A DNA stretch of 64,000 nt from Caulobacteraceae bacterium (lineage in GTDB: Bacteria; Pseudomonadota; Alphaproteobacteria; Caulobacterales; Caulobacteraceae), in NCBI GenBank assembly GCA_030446805.1, contig JAUJMO010000003.1:62001-126000 (forward strand), in the 5' to 3' direction. The notes beneath the pieces are model-generated. The model was not told where the DNA came from, made no database searches, and worked only from the letters and a program-made list of their open reading frames with translations. Each line of letters opens with the position of its first letter. Positions within the stretch are counted from its first letter, which is position 1. The translations under genes and the position numbers were made by a program. This document shows positions 1 through 64,000 of the stretch, in pieces.

Positions 1-2
1 AT

Positions 3-1682
3 GTCGGCATGGCGGCGCTGCGCTCGGCCGTTTCGCTCGGCTACGAGGCGATCTCCGTCGGTCTCAGCTTCGCCGTAGCCGTGACCGCTTCGACTGCGGC
101 CTTGATCGCCGGCCGAAAGGAGCGATCAATCGACCGGCGGGCCGGCGCCGCACTCCTCCTGGGCTTGGCGATCGTGGGCATGCACTACACCGCCATGGCA
201 GGCCTGCGGCTCGCGCCCGCAGCCGGAACACCCGTCTCACCCGCCGGCGTGGAGCCGATGGCTTTGGCCTTCCAGGTGACCCTGGGCGCGGTCGTTCTCC
301 TGAGCCTGGGTCTGCTCGCATCCTTCTTCGACCGGCGGACCGAGATCATCGGCGCCATGGATGCGGGCCGGGTGGGCTATTGGGAGATGTCGCTGCCCCA
401 ACAGGAGTTCCAGGGCTCAGCTAGGACCCTGGAGATTTTGGGCCTCGCGGGCGACCGGGCGCCCATCCCCGACGCGCGGCTCAGGGACGTGATCCACCCC
501 GACGATCGCGAAGGTCGCGACACCCTGCTCCGTGCGGCCATCGCGAGCGGTTCGGACTACAGCGCCGATCACCGGATCACTCTTCCCGGCGGCGGTGTGC
601 GCTGGGTCGACGTCCGAGGGCGCGTATTGACCGATGTGCGCGGCAGGGCCCGCAAGATCACGGGCGTAGTGCTTGATGTGAGCTCCCGTCACGAGGCCTA
701 CGCCGCGGCTGAAGAGAGCGAGCGGCGGTTCCGGACCATGGCCGACAGCGCGCCGGCCCTGATCTGGATGAGCGACGCCGAGGGCCGGATCACCTTCGCC
801 AACCGCCACTACGAACAGGTTTTCGGCAGGCCGGCGGACAGCATGGCCGAAAACGGCTGGCGCGGTGTCGTCCACCCCCACGACTTGGAGGCTTTCGAGA
901 AGGGTTTCTTCGAAGCGTTCGCGCAACGAGAGCCCGTCACCCTCTACACCCGTGTGCTGGATCGAGAGGGCAAGCAGCGCTGGCTCAGGTGCGAGGCGGT
1001 GCCCCGACGTCAAGCGAACGGGGCCTTTGTCGGCTACACGGGTTGCAACGTCGATGTCACCGAAGCCAAGCTGGCCGAGGAACACCAACAGCTGCTGCTG
1101 CGCGAACTGGACCACCGGGTGAAGAACACCCTGACAGTGGTGATGGGGATCGCCGCCCAGACCGCGAGATCCAGCCGCTCGATCGAGGATTTCACCAGCA
1201 GTTTCATGGAACGAGTCTCGGCGCTGTCGCGGGCGCACAGCCTGCTCACAGCTCAGCATTGGGAAAGCACGTCTCTTCACGACTTGGCGGAAGTCGTCTT
1301 GGCGCCGCACATCGACTCCGAGGATCGGCTTAGTTTCGAGGGACCCGTAGTCCTGCTCACGCCGAAGGCGGCTCTGGCTATGAGCCTGATCCTGCACGAA
1401 CTGATCACCAACGCCGCTAAGCACGGAGCCTTGTCCATGCCGCAGGGCCGCATCGTTCTGGATTGGACGAGTCCGCCGAACGACGCGGGGCGTAAGGTGC
1501 GTCTTCGGTGGCGCGAAACCGGTGTTTCAGACCTACGCCCGCCTTCGCGTCGGGGGTTCGGGACCAAGCTGATCGAGGCTAGCGTCCGCATGGAGCTTGG
1601 GGGATCGTCCTCGGCCCAGTGGCGGGATGACGGCCTTGAGCAAATGATCGAATTTCCACTGCCATCAGGAGGCGGAACATGA
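3..1682 (+). CDS. MHYT/PAS hybrid sensor, HWE-family histidine kinase (5' partial)
   Basis: The reading frame is open to the left edge, so the protein is probably truncated; the first in-window ATG is at 9. The visible part starts with hydrophobic segments and a VGMHYTAM motif (about residues 57-64 from that ATG), which marks the tail of an MHYT membrane sensor domain. Two PAS-like segments follow (about 115-230 and 240-355). The kinase core has the phospho-accepting H-box ELDHRVKN (His about 369), an N-box HELITNAAKHG and a late WRE followed by a GFGTKLI glycine box. H plus WxE is the signature of HWE kinases. It should sense a diffusible or redox signal at the membrane and phosphorylate the receiver encoded immediately downstream, with which it overlaps by ATGA. 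Confidence 0.85.
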   Translation, partial: VGMAALRSAVSLGYEAISVGLSFAVAVTASTAALIAGRKERSIDRRAGAALLLGLAIVGMHYTAMAGLRLAPAAGTPVSPAGVEPMALAFQVTLGAVVLLSLGLLASFFDRRTEIIGAMDAGRVGYWEMSLPQQEFQGSARTLEILGLAGDRAPIPDARLRDVIHPDDREGRDTLLRAAIASGSDYSADHRITLPGGGVRWVDVRGRVLTDVRGRARKITGVVLDVSSRHEAYAAAEESERRFRTMADSAPALIWMSDAEGRITFANRHYEQVFGRPADSMAENGWRGVVHPHDLEAFEKGFFEAFAQREPVTLYTRVLDREGKQRWLRCEAVPRRQANGAFVGYTGCNVDVTEAKLAEEHQQLLLRELDHRVKNTLTVVMGIAAQTARSSRSIEDFTSSFMERVSALSRAHSLLTAQHWESTSLHDLAEVVLAPHIDSEDRLSFEGPVVLLTPKAALAMSLILHELITNAAKHGALSMPQGRIVLDWTSPPNDAGRKVRLRWRETGVSDLRPPSRRGFGTKLIEASVRMELGGSSSAQWRDDGLEQMIEFPLPSGGGT

Positions 1683-2152
1683 TGGACTTCGGCGCGGTGG
1701 CGAGCGTCGCCTTGCAGCTGGCCGACCGCGACCAGGATCCAAAAGCAAGGAGCGGCCGAGCGCCGGGAGCCAGCCCCCGGGCGCTCCGAGTGTTGATTGT
1801 GGAAGACGAGCTCATGGTGGCCTGGCACCTCGAAAGCATGCTCGAAGCTATGGGTCACGAGGTGAGCGCCATCGCGCCCTCGGCCGAGGCCGCCGAAGCG
1901 GATTTCCGCGACCTCGAACCCGATCTTGTGTTCATGGACATCAATCTCGGCCGTGGGCCGAGCGGCATCGAGGTGGCCCGCACGCTGCTGGCCATCCGGG
2001 AGACCCCTCTGGTGTTCGTGACAGCGTACGGCGACCCGATGACCCGCGCAGCCATCGCCCAGGTTGCGCCGAACAGCCCCGTTGTCTCCAAACCTGTGTC
2101 CGGAGCCGAACTGGAGCGGGGCATGCACGCGGCCCTCCGCCCGCGCCACTAG
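1679..2152 (+). CDS. Single-domain response regulator (receiver only)
   Basis: 157 residues. A CheY-like receiver domain occupies about residues 37-155: acidic pair VEDE (42-44), phosphoacceptor Asp87 in FMDINLG, Thr115 in FVTAYG and Lys138 in VSKPV. There is no output domain, and the first 35 residues are a non-conserved extension. The start ATG overlaps the kinase stop (ATGA), so the two are translationally coupled and the protein is the likely phosphorylation partner of the HWE kinase. Such lone receivers usually work as phosphate sinks or protein-interaction switches; the downstream target cannot be read from this window. Confidence 0.88.
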   Translation: MMDFGAVASVALQLADRDQDPKARSGRAPGASPRALRVLIVEDELMVAWHLESMLEAMGHEVSAIAPSAEAAEADFRDLEPDLVFMDINLGRGPSGIEVARTLLAIRETPLVFVTAYGDPMTRAAIAQVAPNSPVVSKPVSGAELERGMHAALRPRH

Positions 2153-2430
2153 CTGCCGAGGCAAGGTGAAGCCCCTCCTGGCGGACTGGCTGGTGACTCG
2201 TGACGCCGGCCGCTCCGACTTCGGTCAGGTCGCACACGAGTAGGGTGCGACGGATCTTCCGGCCGTCCGGACCAGTAAGCGAGTCGCCCGTCAAAGACGG
2301 GGTGACCAAGGCGGCCACCGCCATCGCCGGAATGCTGAGCCTGACTGCAGATCGCCATCGAGCTTGGCCTGAACGCTCTGAGACGTCTGATCCGACCCGT
2401 ACGGCCAGCCAAGGCTCACCCTAGCCCGGG
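2153..2430. other. Intergenic stretch without a supported gene
   Basis: About 280 bases between the receiver gene and the dapB remnant. Short open frames on both strands have no recognisable protein family, no good ribosome-binding site and no similarity to the missing front part of DapB. It probably contains decayed sequence left after the loss of most of dapB. Confidence 0.4.
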
Positions 2431-2683
2431 CGTGACCACTCTCCCTTGGCGTGCGAACGTCCACGTCCCGACCGCGCCATCGGCTTCGCCCCGCTCCGGG
2501 GGCGGCGGCGTCGTGGGCCAGCAGAGCATCATGCTGCCCGCCGAGGACGGGATCATCACTCTCTCGCATTCCGCCCGGGACCGGGCCTTGTTCGCCCGAG
2601 GCGCCCTGGCCGCGGCCGCCCGGGTCGCCGGCCGCCCGCCCGGAGTCTACGACATGCAGGACGTGCTCGGGCTGGAGCCTTAA
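2431..2683 (+). pseudogene. dapB: C-terminal remnant of dapB (dihydrodipicolinate reductase), frameshifted
   Basis: Two overlapping frames together read like the last 80 or so residues of 4-hydroxy-tetrahydrodipicolinate reductase. The first frame gives DRAIGFAPLRG; the second continues with GGGVVGQQSIM, then RDRALFARGALAAA and the typical ending GVYDMQDVLGL before a TAA at 2681. The join requires removal of one G from the GGGGG run at 2498-2502. The nucleotide-binding N-terminal half and the catalytic HH region are absent upstream, where an in-frame TAG (2422-2424) also occurs. The remnant cannot be a working reductase; a complete dapB for lysine and peptidoglycan synthesis should exist elsewhere in the genome. 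The identification comes from recognised DapB motifs, not from an alignment. Confidence 0.72.
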
Positions 2684-3135
2684 CCGCGACCCGTCGAGCC
2701 GAAACCGCCCGTTCCCCGTTCGGTCTCGCTCAGGCTGTCCAGCTCGCGCCAGACCGCGCGCTCATGGCGGGCGATCACCAGCTGGGCGATCCGCTCGCCC
2801 CGCCGCACCTCGAACGGCTCCTGGCCGTGATTGATCAACAGCGCGTGCACCTCGCCGCGATAGTCGCTGTCGATCGTGCCGGGCGTGTTGAGGCAGGTGA
2901 CTCCGTGCTTGACGGCCAGTCCCGAGCGTGGCCGCACCTGCGCCTCATACCCCTCCGGCACCGCAAGGCTCAGCCCCGTGGGGATGAGCGCCCGCTCGCC
3001 CGGCGCCAGCGTCACGGGCGCCGACTCGGGCAGCGCCGCCCGCAGATCGAGCCCCGCCGACCCGGAGGTCGCGTAGGCCGGAAGCGGGAGATCCCGGGCA
3101 TGCGCGAGCCGCACCACCTCGACCGGCAAGCTCAT
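2680..3135 (-). CDS. dut: Deoxyuridine 5'-triphosphate nucleotidohydrolase
   Basis: Cytosolic dUTPase, which converts dUTP to dUMP and pyrophosphate and keeps uracil out of DNA. All five trimeric dUTPase motifs are present in order: [25 protein letters not shown] with the catalytic Asp/Tyr, [11 protein letters not shown], and the C-terminal [10 protein letters not shown] flap. At 151 residues it has the usual length. The ATG at 3135 is preferred because it overlaps the coaBC stop as TGATG; a TTG one codon upstream is possible. The pairing coaBC-dut is common in Proteobacteria. Its 3' end overlaps by four bases the end of the dapB remnant on the other strand. Confidence 0.96.
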
Positions 3136-4433
3136 CAACGGGCGTCTCCGGCCTCGGAACCTTCGGCCAGCGCCGCCGCGATCCGCTCAGCCAGCCGGCG
3201 CGCCACCTCGACCTTGGTTGCACGCGGCCAGGCCTCCTCGCCTTCATGCGTCAGCAGCGTCACCACATTCTCCTCGCCCCCCAGCACGCCCGGGCGGGTC
3301 ACGTCGTTGGCCACGATCCAGTTGCAGCCCTTGCGGACCAGCTTGTCGCGCGCGTGCTCTTCAAGGTGGTCGGTCTCGGCCGCGAACCCCACCACGAGCT
3401 GCGGACGCTCCGGGCCTGGTTGAGACAGCGTGGCCAGGATGTCGGGATTGCGCACCAGCCGGATCTCCGGCGCGCCCGCCTCCTTCTTCAGCTTTCGATC
3501 GGCCACCCCCAGCCGGATCTCCGGCGCGCCCGCCTCCTTCTTCAGCTTTCGATCGGCCACCCGCTCCGGGCGCCAGTCCGACACCGCCGCGGCCATGACC
3601 GCCGCGTCCACCGGCAGGGCCGCGCGGCAGGCCTCGAGCATTTGGGAGGCCGTGACCACCTTGACCCGCCGCACGGCCGTGGGCGTAGGCAGGTCCACCG
3701 GCCCGGAGATCAAGGTCACCTCCGCGCCCAGCTCCGCGAGCGCCTCGGCGATGGCGTAGCCCTGCTTTCCGCTGGAGCGGTTGCTCAAGCCTCGCACCGG
3801 ATCAATCGGTTCAAAGGTCGGCCCCGCCGTGACCAGCACCCGCCGGCTTTTCAACGGGCGCACCGGGGGGGCGGCCACCGGCCCGCTCGCCAGCAAGCCC
3901 ATCGCGGCCGTGAAGATCGCCTGCGGCTCCGCCATCCGCCCCGGCCCGAACTCCCCGCAGGCCATGGCGCCCTCGTCCGGCCCCACGAAACGCACCCCAT
4001 CTCCCGCCAGGCTGTCGACGTTCCTCACCGTGGCCGGGTGAAGCCACATGCGAACGTTCATGGCGGGGGCCATGAGCACCGGCTTGTCGGTGGCCAAGAG
4101 GACGGTGGCGGCCAGATCGTCCGCCATCCCGTTCGCCGCCTTGGCCAGGAGGTTGGCGCTTGCCGGCGCGACCACCAGAAGGTCGGCCTGTCGCGAGAGC
4201 TCGATGTGCCCGATCTCCTGCTCGTCCGTCAGCGAGAACAGCTCGGTGAACACGCGATCCTCGCTCAGCGCGCCCAGCGACAGGGGCGTGACGAACTCCG
4301 CCCCGGCTCGCGTCAACACCGCTCGCACCCCCACCCCCGCCCGCCGGAACAGCCGAACCAGCTCTAGCGCCTTGTAGGCCGCGATCCCGCCGCCCACGAT
4401 CAACAGCACGCGCTTGGGGGCCGAGGGATCCAT
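3135..4433 (-). CDS. coaBC: Bifunctional phosphopantothenoylcysteine decarboxylase / synthetase
   Basis: Coenzyme A biosynthesis: CoaB joins 4'-phosphopantothenate to cysteine using CTP, and CoaC decarboxylates the product with FMN. The N-terminal CoaC half shows [14 protein letters not shown], the catalytic His in [19 protein letters not shown] and the active-site Cys in [11 protein letters not shown]. The CoaB half shows [21 protein letters not shown] and the AAVSDWRP motif. Odd feature: the 18-residue segment [17 protein letters not shown](G) just after [10 protein letters not shown] occurs twice, from an exact 54-bp tandem duplication. In the family this lysine-rich flap, which closes over the CoaB active site, occurs once. 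Frame is kept and the rest of the protein is intact, so the enzyme may still work. Confidence 0.95.
3455..3562 (-). repeat. Perfect 54-bp tandem duplication inside coaBC
   Basis: Positions 3455-3508 and 3509-3562 are identical base for base. The unit length is divisible by three, so it adds 18 residues to CoaB without breaking the frame. The total lack of divergence between copies, including third codon positions, suggests a recent event such as replication slippage, or an assembly artefact. Confidence 0.95.
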
Positions 4434-4525
4434 GCGCCGGCCTTACTCCGTCCGCGTAGAAGAGGCGAGACTCCCGCGCGGAGTTATGCTTAAGCTTGGG
4501 TTGAGGGATCGGGGAAGGGACAACC

Positions 4526-5110
4526 ATGACTCATCAAACACTGCTCGCCGCCAGCCTGTTCGCCGCGCTGGCGCTATCGGCCTGCGAACGGGGCGGCGTG
4601 CAATCCGAACCGGCTCGTGAACAGGCCGCAGTCGCCTCGCCCGACACCGCCGACTTCGCCGCCCAGCGAAGCGGGCAGCGCGAAGCCGCGAGCGACGGAG
4701 CCGCCCGAGCTTCTGCGGAAGACCCCCGCGAGGGGCCACAGCCCCTGCACGACACCGGCGCTCCCGTCTGGGCGGCCAATGAACGGCTGGACGCCGAGGA
4801 AGCCGCCCAACGTCAGTTCGAGCGCAATGGCCGGACCTTCGGCGCCGACACGGTCGAGGAATACGTGGACCAGGCCCACGCCTTTCTGGCCCAGCCGCCC
4901 GCCGGCGTGGAGCGCGCCACCCGCAGCCGCAACGGCGACAAACTCTTCTACGACGCCAAGTCCAACACCTTCCTGGTGGCCACACGCGACGGCGCGCCCC
5001 GCACCATGTTCAAGCCGGACGACGGCGCCGAATACTGGGCCGATCAGAAGCGCCAGGCCGCTGGCGGCCGCAGCGCTCGCAGGAGCGAGAACAACGACGA
5101 CCGGGGGTGA
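4526..5110 (+). CDS. Lipoprotein with a C-terminal toxin-like (BECR-fold nuclease-like) domain
   Basis: 194 residues. The N-terminus is a lipoprotein signal ending in the lipobox LSAC (Cys20), followed by a charged, low-complexity linker (about 21-95). The region of about residues 98-175 (FERNGRTFG, EEYVDQAHAFL, RNGDKLFYD, NTFLVATRDG, PRTMFKPDDG) follows the pattern seen in C-terminal toxin domains of contact-dependent and Rhs-type effectors, assigned by other authors to the BECR ribonuclease fold. The usual leading HG is NG here, so catalysis may be lost. No immunity-like gene is adjacent. The gene is divergent from coaBC and convergent with ubiB. The lipoprotein call is firm; the domain call is an inference from pattern only. 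Confidence 0.7.
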   Translation: MTHQTLLAASLFAALALSACERGGVQSEPAREQAAVASPDTADFAAQRSGQREAASDGAARASAEDPREGPQPLHDTGAPVWAANERLDAEEAAQRQFERNGRTFGADTVEEYVDQAHAFLAQPPAGVERATRSRNGDKLFYDAKSNTFLVATRDGAPRTMFKPDDGAEYWADQKRQAAGGRSARRSENNDDRG

Positions 5111-5116
5111 GCAGAT

Positions 5117-5237
5117 CCCCTCCCGCCTGCGGGAGGAGACAGGCCGCACAGCGGCCAGAGGAGGGCCCGCCGCCGCCGAACACTCCCCCCCTCTGCCGCG
5201 CTTCGCACGGCTGTCTCCTCCTGCTTGGCGGGAGGAG
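5117..5237. repeat. REP-like palindromic element / bidirectional terminator candidate
   Basis: The gap between the convergent lipoprotein and ubiB genes is full of dyad symmetry. A hairpin CCTCCCG-cctg-CGGGAGG lies at 5119-5136, GGCCGC-aca-GCGGCC at 5142-5156, and a 10-bp stem CTCCTCCTGC-ttg-GCGGGAGGAG (one G-T pair) at 5215-5237. The outer parts are also inverted copies of each other (5131-5142 against 5211-5222, 11 of 12 match). It may terminate transcription from both sides, and looks like a dispersed GC-rich intergenic repeat. Confidence 0.6.
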
Positions 5238-5239
5238 AT

Positions 5240-6586
5240 CTAGACGGCGCGACCCCGCCTCCCTTTCAGCACTCTGAACGGTGAAAACTCCCGTCGGATC
5301 CACCGCTCCACCACGGGCCGGGCCGCGGTCCAGATGTCGTGGTCGGGGTCGATCCGGCGCGCCACGCCTTCCACCGTGACCATGGTCTTCTGCAGCAGGA
5401 CCAGCTCGGGCCTGAGCCGCATGTCGAACTGGGCGGTCACTTCGAACAGCTGCGTCAGCAGCCGCCCCATGCTGATCTCGCCGGCGGGCCGGCCCCAGAT
5501 CGGCTCGCCCACCGCCCGCAGCGCCTGCGCGAAGTCCGCCTCCGCGTGCACGCCCGGCACATAACCGGCCTCGAAATGGACCCGCGCCACCCGGGGGTAA
5601 TCCCGCCGTATGAAGCCCCACAGGATCTCCGCAAGGTAGCGTCGCTCGCCGGGCCCCAGCCGCCCCACGATGCCGAAGTCGATCGCCGTGATCGAAGCCG
5701 GCGCCGCAACAAACAGATTGCCCTCGTGCAGGTCGGCGTGGAACGCTCCCGCGTCCAGCGCCTGGGCCAGGAAGCCCCGGGTGAGATTGTTCGCCAACGC
5801 CGCCCGGCTCAGGCCCGGCTGCTCCAACGCGCCCGGCGCCGACAAGGCCATCCCCTCCGCCCAGCCCAGGCACAGCACGCGCCGCCCGACCACGTCCCAC
5901 ACCACCGGCGGCGCGCGCATATAGTCGTCACGGGTCATCAGCTCGCCCAGTTCGCTCGCCGCCGCCGCCTCCATGCGCAGATCCAGCTCCAGCTGCAGCG
6001 CCCGCGCCACCGTCTCCACCAGCGCCACGGGCTCCAGTCGCCGCGAGGCCCGGGCCCATCTCCAGGCCAGCCGGGCGGCCCGTCGCATCACGGCGATGTC
6101 CTCCGCCACGCGCCGCTCGATCCCCGGCCGCAGCACCTTCACCGCGACGCGTCGTCCGTCGGTCAGCACGGCCGGGTGCGCCTGGGCGAGCGAGGCCGCC
6201 GCCACCGCCGGCCCGAAGCTTGCGAACACCGTCGCGAACGGCCGGTCCAGCACCGCCTCCACCTCCGACCGGGCTGTCTCCATCGGGAAGGGCGGCAGTT
6301 GGTCCTTCAGCCGCGCCAGGTCGGCGGCGAACTGCGCCCCGAACACGTCGGAGCGCGTGGACAGGAACTGCCCCAGCTTGATCGCCGCAGGCCCCAGCCC
6401 TTCCAGAGTCCGCGCCAGCCGCTCGCCCGGCCGGCCGCTTCGTGGCCCACCAGCCGCCGCGAGCCGAACGATCCGCCCCGCCCACCGCGCCCGCCCCGGA
6501 AGCAGCGAGTCCACCTCCCGTGGGAGGAGTGCGTCCGCCCGCGCGAGCGCCCACCCCGCCGCGAGAAGCCGTCGCGTGGCGCGCAC
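5240..6586 (-). CDS. ubiB: UbiB/ABC1-family atypical kinase-like protein for ubiquinone biosynthesis
   Basis: 448 residues. Member of the ABC1/ADCK/UbiB family needed for ubiquinone synthesis, probably acting as an ATPase that helps lipid-soluble intermediates reach the Ubi enzymes. Visible family marks are the KxGQ motif in AIKLGQFLSTR (about residue 90), the ATP-binding lysine in RVAVKVLRPG, HADLHEGNLF in place of the kinase catalytic loop, and AIDFGIVGRL as metal-binding motif. The GTG start at 6586 directly abuts the ubiE TAG stop (6587-6589), so ubiE and ubiB form one operon. The end of the protein is hydrophilic; no C-terminal transmembrane pair is obvious. Confidence 0.93.
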   Translation of the reverse strand: MRATRRLLAAGWALARADALLPREVDSLLPGRARWAGRIVRLAAAGGPRSGRPGERLARTLEGLGPAAIKLGQFLSTRSDVFGAQFAADLARLKDQLPPFPMETARSEVEAVLDRPFATVFASFGPAVAAASLAQAHPAVLTDGRRVAVKVLRPGIERRVAEDIAVMRRAARLAWRWARASRRLEPVALVETVARALQLELDLRMEAAAASELGELMTRDDYMRAPPVVWDVVGRRVLCLGWAEGMALSAPGALEQPGLSRAALANNLTRGFLAQALDAGAFHADLHEGNLFVAAPASITAIDFGIVGRLGPGERRYLAEILWGFIRRDYPRVARVHFEAGYVPGVHAEADFAQALRAVGEPIWGRPAGEISMGRLLTQLFEVTAQFDMRLRPELVLLQKTMVTVEGVARRIDPDHDIWTAARPVVERWIRREFSPFRVLKGRRGRAV

Positions 6587-7357
6587 CTACACCGCCCAGC
6601 CGGTGTGCAGAGCCGCCACCCCGCCCGTGTAGTTGGTCCAGCCCACTCGCCCGAAGCCGGCCGCCCCCATCATTCCGGCGAAGGTGGGCTGGTCCGGAAA
6701 CCGCCGAATGCTCTCGACCAGGTACTGATAGCTCTCCCGATCCCCGGCCACCGCCGCCCCGATCGCCGGAATGGCGGTGAAGCTGTAGGCGTCATAGGCC
6801 GCCCGAAACGCCGCCGCGGGCGGCCGCGAGAACTCCAAACAGGCGAACCGCCCACCCGGCTTCAGCACGCGTCGCGCCTCCCGCAGCGCGGCCGAAACGT
6901 CCGTCACATTGCGGATGCCGAATGCGATGCAATAGGCGTCCGCCGTCCGGTCCGGCAGCGGCAGCCGCTGCGCGTCCCCTACCGCCCAGAACAGCGCATG
7001 ATCCACGTCGGGTTCCGTTCCCCGCGCCCGGCCCGCCGCGATCATCTCCGCATTGTAGTCGATGACCAGCACGCGCACGGCCTCGCCGCCCCGTCTCCGC
7101 TGCGCCTTGCCGGCCAGCTTGGCGAAGCGCCGGGCCATGTCGCCGGTCCCGCCCGCGCAGTCCACGATCACCTCGCCCGGCTGGGGATTGATCCGCGCCG
7201 CCGCCATGTCCTTCCAGACCCGGTGCACGCCCCCGCTCATGAGGTCGTTCATCAGGTCGTAGCGCCCGGCCACCCGGTCGAACACGGCCCGCACCAGCGA
7301 AGGCTTTTCCCGCGGATCCACATCCTGGTAGCCGAAAGTGGCGGAAGGCTCGCTCAT
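6587..7357 (-). CDS. ubiE: Demethylmenaquinone/2-methoxy-polyprenyl-benzoquinol methyltransferase
   Basis: 256-residue class I SAM-dependent C-methyltransferase of ubiquinone (and menaquinone) synthesis. It has [18 protein letters not shown], the SAM motif [17 protein letters not shown], and the family block [10 protein letters not shown] followed by [10 protein letters not shown] long open frame runs further upstream, but homology starts at the ATG at 7357 ([13 protein letters not shown]), which is the accepted start. First gene of the ubiE-ubiB operon, divergent from the TerC gene across a 102-bp gap. Confidence 0.95.
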
Positions 7358-7459
7358 CACCCTCAAATAGCGCAGGCGCCGTCCGGCGTAAGCGGCCTCG
7401 CCCTCGACGCGACCGCCCCGCTTTGCTAGCCGGGCGTCTCGCAGCCCCCGGACCGACCG

Positions 7460-8275
7460 ATGGACTCCATCCCCGCCCTGCTCGCCGATCCCGCCGCCTG
7501 GCTGGCGTTGATCACCTTGGTGGTGATGGAGGTGGTGCTGGGGATCGACAACCTGGTCTTCATCTCCATCCTGACCAACAAGCTGCCCGAAGCGCAGCGG
7601 AACAAGGCGCGGCGCATCGGCATCGGCTTGGCGCTGGGCATGCGGCTGGCCTTGCTCGGCACCTTGTCCTTCATCGTGGGCCTGACCCAGCCCGTGTTCG
7701 ACCTCGGGCTGGCAGGGCCCCTGCAGCACGGGGAGCCCTCCTTCGAGACGGCCTTCTCCTGGCGCGACCTCATCCTGTTCGCCGGCGGGCTGTTCCTGGT
7801 CTGGAAGGCCACCAAGGAGATCCACGACCACGTCGACGCCGACGGCGGCGCGCACGGCGGCCCCACCCTCGCCGGAGCGGCGGGTCTGAACTTCGGCTCC
7901 GCGATCTTCCAGATCATCCTGTTGGACCTGGTCTTCTCCATCGACAGCATCCTGACCGCGGTCGGCATGACCGACCAGCTGCCGATCATGGTGGCGGCCG
8001 TCGTCATCGCGGTCGCGGTGATGCTGCTGGCCAGCGGCCCGCTCGCCAACTTCATTTCCAAGAACCCGACCATCGTCATGCTCGCGCTAGGGTTCCTGCT
8101 GATGATCGGCATGGTGCTGATCGCCGAAGGCTTCGGGGTCCATGTGCCGAAAGGCTATATCTACGCCGCCATGGCCTTTTCCGGTCTGGTGGAGGGCCTC
8201 AACATGCTGTCCCGCCGTAAAGGCGGGGGCGGCGCCGCGGCCCCGGCCGCGGGCCGCATCGGCGATACGCACTAG
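7460..8275 (+). CDS. TerC-family integral membrane protein
   Basis: 271 residues with about seven hydrophobic helices. Two family motifs frame the core: GIDNLVFIS (about 29-37) and [11 protein letters not shown] (about 158-168), whose acidic residues are thought to bind metal in TerC/Alx proteins. The family is linked to tellurite resistance and to manganese export, including metal loading of exported enzymes. The C-terminal tail is glycine and alanine rich and disordered. Monocistronic by position: divergent from ubiE and ending six bases before the vapC stop on the opposite strand. Confidence 0.88.
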
Positions 8276-8281
8276 CGGCGT

Positions 8282-8683
8282 TCAGGTCCAGGGGTTCAGG
8301 ACCGGCACGCCCAATCCTTCGAAGTCACGGCTGTTTCGGGTCACGACCGCCAGTCCGTGCACGCCGGCGGTCGAGCCGATCAGGGCGTCGATCGATGCTG
8401 ACGCGCCCCGCTGACCCAGTCGGCCCCACCGTTGGGCCACCTCAGCGCTCACTGGCAGGATGCGCGGACCGAGTTGCTCGATGAGAGTGGTGTGCAACCA
8501 ATGGGCGATCGCGTCCCGCTTGGCGCCTGCCGCCAGCATGACCACGCCCCGGCGCACCTCCCCCAAGCAAAGAACGCTGGTGTGGAAGTCGCGGACGCGC
8601 GTGGTCGCTAGCCAGGCCTGAAACCCGGCGTTGGTCCTCTCCTTGAAGAGCTCCGATAGCGCCACCGTGTCGAACAGCCACAT
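8282..8683 (-). CDS. vapC: VapC-type PIN-domain endoribonuclease toxin
   Basis: 133 residues. PIN fold with the metal-binding acids in order: Asp in MWLFDTVALSEL (residue 5), Glu in CLGEVRRG, Asp in ASIDALIGSTA, and the distal RNSRDFEGLGV followed by NPW, all typical of VapC/FitB toxins. Such toxins cleave tRNA or other structured RNA. The ATG at 8683 overlaps the stop of the upstream gene as TGATG, the usual antitoxin-toxin coupling. The partner is not a standard small VapB; see the next entry. Confidence 0.87.
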   Translation of the reverse strand: MWLFDTVALSELFKERTNAGFQAWLATTRVRDFHTSVLCLGEVRRGVVMLAAGAKRDAIAHWLHTTLIEQLGPRILPVSAEVAQRWGRLGQRGASASIDALIGSTAGVHGLAVVTRNSRDFEGLGVPVLNPWT

Positions 8684-9195
8684 CAATCACCCTCGAAGAG
8701 GAAATCGATGCTGCGCCCAGCGTCCTCGCGCCCGAAAGATTGAAGCTCTACGCCCGCCAAGGGAGATCCGAGCATGAATTCGCGCAGCGCCAGACCCGAG
8801 GCGTCACCATCGGCGAGCACGGATTTGGAGCTCTCGTTAAGAACTTCGTCCAGCTCTCGGCGAACTCGCCGAAGCGCCGCCTCGTCCAAGCCGTCGTCGG
8901 CGGCGAAGGACACCGGCTTGGCGTAGGTGATCTGTCCCGTTTGCGGCGCACGGCGGATGAAACCGCGGCGCGCGAGCGCTTCGGCCCGGCTCCTCGCCTC
9001 GGCGCATCCTTCTCCGAAGAATTGCACTCCGAACAGGTCCCGTCGAGCTCGGGGCTGCGAGCTCGACCAGTACCTGACGCCTGGGCGAATCGGTTCCGAT
9101 CGCTGATACCGTCCGCTGGCGGCCCGGGTCGCCGGTGAGAGTTCAAGTACCGTCAGCACAGCCCCGGCACGTTCCTCGGCTCGACTCCCCAACAC
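8683..9195 (-). CDS. Uncharacterised protein, presumed partner/antitoxin of VapC
   Basis: 170 residues with a GTG start at 9195; much longer than the usual 70-90-residue antitoxin. I do not recognise the first 135 residues, which show no clear ribbon-helix-helix, AbrB or Phd N-terminal pattern. The end, with GSPLAGVELQ and then DAGRSIDFLFEGD, resembles the toxin-neutralising tail of Phd/VapB antitoxins (SPLAG, then a GR-x-[VI]D motif). Tight TGATG coupling to vapC supports a role as antitoxin. The N-terminal part might be a new DNA-binding module, a fusion, or an over-extended frame; shorter starts at internal GTG/TTG codons cannot be ruled out. Confidence 0.5.
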   Translation of the reverse strand: MLGSRAEERAGAVLTVLELSPATRAASGRYQRSEPIRPGVRYWSSSQPRARRDLFGVQFFGEGCAEARSRAEALARRGFIRRAPQTGQITYAKPVSFAADDGLDEAALRRVRRELDEVLNESSKSVLADGDASGLALREFMLGSPLAGVELQSFGREDAGRSIDFLFEGD

Positions 9196-9250
9196 CGCCC
9201 AACCTCAAATCACCAACATCCAATATGAAGTTCATAACAGACTTCGCTCT

Positions 9251-11497
9251 CTACAAAAAACTGTAAGGGTCGATGTCCACCGTCAGCCGGACCGAGCCGG
9301 GAGCCTTCACCCGCGCGCGCCAGGCGTTCACGAAGCCCTGCAGGTCGACCGTCCGGTCCGCACGCACCAGGAACCGCTTGCGCCGACGCCCCCGCACCAA
9401 GCCCAGCGGCGCGTCGGCCGGGCCGTACACCTCCACCCCCTCGGCGTCAGGCGTGGCGGCCGCCAGCGCGCCGACGTAGCGCTCCAGCGCCTCCGCATCC
9501 GGCCCGGACGCGATCAACGCCGCCAAGCGGCCGAAGGGCGGCAAGCCCGCCGCCTGCCGCTCGAACATCTCCGCGTTCAGGAAGGTCTCACGGTCACCGG
9601 TGACCAGGGCCTGCATGACGGAGTGCTCCGGCATCCAGGTCTGCAGCATGGCTCGTCCCGGCCGCTCCGCTCGCCCCGCCCGCCCCGAGGCCTGGGCCAG
9701 CAGCTGGAAAGTACGTTCGCCGGCCCGCAGGTCTCCGCCGCGCAGCCCGAGGTCCGCGTCCACCACCCCCACCAGGGTCAGCTTCGGAAAGTTGTGCCCC
9801 TTGGCCGCCGCCTGGGTGGCGACCATGACATCGATCCCGCCCGCCGCCATGCGCTCCACCATGGCGCGCGCCTGCTCGGCCCCGAACACGGTGTCGCTGC
9901 TGAAGATGGCCGTGCGCACCTCGGGAAAGCGCTCGCGCACCTCCTCCTCGACCCGCTCCACCCCCGGTCCGATCGACGTCAGGCGCCCCACGGCCCCGCA
10001 GTGCGGACAGCGTTCCGGCTTGGGCATGGAGAAGCCGGTCAGATGGCAGACCAGCCGCCCCGTGTAGCGATGCTCCACCAACCAGCTGTCCGTGTCCGGC
10101 GCCGTCAGCTTCTCCCCGCAAGCCGTGCAAAGCACCACGGGCGCATAGCCCCGCCGATTCAGGAACAGCAGCACCTGCTCGCCCCGCCCCAACGTCTCGA
10201 CCATGCTCTCCACCAGCGGCGGCGACAGCCAGCGCCCCCGCTCCGGGGGGGTCTCCCGCAGATCGATCAGCGACACCTCCGGCATCACCGCCGCCCCGTG
10301 CCGCGCCCCCAGCTTCAGCCAGCGATAGCGGCCCGCCTCGGCGTTCCTCAACGTCTCCAGCGAGGGGGTGGCCGAGGCCAGCACCACCGCAGCACCCTCG
10401 ATCTTGCCGCGCGCCACGGCGAAGTCCCGCGCGTGATAGATGAAGCCCTCTTCCTGCTTGTAGCTGCTGTCGTGCTCCTCATCGACGACGATCAGCCGCA
10501 GCTTCGAGAACGGCAGGAACAGCGCCGAGCGCGCCCCCACCACGATCCGCGCCTGGCCGGTGGCCACCGCCTCCCACACGCGCCGTCGCTTGGTTCCTGA
10601 AACGGCGCTGTGCCACTCTGCGGGCAGGACGCCGAAGCGCTCCTTGAACCGCGCCAGAACCGCTTGGGTCAGCGCGATCTCCGGCAACAACACCAGCACC
10701 TGCGCCCCCGGATCCGCCTCCAGCGCCGCCGCGACCGCCTCCAGATAGACCTCCGTCTTGCCCGACCCCGTCACTCCGTCCAGCAAGGCGACCGCGAACC
10801 CCGACGACTCGGCTCGCCGCCGATCCTCCCCCGCCCCCGAAATGCCCAGCGACAGGGCGGAGGGCGTGGGCCCACCCCGCCCGTCTTGCCCGCCGACCAA
10901 GGCCCTGAGCGCCTCGGCCGCCGCCGCCTGGCTGGCGTTCAGCACCGCCCCGGGTCGGCTCAGGTCCGGCTCCGGGAAGCTCGCCGGCTTCTCCACGGCC
11001 ACCCAATGGAGCGCCCCCTCCTCGACCAGCGACTTCACCACCGCTGCGCCCACGCCCGCCGCCCGCGCCAAGGGCGCCGCCCCCAGCGGACCCCTCTCCC
11101 GTGCGACCTCCAGCACCCGCAGCCGAGCATCCGTCAGCTTCCCGGGTTCGGCCCCCGTCACCGCCACCTTCCGCTCCGGCCGAGGCCGCGGGGCTCGGAG
11201 CCCCTTCAGGGCGATGGACAGGGCGCACCCCGGGGCATCGGCGCTGTACTTCGCCGCCCAACCGACGAACTCCAGCGTTCCCGGAGGTAGAGACGGCTCG
11301 TCCAGCCGGGCCTGCAGGGGCTTGAGCGGCCGGTTCACGCCCTCGCGCTGGCTCACGCCCAGCACCACCCCGTGCGCCTGCCGCGAGCCCAGCGGCGCGC
11401 AGACATGGTCGCCCGCAGCCACCTCCATGCCCTCCGGCACGGCGTAGTCGAAGGCCTCCTCCAGGGGCAGCGGCATTAGAACCTGGGCGACACGCAT
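9251..11497 (-). CDS. priA: Primosomal protein N' (replication restart helicase PriA)
   Basis: 748 residues. A 3'-to-5' superfamily 2 helicase that reloads the replisome at stalled forks. The N-terminal DNA-binding domain begins VAQVLMPLPLEEAFDYAVP. Helicase motifs include GVTGSGKTEVYL (motif I), DEEHDSSYKQ (DEAH-like motif II) and ASATPSLETL (motif III). The zinc module is CTACGEK ... VCHLTG ... CPHCG, with fewer cysteine pairs than the eight-cysteine cluster of E. coli PriA. The C-terminal part (ASGRAGR, FGRLAALIASG) is complete. It is followed by a short AT-rich gap containing GAAGT/ACTTC symmetry, a weak terminator candidate. Confidence 0.96.
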   Translation of the reverse strand: MRVAQVLMPLPLEEAFDYAVPEGMEVAAGDHVCAPLGSRQAHGVVLGVSQREGVNRPLKPLQARLDEPSLPPGTLEFVGWAAKYSADAPGCALSIALKGLRAPRPRPERKVAVTGAEPGKLTDARLRVLEVARERGPLGAAPLARAAGVGAAVVKSLVEEGALHWVAVEKPASFPEPDLSRPGAVLNASQAAAAEALRALVGGQDGRGGPTPSALSLGISGAGEDRRRAESSGFAVALLDGVTGSGKTEVYLEAVAAALEADPGAQVLVLLPEIALTQAVLARFKERFGVLPAEWHSAVSGTKRRRVWEAVATGQARIVVGARSALFLPFSKLRLIVVDEEHDSSYKQEEGFIYHARDFAVARGKIEGAAVVLASATPSLETLRNAEAGRYRWLKLGARHGAAVMPEVSLIDLRETPPERGRWLSPPLVESMVETLGRGEQVLLFLNRRGYAPVVLCTACGEKLTAPDTDSWLVEHRYTGRLVCHLTGFSMPKPERCPHCGAVGRLTSIGPGVERVEEEVRERFPEVRTAIFSSDTVFGAEQARAMVERMAAGGIDVMVATQAAAKGHNFPKLTLVGVVDADLGLRGGDLRAGERTFQLLAQASGRAGRAERPGRAMLQTWMPEHSVMQALVTGDRETFLNAEMFERQAAGLPPFGRLAALIASGPDAEALERYVGALAAATPDAEGVEVYGPADAPLGLVRGRRRKRFLVRADRTVDLQGFVNAWRARVKAPGSVRLTVDIDPYSFL

Positions 11498-11640
11498 CCG
11501 GCTTCGGCTTGCTCTAGAGTTTCCCGGCGTTGAAGCAGGTGTTGAACGGTGACCGCAGATGACCGCCTCTGCGCGGGATCCGAAAGCGGTCGCGCCGGAC
11601 CGGCCTATATGGGCCTGAATAGCCCCCAGAGGAATCGTCC

Positions 11641-12294
11641 ATGCAGCTCTTCCTAGATACCGCCGAGATCGACCTGCTGGGTGAGCTGGCCGAAACGGGG
11701 TTGGTGGACGGCGTCACCACCAATCCCTCGCTGATCGCCAAGTCCGGACGCAACTTCCTGTCCACCGTGGCCGAGATCGCTGAACTGGTCCCGGGCCCCG
11801 TTTCGGCCGAGGTGGCCGCCACCGACTTTCCCACGATGATGCTGGAAGGGCGCAAGCTGGCCGGCATCGCGGCCAATGTCGTGGTCAAGCTGCCCCTCAC
11901 CCTGGACGGCCTGCGCGCCACCCGCGAGTTCGCGATGGAGGGGATCAGCACCAATGTGACCCTGTGCTTCAGCCTGCCCCAGGCGCTGCTGGCGGCCAAG
12001 GCGGGCGCCACCTACGTTTCGCCCTTCATCGGCCGCCTGGACGACTTCGGCGCCCAAGGCGGCGAGCTGATCAACGAGATCCGGGCGGTCTACGACCAGT
12101 ACGATTTCGACACCGAAATCCTGGCGGCCTCCATCCGCAACCCCGCCCACGTCCGCGCAGCCGCACTGGCGGGCGCCGACTGCGCCACCCTGCCGCCTCC
12201 GGTGTTCCGCGAGCTCGTCAAGCACCCCTTAACCACGTCTGGGCTCAAACAGTTCTCCGAAGACTGGGCCGCAACGGGTCAGTCCATCCTGTGA
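11641..12294 (+). CDS. Transaldolase / fructose-6-phosphate aldolase family (short form)
   Basis: 217 residues, the size of the compact transaldolase subfamily (TalC/FSA). The Schiff-base lysine lies in VVVKLPLT (about residue 84), with [11 protein letters not shown] near the N-terminus, TNVTLCFS and SPFIGRLDD downstream. The enzyme transfers or releases a dihydroxyacetone unit in the pentose phosphate pathway; sequence alone does not separate transaldolase from fructose-6-phosphate aldolase activity. AGAGGAA lies just upstream of the ATG. It is followed after seven bases by the DUF484 gene and then xerC. Confidence 0.92.
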
Positions 12295-12301
12295 TGGCCA
12301 G

Positions 12302-12979
12302 ATGGCAGCTGAGCGCGCGCACGCCCACCAAGGGATCGAGGAAGCCGACCTGCCGGCCTGGGACGCCGTGCGCAGCCTGCTGCTCCGCCGGCCGGACCTG
12401 ATCGCCGACGACGCCGACCTCCTTCGCGCGCTGGGCCTGCGCCCGGCCAATGTGATCGACTTCACCGCCCTGGCCCGGGTCGAGGCCGACCGCCAGGCCG
12501 AACACACCGCCCGCCAGGAGATCGAGGCCGTGGCCGAGGCGAACTACACCGCCCAGACCCAGTCCCAGACCGCTATCCTGGACCTGCTGGAGGCCCGCAA
12601 CAACGCCGACCTGGCCCACCGCCTGGACCTCGCCGCCCGCGAGCGCTTCGGCCTCCAGGGCGCTGTCCTGGCGGTGGAGACGCCCGGCCCCGTCCCGGCG
12701 GGCTGGCGCGAGCTGCCGGAAGGCGGGGTGGACGCCCTGCTGGGCGAAGGCGCCCTGCTCCGGCTGGGCCGCGTCCCCTTGGCCGACCACCTGTTCAAGG
12801 GCGCCGACCTCCCGGGCAGCGTGGCCCTGGTCGGAATCCACCCCTGGCCCCGCCGCCCAGGCCTCCTCGCCTTCAGCGCCGCCGACCCGGAAGACTTCAC
12901 GCCCGACATGGGCGCGGAACTCATCACGCACATCGCCGAAGTCGCCCAACGCATCGCCGCCCGCTGGCCGGTTCTTTGA
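12302..12979 (+). CDS. DUF484 family protein
   Basis: 225 residues. Opens with a helical segment (AVRSLLLRRPDLIADDADLLRALGL) and a coiled-coil-like middle, then a GAF-like domain, the arrangement of DUF484 proteins. These are commonly encoded next to xerC, as here: the stop TGA overlaps the xerC TTG start. Function is not known; the conserved context suggests a link with chromosome dimer resolution or with the cell cycle. Confidence 0.85.
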   Translation: MAAERAHAHQGIEEADLPAWDAVRSLLLRRPDLIADDADLLRALGLRPANVIDFTALARVEADRQAEHTARQEIEAVAEANYTAQTQSQTAILDLLEARNNADLAHRLDLAARERFGLQGAVLAVETPGPVPAGWRELPEGGVDALLGEGALLRLGRVPLADHLFKGADLPGSVALVGIHPWPRRPGLLAFSAADPEDFTPDMGAELITHIAEVAQRIAARWPVL

Positions 12980-13890
12980 CGGCCACCGAAGCCCTGGCCG
13001 CCTGGCTCCGCCACCTGGCTGAGGAGCGCCGCCTGTCGCCGCGAACGGTCGAGGCCTACACCGACTGCGTCGAGCCCTATCTCGCCTTCCTGGCCCGCCA
13101 CCGCGGGGAGGACTCGCTCTCAATTCAGGACCTGGGCCTCGTCACCGCGGCCGAGCTCCGGGCCTACTTGGCCATGCGTCGATCCGGCGAGCGCCCGCTG
13201 TGCGCCCGCTCCATCTCCCAGGCGCTGTCCGCCATCCGCACCTTCCACCGCTGGCTCGACCGCCGCCACGGCGTCGCCAACACCGCGATCGCGCTCGTCC
13301 GCGGGCCCCGCCTCCCGGCCGGCGTTCCCCGCCCCGTTTCCGAGGCGGCGGCCCGCACCCTGATCTCCGATGCGGCCGAGGGCGAGGTGGAGCCCTGGGA
13401 AGCGGCCCGAGACGCCGCCGTCCTCACCCTCCTCTACGGCTGCGGCCTGCGCATCTCCGAAGCCCTGTCGCTGCGCCGCGCCGACGTGCCCCCGCCCGAA
13501 GTCCTGCGCATCACCGGCAAGGGCGGCAAGATGCGCCTGGCGCCGGTGCTGCCGGTCGTGGCGGAGGCTTTGACGGCCTACGTCCGCCTCCTGCCCCATC
13601 CGGTCGCGCCCGCCGACCCGGTGTTCCGCGGCCGCAAGGGCGGCCCGCTGGGCCCCCGCGCGGTCCAGGCGCTCGTGGCCCGCCTGCGCGGCGCCCAAGG
13701 CCTCCCCAGCTCCGCCACGCCTCACGCGCTCCGCCACAGCTTCGCCACCCACCTTCTGGGCCGCGGTGCGGACCTCCGCTCCATCCAGGAGTTGCTGGGC
13801 CACGCCTCCCTGTCCACCACCCAACGCTACGCCGACGTGGACACCGCCTCCCTGCTGGCCGTCTACGGAGCGGCCCATCCGCGCGCCTGA
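12976..13890 (+). CDS. xerC: Tyrosine recombinase XerC
   Basis: 304 residues, the standard length. With XerD it resolves chromosome dimers at dif, under control of FtsK (also encoded in this window). The N-terminal SAM-like DNA-binding domain (LAAWLRHLAEERRLSPRT) is followed by the catalytic domain with Arg in YGCGLRISEAL, Lys in ITGKGGK, HxxR in HALRHSFATHLL, His in LGHASLSTT and the nucleophile Tyr in QRYADVD. The TTG start at 12976 overlaps the DUF484 stop codon. Confidence 0.94.
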   Translation: MTATEALAAWLRHLAEERRLSPRTVEAYTDCVEPYLAFLARHRGEDSLSIQDLGLVTAAELRAYLAMRRSGERPLCARSISQALSAIRTFHRWLDRRHGVANTAIALVRGPRLPAGVPRPVSEAAARTLISDAAEGEVEPWEAARDAAVLTLLYGCGLRISEALSLRRADVPPPEVLRITGKGGKMRLAPVLPVVAEALTAYVRLLPHPVAPADPVFRGRKGGPLGPRAVQALVARLRGAQGLPSSATPHALRHSFATHLLGRGADLRSIQELLGHASLSTTQRYADVDTASLLAVYGAAHPRA

Positions 13891-13958
13891 GGCGTCATCC
13901 GGCTTGCCGCGAGGCGAGAACCTCCCGATATTGCCCGCGTGACGCGAGCTCCCCTCTG

Positions 13959-15566
13959 ATGGCCAGGCCGACCGGGCGCGGCGCCCCCCTCGGCCGCCTG
14001 CTGTCGGGCTTGGCGGGCGGCCGCAACGCGACGGTCGACATTCCCGGCATCGACGCCGCGCTGCGTCCCGATCCCGAGCGGCTCAAGCGCGAGCTGGACG
14101 TGCTGGAAGCGGCGCGCGCCGACGGGCGCACCAACACCCCGCCCACCGCCAGTCGCACCCTGAACGAGCCGCAGCAACGCATCGTCGATCGGGTCGCGGA
14201 GGGCATGGCCCGCCTCAACCGCGCCACCGCGGAGGGCCTGGGCGAAGCGCTCATCGACGCTGGCCGACGCCTGCCCCGCACTCTGGACGAGGCCGCGGCC
14301 GCGGCCGCCATGGACGCACGCATCGCCTCGGTTCTGCATGATCGGCGCTCGGGCTTGGTCGAGCTCCGCGAAGCCGAGCTCGAGACCCGTCGCAACCTCA
14401 GCTACTTCCGCCGCCGCCACGGCTTGAACCGCGCGGCGAACTACCGCGCCTCCTCCCTGCTCTTCTTCGCCGTGATCATCGGCAGCCTGGTGCTCGAGAG
14501 CTTCGCCAACGCCTTTCTGCTGCGCCGCATCGCCGAACAGGGCCTGATCGGCGGCGTGGTGCTGGCCGCGCTGATCAGCGCGGTGAACGTGGCGCTGGGC
14601 GTCATCGCCGGGGGGGTCGGCTGGCGGCTGGTCGGCCACAAGTTCCCGCCCCAACGCCTGCTGGGCCTGTTCACCCTGATCCTGGCCCACAGCGGCGCCC
14701 TGCTCTGGAACCTCTTCGTCGCCCATTTCCGGGAAGTGGCCGAAGCCGCCGTCGCGGCCGGCACGCCGGACCTCGGCGGCTATACGGTCGATACGCTCCG
14801 TCATATCCGCCAGAATGGCTGGTTCGGCTTGTCGGGCCTCTTGTCCTGGGGCCTGTTCGCCATCGGCTTGGCCGTGCACCTGTTCGTCTCGCGCGAGGCC
14901 TGGGACGACATGGCCGACCGCTACTGGGACTATAAACGCTACGACCAGACCTATCGTCGGGCGCGGGGCGATTATGAGGACGCGGTCTCCGACGCCAAGG
15001 GCGCTGCGCTCGACGACGCCCGAGCTGTTCTGAACGATCTGGAGGACCAGCACGAACGGCAGGCCGCCGCCCGTGCGGAGATCGCGGAAATGGCGGAGCT
15101 GGCCGAGCGCCGCCTACAGGAGGCCCGTGACGCCGAGTCCGAATGGGTGCGCACCGGGGCCGCCCTGCTCCGGGCCTACCGCGACGAGAACCGCTTGGTC
15201 CGCACCGACCCGGCCCCCGCCTGGTTCGCCGACCAGCCGGTCGCGGACGACTTCCGCAACCCCGCCCTGGACGCGGAAGCCGAGCAGAGCCGCCGCGCCT
15301 CGGCCGACGCCGTGGCCTCCCTGCACAAGCTGGTCTCCGACGCGCAAAAGCTGCAAGACTTCAACGGAGACGTCCTGGGTCGCCTGAACGCCCGCTTGTC
15401 AGAACAGGTTGCGGGCCTGCTGGAGCGCATCGACGCGCTCAAGGCCACCATCGACACCGAGGCCGAGCGCAACCTCGCGGCTTCCACCGCCGCGGCGGCC
15501 CCCATCGCGGACCCCATCTCAGAGTCGCACGCCTCGCCCGAACCGGCCCGTGGCGCGCCGGCCTAG
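13959..15566 (+). CDS. Unrecognised four-helix membrane protein with coiled coils
   Basis: 535 residues from the ATG at 13959. Hydrophilic N-terminal part (1-160, helical), then four hydrophobic helices at about 166-187, 197-220, 232-256 and 287-309, then a long charged coiled-coil region (about 330-500) and an alanine/proline-rich tail. No enzyme motif was recognised. A WDDMADRYWDYKRYDQTYRRA stretch follows the last helix. It overlaps the next gene by 17 bases, so the two are one module, lying 69 bases after xerC. The topology suggests an inner-membrane scaffold with cytosolic helical arms. A longer open frame extends upstream through xerC, but that part is an out-of-frame shadow. Confidence 0.72.
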   Translation: MARPTGRGAPLGRLLSGLAGGRNATVDIPGIDAALRPDPERLKRELDVLEAARADGRTNTPPTASRTLNEPQQRIVDRVAEGMARLNRATAEGLGEALIDAGRRLPRTLDEAAAAAAMDARIASVLHDRRSGLVELREAELETRRNLSYFRRRHGLNRAANYRASSLLFFAVIIGSLVLESFANAFLLRRIAEQGLIGGVVLAALISAVNVALGVIAGGVGWRLVGHKFPPQRLLGLFTLILAHSGALLWNLFVAHFREVAEAAVAAGTPDLGGYTVDTLRHIRQNGWFGLSGLLSWGLFAIGLAVHLFVSREAWDDMADRYWDYKRYDQTYRRARGDYEDAVSDAKGAALDDARAVLNDLEDQHERQAAARAEIAEMAELAERRLQEARDAESEWVRTGAALLRAYRDENRLVRTDPAPAWFADQPVADDFRNPALDAEAEQSRRASADAVASLHKLVSDAQKLQDFNGDVLGRLNARLSEQVAGLLERIDALKATIDTEAERNLAASTAAAAPIADPISESHASPEPARGAPA

Positions 15567-16416
15567 GCCCCGCACGGGCGGGGGCCGCTCGTACAGCGCA
15601 CGGACCCCCGGATCTGCGCGCAAGGCGCAGGAGGATCGCCGCGCGCTGCTCATCCTGGGCTTCAGCGTGCTGGCCATCGTCGGGGCCGGCGGCCTGGCCT
15701 GGTTCAGCCGCACGCCAGCGCTCGACCCGGAAACCGGGTGCCCTCGCGGCCAAATCGTGCCGGAGGTCCACACGGTGGTTCTCGTCGACCAGACCGACGC
15801 GCTCTCGCCCCGGCAGATCGACTATGCGCGCTCCTTGATCCTGCTGGAGTACCAGCGCCTGCCGGTGGGCGCCCGCTTGACCGTCCGCCCTATCGACGCG
15901 GACCCGGACTCGGTGGCCCGCGACTTCTCCCGTTGCCGGGTGCGCCGGGGGAACGAGGTCGCGGGCGTGGCCACCAATCCCGACATGGTTGAGGCGGAGT
16001 TCCGCCGTTCGGTGGGTGATGCGCTCAACACCTACCTCGAAGACCTCGAAACCCAGGCCACCGCGGAGTCCTCGCCGATCGTGGAGACGGTCGAAACCGT
16101 GGCCGAGTCGCGGGACTTCGGCGCCAATGTCGAGGAACGCCGGCTGATCCTCATTTCCGACATGGCCCAGAACAGCGACCGGCTGGACCAGTACGCCACG
16201 CCCGGCGACTACCCCCTTGAGGCCGCCCGCCCTCTCCTGCCGCGGAACTTCAGGGACGTGGACGTGCGCATCCACTACCTGCGCCGGCCCGCCCTGGCCG
16301 AGCTGCAGGGCTCCTCCCACGAACGCTTCTGGCGCGGCTGGTTCACCGCCGCGGGCGCGAAAGTCCAGCTCGGCTGGGGCCTGCAGCTGGCCGAGGCCCC
16401 CGAGCCGGCCGGTTAG
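15550..16416 (+). CDS. Membrane-anchored von Willebrand factor A-like protein
   Basis: 288 residues from a GTG at 15550. A basic N-terminus precedes one transmembrane helix (about 32-52); the remainder should lie in the periplasm. The folded part begins VVLVDQTDALSPRQ (Asp80-Asp83), resembling the DxSxS-type metal site of vWA domains, and later has LILISDMAQNS, the usual second strand of that fold. A Cys lies at about 64 just after the helix. I know no named function; this type of protein is a candidate sensor or scaffold. Coupled to the upstream membrane protein; ends in a TTAG shared with the lpd stop on the opposite strand. Confidence 0.7.
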   Translation: MARRPRPRTGGGRSYSARTPGSARKAQEDRRALLILGFSVLAIVGAGGLAWFSRTPALDPETGCPRGQIVPEVHTVVLVDQTDALSPRQIDYARSLILLEYQRLPVGARLTVRPIDADPDSVARDFSRCRVRRGNEVAGVATNPDMVEAEFRRSVGDALNTYLEDLETQATAESSPIVETVETVAESRDFGANVEERRLILISDMAQNSDRLDQYATPGDYPLEAARPLLPRNFRDVDVRIHYLRRPALAELQGSSHERFWRGWFTAAGAKVQLGWGLQLAEAPEPAG

Positions 16417-17810
16417 GCCTGCATCGTCCAGCCTTCCACGCCCATCGCGGCCTGGCGAAGCGCCTCGGAGCGGGTGGGGTGCGGGTGACTGGTGCGCGCC
16501 ACATCCTCCGAAGCGGCGCCGAGCTCCATGGCGACGCAGTACTCGCCGATCATCTCGCCCACCTGGGGCCCGATCATGTGCACTCCCAGGATCCGGTCCG
16601 TCCGGGCGTCGGCCAGCACCTTCACAAAGCCCTCCCCTTCGTGGTTCACCTTGGCGCGGCTGTTGGCGGTGAAAGGGAACTTCCCGGCCTTGTAGGCGAT
16701 GCCCTTGTCCTTCAGCTCCTCCTCGGTCGCGCCCACCCAGGCCACCTCGGGCGAGGTGTAGATCACGCCGGGGATCACGCCGTAGTTCACGTGGCCGGCC
16801 TTGCCGGCGATGAGCTCGATGCAGGCCACGGCCTCGTCTTCGGCCTTGTGCGCCAGCATGGGCCCGGCGGTGACGTCGCCGATCACCCAAACGCCGGGCG
16901 CGGTGGTGCGGTAATGGTCATTGGGGATCATCCCGCGCTGGGTCTCGATGCCCACCGTCTCCAGCCCGAGCCCTTGGGTGTAGGGCCGCCGCCCGATGCC
17001 CACCAGCACCACGTCCGCCTCGACGGTCTCCGCTGCGCCGCCCGCGGCCGGCTCGACCGTCAGCAGCACGCGCGGCCCGCTCACGTCCGCCCCGGTGACC
17101 TTGGTTCCCAGCCGGAAGCTCATGCCCTGTTTGGTCAGCGAGCGCTGGAAGGTCTTGGCCACCTCCCCGTCCACGCCCGGCGTGATCCGGTCCAGGTATT
17201 CGATCACCTGCACCTCGGCCCCGAGCCTGCGCCAGACGCTCCCCAGCTCCAGCCCAATGATGCCCGCGCCGACCACCACCAGCTTCTTCGGCGTCTCGGG
17301 CAAGGCCAGGGCTCCGGTGGAGTCCACGATCCGGTTCTCGACGAAGCCCACGCCAGGCAGGGAGGTCGGCTCCGACCCCGTAGCGATCACGATGTTCCTG
17401 GCCTCGAGCTCCCGCTCCGACCCGTCGGCGGCGGTCACGACCACCTTGCCCGGCCCGGCGATGCGCCCACGCCCTTGGATCCACTCGGCCTTGTTCTTCT
17501 TGAACAGGAACTGGATGCCCTTGGTCAGGGCGCCCACGCTTTCGTCCTTCTGGGCGTGCATGGCGGGCAGGTCGAGCTGCGGATCGACGCGAATCCCCAG
17601 CTTGCCGAACTCCGTCCGCGCCGCCTCATACATCTCCGAGGCGTGCAGCAGCGCCTTGGACGGGATGCAGCCGACGTTCAGGCAGGTGCCGCCCAGAGTG
17701 CCGCGCATCTCCACGCAGGCGACCTTCATGCCCAGCTGACCCGCACGAATGGCGGCGTTGTAGCCGCCCGGCCCGCCTCCGATGATGACGACGTCGTACT
17801 GATCGGCCAT
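16413..17810 (-). CDS. lpdA: Dihydrolipoyl dehydrogenase (E3)
   Basis: 465 residues. FAD flavoprotein that reoxidises dihydrolipoamide of 2-oxoacid dehydrogenase complexes with NAD+. N-terminal FAD motif VVIIGGGPGGYNAA, redox-active disulfide GGTCLNVGCIPSK, NAD-binding VVVGAGIIGLELGSVW, and the C-terminal His-Glu dyad in SHPHPTRSEAL. The gene follows odhA and odhB on the same strand, so this copy probably serves 2-oxoglutarate dehydrogenase. An 86-base gap separates it from odhB. Confidence 0.97.
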   Translation of the reverse strand: MADQYDVVIIGGGPGGYNAAIRAGQLGMKVACVEMRGTLGGTCLNVGCIPSKALLHASEMYEAARTEFGKLGIRVDPQLDLPAMHAQKDESVGALTKGIQFLFKKNKAEWIQGRGRIAGPGKVVVTAADGSERELEARNIVIATGSEPTSLPGVGFVENRIVDSTGALALPETPKKLVVVGAGIIGLELGSVWRRLGAEVQVIEYLDRITPGVDGEVAKTFQRSLTKQGMSFRLGTKVTGADVSGPRVLLTVEPAAGGAAETVEADVVLVGIGRRPYTQGLGLETVGIETQRGMIPNDHYRTTAPGVWVIGDVTAGPMLAHKAEDEAVACIELIAGKAGHVNYGVIPGVIYTSPEVAWVGATEEELKDKGIAYKAGKFPFTANSRAKVNHEGEGFVKVLADARTDRILGVHMIGPQVGEMIGEYCVAMELGAASEDVARTSHPHPTRSEALRQAAMGVEGWTMQA

Positions 17811-17896
17811 GCCTGCGCCCTTGAAGAGAGGCGCGGAACCTAAGCCGGGCCGCTGCTAAATCAACTCAGGCGGCCGCTCGCCCGAGACGTTCGAGG

Positions 17897-19261
17897 TCAT
17901 ACCTCCAGCAGCAGCCGCTCCGGATCCTCCACCTGCTCCTTGAGGCGCACCAGGAAGGTCACCGCCTCCTTGCCGTCGACGATGCGGTGATCGTAGCTCA
18001 GCGCCAGATACATCATCGGCCGGATCTCCAGCTTGCCGCCGATCACCATGGGCCGTTCCTGGATCTTGTGCATGCCCAGGATGCCCGATTGCGGCGCGTT
18101 CAGGATGGGCGTCGACATCAGCGAGCCATAGACGCCGCCGTTGCTGATCGTGAACGTGCCGCCCTGCAGCTGATCTATGGTCAGGGCGCCGTCTCGCGCC
18201 TGCTTGCCCAAGGCGGCGATGGTCTTCTCCACCCCGGCGAAGGAGAGTTGGTCGGCGTCGCGCACCACCGGCACGACCAGACCCTTGTCCGACCCCACGG
18301 CTACGCCGATGTCGTAGAACTGCTTGTAGACGATGTCCGTGCCGTCGATCTCGGCGTTGACGGCCGGGATCTCCTTCAAGGCCGCCACCGCCGCCTTCAC
18401 GAAGAAGCTCATGAAGCCCAGCTTCACGCCGTGGCGCTTCTCGAAGCCGTCCTTGTACTGGTTGCGCAGCGCCATGACGTTGGTCATGTCCACTTCGTTG
18501 AAGGTGGTCAGCATGGCGGCGGTGTTCTGCGCCTCCTTCAGCCGGCGCGCGATGGTCTGGCGCAGGCGGCTCATCTTCACCCGCTCTTCCCGCGGCCCCG
18601 CCTCCCGGGGCTGGGGTTGGGCGCCCGGCGCCGCCGGAGCCTGCACAGGCGCAGGCGCCTGGGGCTGGCGCGTTTCCAGCGCGGCCAGGGCGTCCCCCTT
18701 GGTGATGCGCCCGTCCTTGCCCGAACCGGCGATGCCGGACGGTTCCAGGCCGTTTTCCGCTACGATGCGTTGCACGGAGGGCGACAGCGTGTCGTTGCGA
18801 GGCTGGGTCGCCGCCTGGGCCTGGGCCGTGACCTGGGCCTGCGGCAGCTCCGGCGCTTCCAGTTCCTTGTTGGGCAGGGCGGCCGCTTCCTGAGGCGTCG
18901 CTTGCTGCGTCTCCGGCTGATTCTCCCCGCCGGGCGCGAGGGCCGTGGGCGTGGTCGCCACCGAGGCAGGGGCGCCGCCGATCTGCGCGCCCGAGTTCCC
19001 CGCTCCGTTCGATCCGCCGCTCGCTCCCGCGCCCCCCAAGCGACCCAGCACCTGACCCGGCGTAACCGTGGCGCCCTCCTCGGCGGCGATCTCCGACAGG
19101 GTGCCGTCGGCGGGCGCCGCCACCTCCAGCCCCACCTTGTCCGTCTCCAGTTCGACGAGGATCTCGTCCTTCCTCACCGCCTCGCCCGCCTTCTTGGTCC
19201 AGCGGGCGACGGTGGCTTCGGAGACGGATTCACCGAGCGTGGGGACGAGAATGTCGGACAT
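17897..19261 (-). CDS. odhB: 2-oxoglutarate dehydrogenase E2 (dihydrolipoyl succinyltransferase)
   Basis: 454 residues, start ATG 19261 ([16 protein letters not shown]); a longer frame upstream is only the overlap with odhA. One lipoyl domain with lysine in [14 protein letters not shown], an Ala/Pro/Gln linker, a peripheral subunit-binding domain ([22 protein letters not shown] split by short spacers) and the catalytic acyltransferase domain ending in [14 protein letters not shown] with the active His and Asp. It transfers the succinyl group to CoA. The start lies two bases after the odhA stop. Confidence 0.96.
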
Positions 19262-19263
19262 GG

Positions 19264-22206
19264 TCAGGCGAACGCCTCTTGGAGGAAGGTTTCGAGTTCT
19301 TTCTGGTGGCGGCTCATCAGCCCAGCCGCGGGGGAGGCCGAGGCCGGTCGGCCCACATAACGCGCCCGCTTGGCCCGGATCCGCAGCTTCTCCAGCGTCA
19401 GCTCGAGCCAGGGGTCGACAAAGGTCCAGCCTCCCATGTTGCGCGGCTCCTCCTGGCACCAGACCAGCTCGGCGTTCTTGAATCGCGCCAGTTCGGTGGA
19501 CAGCGACTTCATCGGCCAGGGATAAAATTGCTCAAGCCGCAACAGATAGACGTCGTCGACGCCCCGCCTCTCACGGTCGTCGAGCAGGTCGTAATAGACC
19601 TTGCCCGAGCACAGGATCACCCGGCGGACTTGATCGTCCGGACGCAAGCGGACCGTGGTGTTCTCCGGGTTCTTCTCCGCATCGTCCCAAAGCACGCGGT
19701 GGAACGACGAGCCCTCGGCCATGTCGGCCAGCTTGCTGGTCGCCTTCTTGTGGCGGAGCAGGCTCTTGGGCGTCATCAACACTAGGGGCTTGCGGAACGG
19801 CCGGTGGATCTGCCGTCGCAGGATGTGGAAATAGTTGGCCGGGGTGGAGCAGTAGGCCACCTGCATGTTGTCCTCGGCGCACAGCTGCAGGAAGCGCTCC
19901 AGTCGCGCGGAGCTGTGTTCCGGGCCCTGCCCCTCATAGCCGTGCGGCAGCAGCATGGTCAGGCCGCTCATGCGCAGCCACTTGCGTTCGCCGCTGGAGA
20001 TGAACTGGTCGATCACCACCTGGGCGCCGTTGGCGAAGTCGCCGAACTGCGCCTCCCACAGGACCAGGGTGTTCGGGTCGGCCAAGGTGTAGCCGTACTC
20101 GAAACCCAGCACCGCTTCTTCCGACAGCGCCGAGTCGATCACCTCGAAATGGGCCTGGCCCGCTCGCAGGTGGTTCAGCGGCGTGTAGACCGCCTCCGTG
20201 CTCTGATCGATAACGTGGCTGTGCCGTTGGCTGAAGGTCCCGCGCGCCGAGTCCTGGCCGGACAGCCGCACCGGAGAGCCCTCGTCCACCAGGGAAGCAA
20301 AGGCCAGATGCTCGGCCGTGGCCCAGTCGATCCCCGCGCCCGCCTCGATCGTGGCGCGCCGGCCCTCGAACACGCGCCGCAGGGTCCGGTGCGCGTCCAC
20401 GCCCTCGGGGATGGCCGTTAACTTGCGGCCGTAATCCCGGAGCTTTTCGGCCGGCACGGCGGTCTCGCCGCGCCGCTCTTCGCCGGCATCGCGGCCGAAG
20501 CCCGCCCACTCGCCGTCCAGCCAATCGGCCTTGTTCGGCTCCCAAGTCTTGCCGGCCTCGAACTCGGCGTCGAGGAAAGCCTCGAACTCACGCGTCCAAC
20601 TCTCGACCTGCTCGGCCGTGACAACGCCTTCCTGGGCCAGCCGTGCGGCGTAGAGCTCGCGCGTGGAGGGCTGGTCCTTGATCTTCCGGTACATCACCGG
20701 TTGGGTGAAGGTGGGGTCGTCACCCTCGTTGTGGCCGAACCGGCGATAGCAAAACACGTCCACCACCACGTCTTTGGCGAACTTCTGCCGGAACTCGGTG
20801 GCCACCCTGGCGGCGAACACCACCGCCTCAGGGTCGTCGCCGTTCACGTGGAAGATGGGCGCCTGGACCATCAGGGCCACATCCGAGGGATAGGGCGAAG
20901 AACGCGAATAGCGCGGGCTGGTGGTGAAGCCGATCTGGTTGTTGACGATCACATGAATGGTGCCGCCCGTGCGGTAGCCCTTTAGGCCCATCAGCGCGAA
21001 GCACTCCGCCACCACGCCCTGACCTGCAAAGGCGGCGTCGCCGTGCAGCAGCATGGGAATGACCTTGGAGCCGCCGCAGTCCGGCTCGTCCAGCCGGTCC
21101 ATGGTTTGCTTGGCGCGCGCCTTGCCGAGCACCACCGGGTTGACGATCTCCAGGTGGCTCGGGTTGGCCGTCAACGAGAGGTGGACGCGCCGGCCGTCGA
21201 ATTCCCGGTCCGAGCTGGCCCCCAGGTGGTATTTGACGTCACCCGAGCCCTCGATGTCGGACGGTTGGGACGAGCCGCCCTGGAACTCGTGGAAGATGGC
21301 GCGGTAGGGCTTGCCCATGACCCCGGCCAGCACGTTCAGCCGCCCGCGGTGGGGCATGCCCACGACGATCTGGTCCACGCCCATGGCGCCGCCGCGCTTG
21401 ATGACCTGCTCCAGGGCGGGAACCACCGCCTCGCCGCCGTCCAGACCGAAACGCTTGGTGCCGGGGAAGCGCCGGTGCAGGAAGCGCTCGAAGCCTTCCG
21501 TTTCGATCAGCTTGTGCAGGATGGCGACCTTGCCTTCGGGCGTGAAGGTGATCTCCTTGTCCCGGCCCTCGATCCGCTCCTGGATCCAGGCCTTCTCGAC
21601 GGGGTCTGCGATGTGCATGTACTGCACGCCGACGGAGCCGCAGTAGGTCCGGCGCAGGATGCTCAGGATTTCGCGAAGCGTCGCGTTCTCCAGCCCCAGG
21701 GTGCCGTCGATGAAGACCGGCCGGTCGTAGTCGGCTTCCGAGAAGCCGTAGGTGGCGGGATCGAGCTCTTCATAGAGCCCCGGCTTTTCGATCCCGAGCG
21801 GGTCGAGATTAGCCGCCAGGTGACCGCGGATGCGATAGGCGCGGATCAGCATGAAAGCGCGCACGCTGTCCTTGGCCGCCGCATGGACCTGCTCCGGCGA
21901 GGCCGTCGGCTGCTGGGCTTCGATCTGCCTGGCGACCTTGGCCTGGACTGCCGGGGCCGCAGGCCATTGGCCGTCGAAGGCGGCCGTCAGCTCGTCGCGG
22001 TGCGCGCCGACCTTGTTGCGCGCCCAGTCGGGCTGTGGCTTGGGCTGCTCGCGCAGCGTCTCGAAAAAGGCGCGCCAGGACGGCTCCACGCTGTTCGGAT
22101 CGCGGCCATAGGCCTCGAACAACCCGTCGATGTAGGCGGCGTTGCCGCCGTAAAGGAAGGCGGTCTCCTCGAAGATCTGCCTCAGATGCCCGCCGTCGTC
22201 CGCCAT
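19264..22206 (-). CDS. odhA: 2-oxoglutarate dehydrogenase E1 component
   Basis: 980 residues. Thiamine diphosphate enzyme that decarboxylates 2-oxoglutarate in the TCA cycle. The short N-terminal E2-binding segment ([20 protein letters not shown]) is followed by [16 protein letters not shown], the ThDP motif [13 protein letters not shown] ... [24 protein letters not shown], and the C-terminal [21 protein letters not shown] and [10 protein letters not shown] blocks. All parts expected of a full E1o are present. A perfect 10-bp inverted repeat lies just upstream (22255-22277). Confidence 0.97.
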
Positions 22207-22254
22207 GACCCACCTCGACGGCTCAACAAAGCAGCGAACCGCACGCTCAACATA

Positions 22255-22277
22255 GTGCGCAACGGTTCGTTGCGCAC
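22255..22277. promoter_or_regulatory. Perfect 10-bp inverted repeat between sucD and odhA
   Basis: GTGCGCAACG-gtt-CGTTGCGCAC, both arms exact. It lies 49 bases upstream of the odhA start and 17 bases after the sucD stop codon. It may be a short terminator or attenuator after sucD, or an operator ahead of odhA; the lack of a following T-run on either strand makes a simple intrinsic terminator less likely. Confidence 0.7.
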
Positions 22278-22294
22278 ACCCAACTTCAGCCTGT

Positions 22295-23182
22295 TCAGCC
22301 CTTCAGGACGTCGACCAGGGTCTGGCCCAGGGCCGCCGGCGAAGGCGACACGCGAATGCCCGCCGCCTCCATGGCCGCCGTCTTGTCGCCGGCCCCGCCC
22401 TTGCCGCCGCTGATGATGGCGCCCGCGTGGCCCATGCGACGCCCCGGAGGCGCGGTCACGCCGGCGATGAAGCCCACCATGGGCTTGCTGCGGCCGCGGT
22501 TCTTCTCGTCGGCGATGAACTGGGCGGCGTCCTCCTCGGCCGAGCCCCCGATCTCGCCGATCATGATGATCGACTGGGTCTCGTCGTCAGCCAAGAACAT
22601 CTCCAGGACGTCGATGAACTCGGTCCCCTTCACCGGGTCGCCGCCGATGCCCACCGCTGTGGTCTGGCCCAGCCCCGCGCCCGTGGTCTGGAACACCGCC
22701 TCATAGGTCAGAGTGCCCGAGCGGGAGACCACCCCCACCGAGCCCTTGGAGAAGATCGAGCCCGGCATGATGCCGATCTTGCACTGGTCGGGCGTCAGCA
22801 CGCCCGGGCAGTTGGGGCCGATCAGCCGGCTCTTCGATCCGCACAGCGCCCGCTTGACCCGCACCATGTCCATCACCGGGATGCCCTCGGTGATGCAGAT
22901 GATCAGGGGCACCTCGGCGTCGATGGCCTCCAGGATGGCGTCGGCCGCGAAGGGCGGCGGAACATAGATCTGGCTGGCCGTGGCGCCCGTCTTCTGCACG
23001 GCCTCCTGCACGCTGTCGAACACGGGCACGTCGTCCAGCACGGTGGAGCCGCCCTTTCCGGGCGTGACCCCGCCCACGACCTGAGTGCCGTAGGCCAGCG
23101 CCTGTTGGGTGTGGAAGGTGCCCTGGGATCCGGTGATCCCTTGGGTGATCACCCGAGTGTTGCGGTCGACGAGAATGGACAT
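22295..23182 (-). CDS. sucD: Succinyl-CoA synthetase alpha subunit
   Basis: 295 residues from ATG 23182 ([18 protein letters not shown]). Together with SucC it makes succinate, CoA and ATP/GTP from succinyl-CoA. Features: CoA-binding [31 protein letters not shown], and the phosphorylated His in [15 protein letters not shown]. It is unusual in lying apart from sucC: the secreted-protein gene and a gene-poor stretch separate them. The frame upstream of the ATG is out of family and not counted. Confidence 0.96.
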
Positions 23183-23195
23183 GAGGTGTTCGGTC

Positions 23196-23798
23196 TCAGA
23201 GCTTGATGGTGCTGTAGCTGATGACGGCGGCGCCTTGCGACGGCGCCACATCGACGGAGATGACGGTTCCGGGGCCCAGCTTGGGCGCGAGCTCGCGGAG
23301 CTCGCCGGCCTCGATCGGAGTGCGCCGCCCGTCCGCGGACAGGTGGTGGCGGAACGAACGCATGCCGTCCTCGCCCGCGACCGCCGGCTGGCCGGCCCAG
23401 GCCTGCGCCTGACGCAGGACGACGGCGAACTCCGCGGGCTTGAAAGCCACGGCGCACATCTGGAAGGGCGCCGGGCGGGCGGCCGACTTCAACTCGCCCT
23501 CCCCGGCGAAGAACATGCCGAAGCCGCCGCCGCCCAGGGCCTTGGCCCGGATGGTCTTCTTGTTGAGCTTGGCGTCCTTGCTGGGGATCGGGATCGGAAA
23601 GGGCATCCTGGACCAGCCCTGGACCTCCGGCGCCGTGATCGTGCGCGCATAGATCCCGCCGTTGTCCGCGCACACCCGCTTCCACAAGCCGAACAGCTCG
23701 GGGGTCTGCGCCGTCTGGGCCGAGGCCGGAGCGCCCAGCAGCAGGGCGCAGCCCGCCGCCGCGGCCAAAGCCCGCCCCGTGTTCCCAAAAGACACCAT
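23196..23798 (-). CDS. Secreted protein of unknown function
   Basis: 200 residues from ATG 23798, with a signal peptide ending ASA-QTAQ at about residue 27. The mature part has two cysteines (KRVCADNGG and QMCAVAF), which could pair in the periplasm, and ends in a beta-rich [20 protein letters not shown]-like region. No family was recognised. Its stop lies 13 bases before the sucD start, so it is probably co-transcribed with sucD. The frame runs further upstream but the signal peptide fixes the start. Confidence 0.7.
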
Positions 23799-24669
23799 GC
23801 CCCAGCGCTTAGCGTACCCGCGCCGTGCTGCAAACCCGCAGGGTCGCATGGTGTCCGGACTGCGCCGGGACGGAGTTAGAAGTTCGTGGCGAGCGCCACG
23901 TACGGGCGGCCAGCTCGGCGAAGCGACTCCGGGGGGCCGACGTCGGCGTATGACGAAGAAAGGCAGGCGGTTGCCGCCCCAGCGACGGCTTCGGCGCCCA
24001 CCAGGGTCGCTTGGCGGGCGCGGGCGCAGGATTGACGCTGACCAGAGCCGAGGCCGGTTCACGCAGCCGCCCGCTGCGCATGAACAACAAGCCGTTTTTC
24101 AACGCCTTCCCGGCCGCCTTCCCGGCGGGCCCCAGGGCCTCGAATACCGACTCTGCGCCCAGGTCCGACGCCGCCATGCTGCAGGAGCGGCCGGCGGGGT
24201 GATCGCCCGCCGCGGGCGCCGCGATGCTCTGCACGAGCAGCTCGCCATGAGGCGCTGGGATGATTCAGGCCTTACGAACGGCATGGTTCGCCTGGGCTTC
24301 ACGTGCCCTGCTTCGTTCGAGCACCCCCCGCATGCTGTTCGGAACTGCCAAGGAGTCGAAGAGTCCGCCCTGGCCCAGCAGACCGCCCTTGCCCCAGGCG
24401 CGACGTCTTCCGCCGACACGGGGTGGTAGACAGGATCGAACGATCGCCAGCCCTCCCTCTCGGCGCTCGCCCCCAGATCGGCCCCTCCGCTCGCAAAGCA
24501 GGATGAACCAGCGCGCGAAGTCCGCGGCCAGACGCTCGTCACCTTCGACCCGCGGCGAACCCGCCGAGAAATGAAGATGCTCGAGCCGCCCGGCGGCGGC
24601 GGCGGCGCGGCGACCTCGAACGGCGAACCCAGTAGGGCCGCGCCGTGATCGCCAGCGCCCGCACCCTCA
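23799..24669. other. Gene-poor 0.87-kb stretch between sucC and the secreted protein gene
   Basis: No open frame here combines a plausible start, family similarity and Caulobacterales-like codon use. Candidate frames on both strands are rich in Arg/Ser/Pro, as expected of shadow reading of GC-rich DNA. A minus-strand segment (about 24040-24180) with LGPAGKAAGKALKNGLLF looks slightly protein-like and may be a decayed gene. No tRNA or other structured RNA was recognised. Confidence 0.5.
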
Positions 24670-25869
24670 TCAGCCGCCCTGGCGCACCGCGGCCACGATC
24701 TTCTCCGCCCCGTCGGCCAGATCGTCGGCGGCGATCACGTTCAGCCCAGACTCCCGCAGGATCTGCTTGCCGAGGTCCACGTTGGTGCCCTCCAGCCGCA
24801 CCACCAGCGGGACCTGCAGGCCCACTTCCTTCACGGCCGCGATCACGCCTTCCGCGATGATGTCGCAGCGCATGATGCCGCCAAATATGTTGACCAGGAT
24901 GCCCTTTACGTTCTCGTCGGCGGTGATGATCTTGAAGGCGGCCGTGACCTTCTCCTTGGACGCGCCCCCGCCCACGTCCAGAAAGTTGGCCGGCTCCGCG
25001 CCGTAGAGCTTGATGATGTCCATGGTGGCCATGGCCAGGCCGGCCCCGTTGACCATACAGCCGATTTCGCCGTCCAAAGCGATGTAGCTGAGGTCGTATT
25101 TGGAGGCCTCGATCTCCTTGTCGTCCTCCTCCGTGACGTCACGCAGCGCGCGCACGTCCTCGTGGCGGTAGAGCGCGTTGGGGTCGAAGCCCACCTTGGC
25201 GTCCAGCACGATCACCTTGCCGGCGCCGTCCACCAGCAGGGGATTGACCTCGAGCATGGCCATGTCCTTGGCGATGAACGCCGCATAAAGCTGGCCCAGC
25301 ACCCGGGCCGCCTGCTTGGCCGTGTCTCCCTCCAGCCCGAGCGCGGCCGCCAGCGACCGGCCGTGGTGGGGCATGACGCCCGTGGCGGGGTCGATCTGGA
25401 CCGTGACGATCTTCTCCGGCGTGGAGTGGGCGACCTCCTCGATGTCCATGCCGCCCTCGGTCGAGGCGATCACGGCCACCTTGCTGGTCTCACGGTCCAC
25501 CAGGAGCGAGAGGTAGAGCTCGCGCGCGATGTCGGCGCCTTCTTCGATGTAGAGGCGGTTGACCTGCTTGCCCTTGGGACCGGTCTGGACGGTGACCAGG
25601 GTGCGGCCCAGCATCTCCTCGGCGTTCCTGCGCACCTCCTCGACCGACTTGACCACGCGCACGCCGCCCTTGGCTTCGGGTCCAAGGCCTTCGAACTTGC
25701 CTTTGCCGCGCCCGCCCGCGTGGATCTGGCTCTTGACCACATACACCGGCCCGCCCAGCGCCTGGGCCGCGCGCTCCGCCTCCTCGGGCGTGAACGCCGC
25801 CTGGCCGCGGGGCACGGGCACGCCGAACTGGCGCAGCAGTTCCTTGGCCTGGTGTTCGTGGATGTTCAT
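24670..25869 (-). CDS. sucC: Succinyl-CoA synthetase beta subunit
   Basis: 399 residues, full length. ATP-grasp subunit: N-terminal [34 protein letters not shown] for nucleotide binding, LEVNPLLV with metal ligands, and the C-terminal [15 protein letters not shown] plus [15 protein letters not shown]. It forms the heterodimer or heterotetramer with SucD. Read in the same direction as sucD, odhA, odhB and lpdA, but separated from sucD by about 1.5 kb. Confidence 0.97.
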
Positions 25870-25934
25870 GGAGGACCGCCGGGCTGGAAAAGACTGGCGG
25901 ACCTATAGGCGGACCCCTGCCGCCCGCGCAACGC

Positions 25935-27263
25935 TCACGCCTCCACCCAATCCCGCTTCAGGGTGCGCGAAGCCGCCACGAACAGCAGGGACGCCAGGAG
26001 GTAGAACCCAAGCCCGCTATAGATGGCGTAGCGCAGGCTTTCCTCGCCGAAGCGCGGGGCCATCATGTCCGACGCCCAGCCGAAGTAGTAGAGCCCGCCA
26101 GCGATCCCCAGCAGGTTGTTGATCAACAGGAACATGGCCGAGACGGTCGAGCGCATGGCCGACGATCCCAGGTGCTGCACCGCCGTCAGGATCGGCCCCA
26201 GCCATGCCAGGTTCAGTCCCGTCGGGATCAACCACAGCAGAAAGGCCGCCGTGCGGCTGTCGGTGTTCACCGCCAGGAAGAAGATCGGCATGGCGATGAC
26301 GAAAGCCGCGGCCGGGACCAGCGGATAGGCGCTTCGGCTTCGTCCACCGAACTTGTCCGCCACCGCGCCGCCGCCCCAGATTCCCACCATGCCGCCCATA
26401 AATGCGATCGCCGCATAGAAGATGGAGGTTTCCGTCAGCGACATCTCGAAGCTGCGCGCGAAGAAGGACGGCAGCCAGAAAGCCACTCCGTAGCCGCACA
26501 CCGACGATGACGCCGCGCCCAGCGCCAGCAGCCAGAAGCTGGGCTTGGGCAGCACCGTTGCGGCGACCCGGCCGAACGCTGGAGCCACGATCTCCGCGGC
26601 TGGCGCATTGGTCAGGGGACCTCCCGGCCCATCGTCGACCGGCTGGGCCGGCGTCTCCCACCCGCCCCGCCGAGGATCGCGCACAGTCAGCTTGAAAAGG
26701 GGCGCGAGCACCAAGCCGGCGGCGCCGACCACCAGAAAGGCGAAGCGCCAGTCCACCTGGGCCGCCAGCAATCCGCCAAACAGCGTTCCCGCCGCCGTCC
26801 CGATCGGAATGCCGAAGCTGTAAGCGGCCAGCGCCCGCGCCCGCTGCTTGGCCGGAAAGTAGTCGGCGATCAGAGAATAGGATGGAGCCACGCCGCCCGC
26901 CTCGCCCACGCCCACGCCCATGCGCGCCAGGAACAGGTGCCAGAACCCCGTGGCCGTGCCGCACAGCATGGTGAAGGCGCTCCACACGGTGAGCGCGCCC
27001 GTGATGATCCAAGTGCGACTGCGCCGGTCCGCCAGCCAGGCGATCGGCACGGCCAGGGTGGAATACACCACTGCAAAGGCCACTCCGCCCATCAGTCCGA
27101 GCTGAGTGTCGCTCAGCCCCAAGTCGCGTTTGATGGGGATCGCCAGGATGCCCAGGATCTGCCGGTCCAGGAAGTTGAAGGTGTAGACCAGCACCAGCAG
27201 GAGCAGGACGTAAAGGCGGTAGCCCCGGGTGGGCTCCGGCTGCGAAGCGGAGGCGTGGGTCAT
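25935..27263 (-). CDS. Major facilitator superfamily transporter (spinster-like)
   Basis: 442 residues with twelve predicted helices. Motifs: YTFNFLDRQILGIL in helix 1, the MFS motif A-like AWLADRRSR between helices 2 and 3, and RMGVGVGEAGGVAPSYSLIADYFP in the helix 4-5 region, all typical of the Spns-like branch. Substrates of this branch are diverse and the sequence does not decide. The gene lies 217 bases downstream of a TonB-dependent receptor on the same strand, so the pair may move one compound across outer and inner membranes. Confidence 0.87.
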   Translation of the reverse strand: MTHASASQPEPTRGYRLYVLLLLVLVYTFNFLDRQILGILAIPIKRDLGLSDTQLGLMGGVAFAVVYSTLAVPIAWLADRRSRTWIITGALTVWSAFTMLCGTATGFWHLFLARMGVGVGEAGGVAPSYSLIADYFPAKQRARALAAYSFGIPIGTAAGTLFGGLLAAQVDWRFAFLVVGAAGLVLAPLFKLTVRDPRRGGWETPAQPVDDGPGGPLTNAPAAEIVAPAFGRVAATVLPKPSFWLLALGAASSSVCGYGVAFWLPSFFARSFEMSLTETSIFYAAIAFMGGMVGIWGGGAVADKFGGRSRSAYPLVPAAAFVIAMPIFFLAVNTDSRTAAFLLWLIPTGLNLAWLGPILTAVQHLGSSAMRSTVSAMFLLINNLLGIAGGLYYFGWASDMMAPRFGEESLRYAIYSGLGFYLLASLLFVAASRTLKRDWVEA

Positions 27264-27305
27264 CCTGTTCTTCTAGGCTGGGCGCGGCGAGCGCACAGCC
27301 CCCCT

Positions 27306-27422
27306 CCCGCTCTCCCCGGTGGAGGCCGGGGTCCATGACTGGAGCAGGCGCGAACGTCGGAGTTCGCCCCCTTCGAAGCCGGCCGCCGGCAGATGGGCCA
27401 CGGCTTTCGCCGGGAGAGCGGG
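27306..27422. repeat. REP-like inverted repeat between receptor and MFS genes
   Basis: Arms CCCGCTCTCCCCGG (27306-27319) and CCGGGAGAGCGGG (27410-27422) are inverted copies with one base difference. The left arm contains a perfect hairpin CCCCGG-tggagg-CCGGGG (27314-27331) followed by GTCCA, a form that resembles dispersed intergenic palindromes of alphaproteobacteria. It could attenuate transcription between the two genes. Confidence 0.5.
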
Positions 27423-27479
27423 AACGGGAAGCGTTCCGACCCGCTCTCAGCCACGCGGCTCACCCGCTGCGTCCGCCGC

Positions 27480-29858
27480 TCAGAACCGCACCTCCAGCAC
27501 CGCGGTGTATGTGGCCGGCGGGCCGTAGAAGCCGATCACCGAGTCGCCGAACAAGGCTCCCGCGAATGGATAGCCGCCCACCCGGTACTCCTCGTCACCC
27601 AGGTTCCGCCCCTCGAAGGCGAGCCGGTACCGACCTGACGGCGTGGTGTAGCTGGCCGTCAGATCCACCAGGGTGTAGCCGCCCTGATCCAGCACGGGGT
27701 TGGGCAGTTCGAACTGTTGGTAGCTGGAACGGTAGCTGACCGAGGGGGTCACCGCGATGACGCCAAGGTCGGCTGGGAGCGGCGGCCTGAAAGTCGCGCT
27801 CAGATTGGCGCTGTATTCGGGCGTGTTCTGGAAGTCGACCTGGCCCGCGAAGTTTGTCGGCCGCCGGGTCACCGGATCGGCGCGGATGAATTCCTGGAAC
27901 TCCGCATCGATGTAGCCGAAGGCTCCCGTGATCGTCAGGCTCTCGACGGGGCGCCAGTTGGCCTCCAGCTCCAGGCCACGGATGGTTGAGCTCCCGGCGT
28001 TTGTCACGAAGCTCGCGATGCCGGGCGCCGCCGGCGGCGAAGTCGGTATCTGGCTGGTGACCTGCTGGTCTTCGTAGGCGTTGTTGAAAGCGGCGATGGC
28101 ATAGGTCAGGCGCCGGTCCAGCAACGCCCCCTTCAGGCCGACTTCGAAGGCGTCCACCGTTTCGGGAGCGAAGCCCTGGATGGTCTCCGGGGTCAGGATG
28201 AAGTCACCCCGCGGATCAAAGCCGCCCGACTTGAAACCGCGGCTGTAAGAAGCGTAGGCGGTCAGATCTGGGCTGAATTCATAGCTTGCTGAAACACGCG
28301 GGGTGAACTGTTCGTCCTCACGTTCCTTGGTGTAGTCGGTCCGGACCAGCGTCGGGGCGCGAGCCCGGCCGCCAAGAATGGGGCTCCGCCGATCCGGCCC
28401 GATCAGGGGAGAGCCCGCCGGCGCCCCCTGGAAGTTGGCGCGGAAGATGCGGCCCGTCTTCTCGTCGCGGGTGAACCGCCCGCCCACCGACACGGCGAAC
28501 TGCTCGGTGACGTCAAATGAGAAGTCGCCGAAGACCGCGACGCTCCGGGTTGTGAGATTGTTGATGCTGCCGATGGTCAGGTTCGCCAGTCCGACGATTG
28601 TGTCGAAGCTGTTCTCCGCCTCGCCGTCCAGATAATAGACCCCCAGCACTCCCTGTAGCCGCTGGCCTTCGTAGAGGATCTGGAGCTCCTGCGTGAACTG
28701 CGCGTCGTAATAGGTGGCTGGCACGTCCAGCAGCGGCTCCCGGGTATTGTCGAAGTCGATGTTGGTTACGGTCTCGCCACTCCGATACGCGCTGATCGAC
28801 TTGAGCGTGACGGCTTCGTTCACAGAGTACTGGGCCAAGAGTGAAAGACCCTCGGTCATCACCGAGTTCGCGTCGCCCAGTCCGGCGCGCGTATCGTAGC
28901 GCCCCGGAATGATCTCGGTCCCCGGGCGAACCACGCCGGGGGCCACAAAGGAAACCACCTCGCGATGTCCATGCCGGGCGTTGCTGTCGTCCTCGACCCG
29001 CTCATACGCCAGACGGAAGAACAGGTCCTCGGTAGGCGCGTATTCCGCGCTCAAACGGCCGGCCAAGGTGTCGCGGTTGTAGTGCTCGGCCCCGGTGGTC
29101 AGGTTCTTGCCGTAGCCGTCGCGGTTCAGGCTGGCCAGGGCGCCGCCGACCGCCAAGCCCCCGCCCAACGGCGTCTTGGCCGCCACGATCAAGTCGCGCT
29201 GATTATAGCTGCCCAGGCGGCCGCGCGCCATGAACTCGGGCTCGTCGCCGATCTTGTCGGTCACGTATTTGATCGCGCCGCCGATGGTGTTTCGGCCGTA
29301 CAGCGTGCCCTGCGGCCCGCGCAGCACTTCGATCCGCTGCACGTCGTAGATCTCCAGCACCGCGCCCTGCGGCCGCGCCACATAGACGTCGTCGATGTAC
29401 AGCCCCACGCCCGGCTCGAACCCCGGCAGCGGGTCCTGCTGGCCGACGCCGCGGATAAAGCTGATCAGGGTCGTGTTGGAGCCCCGCGCGATCTGCACCG
29501 TCGTATTGGGGGTGATCTGTTGCAGCGCCGTGATGTCCTGGGCGCCCTGACGCTCCAGCCGTTCAGCGCTGAAGGCCGACACCGCGATGGGCACGTCCTG
29601 CAGGCTTTCCTCGCGGCGGCGGGCGGTGACGATCACCTCGCCAACCTCCGTGGCGTCGTTGCCGCCCTCGGTGGCGGAGTCCTGGGTGGCCTCGGTGATG
29701 GGATCGTTGGCGTCTTGCGGAGAAAGCGGCTCGTTCTGCTGAGCGGCCTCTTCCGGCGTGGCGGGCGGCGCGGCCGGCGCGCCCTGCGCCGCAGCGGCGC
29801 CCGCGAGCACCATCCAGCCCGCGCCCGCCAGCAAGGCGGCCTTGATTCCCGTGGTCAT
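27480..29858 (-). CDS. TonB-dependent outer-membrane receptor
   Basis: 792 residues from ATG 29858, chosen over a start six codons upstream because GGGAGGGG precedes it and the signal peptide (ending AAAAQ) then begins normally. A Gln/Glu/Asp-rich spacer is followed by the TonB-box-like EVIVTARRREESLQDVPIAV and the plug domain (GLYIDDVYVARPQG, VLRGPQGTLYGRNTIGGAI). The rest is a 22-strand barrel ending in aromatic Phe (VLEVRF). Receptors of this branch in Caulobacterales and sphingomonads take up varied organic compounds; the ligand is unknown. Divergent TetR gene and downstream MFS gene suggest one regulated uptake locus. Confidence 0.93.
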   Translation of the reverse strand: MTTGIKAALLAGAGWMVLAGAAAAQGAPAAPPATPEEAAQQNEPLSPQDANDPITEATQDSATEGGNDATEVGEVIVTARRREESLQDVPIAVSAFSAERLERQGAQDITALQQITPNTTVQIARGSNTTLISFIRGVGQQDPLPGFEPGVGLYIDDVYVARPQGAVLEIYDVQRIEVLRGPQGTLYGRNTIGGAIKYVTDKIGDEPEFMARGRLGSYNQRDLIVAAKTPLGGGLAVGGALASLNRDGYGKNLTTGAEHYNRDTLAGRLSAEYAPTEDLFFRLAYERVEDDSNARHGHREVVSFVAPGVVRPGTEIIPGRYDTRAGLGDANSVMTEGLSLLAQYSVNEAVTLKSISAYRSGETVTNIDFDNTREPLLDVPATYYDAQFTQELQILYEGQRLQGVLGVYYLDGEAENSFDTIVGLANLTIGSINNLTTRSVAVFGDFSFDVTEQFAVSVGGRFTRDEKTGRIFRANFQGAPAGSPLIGPDRRSPILGGRARAPTLVRTDYTKEREDEQFTPRVSASYEFSPDLTAYASYSRGFKSGGFDPRGDFILTPETIQGFAPETVDAFEVGLKGALLDRRLTYAIAAFNNAYEDQQVTSQIPTSPPAAPGIASFVTNAGSSTIRGLELEANWRPVESLTITGAFGYIDAEFQEFIRADPVTRRPTNFAGQVDFQNTPEYSANLSATFRPPLPADLGVIAVTPSVSYRSSYQQFELPNPVLDQGGYTLVDLTASYTTPSGRYRLAFEGRNLGDEEYRVGGYPFAGALFGDSVIGFYGPPATYTAVLEVRF

Positions 29859-29973
29859 GATCCCCTCCCAGGGCACGCGGCTTTATTTCAGCGCGCGATG
29901 ATTTTGTTGGAACCTGAAGCGTGACCGTGCAACTGTCAACGGCCAAGCTGCTCCGTTCGAGGATTTCACGCCC
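29859..29973. promoter_or_regulatory. Divergent promoter region, receptor / TetR regulator
   Basis: 115 bases hold the promoters of two divergent genes and probably the TetR operator. On the receptor strand a TTGACA hexamer reads from 29939 to 29934; no good -10 lies at the normal distance. Partial dyad symmetry CCGT...ACGG surrounds it (29925-29942). The exact operator cannot be fixed by eye. Confidence 0.4.
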
Positions 29974-30711
29974 GTGTCGCTTTCTGGACATAGCCCGCCA
30001 GGCGAGCTCGAGTCCGAGCCCGCCGATGCGCGGCCCCCGCGTCGGGGCCGGCCGCCCAAGGCGGAGGGAGGCTCCGCCGGCGACACCGCCATCCTTGACG
30101 CCGCCGAGGCCCTCTTCGCCGAGCACGGTTTCGACGGGGTGACACTGCGGCAGGTCTCCAAGCGAGCGGGCGTCGACACCGCTCTGGTCCACTACTATTT
30201 CTCCAGCAAGCGGGGCCTCTTCGACGCCGTCTTTCTTCGGCGCGCCGCCATCCTGAACGAGGAACGGCTGCGGGCCTTGGACGCCTATGAGCGGGCCCAG
30301 GGCGCCCGAATGACGGTGCGCGGCCTTATGGAGGCGTTCCTCCGGCCCGTCCTCGATCCCTCGACCCACACGGGCCCCGGCTGGCGGAGCTATTTCGCCC
30401 TGGTGGCCCAGGTGAACAACACGCCCGTCTGGGGTGGCGAGACCATGACGCGGTATTTCGATCCGGTGATCCACCGGCTGATCGACCTGCTCCGCCGCGT
30501 CCTTCCAGAGGCGCCGGAGGCCGAACTCTACTGGGCCTATCACATGGTTTCCGGAGCCCTGACCCTGACCATGGGTCAGACCGGGCGCCTCGACCTGCTC
30601 AGCGGCGGACTGTGCGCCTCCTCCGACCTGTCCACCGCTGCCGATCGCATGGTCGCCTTCGCCACGGCCGGCTTCGAAGCGCTTCGACCGGGAACTTCAA
30701 CCTCCGCTTAA
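29974..30711 (+). CDS. TetR/AcrR-family transcriptional regulator
   Basis: 245 residues, GTG start. After a basic, Pro-rich leader the helix-turn-helix domain reads ILDAAEALFAEHGFDGVTLRQVSKRAGVDTALVHYYFSSKRGLFDAV (here given as the domain extent, about residues 40-86), a standard TetR pattern. The C-terminal ligand domain is of the common TetR_C type with HMVSGALTLTMG. Divergent orientation from the TonB receptor suggests it represses that gene in the absence of a ligand, perhaps the transported compound. Confidence 0.88.
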   Translation: MSLSGHSPPGELESEPADARPPRRGRPPKAEGGSAGDTAILDAAEALFAEHGFDGVTLRQVSKRAGVDTALVHYYFSSKRGLFDAVFLRRAAILNEERLRALDAYERAQGARMTVRGLMEAFLRPVLDPSTHTGPGWRSYFALVAQVNNTPVWGGETMTRYFDPVIHRLIDLLRRVLPEAPEAELYWAYHMVSGALTLTMGQTGRLDLLSGGLCASSDLSTAADRMVAFATAGFEALRPGTSTSA

Positions 30712-30777
30712 CCCTGTTGCAAAGATATGCCCGCACAGTCTGGGACTTCACGGGCCCGTTCTGGGCAAGGGCGCGGC

Positions 30778-33177
30778 ATGGCGGGTTTTTGGGCGGCGGT
30801 CGGGCGTGAGATCGGCGGAGCTTCCACAGCGGCCTGGGGCGCGCGCATCACCCAGCGTGGGCGCGGCGCCCTGGTGGCCGGCTTCGGCCTGCTGACCGCG
30901 GCGGCGCTGGCCAGCCACAACGTCGCCGATCCCAGCTGGAACGCCGCCGCCGCAGGCGCCCCGGCCAATTGGCTGGGCGCCTTTGGGGCCAATCTGTCGG
31001 ACGCCGCCCTGCAGTCCTTGGGCTTCGCCGCCTGGGCCGCCGTGCTCCTGTTGCTGGCCTGCGGGCTGTCGCGCCTCGGCGATCCCGAGCCCGACGAACG
31101 GCGCGCCGCGCTGCGCCGCCGCGCCGTCGCGGGGGCCCTGGGCGTGCTGCTGTTGGCCGGTGTCCTGGCCGCGGTCCCCACCCCGGACGGTTGGGCCCCG
31201 GCTCAAGGTTTCGGCGGCTTCTGGGGCGACGCCGCCCACGGCGGCCTGTCCCGACTGGTCACCCTGACCGGCCTCCCCCACGGCGGCCCCGTCGCCGCCC
31301 TGCTGCTCTCCCTGCCCGCAGTGCCCGCCCTGCTCTATGCCCTGGGCCTCCACGCCCGGGATCTCGTCCCCAACTTCCGTCGCGCGCCCGCCGTTGAGAT
31401 TCCCGAAGACGCGCCGCCGGCGCCCAAGCCGGCCAAGGCGCGCGTCTCGCGGCGCAAGCCTGCCCACGAACTCGAGATCGGCCCCAGGCAGCTGGAAGAG
31501 GCGCCCGCCCACGGCGGAGACGAGGATGAGGACGAGGCGCCCCCCTTCGCGCTGGACGACAGTGACGAGGACGAGGGCGACGGGCGCGTCCACCTCCCCC
31601 TCCCCAGCGCCGGCCCGCGCGTGTCGGGCGTCAAGGCGCCCCGACCGCCCGTCGAGCGTCGCACGCCCGCGGTCGACGCCGATCCCGGCTTCGACCTGCC
31701 CCACCTGGACATGCTGGCCAAGCCCAAGCCGCGCTCCACCGATTTCGACGAGTCCGCGCTCAAGGCCAACGCTCAATTGCTGGAGCAGGTGCTGGCCGAG
31801 TTCGGCGTGCGCGGGACCATCGATCAAATCCGTCCCGGCCCCGTGGTCACCCTTTATGAGCTCGTTCCCGCCGCCGGGGTGAAGTCCGCCCGCGTGGTCG
31901 CGCTGGCCGACGACATCGCCCGGAACATGAGCGCCCGCGCCTGTCGCGTGTCGGTGGTCCAGGGCCGCAACGCCATCGGCATCGAGCTGCCCAACAAGGA
32001 CCGCGAAACCGTCTATCTGCGCGACCTGCTCTCCTCGGAGGAGTTCGAAAAGGGTTCGCCCGCCCTGCCCATGGCCTTGGGCGAGAACATCGGCGGCGAC
32101 CCTTACGTGGCCGACCTGGCCAAGATGCCCCACCTGCTGATCGCCGGCACCACCGGCTCCGGCAAGTCCGTCGGCGTGAACGCCATGATCCTCAGCATCC
32201 TGTTCCGGCACGGGCCGGACAAGTGCCGCTTCATCATGATCGATCCCAAGATGCTGGAGCTCAGCATCTACGACGGCATTCCGCATCTGCTGGCCCCGGT
32301 CGTCACCGACCCCAAAAAGGCGATCGTGGCGCTGAAATGGACGGTGCGCGAGATGGAGGACCGCTACCGCCGCATGTCCAAGATCGGCGTCCGCAATGTG
32401 GCCGGCTACAACGAGCGCGCGGCGGAGGCGATCGCCAAGGACGAATGCTTTGTCCGCACCGTCCAGATCGGCTTCGACGAAAGCGGCAAGCCGGTCTATG
32501 AAGAAGAGACCATCAAGCCCGAGCTGATGCCCTACCTCGTGGTGGTCATCGACGAGGTGGCCGACCTGATGATGGTGGCCGGCAAGGACATCGAAGGGGC
32601 CGTCCAGCGCCTGGCCCAGATGGCGCGCGCCGCCGGCATCCACCTGATCATGGCCACGCAACGACCGTCGGTGGACGTCATCACCGGCACCATCAAGGCC
32701 AACTTCCCGACGCGCATCTCCTTCCAGGTGACCAGCAAGATCGACGCCCGCACCATCATGAGCGAGCAGGGCGCCGAACAGCTGCTGGGCCAGGGCGACA
32801 TGCTCTACATGGCCGGCGGCGGGCGCATCACCCGCCTGCACGGCCCCTTCGTCAGCGACCAGGAGGTCGAGACGGTGGTCACCCACCTCAAGGCCCAGGG
32901 CTATCCCCAGTACCTGGAGGAGGTCACCGCCGGTGGCGACGATGACGAGGACGGCGATCCCGGCACGGCCATGAGCGAAGGCACGGGCGACCTTTACGAC
33001 CAGGCGGTGGCCGTGGTCACCCGCGACCGCAAGGCGTCCACCAGCTACGTCCAGCGCCGGTTGCAGATCGGCTACAACCGGGCCGCGTCCCTGATCGAGC
33101 GCATGGAGCAGGAAGGCGTCGTGGGCGCCGCCAACCACGCCGGCAAACGCGAGGTCCTGGCCCCTCCCCCGCCCTGA
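30778..33177 (+). CDS. ftsK: DNA translocase FtsK
   Basis: 799 residues from ATG 30778, preferred because AAGG precedes it; another ATG at 30727 adds 17 residues without an obvious ribosome-binding site. Four N-terminal membrane helices anchor it at the septum, then an acidic linker, then the hexameric motor: GTTGSGKSVGVNAMI (Walker A), VVVIDEVADLMMVAG (Walker B), ATQRPSVDVITG. The C-terminal gamma winged-helix domain (DLYDQAVAVVTRDRKASTSYVQRRL split across its helices) reads KOPS polarity. It moves the terminus DNA and activates XerCD. Confidence 0.95.
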   Translation: MAGFWAAVGREIGGASTAAWGARITQRGRGALVAGFGLLTAAALASHNVADPSWNAAAAGAPANWLGAFGANLSDAALQSLGFAAWAAVLLLLACGLSRLGDPEPDERRAALRRRAVAGALGVLLLAGVLAAVPTPDGWAPAQGFGGFWGDAAHGGLSRLVTLTGLPHGGPVAALLLSLPAVPALLYALGLHARDLVPNFRRAPAVEIPEDAPPAPKPAKARVSRRKPAHELEIGPRQLEEAPAHGGDEDEDEAPPFALDDSDEDEGDGRVHLPLPSAGPRVSGVKAPRPPVERRTPAVDADPGFDLPHLDMLAKPKPRSTDFDESALKANAQLLEQVLAEFGVRGTIDQIRPGPVVTLYELVPAAGVKSARVVALADDIARNMSARACRVSVVQGRNAIGIELPNKDRETVYLRDLLSSEEFEKGSPALPMALGENIGGDPYVADLAKMPHLLIAGTTGSGKSVGVNAMILSILFRHGPDKCRFIMIDPKMLELSIYDGIPHLLAPVVTDPKKAIVALKWTVREMEDRYRRMSKIGVRNVAGYNERAAEAIAKDECFVRTVQIGFDESGKPVYEEETIKPELMPYLVVVIDEVADLMMVAGKDIEGAVQRLAQMARAAGIHLIMATQRPSVDVITGTIKANFPTRISFQVTSKIDARTIMSEQGAEQLLGQGDMLYMAGGGRITRLHGPFVSDQEVETVVTHLKAQGYPQYLEEVTAGGDDDEDGDPGTAMSEGTGDLYDQAVAVVTRDRKASTSYVQRRLQIGYNRAASLIERMEQEGVVGAANHAGKREVLAPPPP

Positions 33178-33194
33178 GCGCTTGCGCCCCGCTG

Positions 33195-33272
33195 ATGCGC
33201 GTGCTGGTCGTCGAGGACGAGGCGAGCGAAATGCGCCTGCACGCCTGGCCTGGCCGGCCGCCCCGCGGCTGA
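33195..33272 (+). pseudogene. N-terminal fragment of a response regulator
   Basis: An ATG 15 bases after the ftsK stop opens a 25-codon frame starting MRVLVVEDEAS, the classic first strand and acidic pair of a receiver domain, then running into unrelated EMRLHAWPGRPPRG and a TGA. This reads as the 5' end of an OmpR-type regulator gene whose remainder has been deleted. It is too short to fold as a receiver. Confidence 0.55.
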
Positions 33273-33360
33273 ACCGTTCTTCACGCTGCCGCCTTAAACT
33301 CTCCCAGCCTCCGCCCTCCTTCGGTCGACAGGGGGGCCCATATGGGAGAGACGGAGCCTG

Positions 33361-34011
33361 ATGATGAAACGAAACGCCCTCGCCCTCCTCGCCGCCGCCG
33401 CGCTCGCCGCTGCGGCTCCCGCCCTGCCCTCCCTGGCCCAAAGCCGCGGCGGGGCGTCCGCTGCGCTGAGCGCCACGGATCGACAACTGGTGGAGCGCGC
33501 GGGCGCTTATCTGAACAGCCTCAAATCCGCGCGCGGCCGCTTCACTCAGACGGACGCCAACGGCCGCACCACCACGGGGTCCTATGCGCTGAAGCGCCCG
33601 GGCAAGGTCCGCTTCGAGTACGACAGGCCGTCCGGCCTGCTGCTGGTGGCCGACGGCCGCAACGCCAGCATCTACGATTCGCGGCTGAAGACCTTTGAGC
33701 AGACGCCGCTGAATCGCTCGCCCCTGTCGCTGTTTCTCAGCAACAACATCTCGGTCACCAAGGGCAGCATCTCCAGCGTGACGCGGTCCAACAACGGCTT
33801 CGCCTTTTCGGCCCGCGACCGGGGCGGCCTGGCGGACGGTTACGTCACGCTGAACTTCGCCGAGAACCCGCTGCGCCTGACCGGCTGGACGGTGGTCGAC
33901 GGCCAGCGCCGCACCACCCGGGTCCGGCTGAACACGCTCACGCCCGGCCCGGTTTCGGACAGCCTGTTCGTGCTGAACCGGCCGGCCGGAACCCGCACCG
34001 CCGCCCGTTAA
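33361..34011 (+). CDS. lolA: Outer-membrane lipoprotein carrier LolA
   Basis: 216 residues with a signal peptide ending PSLAQ. LolA carries lipoproteins through the periplasm from LolCDE to the outer membrane. The family pattern is visible: ARGRFTQTDANGRTTTGSY, KRPGKVRFEYDRPSG, VADGRNASIYDSRLKTFEQTPL broken by usual spacers, SPLSLFLS, and a late beta strand RLTGWTVVDGQ. Placed after ftsK, as in many Proteobacteria. ATGATG offers two adjacent starts, with a GGAG-type site upstream. Confidence 0.9.
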   Translation: MMKRNALALLAAAALAAAAPALPSLAQSRGGASAALSATDRQLVERAGAYLNSLKSARGRFTQTDANGRTTTGSYALKRPGKVRFEYDRPSGLLLVADGRNASIYDSRLKTFEQTPLNRSPLSLFLSNNISVTKGSISSVTRSNNGFAFSARDRGGLADGYVTLNFAENPLRLTGWTVVDGQRRTTRVRLNTLTPGPVSDSLFVLNRPAGTRTAAR

Positions 34012-34015
34012 GCCC

Positions 34016-34822
34016 ATGCGCCTGCGCGTTGCGACCTGGAACATCAATTCCGTGCGGCTGCGCGCGGATCAGGTCGCGCGCTTCGTCGCCGAACAGGGCC
34101 CGGACGTGGTCTGCCTGCAGGAGATCAAGTGCCGCGAGGGCGAGTTCCCCCGCCAGGCCTTCATCGACGCCGGACTTCCCCACATTCGCATCGCCGGCCA
34201 GAAGGGCTGGCACGGCGTGGCCATCGCCTCGCGCCTGCCCCTCGACCCCGGCCCGCCCGTCGACTTCTGCCGCGAAGGCCACGCCCGCTGCGTGACCGGC
34301 GTCGTGGCCGGCGTGGAGCTCGTCAACCTGTACATCCCGGCGGGCGGCGACGTGCCCGACCCCGAGCTGAACCCCAAGTTCGCTCACAAGCTCGACTTCT
34401 ACGAACGCCTCATCGCCTGGACGGGGCGGCGGGATCCTCGTGCGCCCCTGCTGCTCACTGGCGACTTCAACATCGCGCCCGGCGAGAATGACGTCTGGAA
34501 CCATCGCCACATGCTCAAGGTGGTCAGCCACACGCCGCTGGAGATCGAAACCGCCGAACGCCTGCGCGCCTCGCTCGACTTCACCGACCTCGCCCGCGCC
34601 TGCACCCCCTCCGACCAGAAGCTGTTCAGCTGGTGGAGCTATCGGGCCCAGGACTTCCGCGCGTCCAACCGCGGCCTGCGCCTGGATCACCTTTGGGCCT
34701 CGCCCGGCCTGCGCAACCATGCGCTTCGCGCCGGCCCCCTGCACTGCGTCACCCACGACCACGTGCGCGCCTGGACGCAGCCCAGCGACCACGTTCCGGT
34801 GGTGGCCGACCTTATCCTTTAG
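34016..34822 (+). CDS. xthA: Exodeoxyribonuclease III / AP endonuclease
   Basis: 268 residues. Base-excision repair enzyme cutting at abasic sites. Motifs: VATWNINSVRLR, VVCLQEIKC with catalytic Glu, LLTGDFNIAPGENDVW with metal-binding Asp and Asn, RLDHLWAS and the terminal SDHVPVVADL with catalytic His. Begins four bases after lolA, so likely co-transcribed. Its 3' end overlaps the convergent acetyltransferase gene by 11 bases. Confidence 0.95.
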   Translation: MRLRVATWNINSVRLRADQVARFVAEQGPDVVCLQEIKCREGEFPRQAFIDAGLPHIRIAGQKGWHGVAIASRLPLDPGPPVDFCREGHARCVTGVVAGVELVNLYIPAGGDVPDPELNPKFAHKLDFYERLIAWTGRRDPRAPLLLTGDFNIAPGENDVWNHRHMLKVVSHTPLEIETAERLRASLDFTDLARACTPSDQKLFSWWSYRAQDFRASNRGLRLDHLWASPGLRNHALRAGPLHCVTHDHVRAWTQPSDHVPVVADLIL

Positions 34823-35348
34823 TCTGGAGCGCTCGCGCCATCACGGCGTCGTCGTACTCGCGCCGGCCCACTCGAAACCGCCGCACGCCCACCTGGGCGA
34901 AGCCGTGCCGCTGGTAGAAGCCGATCGCTCGGTCGTTCTGGGCGTAAACGCCCAGCAAGAGCCGCGTCCGTCCCATGGACCGGGCCTCCCGGACGGCCAT
35001 GTCCATCAGGCGCGAACCCAGTCCGCCGCCATGGAAACGGCTCAGGAGATAGATCCGCTTGAGCTCAAGATCGCCCTCCGTCGGGTCCGGCGCGGGCAAG
35101 TCCGGCGCACTCAGCACCGCGTAGCCGATCGGCGCTCCGCCGTGCGCCGCCTCGGCCAGCCAGAGCCGGCTTTGGCCATCGCCGAGCCAGCGCGCATAGG
35201 TCTCGGCCGAATGCGGCGCTTCGCAGTGCTCCAGGACTCCGTCGCCGTCCAGCACGCCTGCGAAGGTCTCCAGAAAGGTGGCGCGGCCCACCAGGGACAG
35301 GGCCGCGGCGTCCGCCGCCCCCGCCAGGCGGAGGGTCGCGGCCCTCAT
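34812..35348 (-). CDS. GNAT-family N-acetyltransferase
   Basis: 178 residues. N-terminal LRLAGAADAAALSLVGRATFLETFAG is typical of a RimI/PhnO-like subgroup; the acetyl-CoA loop reads SRFHGGGLGSRLMD and the last strand GFYQRHGFAQVG. Substrate unknown. The ATG overlaps the cenR stop as ATGA, so it is co-transcribed with the response regulator. Confidence 0.88.
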   Translation of the reverse strand: MRAATLRLAGAADAAALSLVGRATFLETFAGVLDGDGVLEHCEAPHSAETYARWLGDGQSRLWLAEAAHGGAPIGYAVLSAPDLPAPDPTEGDLELKRIYLLSRFHGGGLGSRLMDMAVREARSMGRTRLLLGVYAQNDRAIGFYQRHGFAQVGVRRFRVGRREYDDAVMARALQTKG

Positions 35349-36028
35349 GCGGCCAGCTTGTAGCCGCCCGCCTCGGTGATCAGCAGGGTGACCCGTCCCG
35401 GCTCCGGCTCGATCTTCTGCCGCAGCCGGTACACGTGCGTCTCCAAAGTGTGCGTGGTCACGCCGGCGTTGTAGCCCCAGACCTCCGTCAGCAGCTCTTC
35501 CCGCGGGACCGGCGCGCCTCTGCGGTAGAGGTATTTGAGGATGTTGGTCTCCTTGTCGGTCAGCCGGATCTTCTTCTGCCGCTCGTCCACCAGGATCCGG
35601 GCCGCCGGCCGGAACTCATAGGGTCCGATCCGATAGACCGCCGCTTCTGACTGTTCGTGCGAGCGCAGGTGCGCGCGGATCCGCGCCAGCAGCACGCCAT
35701 AGCGGAAAGGCTTGGTCACATAGTCGTTGGCCCCGGCGTCCAGCCCGTGCACCTGGTCGGAGTCGGCGTCGGCGGCCGTGAGCATGATCACCGGCGTGCC
35801 CACGCCTTCGCTCCGCAGCGTTCGCGCGGCCTCCCGGCCGTCGCCGTCCGGCAGGTCCACGTCCAGCAGGATCAGGTCCGCCTGGCCCTGGCGCGCGGCG
35901 GCCAGGCCCTCGGCCACCGTGCCGGCCTCCACCACGCGGAACTCGTCGCCGGACGCCAGCTGCTCGGCCAGGGCGCCGCGCAGATCCTCGTCATCGTCCA
36001 CGATCAGGATGGTCTTGGTCTGGGCCAT
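35345..36028 (-). CDS. cenR: OmpR-family response regulator, CenR-like
   Basis: 227 residues. Receiver domain with VDDDED (residues 10-15), phospho-Asp56 in LILLDVDLPDGDG and Lys106 in DYVTKPFRY; winged-helix output domain with LTDKETNILKYLYRRG and THTLETHVYRLRQKIE, ending ITEAGGYKL. The details and the place a few genes from leuS and the origin match Caulobacter CenR, an essential regulator of cell-envelope integrity paired with the kinase CenK. The start is ATG 36028 (MAQTKTILIVDD); the longer frame is a shadow. No cognate kinase is adjacent in this window. Confidence 0.82.
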   Translation of the reverse strand: MAQTKTILIVDDDEDLRGALAEQLASGDEFRVVEAGTVAEGLAAARQGQADLILLDVDLPDGDGREAARTLRSEGVGTPVIMLTAADADSDQVHGLDAGANDYVTKPFRYGVLLARIRAHLRSHEQSEAAVYRIGPYEFRPAARILVDERQKKIRLTDKETNILKYLYRRGAPVPREELLTEVWGYNAGVTTHTLETHVYRLRQKIEPEPGRVTLLITEAGGYKLAA

Positions 36029-36075
36029 GGGGGGGAGGATGCACAAGGGACGGGGAGGGGGCAAATCCCCCCCGA

Positions 36076-36774
36076 TCACGAGGGCGTGGCCGTCGCGGGC
36101 GCCGGCGCGCGCGCTCCGAACAGGGCGGAGCCGATCCGCACATGGGTGGCCCCGAACCGCACGGCGGTCTCGTAATCGTCGCTCATGCCCATGGACAGCC
36201 GGGCCAGCCCGTTGCGCGCCGCAATCTTGCGCAGGAGGGCGAAGTGCAGGGCCGGCTCCTCCTCCTGCGGCGGGATGCACATGAGGCCCTCGACCTCCAG
36301 CCCGAAGACCTCCCGGGCTTCACGGAGGAAGCCGTCCGCGTCTTGCGGGGTCACGCCCGCCTTTTGCGGCTCCTCGCCTGTGTTCACCTGCACGAAAAGC
36401 CGGGGGAGGGGGCCTCCCGTTCGGTCCCGCACCTCGGCCAGGGTCCGGAGCAGCTTGGGCCGGTCCACGGTCTCGACCACGTCGAACAGGGCGCAGGCGT
36501 CATCCGCCTTGTTGGATTGCAAGGGCCCGATCAACCTCAGCTCCAGCCCGGGCAGGTCGCGGCGCCCGGCCCAACGCCCTTGGGCCTCCTGCACCCGGTT
36601 CTCGCCGAAAACGCGGTGGCCCGCGGCCAGAACGGGTCCGATCGCGTCCCAGGGCTGTTGCTTCGACACCGCCGTCAGGGTGATCTCGCCCGGGTCTCGC
36701 CCCGCCGCGCGCGCGGCCGCGCCGATGCGGTCGAGCAACTGGGCGCGGGCGAAGACGGGATCGAGCTCAGGCAT
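36076..36774 (-). CDS. YggS-family pyridoxal phosphate homeostasis protein
   Basis: 232 residues from ATG 36774. Alanine-racemase-like barrel holding PLP on Lys38 (LTAVSKQQP). Other family marks: FGENRVQEAQGRW, LIGPLQSNKADDA, FVQVNTGEEPQKAG, GLMCIPP, LSMGMSDDYETAV, VRIGSALFG. It keeps free PLP low and balances amino-acid pools. The start codon overlaps the ATG of the divergent thiE-like gene inside one CATG. Confidence 0.94.
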   Translation of the reverse strand: MPELDPVFARAQLLDRIGAAARAAGRDPGEITLTAVSKQQPWDAIGPVLAAGHRVFGENRVQEAQGRWAGRRDLPGLELRLIGPLQSNKADDACALFDVVETVDRPKLLRTLAEVRDRTGGPLPRLFVQVNTGEEPQKAGVTPQDADGFLREAREVFGLEVEGLMCIPPQEEEPALHFALLRKIAARNGLARLSMGMSDDYETAVRFGATHVRIGSALFGARAPAPATATPS

Positions 36775-37396
36775 GAACAATACGGGGGAGGGGAGGGCGG
36801 CGCTGGTCCGGACGGCCCGCAGGCTAGGCCGGGCACGCTCCGGACGGAAGCCGTTCGCCACCCTGGTGCTGATGACCGATCCGGTCCGCACCCCGGACCC
36901 GGCGGGGGTCGCGGCCCGCCTGCCGCGTGGGGCGGCCGTCATCCTGCGCACCTTCGGCGCGCCCGACGCGCTGGCCACCGCGCTCAACCTGCGCGACCTC
37001 ACGCGCCGACGCGGCCTGCTGCTGCTGATCGGGGCCGACGAGGCCCTGGCGGCGCGGGTCAGGGCCGACGGCCTGCATATGCCCGAACGCCGCGTGCGGG
37101 AGCTCCCAGGCATCCGCGCCCGTCACCCCCGCTGGATCTTCACCGCCGCGGCGCACTCGCCCCGTGCGCTGCTCCGCGCCGAAAAGGCGGGAGCGGACGC
37201 CATCCTGCTGTCCGCCGTCTTCCCGAGCCGGAGCGCCTCGGCTCGAGCCGCCTTGGGCCCGGTTCGGTTCGCCCGCATGATCCGGACGACGAAGGCGCCC
37301 GTCCTGGCGCTGGGGGGCGTCAACGCCCACACCGCCGGGCGTTTGCTGCGAACGGGCGCGGCGGGCCTGGCGGCCGTTGACGCCTGGCTGGATTAG
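36773..37396 (+). CDS. ThiE/TenI-like thiamine phosphate synthase family protein
   Basis: 207 residues from ATG 36773; family similarity starts around ALVRTARRLG, so this upstream ATG fits better than the ATG at 36872, though a purine-rich GGGGAGGGG just inside the frame leaves the start open. TIM-barrel marks: FTDP-like LMTDPVRTPDP, GADEALAARVRADGLHMPE, GADAILLSAVFPSRSA and PVLALGGV. The family joins the thiazole and pyrimidine halves of thiamine, but some Caulobacterales members diverge and may lack activity. Its stop shares bases with the convergent ntrZ-like stop (TTAG). Confidence 0.8.
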   Translation: MNNTGEGRAALVRTARRLGRARSGRKPFATLVLMTDPVRTPDPAGVAARLPRGAAVILRTFGAPDALATALNLRDLTRRRGLLLLIGADEALAARVRADGLHMPERRVRELPGIRARHPRWIFTAAAHSPRALLRAEKAGADAILLSAVFPSRSASARAALGPVRFARMIRTTKAPVLALGGVNAHTAGRLLRTGAAGLAAVDAWLD

Positions 37397-37773
37397 AACT
37401 GGAACTTGGTTTCGAGGCGCACGCGAGCGCCGCGATCGTCCGGCGTCACGCGCTCGGGCTTCAGCTTGTCGTCGAGCCGGACCGAACCGCCCACGCGAAC
37501 CGATGGGGTCACCCGGAAGAACGCGCCCGCCTCCAGATCGCGCAGCTTGCGCTCGCGCTGCAAGGGTTCGTCCACATCGACATTGACGCTCCAGCGTCCC
37601 TTGTCGTTGAACTTGAGGGAGGTGGTCGACGCCGGCGCGCCGCTGCGGATGGCTTCGTTTATCGAGGCGCGGGGTTCGGCCTTGGCTCGCGCCGTTTGCG
37701 CGGACGCCGCCTCGGCGGTCAGGAGACCGATCACGAGAGCGCCCGCCGCTGCCAACCTGAAACCCGACGCCAT
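37393..37773 (-). CDS. Small periplasmic protein, NtrZ-like
   Basis: 126 residues, start ATG 37773, signal peptide ending ASA-QTARA at about residue 25. The mature part is charged with short beta-like segments (RWSVNVDVDEPL, RVGGSVRLDDKL) and ends RVRLETKFQF. Size, export and location near cenR, the DUF3576 lipoprotein and leuS match the Caulobacter periplasmic protein NtrZ, reported as a modulator of the NtrY kinase. The match is by context and general character only, so the name is provisional. Confidence 0.62.
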   Translation of the reverse strand: MASGFRLAAAGALVIGLLTAEAASAQTARAKAEPRASINEAIRSGAPASTTSLKFNDKGRWSVNVDVDEPLQRERKLRDLEAGAFFRVTPSVRVGGSVRLDDKLKPERVTPDDRGARVRLETKFQF

Positions 37774-38052
37774 TAGACGTGACCTGCCCACCAGAATGCC
37801 GGTTCTGAACGCCGGCCCTTGCCAACCGCATTAGGGGGGCCGGAGTTTCAGCGTCAACGCGTCGAAGGCCGGATGGGCCGCTCGCCGGAACGATCTCCGC
37901 TTCCATGTGGCGCAGGCGACACGGGTGTTCCGCCCTGAGCGCGGCCGTGTTAACCCCGCCGCAAGTTCGCCACAGCGTCAGCCCAAGGCTGGCGAAGCCT
38001 GGCGCTTGCGCCGCGAGGCCCGCGGCCGTCCATACGGAGCTTGGAGCAGCTT

Positions 38053-38487
38053 ATGTCGATCTTCCGCCGCGCGTCGGTCCTCGCACTGGCCTCGGCCCTG
38101 GTCCTGCCTCTGGCGGCGTGCGGGGGAAACCGCGGCCGCGTTGCGGCCGATGCGCCCGTGCAGTCCAGCCAGGTGAACGCCTACCTCTGGCGAGCGACCC
38201 TGGACACCCTGGCTTTCATGCCGCTGGCCTCCGCCGATCCCTACGGCGGGGTGGTCATCACCGACTGGTACGCCAACCCCGAAAAGCCTGATGAGCGCTT
38301 CAAGGCCACCGTCTACATCCTCGACACCCGCCTGCGCGCCGACGGCCTGAACGTGTCGGTCTTCAAACAAACGCGTGACTCGGCCGGCGCCTGGATCGAT
38401 GCGCCCCTGGCCGGCCAGACCGACACGGATATCGAGAACGCCATTCTGACGCGCGCGCGGCAGTTGCGGCTGTCCGACGTGGGCTGA
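38053..38487 (+). CDS. DUF3576 family lipoprotein
   Basis: 144 residues from ATG 38053, with GGAG six bases upstream; a TTG at 38041 is less likely. Lipoprotein signal with lipobox LAAC. The DUF3576 core is [25 protein letters not shown] followed by [18 protein letters not shown] and a C-terminal helix with LTRARQLR (segments separated in the protein). Alphaproteobacterial envelope proteins of this family lie next to leuS, as here; function unknown. Confidence 0.9.
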
Positions 38488-38513
38488 TACCCCGGCCCCA
38501 TGAGGGGGTTCGC

Positions 38514-41060
38514 GTGAGCCGTTACGATCCAAAGACCGCCGAGCCGCATTGGCGCGCCGCCTGGGAGGAGGCCGACGTCTTCCGCACGCGTGGACCCGAC
38601 GAGCCGGGGGGCGAGAGACCCAAATATTACGTTCTTGAAATGTTCCCCTATCCCTCGGGGCGCATCCACATGGGCCATGTGCGCAACTACGCCATGGGCG
38701 ACGTGGTGGCGCGGTTCAAACGGGCGCAGGGTTTCAATGTGCTGCATCCCATGGGCTGGGACGCCTTCGGGCTGCCGGCCGAGAACGCCGCCATGGAGCG
38801 GAGGATCAACCCTAAGGTCTGGACCTATCAGAACATCGCCAGCATGCGCGAGCAGCTCAAACTGCTCGGGCTGTCTCTGGACTGGAGTCGCGAGTTCGCC
38901 ACCTGCGACCCGGAATACTACGGTAAGCAGCAGGCCTGGTTCCTGGACCTGCTGGCCCGCGACCTGGTCTATCGCCGCGAAGCCACGGTCAACTGGGATC
39001 CGGTCGACCAGACGGTGCTGGCCAACGAACAGGTGGTCGACGGGCGCGGCTGGCGCTCCGGCGCGGTGGTCGAAAAGCGCAAGCTCACCCAATGGTTCCT
39101 GCGTATCACCGACTACGCCGAGGACCTGATCAAGGGCCTGGAGACGCTGGATCGCTGGCCCGACAAGGTCCGCACCATGCAGGAGAACTGGATCGGCAAA
39201 AGCCGCGGCCTGCGTATGCGGTTCGGCTTCTCCGGAGAGGCCCCGGCCGGGTTCGAGGACGGCCTCGAGGTCTACACCACCCGGCCGGACACCCTGTTCG
39301 GCGCCAGCTTCCTGGCTATCGCGCCCGATCATCCGATTACGGAGGGACTGGCCGCCGGACGGCCGGACGTCGCCGAGTTCGTCGCCCGGGCCCGGGCCGG
39401 CGGGGGCTCCGAGGCTGAGCTGGAGACGGGCGAAAAGCTGGGCTTCGATACCGGTATGGCTGTGGTTCATCCGTTCACGTCCGATCTGGTTCTACCGGTC
39501 TGGATCGCGAATTTCGTGCTGATGGAGTACGGCACGGGAGCGATCTTCGGCTGCCCGGCGCACGATCAGCGCGACCTGGAGTTCGCCCGGAAATACGGCC
39601 TGCCCGTGCGTCCCGTGGTCTTGCCGCCCGGAGAAGACCCCGGGGCGTTCCACGTGGAACAGGACGCCTATGTCGGACCCGGTCGGATCTACCGGTCGGA
39701 CTTCCTGGACGGACTGGACATCGAGACCGCCAAGGCCGCGGCGGTCGCCCGGATCGAGGCCCAGGGGCAAGGGCAGGGGGCCACGGTCTACCGCCTGCGC
39801 GACTGGGGCGTCTCGCGCCAGCGGTACTGGGGCTGTCCGATCCCCATCGTCCACTGCGCGGATTGCGGGCCCGTGCCGGCCCCGAGAGACCAACTGCCCG
39901 TTGAGCTCCCGGAGGACGTCAGCTTCGACCGGCCGGGAAATCCGCTCCTTCGCCATCCGACGTGGCGGCACGTCAGCTGCCCTGAATGCAGCGGTCCCGG
40001 CGAGCGCGAGACCGACACCCTCGACACCTTCGTGGACAGTTCCTGGTACTTCGCCCGCTTCGCCGACACCCGGGCGGAGGCGCCGATCGGCCCCGCCGCG
40101 GACCACTGGATGCCGGTGGACCAGTACATCGGCGGTGTTGAGCATGCAGTGTTGCACCTGCTCTACGCCCGCTTCATCACGCGGGCGCTGTCGGACGCTG
40201 GCCAACTCTCCGTGCGCGAACCTTTCGCCGGCCTGTTCACTCAGGGCATGGTCACCCATGAGACGTTCAAGAGCTCCGTCGACGGACGCTGGCTTGAGCC
40301 GTCGGAGGTGGAGGCGCGCGGCGGCGTATGGCTGGAACGCGGGTCCGACCGCCCGGCCATACCGGGGGGCGTCGAGAAGATGTCGAAGTCCAAGAAAAAC
40401 GTCGTGGCTCCGGAAGGCGTGATCGAGAGCCACGGGGTGGACGCGGCCCGACTGTTCGTGCTGTCGGACTCCCCGCCCGAGCGGGACGTGCAATGGAGCG
40501 CTGCGGGCCTGGAGGGCGCATGGCGCTTCATGCACCGGGTCTGGGCCGAGTTCGACAACCTGGACGGCGGGACAGTGGACGGCGGCGATGAGCTTCGGCG
40601 CGCCACCCACAAGACCATCAAGGCGGTGACGGACGGGCTGGACCAGTTCCGGTTCAACACCGCCGTGGCGCGCCTGCACGAGTTCGTCGGCGTGCTGCGG
40701 AACTCTCCCGCGGCGGGGAGCGCGCGGCGGGAGGCCCTGACGGCCTTGGCCTGTCTGATTTCGCCCTTCACACCCCACTTGGCCGAGGCCTGCTGGGAGC
40801 GGTTGGGCCAGGCCGGCCTGGTCGCCGAGGCGGCCTGGCCGGCCTATGATCCGGCCCTGGCTCAGGACGAGGAGAAGATCCTGCCCGTTCAAATCAACGG
40901 CAAGCGCCGCGGCGAGATCCGCGCCGCGCCCGGGACGCCGCCCGACGCGGTCGAGCGGATCGCGCTGGAGGACGCCGAGGTTCAGCGTCACCTCCAGGGT
41001 ATGGCCATTCGCAAGGTGATCGTCGTACCCGATCGCATCATCAACATCGTCGCGGGATGA
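38514..41060 (+). CDS. leuS: Leucyl-tRNA synthetase
   Basis: 848 residues, GTG start. Class I aminoacyl-tRNA synthetase with HIGH-type [14 protein letters not shown] (about residues 46-59), the editing domain with [13 protein letters not shown], zinc-like cysteines HCADCGPVP and CPECSGPG, and EKMSKSKKN (about 621). The C-terminal [12 protein letters not shown] and [12 protein letters not shown] ends are normal. The codons at about 378-383 (FHVEQD) also spell a parS-like palindrome. The stop overlaps the lptE ATG. Confidence 0.97.
39646..39661. promoter_or_regulatory. parS-like palindrome inside leuS
   Basis: CGTTCCACGTGGAACA: 14 bases (39647-39660) form a perfect palindrome around CACGTG and differ from the ParB consensus TGTTTCACGTGAAACA at only a few positions. 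It sits about 3 kb from parB and 7 kb from the two intergenic parS sites. Being in coding sequence, it encodes FHVEQ in frame. Confidence 0.62.
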
Positions 41061-41569
41061 CCATGCGCCCAGCACTCGCCGCCATCGCTACGGCCGTCCT
41101 CCTTTCCGGATGCGGTTTCACCCCGCTCTACGCGCAACGCGGGGTCACTCCCGGTCTGTCCGCGATCGAGGTCGAGGCGCCCCAGACCCGCACAGGCTAC
41201 CTCCTGCGCGAGGAGTTGGACGACGCCTTCGCCCGCAACCCTGGCCGGGCCCCGCTGTATCGACTGGCGCTGCGCGTCGATGAGGACCGCCGGGCGCGGG
41301 GGCTCCGCATCAATGATGTGGCCAGCCGCTATGAGGTCCTGCTGCGGGTGGACTATTCGCTCCTCAGGCTTGGCGGCGCGGCCACGCCCCTGACCCAGGG
41401 GCGTGCGGAGGTGAGCGTCACCTATGACGCGCCCGACCAGCCCTATGCCGGGATCGCCGCGCAGACGGACGGCCAAGAACGGGCGGCCGCCCAGGCTGCG
41501 CAGCGGATCCGGCTCGACCTGGCCCGGTGGTTCGCCCTGAGCGAACGCGCCCCGCGCCCAACGCCGTGA
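41057..41569 (+). CDS. lptE: LPS-assembly lipoprotein LptE
   Basis: 170 residues. Signal with lipobox LLSGC and then [10 protein letters not shown], the hallmark of alphaproteobacterial LptE. It plugs the LptD barrel to place lipopolysaccharide in the outer leaflet. Further marks: [38 protein letters not shown]. Overlaps leuS upstream (ATGA) and holA downstream (GTGA); the order leuS-lptE-holA is standard. Confidence 0.92.
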
Positions 41570-42612
41570 TCCTGGCCAAGGCGGCGGAAGCGGACCGCTT
41601 CGTCGCCAACCCTTCTCCGACCGTTCGCGCGGCGGTGATCCACGGACGGGACCGTAGCGGCGTTCGCGAGCGGGCCGACGGTCTGGCCGCCCGGCTGGTT
41701 CCAGACTTGGCTGACCCATTCGCCGTGGGGGTGATCGGGGAGGGAGACTCCGACGACGGCGGCCGACTGGCCGACGAGCTCTCGGCTCTGTCCCTGCTCG
41801 GCGGCGCTCGACTGGTTCGCGTTCAGCTGGCGGAGCGGGCGGCGGCCGAGCGCACGGCCGCCGAGGCGCTGAAAGCCCACCTAGAGGGCCGCTACAATCC
41901 CGAAGCCTTCCTCCTGATCGAAGCCGGCGCCCTGGCCAAGGACTCGGCGCTGAGGCGCGCGGCGGAGGCGTCCAAGATAGCCGCCTGTCTTCCCGTCTAC
42001 GACGACGAGCCTGGAGACCTCGTCCGCCTGGTGCGGGAAAGCCTCATGCGGGACGGCGTCGGCCTCACTTCCGAGGCCCTCGAGATGTTCACCGCGCGCC
42101 TACCGCGTGAACGCGGCGTGCTCCGCCAGGAGGTGGAGCGGCTGGTCCTGTACCTGGGTCCGGGCTCAGGCACGATGGGTGATCCCGAGCTCCTGTCTCG
42201 CCACCTCGGGGCGACCGTGGAGGCGTCTCTCTCCGATGCCGCGTCCGACGCTGCGGGCGGCCGGGTTCGCCCGGCTTTGGAAGGCCTTAACCGGGCTGCG
42301 GCGGAAGGGGAGGGTGGAGTGGCCGCCGTCCGGGTCATGGGGCAGCACCTCGCCCGGCTGAGGCGGATCCGCACGGCCGTGGACAACGGCGCCCAGGCGC
42401 AGGGGGCCGCCAAGGCCGCCGGCGTGTTCTGGAAGGCGGAACGCGAGGTCTTGCGGCAGCATCGAGCCTGGACGGCCGACGCTCTGGATCGCGCCCAGGC
42501 GGACACCGTAGCGGCGGACCGCGCCTGCAAAGCCGCCGGCGCGCCTGACGCCCTGTTGGCGGAACGGCTGTACCTGGGACTGGCGGCCCAGGCTCGACGG
42601 CTGGGCCTCTAG
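41566..42612 (+). CDS. holA: DNA polymerase III delta subunit
   Basis: 348 residues from GTG 41566, which overlaps the lptE stop as GTGA. Clamp-loader subunit that opens the beta ring. Shows AAVIHGRDRSGVRERADGL in the first ATPase-like strand, FLLIEAGAL, VYDDEPGDLVRLV, LPRERGVLRQEVERLVLYLG in separate helices, and a C-terminal collar LAERLYLGLAAQARRLGL. The stop shares a CTAG with the convergent parB stop. Confidence 0.93.
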   Translation: MILAKAAEADRFVANPSPTVRAAVIHGRDRSGVRERADGLAARLVPDLADPFAVGVIGEGDSDDGGRLADELSALSLLGGARLVRVQLAERAAAERTAAEALKAHLEGRYNPEAFLLIEAGALAKDSALRRAAEASKIAACLPVYDDEPGDLVRLVRESLMRDGVGLTSEALEMFTARLPRERGVLRQEVERLVLYLGPGSGTMGDPELLSRHLGATVEASLSDAASDAAGGRVRPALEGLNRAAAEGEGGVAAVRVMGQHLARLRRIRTAVDNGAQAQGAAKAAGVFWKAEREVLRQHRAWTADALDRAQADTVAADRACKAAGAPDALLAERLYLGLAAQARRLGL

Positions 42613-43514
42613 CGGGTCAAACGGCGGCAGAGATCGTCCAGCTGCTCCAGGGAGCGATAGTTCAAGCGCAGCTCGCCTTGCCCGCCCATGTCGCGAACCT
42701 CGACCGACACCCCCAGCACCTCCTCCAGGTCCTGCTCCAGCGCCTGGATGTCCGCATTGCGGGACGGCTTGGGCCCGCGCCCGGCCGGCTTGGGCTGTTC
42801 GTCCCTGCCCTTGGCCAGCGCCTCCGCCTGACGCACGTTCAGGCCGTCCTCGACGATCCGTCGCGCGAGGGTCGTCGGGTCATCGGTGGCGGCGATGGCG
42901 CGCGCATGTCCGGCGCTGAGCCGGCCCGACGCGAGGTGCTGCTGAACCTCATCCGGCAGTTGCAGCAGGCGGAGCATATTGGCGACATGGGCCCGGCTCT
43001 TGCCCACGACCTTGGCGACCGCCTCCTGGGTGCGTCCGAACCGATCCAGCAGCACCTTATAGCCTTGAGCCTCCTCCACGGCGTTCAGATCGGCCCGTTG
43101 CACGTTCTCCACGATGGCGACCTCGAGCACTTCCAGGTCGTCGAGCTCACGGATCAGCACGGGGACCGTCTTGAGCCCCGCCCGTTGCGCCGCCCGCCAC
43201 CGACGCTCGCCGGCGACGATCTGCCATTCGCCCTCCGCCCCGGGCGCCGGCCGCACCAGGATGGGCTGCAGCACGCCCTTCTCCCGGATGGAGTCGGCCA
43301 GCTCCTCCACCTCGTCCTCGCCAAAGTGCCGCCGCGGCTGCTCCGGATTGCGTCGCAGCAGTTCGATGGGCACTTCGGAGGTCAGGGCCGGTCCGGCCTC
43401 CGCCGGGATGTCGGCGGAGGGGGCCTGTGTGTCCTCATCCGCTTCACCGAGCAGCGCCGAGAGGCCCCGGCCCAGGCCCCGCGATCCCGCCGCGTTGTCC
43501 GCTCTTCGCGCCAC
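42609..43514 (-). CDS. parB: Chromosome-partitioning protein ParB
   Basis: 301 residues from GTG 43514, one base after the parA stop. CTP-dependent clamp that loads at parS. N-terminal GLGRGLSALLGE binds ParA; IREKGVLQPILVRP, GERRWRAAQRAGLKTVP (CTP-binding box) and VENVQRADLNAVEEA follow; the helix-turn-helix is GRTQEAVAKVVGKSRAHVANMLRLL (domain extent about 155-180); C-terminal dimer domain LRLNYRSLEQLDDLC. Three parS-like sites occur in this window. Confidence 0.96.
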   Translation of the reverse strand: MARRADNAAGSRGLGRGLSALLGEADEDTQAPSADIPAEAGPALTSEVPIELLRRNPEQPRRHFGEDEVEELADSIREKGVLQPILVRPAPGAEGEWQIVAGERRWRAAQRAGLKTVPVLIRELDDLEVLEVAIVENVQRADLNAVEEAQGYKVLLDRFGRTQEAVAKVVGKSRAHVANMLRLLQLPDEVQQHLASGRLSAGHARAIAATDDPTTLARRIVEDGLNVRQAEALAKGRDEQPKPAGRGPKPSRNADIQALEQDLEEVLGVSVEVRDMGGQGELRLNYRSLEQLDDLCRRLTR

Positions 43515-43515
43515 G

Positions 43516-44325
43516 TCAGGCCGCCTTTCGTGCACGTTCGCGAGAGATGACCTCCCGCGCGAGACTGACATAGGCCTGGCTCCCCGCCGAGCGCAGGTCG
43601 TAGATCAAGGCCGGCTTGCCGAAAGACGGCGCCTCGGCGATCCGCACGTTTCGCGGGATCACCGTCTGGTACACCTTGTCCCCGAAGTGCTCGCGGACGT
43701 CCTTGGCCACCAGGTCCGACAGGCTGTTGCGCTTATCGAACATGGTCAGGACCACCCCCTGGATCTCCAGATGCGGGTTCAGGCTGCCCCGCACCAACTC
43801 AACCGTGCGCATCAACTGGGTCAGGCCTTCCAGCGCGAAAAACTCGCACTGCAGGGGCACCAGCACCGCATTGGCGGCCGTCATGGCGTTGACCGTCAGC
43901 AGGTTCAGAGACGGTGGACAGTCCACCAGCACGTAGTTGTACGGCGAAGCCACGTCACGCAGCGAGGCCAGCGCGTCCCTAAGCCTGTAAGACCGGCGGG
44001 GCGCCTGACCCAGTTCGATCTCCACACCCGACAGCTCCGGGTCCGACGCGATCAGGTGCAATCCCGGAACGGCCGTCTCTACGATGGTGTCGACCGCCGG
44101 CTTACCGTCGACCACTACGTCGTAGATGGTGCTGCGCCGGGCGGCGCGCGGCACGCCCACACCGGTGGAGGCGTTGCCCTGCGGGTCGAGATCGACGATC
44201 AGCACCCGCTCGCCGATCGCGGCCAGAGCTGTGCCGAGATTGATGGCGGTCGTGGTCTTCCCGACGCCGCCCTTCTGATTGGCGACGGCGAGCACGCGGG
44301 TTGCGGGCGCGCTAGGCTGACGCAC
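43516..44325 (-). CDS. parA: Chromosome-partitioning ATPase ParA
   Basis: 269 residues from GTG 44325, chosen because GGAG precedes it and the conserved part starts VLAVANQKGGVGKTTTA; a longer frame reaches 44421 inside rsmG. Deviant Walker A (KGGVGKTTT), VDLDPQGNAS, DCPPSLNLLT and PLQCEFFALEGL identify the ParA/Soj branch. It binds DNA non-specifically with ATP and pulls ParB-parS complexes to the opposite pole. It overlaps rsmG by 14 bases. Confidence 0.96.
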   Translation of the reverse strand: MRQPSAPATRVLAVANQKGGVGKTTTAINLGTALAAIGERVLIVDLDPQGNASTGVGVPRAARRSTIYDVVVDGKPAVDTIVETAVPGLHLIASDPELSGVEIELGQAPRRSYRLRDALASLRDVASPYNYVLVDCPPSLNLLTVNAMTAANAVLVPLQCEFFALEGLTQLMRTVELVRGSLNPHLEIQGVVLTMFDKRNSLSDLVAKDVREHFGDKVYQTVIPRNVRIAEAPSFGKPALIYDLRSAGSQAYVSLAREVISRERARKAA

Positions 44326-44947
44326 GACGAACGCTCCAGATGCGGAGGATACGACCCTCGGGGTCGCTGAGACTCGGGGCCAAAGCATAGTCGAAGCGCC
44401 AGCTTTGCAAAGCCTCTTCAATCTCCTCCTGCACTCTTCTGCCCTTCAGAAACAGCCCGACCGCGCCCTTCAGCACGGCCTGGGTATGGTCCAGCAGGCG
44501 GGGCAGGGGAGCCACCGCCCGCGCCGTCACCACCTCCACGCGCGGGCCCGGTAGGGCTTCGATGCGGCCGGGAACGACCCGCGCGGGAAGCGAAAGTTCG
44601 TCCACGACCGCGCGCAGAAAGGCGCAACGTTTCTCCATGCTTTCAACCAGTTGGACCGTCATACCTGGACGGTCCCTCCCCAGTATGGCCAGAACGATCC
44701 CGGGCAGACCAGCCCCGGATCCCACGTCCAACCACTGCCGGGCCGTCGGTTCCAAGGCGCAAAGCTGGGCGGAGTCGTAGGCGTGTCGTCGCCAGAAGGC
44801 GTTCAAAGCCGACGGCCCCACCAGGTTCATCCGCGCGGACCCCGCCTCCAGCAAGGCACGATACCGAACCATGTCCGACAAGGCTCGGTCCGAGGCGCCC
44901 ACGGCTTGCTGGAACGCCTCGGCCCCGAAGCCGTCCAGATCCCTCAC
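44312..44947 (-). CDS. rsmG: 16S rRNA m7G527 methyltransferase
   Basis: 211 residues, GTG start overlapping the mnmG stop (GTGA). RsmG methylates G527 (E. coli numbering) of 16S rRNA; loss gives low-level streptomycin resistance. SAM site [17 protein letters not shown], then [17 protein letters not shown] and [15 protein letters not shown]. The order mnmG-rsmG-parA-parB is typical near bacterial origins. Confidence 0.95.
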
Positions 44948-46803
44948 GCGGCTTGCGACCGACGGCGGACGTGCGCCAGCAGGGCGGTCAGCGCCCCTGG
45001 GGTGACCCCTTCGATGCGAGAAGCTTGACCAAGGGTTAATGGGCGGATGCGCGCCAACTTCTCGCGGACTTCGGAGGAGAGGCCGCCCACGCCGGCGTAG
45101 TCGAGCGCCGGGGGAAGCTCCAGCTCTTCGTCCCGCCGGAAGGTCAGGACATCTGCAGCTTGGCGGTGGAGATAGCCGGCGTAGGTCGCCTCAACCTCGA
45201 TCTGCTCGGCCGTAGCCCTGCTCCACGTCCGGATCTCCGGCCAGATCGCGGCCAGGGTTTCTAGACTGGCCTCCGGGTGAGCGAGCAGCTGGAACAGGTT
45301 GCGCGGCTGTCCGTCCTGGTTGACGTTGATGCCCGCTCTCGCAGTCTCGGTGGGCGTGAGGCTCCAGCGCCTTGCCTGCGCCCGAGCCGCCTCGACGGCA
45401 GTTGCCTTACGGCCGTAAGCCTCGCTGCGACGCCCGCCCACTAGACCCAGAGCCTCGCCTCGTGGCGTAAGCCTCTGGTCCGCATTATCGGCGCGCAGCG
45501 TCAACCGATATTCAGCGCGGCTGGTGAACATGCGATAGGGCTCGCTTACCCCCCGAGTGACCAGGTCGTCGATCATGACGCCGATGTAGGCCTCGTCGCG
45601 GGCGAACACCGCCCCGTCCTGACCCGATGCGGCCCGGGCCGCATTCAATCCGGCGACCAAGCCCTGGGCGGCCGCTTCCTCATAACCCGTGGTGCCGTTG
45701 ATCTGGCCCGCAAGATACAACCCCGGGAAACGTTTCGCCTCCAGGGTCGGGTAAAGCTCGCGGGGATCCACATAGTCGTATTCGATGGCGTAGCCGTAGC
45801 GCTTGACCTCGACCTCCTCCAGCCCGGGGAGGGTGCGCAGAAAGGCCAGCTGGGTCTGTTCCGACAGGGAAGTGGAGATGCCGTTGGGGTAGACGGTGTC
45901 GTCATCGCGCCCCTCGGGTTCCAGGAACACCTGGTGCGAGTCTTTCTCGGCGAAGCGAACCACCTTGTCCTCGATCGAGGGGCAGTAGCGCGGACCGCGG
46001 CTGTCGATGCGACCTCCGTAGATGGCGGACTCCGTCAGGTGCTCGCGGATGATGTCGTGTGTTTGGGCTGAGGTATGGGTGACGCCGCAGAGAATCTGGT
46101 CGCGGGTGACCGACTGGCTAAGGAATGAGAGTGGAGTCGGCTCATCGTCCCCAGGCTGCATCTGCAGCTTTTCCCAGGTTATGCTCCGCGCGCTCAAGCG
46201 CGCCGGCGTTCCGGTCTTGAGCCGGCCCATGGACAAGCCGGAGGCGTAAAGGCGCTCTCCCAGCGCGTGGGCGGCGGCTTCGCCGTGCCGCCCTGCGGGG
46301 ATGCTACGCTCCCCCAGGTGGATGATTCCTCTCAGGAAGGTCCCCGTGGTGAGTACAACCGACGGGGCGCTCCACACTTGGCCGATAGCATCGATAACGC
46401 CTCGCACCCGCCCCCGCTCCACGACCAGATCCTCCACCATGCCTTCCTCGACGGACAGGCCGGAGGTGGCGGAGATCTCGGCCTGCATCGCCGCGCGGTA
46501 GGCCTGACGGTCAATCTGGGTCCGGGGGCCGCGTACGGCTGGCCCTTTGGAGCGGTTGAGAAGCCGGAACTGGATACCCGCTACATCCGACATGCGCCCG
46601 ATCAGGCCGTCCAGTGCGTCGACCTCGCGGATGAGGTGTCCTTTTCCGATCCCACCCATGGCCGGATTACAGGACAGTTCTCCGATCGTCTCACGGCTGT
46701 TGGTAAGGAGGAGAGTCCGGGCGCCCAGACGCGCGGAGGCTGCTGCGGCCTCGCATCCGGCGTGGCCGCCCCCGACGACGATGACATCCCAAGCCTGTTT
46801 CAT
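44944..46803 (-). CDS. mnmG: tRNA uridine 5-carboxymethylaminomethyl modification enzyme MnmG
   Basis: 619 residues. FAD protein that with MnmE makes the cmnm5 modification of wobble U34. N-terminal [63 protein letters not shown], the second [10 protein letters not shown] block and the C-terminal helical GASID-like [15 protein letters not shown] are all present. Two parS sites lie immediately upstream. Confidence 0.96.
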
Positions 46804-46842
46804 GGCGCCCTTCTACTATCCGCGCGAAGCCTTTGGGGGAAG

Positions 46843-46858
46843 TGTTCCACGTGAAACA
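46843..46858. promoter_or_regulatory. parS: parS site 1 (mnmE-mnmG gap)
   Basis: TGTTCCACGTGAAACA, one base from the consensus TGTTTCACGTGAAACA. It lies 40 bases upstream of the mnmG start and 3.3 kb from parB, the usual place for centromere sites. Confidence 0.9.
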
Positions 46859-46892
46859 TGGGGCAGGGTTGGGCGCCAGGCCTCCGCGCCGA

Positions 46893-46908
46893 TGTTCCAC
46901 GTGAAACA
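46893..46908. promoter_or_regulatory. parS: parS site 2 (end of mnmE)
   Basis: Identical to site 1 (TGTTCCACGTGAAACA), 50 bases away from it, about five helical turns, and two bases from the mnmE stop codon. The spacing would put both on the same face of the DNA. Confidence 0.9.
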
Positions 46909-46909
46909 A

Positions 46910-48250
46910 TCACTTGCCGATGCAAAAGGTCGAGAAGACCCGGTCTAACACCGCCTCATTGTCCACACCGCCGATGACCGACTGCAGAGCTCGAGCCGCT
47001 AGGCGTACATCTTCGGCCGCCCGCTCGGGTCCCACCCTTAGGACGGCCTTCGCCCGAACAAGCGCCGCATGGGCGATCTCCATGGCTTCCTGATGGCGCG
47101 CTCGGGTCGCGGACGGCGCCTCGGCTCCGCCCAGCTCCGACACGAGTCGGGCTTCCAGCTTCACTCGAAGCGCGTCCAGGCCTTCCCCCGTTTTGGATGA
47201 GACACGAAGGGTCGCCAGACCACGGCCGCAAGCCCATTCCTGCACCTCGGACGCCGTGTTCCCGGCCAGGTCCGACTTATGCACCACCACAAGATCCTCC
47301 GGCCCGACCATCTCGCCGACGTCCTGCAGCCCGGCGCTGTCGGAAGCGTCCACGATCAACAGGCGCCATGCCGCAGAGTCCGCCCAGTTCCGCGCCCGGC
47401 GCACCCCTTCGCTCTCGATCTCGTCCGCCGCGTCCCGCACCCCTGCGGTGTCGGCTAGGGTCACGGCATAACCGGCGATCTGCAACTCGGCCTCTACGAT
47501 GTCGCGCGTGGTTCCCGGCCTTTGCGAGACGATGGCGGCCTCCCGCCCTAGGAGGGCGTTGAAGAGGCTCGACTTCCCGGCGTTCGGGCGCCCGATCACG
47601 GCGACGCGATAGCCGTTGCGTACGCGCTGCCCTCGTGCGGCCGCACCCAAGGCCAGCTTCAGGTCGGCCGTGACGCTCTCCAGCATGGGACGGGCCTGCT
47701 CGGCGACGGCGCCGGGAAGGTCCTCGTCGGGAAAGTCGTTCTCCGCCTCGATCAGGGCGAGAGCGTCGGCCAGAACGTCCCGCCAACCCTCGAACCGACG
47801 GCCCACCCCGCCCGACATCTGCAGCAAGGCCTGACGCTTTTGCGCCGAAGTCTCTGCATCGACGAGGTCGGCGATCGCTTCGGCCTGCAGCAGGTCCATC
47901 CTGCCATTCGTGAAGGCCCGCCGGCTGAACTCGCCCGGCTCGGCCGCCCGCAGGCCGAGCTGCGTGAGGGCTTCATGCAGTTCTTGCAGGACCACCGGCC
48001 CTCCATGGACCTGCAGCTCCGCGCTGTCCTCGCCGGTGAAACTGCCCGGTCCGGGCATCCACAACACCAGCGCCGTGTCGATGACTACGCCATTACGGCT
48101 GCGCAGGCGCCGAACCGCCACCTGCCGCGGGGGTGGCGCGCCGCCCGCCAAAGCTTTGAGCACCTCCGCGGCCCCGGGACCCGTTACCCGGACAATGGCG
48201 ACCGCGGCCCGACCGGCGGCGGTCGCGCGAGCGAAGATGGTGTCGTTCAC
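46910..48250 (-). CDS. mnmE: tRNA modification GTPase MnmE
   Basis: 446 residues, GTG start overlapping the stop of the DUF6489 gene. N-terminal formyl-THF-binding domain (TIFARATAAGRAAVAIVRVTG region, GEFSRRAFTNGRMDLLQAEAI), G-domain with GRPNAGKSSLFNALLG, PGTTRDIVEAEL and DTAG, HKSD, and the C-terminal FCIGK ending with the catalytic Cys. Partner of MnmG in wobble-uridine modification. Confidence 0.96.
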   Translation of the reverse strand: MNDTIFARATAAGRAAVAIVRVTGPGAAEVLKALAGGAPPPRQVAVRRLRSRNGVVIDTALVLWMPGPGSFTGEDSAELQVHGGPVVLQELHEALTQLGLRAAEPGEFSRRAFTNGRMDLLQAEAIADLVDAETSAQKRQALLQMSGGVGRRFEGWRDVLADALALIEAENDFPDEDLPGAVAEQARPMLESVTADLKLALGAAARGQRVRNGYRVAVIGRPNAGKSSLFNALLGREAAIVSQRPGTTRDIVEAELQIAGYAVTLADTAGVRDAADEIESEGVRRARNWADSAAWRLLIVDASDSAGLQDVGEMVGPEDLVVVHKSDLAGNTASEVQEWACGRGLATLRVSSKTGEGLDALRVKLEARLVSELGGAEAPSATRARHQEAMEIAHAALVRAKAVLRVGPERAAEDVRLAARALQSVIGGVDNEAVLDRVFSTFCIGK

Positions 48251-48510
48251 TCGCCCTTGTCGTTGCTCGCCGGCGGCGTTCTCGCGGCCCGCAGAACCGT
48301 CTGCATGACGCCGCGGAATTGCTCGGTCGCCGTCCCGCCCAGAGACATCCAGCTCCGCAGGAGCTCTTCCGGCTGCAGGGCCGCGCTATTGGCCTCCATG
48401 CGTCGGGTCATCTCATCCACCACGCGCGCGTTGAAAGGACCCACATCGGGCAGGCCCAGAAAGGCGCGCGCCTCCTCGGGCGTGCATTCGGCCTCGATCC
48501 TCACCTTCAT
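48247..48510 (-). CDS. DUF6489 family small protein
   Basis: 87 residues from ATG 48510 with GGAGGG just upstream; a TTG one codon earlier is possible. Starts KVRIEAECTPEEARAFLGLPDV, the recognisable front of this small alphaproteobacterial family, then an amphipathic helix with MEANSAALQPEELLRSWM. Function unknown. It lies between rho and mnmE and its stop overlaps the mnmE start. Confidence 0.85.
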   Translation of the reverse strand: MKVRIEAECTPEEARAFLGLPDVGPFNARVVDEMTRRMEANSAALQPEELLRSWMSLGGTATEQFRGVMQTVLRAARTPPASNDKGE

Positions 48511-48550
48511 CAAGCCCTCCCGGCCCTACTTGGGTAGCGCCAACCTCATC

Positions 48551-49894
48551 TCAGGTGTTCATTGACTGGAAGAAGTCACTGTTTGTCTTGGCAGTTCTCA
48601 GCTTGTCGAGCAGGAACTCGATGGCGTCCTGCGCGCCCATGGGATTCAGGATGCGCCTGAGCACATAGGTCTTCTGCAGCTGATCCTTCGGAGTCAGCAG
48701 CTCCTCCTTGCGGGTGCCGGATTTCAGGACGTCCATCGCCGGGAAGACGCGCTTGTCCGCCACCTTGCGGTCCAGCACGATCTCGCTGTTTCCCGTGCCC
48801 TTGAACTCTTCGAAGATGACCTCGTCCATGCGCGAGCCGGTGTCGATCAGGGCGGTCGCGATGATGGTCAGCGAGCCGCCTTCCTCGATGTTGCGCGCCG
48901 CGCCGAAGAAGCGCTTCGGCCTCTGCAGGGCGTTGGCGTCCACCCCGCCGGTCAGGACCTTGCCGGAAGACGGCACGGTGGTGTTGTAGGCGCGGCCCAG
49001 ACGCGTCACCGAGTCCAGCAGGATCACCACGTCACGCTTGTGTTCGACCAGGCGCTTGGCTTTCTCGATGACCATCTCGGCCACCTGGACGTGGCGCGTC
49101 GCCGGCTCGTCGAAGGTGGAGGAAATCACCTCGCCGTTGACCGTGCGCTGCATGTCGGTGACCTCCTCCGGGCGCTCGTCGATCAGCAACACGATGAGGT
49201 AGCATTCGGGGTGATTGGCCGAGACGCTCTTGGCGATGTTCTGCAGCATCACCGTCTTGCCGACGCGCGGCGGCGCTACGATGAGGCAGCGCTGGCCCTT
49301 GCCCAGCGGCGCCACGATGTCGATCACGCGGCCGGAACGATCCTTCAGCGTCGGATCCTGCATCTCCATGGTGAGCCGTGACTCGGGATAGAGGGGTGTC
49401 AGGTTGTCGAAGTGGACCTTGTGCCGCACGTTCTCCGGGTCTTCGAAGTTGATGGTGTCCACCTTGAGCAGGGCGAAGTAGCGTTCGCCCTCGCGCGGGC
49501 TTCGCACCGGCCCCTCGACCGTGTCGCCGGTGCGCAGGCCGAAGCGGCGGATCTGCGAGGGGCTGCAGTAGATATCGTCCGGACCCGGAAGATAATTGGC
49601 CTCGGGACTGCGCAGGAAGCCGAAGCCGTCGGGCAGGACTTCGAGGACGCCCCCGCCTGAGATCTCCACGCCTTCGTCGGCGAGGGTCTTCAGGATGGCG
49701 AACATCATGTCCTGCTTGCGCATGGAGTTCGCGCCTTCGATCTCCAGCCCCTCGGCGAGGGCCACGAGGTCGCTGGGCGACTTCTCCTTCAGCTCCATCA
49801 GCGACATGCGCGTGGGTAGAGAGGCGTGCGTCACGGCCGGAGCGGGCGCGGCGGTCTCGAGGCTGGGGGCGTCTAGGACGGAGTCGTCGGACAT
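48551..49894 (-). CDS. rho: Transcription termination factor Rho
   Basis: 447 residues. Hexameric RNA helicase. N-terminal SAP-like helical region [20 protein letters not shown], primary RNA-binding OB domain with [19 protein letters not shown], Walker [40 protein letters not shown] and the [30 protein letters not shown] region. The extra N-terminal 30 residues are Ala/Pro rich. A TTGACG hexamer upstream (50068-50073 on this strand) might be a -35 element; the 200-base leader shows no gene. Confidence 0.97.
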
Positions 49895-50093
49895 GATCGT
49901 CTCGAAAGGGGAGGGCGCGCGGCCCTCGGAGAAGCTGTTGCGCTAAGCGGGCGCGGAGGGGAGGGGCGGATGTTCGCTTCGCCTCAGCGGCGTGGAGCAT
50001 CCTTCAGGAGGCGGGAGAACCGGCGCAGGACACGCCGTCCGCAACCGGAAACATATGCCGGCCGCCGCGTCAAGGCGAGGGGTGGCGGGAACT

Positions 50094-50534
50094 TCAGCCG
50101 AATTCCGCCGTCACCGCCAGGATCATGACGACCGCAGCCACAAAGGGCAGTTCGTTGCTGATGCGCCAGAATCGCTCGGATCGGGTGTTCCGTCCGGTCG
50201 CGAACCGCTTGCGCCCGGCGGCGAGGTAGCCGTGCCAGCCGGTGACCAGCACCACCCCGGCCAGCTTCACCACCATCCAGGGCTCGGCCAGAAAGCCCGG
50301 GCCGCGGGTCTGACTGTTCACGTGGATCAGCGCCAGCCCTAAGATCCACGTCAGGATGAGCGCCGGGTTCATGATCAGCCGAAGCAGCCGCTGCTCCGCA
50401 TGCCCGAACAGCCCCGCCATCTCCGTGCCGGCCGCACGCATGTGATAGACGAACAACCGCGGCAGGATCAGCAGGCCCGCCATCCAGGCCACCATGGCGA
50501 TGATGTGCAGTCCGCGCAAAAGGTCGTAGCTCAT
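50094..50534 (-). CDS. hemJ: Protoporphyrinogen IX oxidase HemJ
   Basis: 146 residues from ATG 50534, overlapping the hemH stop (ATGA). Four membrane helices; MSYDLLRGLHIIAMVAWMAGL with the conserved His, FVYHMRA, and WMVVKLAGVVLVTGWHGYLA with conserved Lys and His. It oxidises protoporphyrinogen IX, the step before ferrochelatase. Its place after hemE and hemH completes a late-heme operon next to the origin. Confidence 0.92.
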   Translation of the reverse strand: MSYDLLRGLHIIAMVAWMAGLLILPRLFVYHMRAAGTEMAGLFGHAEQRLLRLIMNPALILTWILGLALIHVNSQTRGPGFLAEPWMVVKLAGVVLVTGWHGYLAAGRKRFATGRNTRSERFWRISNELPFVAAVVMILAVTAEFG

Positions 50535-51565
50535 GGGTTGACCGCTTTCTCTGAGGGGCACCTGCCCCAGCGGCGCGGGCACCAGCGACCGCCGTCCGCG
50601 TCGGCCACCCCGTCCCGCGGCAAGGCGGCGACCACCGCTCCAGCCAGGCTGTCGATGAAGGTTTGGGCCACGCCCACCGCCGGCGCCCGCAGATAGACGG
50701 GACAGCCCGACTCCCGCGCCAGGTGGCCGTATTCATGATCGAGCTCGACCAGGGTCTCCACATGCTCCGAGACAAAGGCGATCGGCGCCACCAGGAGGCC
50801 CCGGCCCTCCGCTCCGGCGCGCCGAATGGCGTCGTCGGTGGCCGGGCCGATCCATTTCAGCGGTCCCACGCGACTCTGGTAGCAGACCTCCACCTCCCAC
50901 CGCCCCGGCAGCCGTGCGGCGATGGCGGCTGCAGTGGCCTCCACCTGGGCCTGATAGGGATCGCCCGCCGCTATGACCTTCTCCGGCAGGCCGTGCGCGG
51001 AAAGGAGCAGCTTGACGGGTGGGCGGCCGGCGTTCTCCCAGGTTCGCAGAATGGCTTGGACGTAGCCGTCCACGAACCCCTCCGCTTCCGGATAGCAGCA
51101 GATGGTCCGCGACCCTCCCGGGCCCTTGTAGGCGGCCCGCCAAGCCTTGAGCGAGGAGCCGGAGGTGGTGGTCGAGAACTGTGGGTAGAGCGGCAGCAGC
51201 ACGATCTCATCGGGCCCGAAATCCTCCACCTCGCGCGCGGCGTCCTGGGTGAGCGGCGTCCAGTAGCGCATGGCCACAAAGCACCGCGCTTCCACCCCGG
51301 GAAGCCGCTCGGACAGAGTCGCCTCCAGCGAGAGGGCCTGCGCCCGCGTTTCGCCCAACAGGGGCGAACCGCCCCCCATGACCGCGTAATTGGCCCGCGC
51401 CGTCTTGGCCCGGGTGGTGGAGATCAGGGCCGCCAGCGGTGTCCGCGCAATCCCTGGCAGACCGATGATGGCGGGATCGTTGAACAGGTTGAACAGGAAG
51501 GGACGCACCGACTCCGGTCCGTCCGGCCCGCCAAGGTTGAACAACACCACCGCAAGCCGCTTCAA
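50531..51565 (-). CDS. hemH: Ferrochelatase
   Basis: 344 residues from TTG 51565, overlapping the hemE stop as TTGA. Inserts iron into protoporphyrin IX. VVLFNLGGPDGPESVRPFLFN, YPQFSTTTSGSS, SAHGLPEKVI with the catalytic His, YQSRVGPLKWIGP and APIAFVSEHVETLVELD with the conserved Glu. The tail has two cysteines (RWCPRRWGRC); some bacterial ferrochelatases, including that of Caulobacter, hold a 2Fe-2S cluster near the C-terminus, so a cluster is possible here. Confidence 0.95.
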   Translation of the reverse strand: MKRLAVVLFNLGGPDGPESVRPFLFNLFNDPAIIGLPGIARTPLAALISTTRAKTARANYAVMGGGSPLLGETRAQALSLEATLSERLPGVEARCFVAMRYWTPLTQDAAREVEDFGPDEIVLLPLYPQFSTTTSGSSLKAWRAAYKGPGGSRTICCYPEAEGFVDGYVQAILRTWENAGRPPVKLLLSAHGLPEKVIAAGDPYQAQVEATAAAIAARLPGRWEVEVCYQSRVGPLKWIGPATDDAIRRAGAEGRGLLVAPIAFVSEHVETLVELDHEYGHLARESGCPVYLRAPAVGVAQTFIDSLAGAVVAALPRDGVADADGGRWCPRRWGRCPSEKAVNP

Positions 51566-52593
51566 ATCCGCACTCCGGTGACCCGCTCCAGCACGCGCTC
51601 TACGTGGGGAATGGGCGTGTCCGGCAGGATGCCGTGACCCAGATTGAAGATGTAGGGGCCTCCACCCCATTGCTCCAACAGCTGGTCGACGCGCTGGTCA
51701 AGCAGCGGCCCGCCGGCGCGCAGCAAGAGCGGATCCAGCGCGCCCTGGATGGTGGCCAGCTTCTGCACCCGCCGGCCCTGCTCGGCCGTGGCCTGGGTGT
51801 CGAGCGCCACGGCTTGGACGAACCGCTGGGCGGCGTAGGTCTCCACCAGAGCGCCTGCCCCGCGCGGAAACCCGATCACGGGCACGCTCACGCCCAGCTC
51901 GCGCAGCCGGGCGACGATGCGCCGGTGCGGTTCGATCACGAGGCGCGGAAAGACGTCCTCCGGGATCGCCTCCGCCCAACTTTCGAAAAGCTTGAGCACC
52001 TGGGCGCCCGCGCGCGCCTGCATGGCCAGGTAGTCGGCGGTGGCCTCGACAAGCACTTGGAGGAGGGCGTCCACCAGTTCGGGTTCGCGATAGGCCAGGG
52101 TCTTGGCTTGCGCCTTGTCCCGGCTGCCTCCGCCTTCGATCATATAGGTCAGCACCGTCCAGGGCGCGCCGGCGAACCCGATCAAAGCGCGCTCCGGCTC
52201 CAGGGCGGCCCGCACCCGAGACAGCGTTTCTCCAATGGCCGACAGCCGTCGTGTCGCACCCTCCACGCCCCCCTGCAGGGTCTCCAGCGAGGGCAGGGGC
52301 CCCAGCCTCGGCCCTTCGCCCTTTTCAAACCAGACGGCCTGTCCCAGGGCCCGGGGGATCAGCAGGATGTCCGCGAACACGATCGCCGCGTCATAGGGAA
52401 ACCGCCGCATCGGCTGGAGCGTGACCTCCGCGGCCGCTTCCGGATTATGGCAAAAGGCGATGAAGTCCGGCTGCTGGGCGCGAACGGCCCGATACTCCGG
52501 CAAATACCGACCAGCCTGCCGCATGAACCAGACCGGAGGGCGGGCCAGGGTTTCGCCGTTCAGGGCTCGAAGGAGGAGGGGCTGGGACGCCAT
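51562..52593 (-). CDS. hemE: Uroporphyrinogen decarboxylase
   Basis: 343 residues. Decarboxylates the four acetate groups of uroporphyrinogen III. PPVWFMRQAGRYLPEYR with the substrate-binding Arg pair, YDAAIVFADILLIP with the key Asp, GFAGAPWTVLTYMIEGGGS, KLFESWAE and FNLGHGILPDTP are all present. First gene of hemE-hemH-hemJ and the left border of the putative replication origin. Confidence 0.97.
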   Translation of the reverse strand: MASQPLLLRALNGETLARPPVWFMRQAGRYLPEYRAVRAQQPDFIAFCHNPEAAAEVTLQPMRRFPYDAAIVFADILLIPRALGQAVWFEKGEGPRLGPLPSLETLQGGVEGATRRLSAIGETLSRVRAALEPERALIGFAGAPWTVLTYMIEGGGSRDKAQAKTLAYREPELVDALLQVLVEATADYLAMQARAGAQVLKLFESWAEAIPEDVFPRLVIEPHRRIVARLRELGVSVPVIGFPRGAGALVETYAAQRFVQAVALDTQATAEQGRRVQKLATIQGALDPLLLRAGGPLLDQRVDQLLEQWGGGPYIFNLGHGILPDTPIPHVERVLERVTGVRI

Positions 52594-52782
52594 GGCGTGC
52601 TTAGAGCGGCCACCCGACGATCCATCAACCCGTCCCTTCAGACTTAAGAATAAGAAGGTTTGGGGAAGAAGGTTGGGCGGTTGAGATCGGGGACAATCAC
52701 CTCGGCGCCCCGGCTCCCCACCGTCTCATCCCCAAGCGGCGCTCGCCGCACAAGCGTGGCGGCGCCAGTGCGGCCGTTCCTG

Positions 52783-52797
52783 TTAACACTTTGTTAA
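52783..52797. promoter_or_regulatory. CtrA-binding box a
   Basis: TTAACACTTTGTTAA, a perfect TTAA-N7-TTAA match to the CtrA consensus. In Caulobacter, phosphorylated CtrA bound at such boxes in Cori blocks initiation in swarmer cells. Confidence 0.82.
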
Positions 52798-52832
52798 CCT
52801 CTCGGATTCGGGGCGGCTTTTCGCAACCGTCG

Positions 52833-52847
52833 TTAGGGATATGTTAA
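52833..52847. promoter_or_regulatory. CtrA-binding box b (one mismatch)
   Basis: TTAGGGATATGTTAA, TTAG-N7-TTAA. Its first base is 50 bases after that of box a, so the two would lie on nearly the same face of the helix; the GATTC methylation site falls between them. Confidence 0.65.
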
Positions 52848-53049
52848 TGATTGCGGCAAGGCGGCCATAGTTCTCGACAAGCTTGCCTCGGCGGAAGGGT
52901 TGGGCCCGGAAGGCTCGGGATCGATCGCCTTGGAACCGGGTCGTTGTCCCCAAGGACTTGGCATTTCCCTGCGAAGCCTGTCTTGTTCCCCAGTGCGCGT
53001 GCGGCTGTCCCCGCCGCGGTCCCCAGGCATCCATCATCCGCCCACCATC

Positions 53050-53880
53050 ATGACGCCGCTGGCCACCTACTTTCATGTCCACCTGGTGTCGGACTCCACG
53101 GGCGAGACCCTGAACGCCATGGCCAAGGCGGTGTGCGCCCGCTTCGACGCGGTGCTGCCCATCGAGCACGTCTACGCCCTGGTACGCTCTCGGCGTCAGC
53201 TCGACCGGGTGCTGCGGGAGATCGAGAACGCGCCGGGCATGGTCCTGCACACCATCGTGGACAAGGATCTGCGTGCGGCGCTGGAGACGGGCTGCCGCGC
53301 GCTCGACATGCCCTGCGTGGCCGCGCTCGATCCCCTGGTCGCCTCCCTGGCCCGGTATCTGGGCGCGGCCATCTCCACCCGCGTAGGCGCCCAGCACGCC
53401 CTGGACCACGAGTATTTCAACCGGATCGAAGCGCTGGATTTCGCTATCGCCCACGACGATGGCCAGGGCTTCAACGACCTGGAGGCCGCAGACGTCATCC
53501 TGGTGGGTGTGAGCCGGACCTCCAAGACGCCCACCAGCATCTATCTCGCCCATCGCGGCGTACGCTCGGCCAATGTGCCGCTGGTGCCGGGTTCCGAACC
53601 GCCGCCGCAGCTGTTCGAGGTGAAACGGCCGCTGGTCGTGGGCCTGACGGTGTCGCCTGACCGCTTGGTGCAGATCCGGCGCAACCGGCTGATCGGACTC
53701 CGGGAAGGCCGCGACACCGACTATGTGGAGACGGACGCTGTGCGGGAGGAGACCGTGCGGGCGCGGCGCCTCTTCGAACGCCAAGGATGGCCGGTCATCG
53801 ACGTCACGCGCCGCTCGGTCGAGGAGACCGCCGCGGCCGTGCTGAACCTGCTGCAGGCCCGCAAGGCGGACGCGGCATGA
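53050..53880 (+). CDS. ppsR: Pyruvate phosphate dikinase / PEP synthase regulatory protein (DUF299)
   Basis: 276 residues from ATG 53050. Bifunctional ADP-dependent kinase and phosphate-dependent phosphorylase acting on PPDK or PEP synthase. N-terminal FHVHLVSDSTGETLNAMA, the P-loop-like GVSRTSKTPTSIYLA (about 155-169), LVPGSEPPPQLF and LIGLREGRDTDYV are characteristic. Right neighbour of the origin; in Caulobacter it is the first gene of the chromosome numbering. It starts a coupled series with maf, aroE and coaE. Confidence 0.94.
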   Translation: MTPLATYFHVHLVSDSTGETLNAMAKAVCARFDAVLPIEHVYALVRSRRQLDRVLREIENAPGMVLHTIVDKDLRAALETGCRALDMPCVAALDPLVASLARYLGAAISTRVGAQHALDHEYFNRIEALDFAIAHDDGQGFNDLEAADVILVGVSRTSKTPTSIYLAHRGVRSANVPLVPGSEPPPQLFEVKRPLVVGLTVSPDRLVQIRRNRLIGLREGRDTDYVETDAVREETVRARRLFERQGWPVIDVTRRSVEETAAAVLNLLQARKADAA

Positions 53881-54461
53881 TCGTGCTGGCCTCCAAGAGC
53901 CCCGCGCGCGCCGAGCTGCTGCGCCGGGCGGGCGTGGCTTTCACGATGCAGGGCTCGGGCGTGGACGAAACGCCGCTGAAAGCGCGATGGCTGGGCGAGG
54001 GCGCCTCCCCGGCGGAGGTGGCCCAGCGTCTTGCCGAAGCCAAGGCGTCCGCCGTGGCCCGGCGCACGTCCGCCTGGGTCATCGGCGCCGACCAGACCGC
54101 CGAGTTCGGAGGCGTCCTGCTGGACAAGGCCGCGGACGCCGCCGAAGCGACCAGCCGGCTGCGCGCCATGCAGGGTCGCCCCCACCAGTTGCACTCGGCC
54201 GTGGTGCTCACCAATGGTCGGCGCGCCTGGCGCACCCTGTCCACCGCCACCTTGCATATGCGCCAGCTCTCGGACGCGTGGCTGGACGGCTATGCGGCGG
54301 GGGCCGGCTCCGCCCTGACCGAAACGGTGGGCGGCTATGAGCTGGAGGGTTTGGGCGTCCAGCTCTTCGATCGCATCGACGGCGACTACTTCGCCATCCT
54401 GGGCCTGCCCCTGCTGGAGCTTCTGGCCGCCTTGCGCGAGGTCGAGGCCCTGCCGGCATGA
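53877..54461 (+). CDS. maf: Maf-family nucleotide pyrophosphatase
   Basis: 194 residues, ATG overlapping the upstream stop (ATGA). Maf proteins hydrolyse non-canonical or canonical nucleoside triphosphates. LASKSPARAELLRRAGV, IGADQTAEFGG with the conserved Asp, and GGYELEGLGVQLFDRIDGDYFAILGLPL (C-terminal half) show a full-length member. The frame upstream of 53877 is a shadow of ppsR. Confidence 0.93.
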   Translation: MIVLASKSPARAELLRRAGVAFTMQGSGVDETPLKARWLGEGASPAEVAQRLAEAKASAVARRTSAWVIGADQTAEFGGVLLDKAADAAEATSRLRAMQGRPHQLHSAVVLTNGRRAWRTLSTATLHMRQLSDAWLDGYAAGAGSALTETVGGYELEGLGVQLFDRIDGDYFAILGLPLLELLAALREVEALPA

Positions 54462-55306
54462 GGATCGGCGGGGGCACGGCCGTGGCCGGCGTCGTGGGCC
54501 GCCCCGTCACAGGCTCGCTGAGCCCGGCCATCCACAACGCCTGGCTGGCGGCCGCCGGCCTCGACGGAGTCTATGTCCCGCTCGAAGTAGCCGATGCGGC
54601 CGCTTTCGGCGCCTTGGTCCTGGGTCTGCGCGGCGGCGGCTCGGTGCGCGGGCTCAACGTCACCGCGCCGTTCAAGGAGGCCGCTCTGGCCGCGGCCGAC
54701 CGCGCCGACGCCGCCGCGGAGGCGGCCGGAGCCGCCAACCTGCTCCTGTTCCAGCCCGACGGGACGGTCGCGGCCCGCAACACCGACGGCATCGGCCTTC
54801 TCTTTGCGCTTCAAACCCAGGCGGGTCTGGAGGTGAGGGGCGTGGTGGCGACCATCCTGGGCGCGGGCGGCGCCTCGCGCGGCGCCGCCGCCACCCTGGT
54901 CGAGGCGGGCGCGGCCGAGGTCAGGATCGTCAATCGAACCCCCGCACGCGCCCAGCTCCTGGCCGAAGTCCTGGGGCCACGCGCAACCAGCTGGTCCTGG
55001 GAGGGCGTGGACGCGGCGCTGACGGGGGCGGACCTCCTGGTGAACGCCACCACGCTCGGACGTGACGGCGGTGAACCGCTCGACCTCTCGCTCCACGCCC
55101 TCCCGGTGGGGGCGGTGGTGATGGACATGGTCTATCGCCCGCTCCAGACGCCCTTGCTGGCCCGGGCGGAAGCCGGCGGGCGCAAACCGGTGGACGGGTT
55201 GTCCATGCTGATCGGCCAAGCCGTTCCGAGTTTCGAGGCCCTGTTCGGCCGCGCCCCTGCCCCAGAGCTGGACATCCGTGCGGTGGCGGTGGGAGCCATC
55301 CGGTGA
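54458..55306 (+). CDS. aroE: Shikimate dehydrogenase
   Basis: 282 residues, ATGA overlap with maf. NADPH-dependent reduction of 3-dehydroshikimate. [17 protein letters not shown] binds shikimate, [11 protein letters not shown] carries the catalytic Lys, [10 protein letters not shown] and NTDGIGLL carry Asn and Asp, [19 protein letters not shown] is the nucleotide-binding loop. The order maf-aroE-coaE-dnaQ is usual in this order of bacteria. Confidence 0.95.
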
Positions 55307-55947
55307 GGATCCTGGGCCTGACCGGCTCGATCGGCATGGGCAAGACCACCACCGCCGCCCTCTTCGCCGAGGCTGGCGCGCCCGTCTACGACGCCGACGC
55401 CGCGGTTCACCGCCTTTACGCCCCCGGCGGCGCGGCCGTGGCGCCGATCGCCGCGGTCTTTCCCGGCGTCGTGGTCGACCACGCCGTCGACCGCCCCAGC
55501 CTGTCCGCCCGCGTTCTGGGCGACGCGGACGCGCTGCGTCGACTGGAGTCGCTCACCCACCCGCTCGTCTTCGCCGACCGGGCTGAGTTCCTTAGAGCCG
55601 CCGCCGCGTCCGGCGCTTCGGTCGCCGTCATCGATGTCCCACTTCTGTTCGAGACCGGCGGCGAGCACCTCACCCACGCCGTGGCCGTGGTCTCGGCGCC
55701 GGCGGACATCCAGCGCGCCCGCGTGCTCGCCCGGCCGGGCATGACCGCCGACAAGCTGGACGCCATCCTTTCCCGCCAGACGCCGGACGCCGACAAGCGC
55801 GCCCGCGCCGACTTCGTCATCGACACCGGCCACGGCCTAGAGCCCGCCCGCGACGCCGTGCAGCAGGTTCTCCACATCTTGTACGACCGGAACTGGCGTT
55901 CGCGTCACCGCGAGCGCCTCGACGCCAGGGCCGAAGCGCCCCAATAA
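55303..55947 (+). CDS. coaE: Dephospho-CoA kinase
   Basis: 214 residues, GTG start overlapping aroE (GTGA). Last step of CoA synthesis. P-loop [25 protein letters not shown] with the catalytic Asp, [12 protein letters not shown] and the adenine-site [21 protein letters not shown] (split by a turn). With coaBC, this makes two CoA enzymes in the window. Confidence 0.95.
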
Positions 55948-55953
55948 GAGGGC

Positions 55954-56673
55954 ATGGCTCGCGAGATCATCCTCGATACCGAAACCACGGGCATCGACCC
56001 GCGCGACCACCGCGTGATCGAGATCGGCTGCCTGGAGATCGAGGATTTCATCCCGACCGGCCGCACCTTTCATCGCTACGTCAATCCCGACCGCCTGATC
56101 GAGGCCGATGCGGAGCGCGTTCACGGCATCAGCAACGCCCGCGTGGCCAACGAGCCTCGCTTTCACGAAGTCTGCGATGAACTCCTGGACTTCATGGGCG
56201 ACGCGGTCCTGATCGCCCACAACGCCGCTTTCGACCGCGGTTTCGTTAACGCCGAGCTCGGGCGGGCGGGCCGCGGCGTTCCGCCCGACCACCGCTGGGT
56301 TTGCACCCTGCAGCTGGCGCAGAAGCGCTACCCTGGGATGCACAATTCTCTGGACGCGCTTTGCCGCCGCTACAACGTGTCCCTGACCGAGCGCGACAAG
56401 CACGGCGCCCTGCTGGACGCCCGCTTGCTGGCGGCCGTCTATCTGGAGCTCAGGGGCGGCCGCGAGCGCTCGCTCGATTTCGCGGCCACGGCGGTGGGCG
56501 AGGTCGCCCCCGCCTATGTTCGCGCCGTCTACGGCGCCCGGCCTCGCCCGATGGCGCCGCTGTCCACCGAAGAGGAGCGCGCCGCCCACGCCGCCTTTAT
56601 CGCCAAGGCGCTGAAGGGCGCCTCCGCCTGGGACCGCTACGCCCGCCCGGCCCTTTCCGGCGGCGCCGGCTAG
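55954..56673 (+). CDS. dnaQ: DNA polymerase III epsilon subunit (proofreading exonuclease)
   Basis: 239 residues. DEDDh exonuclease: ILDTETTGIDPRDHRVIEIG (ExoI with Asp and Glu), LIAHNAAFDRGFVNAEL (ExoII with Asp), KHGALLDARLLAAVYLEL (ExoIII with His and Asp). The C-terminal tail (after about 185) should bind the polymerase alpha subunit. It starts six bases after coaE. Confidence 0.96.
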   Translation: MAREIILDTETTGIDPRDHRVIEIGCLEIEDFIPTGRTFHRYVNPDRLIEADAERVHGISNARVANEPRFHEVCDELLDFMGDAVLIAHNAAFDRGFVNAELGRAGRGVPPDHRWVCTLQLAQKRYPGMHNSLDALCRRYNVSLTERDKHGALLDARLLAAVYLELRGGRERSLDFAATAVGEVAPAYVRAVYGARPRPMAPLSTEEERAAHAAFIAKALKGASAWDRYARPALSGGAG

Positions 56674-56734
56674 GTCAGTCCACGTTCAGGACGTGCCGGC
56701 CGTCACCCAGCGGCCTTTCCATAAGCTCGCGCGA

Positions 56735-57223
56735 TCAGGCGTCGTACGTCTGCCCCGGGCCGGCCTCCGCCTGGGCCCGCTGGGCCGCATAGACGCCCGC
56801 GAAATCGATCGGCTCGATCATGAAGGGCGGGAAGCCGCCCTCCGACGTCATGTCCGCGATGATCCGCCGCGCGAAGGGGAACAGGAAACGCGGGCACTCG
56901 ACCAGCAGCACGGCTTCCAGCTGCTCTTCCCCCACCGCGGTCAGCTCGAAGAGGCCGCCGTAGAGCAGCTCCACCTGGAAGCCGACCTCGTTTTCCCGGG
57001 TGGCCGTAGCCGCCAGCTTCAGGTCCACCTCGAACAAGCCGTCGGGCCTCCCGCGCGCGTTCATCTCCACCTGCATGTCGATCGACGGCTGCGCGCCCGC
57101 CTGCCGCAAGCTGTCCGGCGCGCGCGGGTTCTCGAACGATAGGTCGCGCACGAACTGGGCCAGGATGCGGATGGAGGGAGCGGCGCCCCCGACCGGCGCG
57201 GAGCCGGCGTCGATATCGGTCAT
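56735..57223 (-). CDS. secB: Protein-export chaperone SecB
   Basis: 162 residues from ATG 57223. Tetrameric cytosolic chaperone that keeps preproteins unfolded and hands them to Sec[46 protein letters not shown] and [28 protein letters not shown] (start and end of a conserved block) identify it. Convergent with dnaQ, with a small CACGT/ACGTG symmetry in the gap; divergent from the Tim44-like gene. Confidence 0.95.
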
Positions 57224-57394
57224 GAACAAGGCTCTCCGGCGGCCGCACGCGGCGGTTCGCGGCTCTGAATGGCGAGCGGCGCTGCTAACACGCGACCCGG
57301 AAGGCGGCAACGCTCCGAGCGGGGCGGGTGACGCGGCGGGGCCGCCGCCCTATATCGGAACCTTCGCGTCCGCTCGCGGCTTGGAACATTCGTC

Positions 57395-58012
57395 TTGGAA
57401 GCGCTGTCACTCGTCTTTTTCGCCGCCTTGGCCGCCGTGGTGCTGTTCCAGCTCTACTCGGTGTTGGGCCGGCGCGTGGGTCGGCAGCCGGAGGACGCGG
57501 CCGCCGAGGAAGCGCGCCGTCCCGCCGTGGAAGCGCCGACTCGTCGCGCCGAGGAGGTTCACGCGCCGGAAGCCGCCGTGGAGCCCCTGGCCGCGCTCCG
57601 CGCCCGCGACCCGTCCTTCGAGCCGGCGGCCTTTCTTCAAGGGGCGCGCGGCGCCTATGAAATGATCGTCACCGCCTTCGCTGCGGGCGATCGCGACACC
57701 CTGCGAGGCCTGCTGACCCTGGGCGTGTTCCAGACCTTCGAGGCCGCCATCGCCGGTCGCGAGGCGGAAGGGCGCACCGAGCGGGTGGAGTTCCTGCAGC
57801 CCACGCGCGCGGACTTCGAGCATGTGGAGCTTCAGGGCGACCTGGCCCGCGTCAAGGTCCGGTTCCTGTCCGAGTTCCGCACCCGCTCCAAGGGCCCGGA
57901 AGGCGAGGCCGTCGACGACCGCCGCACCGCCGAGGTCTGGACGTTCGAGCGCCGCATCGGCGCCCGTGATCCGAACTGGGCTCTGGCCCAGGTGGAGCCC
58001 GCGGAGTCCTGA
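57395..58012 (+). CDS. Tim44-like domain protein
   Basis: 205 residues, TTG start (no nearby ATG or GTG). One N-terminal helix (ALSLVFFAALAAVVLFQLYSVLG region), an acidic, Ala-rich linker and a Tim44-like domain (FLQGARGAYEMIVTAFAAGDRDTLRGLL, FLSEFRTRSKG, RRTAEVWTFERR). It is related to the mitochondrial import motor subunit; the Caulobacter homologue is called TimA. The stop overlaps the mltA start (TGATG). Confidence 0.9.
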   Translation: MEALSLVFFAALAAVVLFQLYSVLGRRVGRQPEDAAAEEARRPAVEAPTRRAEEVHAPEAAVEPLAALRARDPSFEPAAFLQGARGAYEMIVTAFAAGDRDTLRGLLTLGVFQTFEAAIAGREAEGRTERVEFLQPTRADFEHVELQGDLARVKVRFLSEFRTRSKGPEGEAVDDRRTAEVWTFERRIGARDPNWALAQVEPAES

Positions 58013-59133
58013 TGCGCGGACGGCGGCTTGCGAGCCTGGCCGCGCTCGCGGCCGCCGGATTCGCCTGGGCCTGCGCGCCGCTTCCCGCACCGCCGCCGCC
58101 GGGCCCCATCTTAGCGCAGCCGCAGCCGCAGCCACAGCCGCAGCCGCAGCCGCAGCCGTACCCGCCCGCGCAAGCCGCGCCGACGCTGGTCGTTCGGGGC
58201 TTGCCGCTCTCCAGCCTGTCCGGCTGGGCGGAGGAGGACCATCGCGCGGCTTTTGACGCCTTCCGGACCACCTGCGCCCGCACACCCGCACTGATCGCCG
58301 CCTGCGCCAGCGCCCGACAGGCTGGCCCGCTGGCCCCGGAGGCCGCCAAGGCCTGGCTCGAGGCGCGCTTCGTGGCCCAGCCGGTCCAGCCGGACGCGGG
58401 CGCGACGGGGGTGCTCACCGGCTACTTCGCTCCGGAATATCCGGCGCGAGACCGCCCGGATGCGGAGTTCAGCGCAGCGATGCGTCCTCGCCCGGCCGAC
58501 CTCGTCACCGGCCAGCCTTACCGGCCGCGCGCCCAGATCGAGCAGACACCGTCGGAGGCGCTGGCCTGGATGCGGCCGGAGGAGCTGTTCTTTCTGCAGA
58601 TCCAGGGTTCGGGCACGCTCGCGTTCCCGGACGGACGGCGTCTGCGGGCCGTCTATGCGGCCGACAACGGCCTGCCGTTCGTGGGTGTGGCCCGCGTGAT
58701 GCGCGCTCAGGGGCTCCTCGCCGACAACCAGACCTCCGGCGAGGCGATCCGGGGCTGGCTGGCCGCCCATCGGGGACCGGAAGCGCAGGCCGTGATGAAC
58801 GCGAACCCGCGCTACATTTTCTTCGCCGTGCGTCCTGACGACGGTGGGGAGCCGGCCGGCGCAGCCGGAATTCCGCTGCCGCCGGGTCGCGCCGTGGCCA
58901 TCGATCCCAGCCGCCACGCCTATGGCGAACTGTTCTGGATCGAGGCCGAAGCGCCCGCCCTATCCGGCGCCTTTCCCCGTTACCGCCGTCTTGTAAGCGC
59001 GCTGGACACCGGGGGCGCCATCAAGGGCTCCGTTCGCGCCGACCTTTATCTCGGCCGCGGCGCGGCCGCGGGGACGGAGGCCGGCCGCATCCGGCACCAG
59101 CTGCGCATGTGGCGCCTCGTTCCGCGGGGCTGA
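58012..59133 (+). CDS. mltA: Membrane-bound lytic murein transglycosylase A
   Basis: 373 residues. Secretion signal with a poor lipobox (FAWAC), then a Pro-Gln repeat linker encoded by hexamers, then the MltA domain (GVLTGYFAPEYPARD, RAQIEQTPSEALAWM, FFLQIQGSGTLAFPDG) and the 3D domain (PPGRAVAIDPSRHAYGE, ALDTGGAIKGSVRADLYLG) with the catalytic Asp region. Cuts peptidoglycan with formation of 1,6-anhydro-muramic acid. Grouped with the Tim44-like and Smr genes. Confidence 0.94.
   Translation: MRGRRLASLAALAAAGFAWACAPLPAPPPPGPILAQPQPQPQPQPQPQPYPPAQAAPTLVVRGLPLSSLSGWAEEDHRAAFDAFRTTCARTPALIAACASARQAGPLAPEAAKAWLEARFVAQPVQPDAGATGVLTGYFAPEYPARDRPDAEFSAAMRPRPADLVTGQPYRPRAQIEQTPSEALAWMRPEELFFLQIQGSGTLAFPDGRRLRAVYAADNGLPFVGVARVMRAQGLLADNQTSGEAIRGWLAAHRGPEAQAVMNANPRYIFFAVRPDDGGEPAGAAGIPLPPGRAVAIDPSRHAYGELFWIEAEAPALSGAFPRYRRLVSALDTGGAIKGSVRADLYLGRGAAAGTEAGRIRHQLRMWRLVPRG
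58117..58158 (+). repeat. CAGCCG hexamer tandem repeat in mltA
   Basis: Seven units of CAGCCG, the third being CAGCCA, encoding a QP repeat linker between lipoprotein signal and catalytic domain. Unit size keeps the frame, so changes in copy number would only alter tether length. Confidence 0.9.
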
Positions 59134-59136
59134 GGT

Positions 59137-59649
59137 GTGAAACGGCAGCTGCGACCTGACGAGGTGAAGGTTTGGGCCGTGGTGGCCCGCACGGTCCGAC
59201 CGGCGCCCGGACGTGTGCTCCCCCACCTTCCGCCCGAACCGGAGTTGGTCCCTTCCAAAGCCAGCCTGCCCACGCTCGCGCCGTCCGGGCCCAAGCTCGC
59301 TCGCCCCCGCCCGATCACCAGCGCGCCAGAGGACATCGAGCCGGGCAGGAAGCGGCGCATCGCTCGCGCCCGCGATCCCATCGAAGCCCGCCTCGACCTG
59401 CACGGCCTGGATCAGGACCGCGCGCGCGCCGCCCTCCACAACTTTCTGCACCGCGCCCACGCCGACGGCCTGCGCGCGGTGCTCGTGATCACCGGAAAGG
59501 GCGTCGAAGGCGACGGGATCCTCAAGCGCCGCACGCCGGACTGGCTCTCCGAACCGGCCGTGCGCCCCTTGATCGCGGGCGTATCCTCGGCCGAACGCCG
59601 GCACGGCGGCCAAGGCGCCCTCTACATCGCCCTGAAGCGCCGGAAATAG
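59137..59649 (+). CDS. Smr-domain protein
   Basis: 170 residues, GTG start three bases after mltA. Disordered Pro-rich N-terminal half, then an Smr domain: ARLDLHGLDQDRARAALHNFL with the LDLHG motif, AVLVITGKGVEGDGIL with the TGKG motif, and a C-terminal RRHGGQGALYIALKR. Smr domains nick DNA or cleave RNA; small stand-alone forms like this are widespread in alphaproteobacteria, with undefined roles. Confidence 0.9.
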   Translation: MKRQLRPDEVKVWAVVARTVRPAPGRVLPHLPPEPELVPSKASLPTLAPSGPKLARPRPITSAPEDIEPGRKRRIARARDPIEARLDLHGLDQDRARAALHNFLHRAHADGLRAVLVITGKGVEGDGILKRRTPDWLSEPAVRPLIAGVSSAERRHGGQGALYIALKRRK

Positions 59650-59665
59650 CCGCGCCTACCCCGCG

Positions 59666-60001
59666 CTAGGCGCGAGAGGGGTCCTGGGGTCGCCTCGCCT
59701 TCTCCTCCAGCCCCGACCGCCCCTCCCGTGCGGCCAGCGCCTCGGCCACCGCGTCGGCCTCCACGCCGCAGGCGGCCAGCAGCACCAGCCAATGGTACAG
59801 GAGGTCGGCGCTTTCGCTGACCACCGCGGTCCGATCCCCCTGCGCCGCCGCGATGGCCAGCTCCACGGCTTCCTCGCCAAGCTTTTTCGCCGCTCGGGCC
59901 GGATCGGCGAGCAAACCCGCCGAGTAGGAGCGGGCCGGGTCGGTCCCGCGCCGCGCTTCGATCACCGCCTGCAAGCGCGTCAACTGTTCAGCCAGGGTCA
60001 T
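59666..60001 (-). CDS. hisE: Phosphoribosyl-ATP pyrophosphatase
   Basis: 111 residues from ATG 60001, overlapping the hisF stop (ATGA). Second step of histidine synthesis. [35 protein letters not shown] contains the metal-binding EExxE helix, then [19 protein letters not shown] with the conserved Glu and Asp. Not fused with hisI; hisI and hisG must lie elsewhere. Confidence 0.95.
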
Positions 60002-60765
60002 CGCGTCCTCACCGGCAGCCCGGCTTCGGCCAGCGCCGACTTGGCCTCGCTCACGGACACCTGGCCCCAGTGGAAGATGGACGCCGCGAGCACTGCGTCC
60101 GCCCCGCCGTCCCGGACCGCCTCGACCATGTGCCGAGCTGACCCTGCGCCGCCGCTGGCGATCACGGGAATGGTGACGGCCGCCGTGACCGCGCGCAGGA
60201 GCGGCAGGTCGTAACCCGACTTGGCCCCATCCCGATCCATCGAGGTCAGCAGGATCTCGCCCGCCCCCCGACGTTGCGCCTCCGCCGCCCATTCCGCGGC
60301 GTCCAGGCCCGTGGGCCGCCGCCCGCCATAGGTCACCACCTCGAACCCGGCGCCCTCCCCCCGGGCCCGGGCGTCGATCGCCACCACCACGCACTGCGCC
60401 CCGAACCCGTCCGCGGCCCGGCTGATCAGCTCCGGATCCTCCACAGCGGCCGTGTTCATCGAGGCCTTGTCCGCTCCCGCCAGCAGCAGGGTGCGCACGT
60501 CCTCCGCGCGCCGCACCCCGCCGCCTACGGACAGGGGCATGAAACAGACGTCGGCCGTTCGCCGCACCACGTCCAGCAGCGTGCCCCGGCCCTCAGCGCT
60601 GGCGCTGATGTCCAGGAACATCAACTCATCGGCGCCGGCCGCGTCGTAGGTTCGCGCCTGCTCCACCGGGTCGCCGGCGTCGCGCAGGCCCACGAAGTTG
60701 ACGCCCTTCACCACCCGCCCGTCTTTGACGTCCAGGCAGGGGATTACGCGGACGCCCAGGGTCAC
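59998..60765 (-). CDS. hisF: Imidazole glycerol phosphate synthase cyclase subunit
   Basis: 255 residues, GTG start. TIM barrel with catalytic Asp in [15 protein letters not shown] (Asp about 11) and in [15 protein letters not shown] (about 130). [11 protein letters not shown] and [13 protein letters not shown] bind the phosphates. It uses ammonia from HisH to make IGP and AICAR. Ten bases follow the hisA stop. Confidence 0.97.
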
Positions 60766-60775
60766 GCGATCCTCG

Positions 60776-61519
60776 TCATGCGGCGGCCGCCAGCGCCTCG
60801 GCGGGGCTCAGCGCGCCTTCGTACAGCGCCCGCCCGATAATGGCGCCCTCGATCGGCCGCCCCGGACGCGCGCGCAAGGCCCGGATGTCGGCCGCCGAGC
60901 TCACCCCGCCGCTGGCGATCACGGGAATGCTCACCGCGTCCGCCACAGCGCCCACCGCATCCACATTGACGCCCGCCATGGCCCCGTCGCGCGCGATGTC
61001 CGTCACGATCAAGGCCGCAACGCCGGCGTCCTCCATGCGTCGCGCCAGTTCGACCGCCTCCACGTCCGAGGTCTCCGCCCAACCGTCCGTGGCGACCCTG
61101 CCCTCGCGGGCGTCGATCCCCACCGCCACCTGCCCGGGGAAGCTCCGGGCCGCCTGCCGCACCAGCTCGGGGTCGCGCACCGCCGCCGTTCCCAGGATCA
61201 CCCGCGACACCCCGGCCTTCAGCCAGCCGCCCACCGCGTCCAAGCTGCGTACGCCGCCGCCCAGCTGCACCGGCCTGCTGGCCGCGGCCAGGATCGCCCG
61301 CACGGCCGCCGCATTGGCGGAGCGGCCCTCAAAGGCTCCGTTCAGGTCCACGACGTGCAGCCACTCGAAACCCGCCTTGCCGAAGCGTCGCGCCTGGTCC
61401 GCCGGATCGTCGTTGAAGGTGGTGGCCGCCTGCATCTCCCCGCGAAGCAGCCGCACGCAGCGTCCGTCCTTCAGATCGATCGCCGGATAAAGGGTGAAGG
61501 GGGTCACGCCCGCGCTCAC
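60776..61519 (-). CDS. hisA: ProFAR isomerase
   Basis: 247 residues. The GTG at 61519 overlaps the hisH stop as GTGA and is preferred; the frame also allows a GTG at 61528. Catalytic Asp in [14 protein letters not shown] and [24 protein letters not shown] and [13 protein letters not shown] bind phosphate. Isomerises ProFAR to PRFAR. Confidence 0.96.
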
Positions 61520-62148
61520 GGCCGCCACGCCAGGAACCGGGCCAGCAGCTCCAGTCCCGCCGCCTGCGACTTCTCCGGGTGGAACTGCACCCCCGCGATG
61601 TTGCCTCGCGCCACCGCCGCCGTGAACCGCCCGCCATGATCGCTCGTCGCCGTCACCGTTTCAGCGTCGTCCGGATGAAAGGCGTAGCTGTTGGCGAAAT
61701 ACATGGACGCCCCTGGCTCCAGCAGCGGATGCTCCCCCGCCTCCACGGTGTTCCAGCCCATGTGCGGCACGCTCAGGCCGGGGTTCGCGGGCTCCAACCG
61801 TCGCACCTCGCCTGGTATCCAGTTCAGCCCCGTGTGCTCGCCGAACTCCAGCCCGCGCGTGGCCAGCAGTTGCATGCCCACGCAAACGCCCAGGAAGGGC
61901 GCGCCCCGGCCCCGAACCGTCTCCTCCATCACTTCCGCCAGCCCCGGCCGGGCCTGCAGTCCCTCCATGCTGGCGGCGAAGGCGCCCACGCCGGGCAGCA
62001 CCACACGATCAGCCTGCCGCACCACCTCGGGCCGGTCGGTCACCACCACCCGGGTCTGGACGCCGGATCGGCGCGCAGCCTCGTTCAGCGCCCGCTCCGC
62101 CGAGCGGAGATTGCCGGACCCATAGTCGATCAACGCCACCGTTTGCAT
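61516..62148 (-). CDS. hisH: Imidazole glycerol phosphate synthase glutaminase subunit
   Basis: 210 residues. Class I glutamine amidotransferase: [10 protein letters not shown] at the N-terminus, nucleophile Cys in [15 protein letters not shown], and the His-Glu pair in [22 protein letters not shown] forms the oxyanion region. Four bases separate it from hisB. Confidence 0.97.
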
Positions 62149-62152
62149 GGGC

Positions 62153-62743
62153 CTAGAGCACCCCCTTGGTGCTTACTGCCGCGCCGCCCGCCTTGGGGTC
62201 GATCTCGACCGCGGTGCGCAGCGCACGCGCCAGCGCCTTGAACCCGCTCTCCGCGATGTGGTGATTGTTCACGCCGTACAGCGTCTCCAGGTGCACGGTC
62301 GCGCCCAGGTTCATCGCCACCGCATGGTGGAACTCGCGGAACAGCTCCGTGTCGAAGTCGCCGATCTTGTCCCGCGTGAACTGCACCCTCCATACCAGGT
62401 AGGGTCGTCCAGACAGGTCCACCGCGCAGCGCGTCAGCGTCTCGTCCATGGGCGCATAGGCGTGTCCGAACCGCCGGACCCCTCGAAAGCCGGGCAGGGC
62501 CTGGGCCAGCGCCTGGCCCAGCACGATGCCCGTGTCCTCCACCGTGTGGTGTTGGTCGATGTGCAGGTCGCCCTGGGTCTCGACGTCCAGATCGAAGCCG
62601 GCGTGGCGCGCGAAGCCGTCCAGCATGTGGTCGAAGAAGCCCACGCCGGTGGCCACCCGGGCCTGGCCCGTCCCGTCCAGGTCCACGCGCACCCGAACGC
62701 GCGTCTCCCGCGTCTCCCGCGAGATCTCGCCGACCCGGTTCAC
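62153..62743 (-). CDS. hisB: Imidazoleglycerol-phosphate dehydratase
   Basis: 196 residues from GTG 62743, overlapping the PfkB stop (GTGA). Monofunctional form without the phosphatase domain. Metal-binding repeats [39 protein letters not shown] and [16 protein letters not shown] are all present. The gene after the kinase in the his cluster. Confidence 0.96.
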
Positions 62744-63726
62744 AGTCCCGCCGCCCGCGCCAGCTCGGCCAGCGAGGTCTCCGGACGCGGCCCGTAATGC
62801 GCGATCACCTCCGCCGCCGCGATGTGGCCCAGCCGAGCGCAGTCCCGCGGCGCCCGCCCGTGGGTGCGCCCATAGAGGAAGCCGGCCGCGTATTGATCCC
62901 CCGCCCCGGTGGTGTCGATCACGCGCGCCACCGGCTCCGCCGCCACGGCTTCCGCCTCGCCCGCCGTCACCGCCACCGAGCCGTTCGCGCCGCGGGTGAC
63001 TCCCGCCGCGCGCACCCGGGTCCGCAGGCGCTCGACCGCCACATCGAAGTCGCACTCGAACAGGGCGCACAACTCCGCCTCATTGGCGAACAGGACGTCG
63101 ACCTCGCCCAGGAAGCTCAGCAGCTCCGCCCGGTGCCCCACGACGACAAAGGTGTCCGACAGCGTGAGCGCCACCTCGCGCCCGGCCTGGTGCGCCAGCC
63201 CCGCCGCCTTGCGGAAGGCCTCTCGCGCCGTGTCGCTGTTGAACAGATAGCCTTCCAGGAACACCAGAGCGCTGTCGGCCACCACCGCCGGGTCCACGTC
63301 GTCTGGACCAAGCAGGTTCGACGCTCCAAGGAAGGTGGTCATGGTCCGGTGCCCGTCCGGCGTCACGTTGATCATGCACCGCCCCGTCGCCGCCCGCGCC
63401 CGCTCCAGCGGCAGGCTCTCGAACCGCACCCCGATGGCCCGGATGTCGTGCGCAAAAGCGCCGCCCAGGGCGTCGTCCGCCACCTTTCCCATATAGGCCC
63501 CGCGGCCGCCCAGGCTGGCCAGCCCCGCCATGGTGTTGGCCGCCGACCCGCCGGACGCCTGCACGCGCGGTCCCATGCGCTCGTACAGCGCCTCGGCGCG
63601 GGCTTCGTCGACCAGCACCATGCTGCCCTTCTCCAGTCCTTCCTGCGACAGAAAGGCCTCGTCCGCAGGCGCGATGATGTCCACCAGGGCGTTGCCGATC
63701 CCGGCCACGTCGTATTGCGAGGTCAT
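62740..63726 (-). CDS. PfkB-family carbohydrate / adenosine kinase
   Basis: 328 residues. N-terminal [40 protein letters not shown] as the substrate lid region, and the catalytic [16 protein letters not shown] with the general-base Asp near residue 268. The best-fitting branch contains alphaproteobacterial adenosine kinases; ribokinase-type substrates cannot be excluded. It overlaps hisB, so it is read with the histidine genes; a link through adenine salvage and AICAR is possible but unproven. Confidence 0.9.
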
Positions 63727-63774
63727 TGAGGCTGTTCAGAAAGCTGCAAGCTGCGCTCTATAGGCCGGTCTCCC

Positions 63775-64000
63775 ATGTGCGCAAACCGACGAGCGTGGAG
63801 CCTGGCCGCCGCCCTGTTGCTGGTCGGGGCGCCCGCGTGGGCGCAACCGGCCAAGCATACGCCCACGGTACCCCTCCTGATCGGCGCCGGCGAGGCCGAA
63901 GCCGTAATCCGCCTGGGCCGCCCCGACATCGCCCGCCGCGAAGCCGGCGGCGCCGTCTGGACCTATCGCCGCCCCAGCTGCGCCTTGTTCCTCTATCTGC
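63775..64000 (+). CDS. Secreted protein, 3' end outside window (partial)
   Basis: An ATG at 63775 opens a frame that runs off the right edge. The first 24 or so residues are a signal peptide (SLAAALLLVGAPAWAQ). The next part, LIGAGEAEAVIRLGRPDIARREAGGAVWTYR, has the helix-then-strand pattern of small BamE/SmpA-fold proteins, where a G-x-P motif precedes WxY. Divergent from the PfkB gene across 48 bases. Confidence 0.7.
   Translation, partial: MCANRRAWSLAAALLLVGAPAWAQPAKHTPTVPLLIGAGEAEAVIRLGRPDIARREAGGAVWTYRRPSCALFLYL

Follow-up and report, generated by a model that had tools for sequence, protein, structure and literature searches.

A putative chromosomal origin between hemE and a DUF299 gene

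Where does the chromosome of this Caulobacteraceae bacterium begin to replicate, and does the site resemble Cori, the origin of Caulobacter crescentus? The borders of Cori are the hemE and DUF299 genes. In the stretch of DNA analyzed here (64 kb of contig C5, hereafter the window), the same two genes enclose an intergenic gap of 456 bp, to which no strand is assigned (positions 52594–53049): hemE, encoding uroporphyrinogen decarboxylase (TIGR01464), forms the left border on the minus strand (51562–52593), and a gene for a DUF299/PpsR-type regulator (NF003742) forms the right border on the plus strand (53050–53880). A first-pass annotation had proposed this gap as a cell-cycle-controlled origin; the gene order and gap coordinates that it gave check out, and all of the motifs that it named for the gap were found where it had placed them.

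Judged from sequence, it is highly probable that the 52594–53049 region is the chromosomal origin of replication of this bacterium, and that it is of the Cori type. The assignment is backed by synteny, a neighboring parS/parAB locus, a cluster of W-boxes, CtrA boxes present family-wide and four encoded regulators, with further backing from a dif/KOPS terminus that would lie approximately opposite under the inferred contig order. Cori and the gap have in common the hemE/DUF299 borders, TCCCCA W-boxes, TTAA-N7-TTAA CtrA boxes, an AT-rich stretch and, possibly, a central CtrA box overlapping an IHF-like site, while parS/parAB close by and the same regulators are common to Cori and this genome; the site classes of Cori match those described below (PMC4468827, PMC4285127, PMC8959179). 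The putative oriC is a good but ordinary example, built like Cori, and its position gives a putative origin for an uncultured genus of Caulobacteraceae.

A central pair of CtrA boxes

A perfect CtrA box (TTAACACTTTGTTAA, 52783–52797, plus strand) is followed exactly 50 bp on by a near-perfect box with one mismatch (TTAGGGATATGTTAA, 52833–52847, plus strand), which aligns with a box conserved across the family. The perfect box is the sole one in the window and one of seven in 2.74 Mb; all genome-wide motif counts cover 2.74 of 3.04 Mb, that is, the genome apart from C4:320001–613000. When the gap was shuffled 5000 times with dinucleotides preserved, a perfect box arose with P = 0.0008 and a pair of boxes, each with no more than one mismatch, with P = 0.0012. 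Overlapping the 52783–52797 box, the sequence TAACACTTTGTT matches the Cori IHF site TAACGCTCTGTT at 10 of 12 positions, a resemblance that is not independent of the CtrA box itself. The 52783–52797 box probably corresponds to one of the central CtrA boxes of Cori. Because the spacing between the two boxes (50 bp, versus 48 bp in the Caulobacter loci L036 and L037) and the IHF-like overlap agree, the two boxes appear to correspond to the Caulobacter central pair; by the same sequence comparison, the outer Caulobacter boxes are missing from the putative oriC.

A single GATTC, the CcrM target, does lie between the two CtrA boxes (52805–52809, plus strand), as had been pointed out, but its presence is not above chance (P ~0.45): with GANTC occurring at 1.3 per kb in the genome, 45% of such gaps would be expected to hold at least one, so that a lone site is uninformative. 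Genome-wide, GANTC is depleted to 0.71 of expectation.

W-boxes and an AT-rich stretch

The six exact TCCCCA W-boxes first reported for the gap are borne out. They lie at 52661–52666 on the minus strand and at 52715–52720, 52729–52734, 52947–52952, 52987–52992 and 53020–53025 on the plus strand, and two W-like TCCCCG boxes are additional to them, one at 52688–52693 (minus strand; a family-conserved position, column GgGGA) and the other at 53008–53013 (plus strand). Not one of 5000 dinucleotide shuffles of the gap contained six W-boxes (mean 0.42, maximum 4), and the gap alone, in 2.74 Mb of genome, holds at least five TCCCCA within 456 bp. Cori has five exact W-boxes.

No DnaA 9-mer with at most one mismatch occurs in the gap, the nearest match being the W-box at 52729–52734 (TCATCCCCA) with two mismatches, and TCCACA is absent from the gap. 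The G-box TGATCCACA of C. crescentus Cori is not present here (best match, two mismatches), and the position of the right-hand Cori G-box is occupied by a W-box: the right edge of the gap reads CGGTCCCCAGG, with TCCCCAGG at 53020–53025, where Caulobacter relatives carry the G-box TGATCCACAGG.

The least stable 40-bp stretch of the gap, with 60% AT, lies at 52636–52676 and ranks 29th of 63960 start positions in the window by nearest-neighbour stability; we regard it as a candidate DNA unwinding element. A purine-rich block (GGAGGNAGNAGGTNGG-like) followed by GGGGA, spanning 52656–52690, is conserved across Caulobacteraceae gaps and may be a hemE leader or belong to the unwinding region. A scan against Rfam returned no match for the gap, and its right half offers no support for an equivalent of CcnA, a non-coding RNA of Cori: folding there is weaker than that of shuffles (z = +2.1). 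The GC-rich part of the gap at ~52739–52776 has a 38-bp match (84%) at C1:1499560–1499597, which is probably due to chance or to a small repeat.

CtrA boxes are family-wide and variable in number

From 65 loci, either the corresponding gap or as much as 700 bp of sequence upstream of the DUF299 gene was extracted, and CtrA and W-box statistics were computed on 46 distinct Caulobacteraceae sequences, each a hemE-DUF299 or an upstream gap. Other origins of the family (Phenylobacterium, Brevundimonas and other genera; L023–L050, L182–L202) share the location of the gap and, as here, have CtrA boxes in all cases and W-boxes in most. If up to one mismatch is allowed, every one of the 46 gaps contains a CtrA box (4.0 expected from shuffles); in total there are 110 such boxes, where 4.7 would be expected, and 93 W-boxes, where 23 would be expected. 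The central CtrA box is conserved in the gap alignment; from a separate five-sequence alignment, the L194 row was excluded.

The first-pass annotation had read the low number of CtrA boxes, two here as opposed to five in Cori, as a hint that control may differ. This argument turned out to be weak. Across 35 complete gaps, one box is found in 6, two in 15, three in 10, four in 2 and six in 2; since two boxes occur in the family more often than any other number, the low count is no sign of unusual control, and since relatives vary from one to six, five sites are a trait of C. crescentus rather than of the Cori type. Control of the origin by CtrA seems to be general across Caulobacteraceae, with the number of sites free to vary.

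The absence of any DnaA 9-mer within one mismatch likewise recurs in 14 of the 46 relatives (about a third), which makes the gap lacking a G-box one instance of a recurring variant, not a unique case, and implies that G-boxes do not define the Cori type. The six W-boxes are the family's highest count (0–5 in other Caulobacteraceae gaps). In a second species of the genus (L022/L181), 14 of 456 bases differ in the gap, none of them in a CtrA box or W-box, an observation that is suggestive only, because the boxes cover ~12% of the gap.

Segregation locus, regulators and terminus

To the left of the gap lies a chromosome segregation locus. Two identical parS-like sites, TGTTCCACGTGAAACA, with one mismatch to TGTTTCACGTGAAACA, are placed 50 bp apart between mnmG and mnmE (46843–46858 and 46893–46908; no strand assigned), 5.7 kb left of the gap, and parB and parA follow at 42609–44421 on the minus strand, such that the parAB genes and the parS pair together lie 5.7–10 kb left of the gap. 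A weaker parS-like site was seen at 39646.

The genome encodes DnaA, CtrA, GcrA and, within C4:320001–613000, a RAMA-domain methylase of the CcrM type. CtrA is 93.5% identical over 201 residues to a C. crescentus CtrA sequence, and the DNA-contact motif of DnaA, DHTTVLHA, is intact.

The terminus was approached through dif and KOPS. No perfect dif core was found; a mismatch scan returned a single dif-like site, at C1:476.4 kb, and the KOPS-like GGGNAGGG switches strand at C1:475.4 kb. The polarity of GGGNAGGG is strong on this terminus-bearing contig, and KOPS polarity suggests the contig order C1-end, C2, C5, C4, C6, C1-start. If that order is right, the replication arms from the gap measure ~1.45 and 1.58 Mb, and the terminus would lie roughly opposite the gap.

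Could the active origin lie elsewhere?

A GC-skew inflection away from the gap had been named beforehand as a result that would refute the origin call, and the observed minimum is displaced: cumulative GC skew on C5 is lowest at 163 kb, or at 157 kb when four-fold sites with a correction for gene strand are used, which is 42–48 kb right of the gap, and skew is negative throughout the gap. This raises the alternative of an active origin lying to the right by 40–70 kb, close to the skew minimum (C5:157–163 kb) or dnaA (C5:184428–185786, outside the window and 70 kb from the gap), with the gap a relic whose boxes have been kept for hemE regulation. A midpoint calculation from KOPS also points to about C5:186 kb; its assumptions of contig order and arm symmetry are loose.

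We consider this alternative very unlikely. Neither a cluster of at least five W-boxes nor a cluster of DnaA-like boxes was found near C5:157–186 kb, and parS adjoins the gap. The displaced minimum is given little weight because skew sign is a poor guide in those regions where dif/KOPS identify the replication arm: corrected skew has the expected sign in 13 of 23 and 37 of 59 bins of the two C1 arms (20-kb bins; ~60%). Whether raw or taken at corrected four-fold sites, skew is too noisy in this genome for positioning the origin. Nor does dnaA serve as a marker of the origin, because its distance from DUF299 varies from 58 to 415 kb in eight relatives with both genes on one contig (in one closed genome, measured around its ends); the distance of dnaA, like the 456-bp length of the gap, is a difference from Cori. 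That the gap serves only as a promoter region under CtrA and DnaA regulation, from which hemE and the DUF299 gene are divergently transcribed, is hardly credible: CtrA boxes regulate promoters too, and hemE transcription in Cori is tied to the origin (PMC8959179), but a promoter has no need for six W-boxes that form the sole such cluster found in 2.74 Mb, an origin would agree with the conserved parS and gene order, and a search (a weak test) found no sigma-70-like promoter.

GC skew forms a patchwork of sign changes on C1, C4 and C5, presumably from inversions, and the genome seems to be heavily rearranged. Three DnaA-like boxes at C1:1494964 were set aside as probably belonging to an rRNA operon, with masked bases and a tRNA-Ala in the region.

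A model for initiation at the putative oriC

By analogy with Caulobacter work, a model for the putative Cori-type origin can be proposed. DnaA-ATP would load cooperatively on two groups of weak W-boxes (52661–52734 and 52947–53025) and would melt the AT-rich stretch at 52636–52676 beside hemE. Phosphorylated CtrA, as at Cori, would bind the central boxes at 52783 and 52833 and occlude the middle of the DnaA array, so that the origin would stay silent as long as CtrA is there; at the first CtrA box (52783), IHF may act as a competitor. The parS/parAB locus 5.7–10 kb to the left would capture new origins for segregation.

Published work describes Cori as tuned toward a low affinity for DnaA (PMC4468827), and its W-boxes are reported to require G-boxes for occupancy (PMC4468827). 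We tentatively raise a conjecture that is more doubtful than probable: the origin of this genus may have lost every moderate-affinity DnaA 9-mer and come to depend on very weak W-boxes in an expanded array. At its right edge, a W-box would have taken the place of the Caulobacter G-box (TCCACAGG to TCCCCAGG), with the DnaA contact motif unchanged. If true, weak sites by themselves would be enough for Cori-type origins to function. The recurrence of W-box-rich origins without a G-box bears on the low-affinity tuning described for Cori (PMC4468827).

Elsewhere in the window, a gene that is MltA-like by appearance (58012–59133) contains a run of QP dipeptide repeats at 58110–58170.
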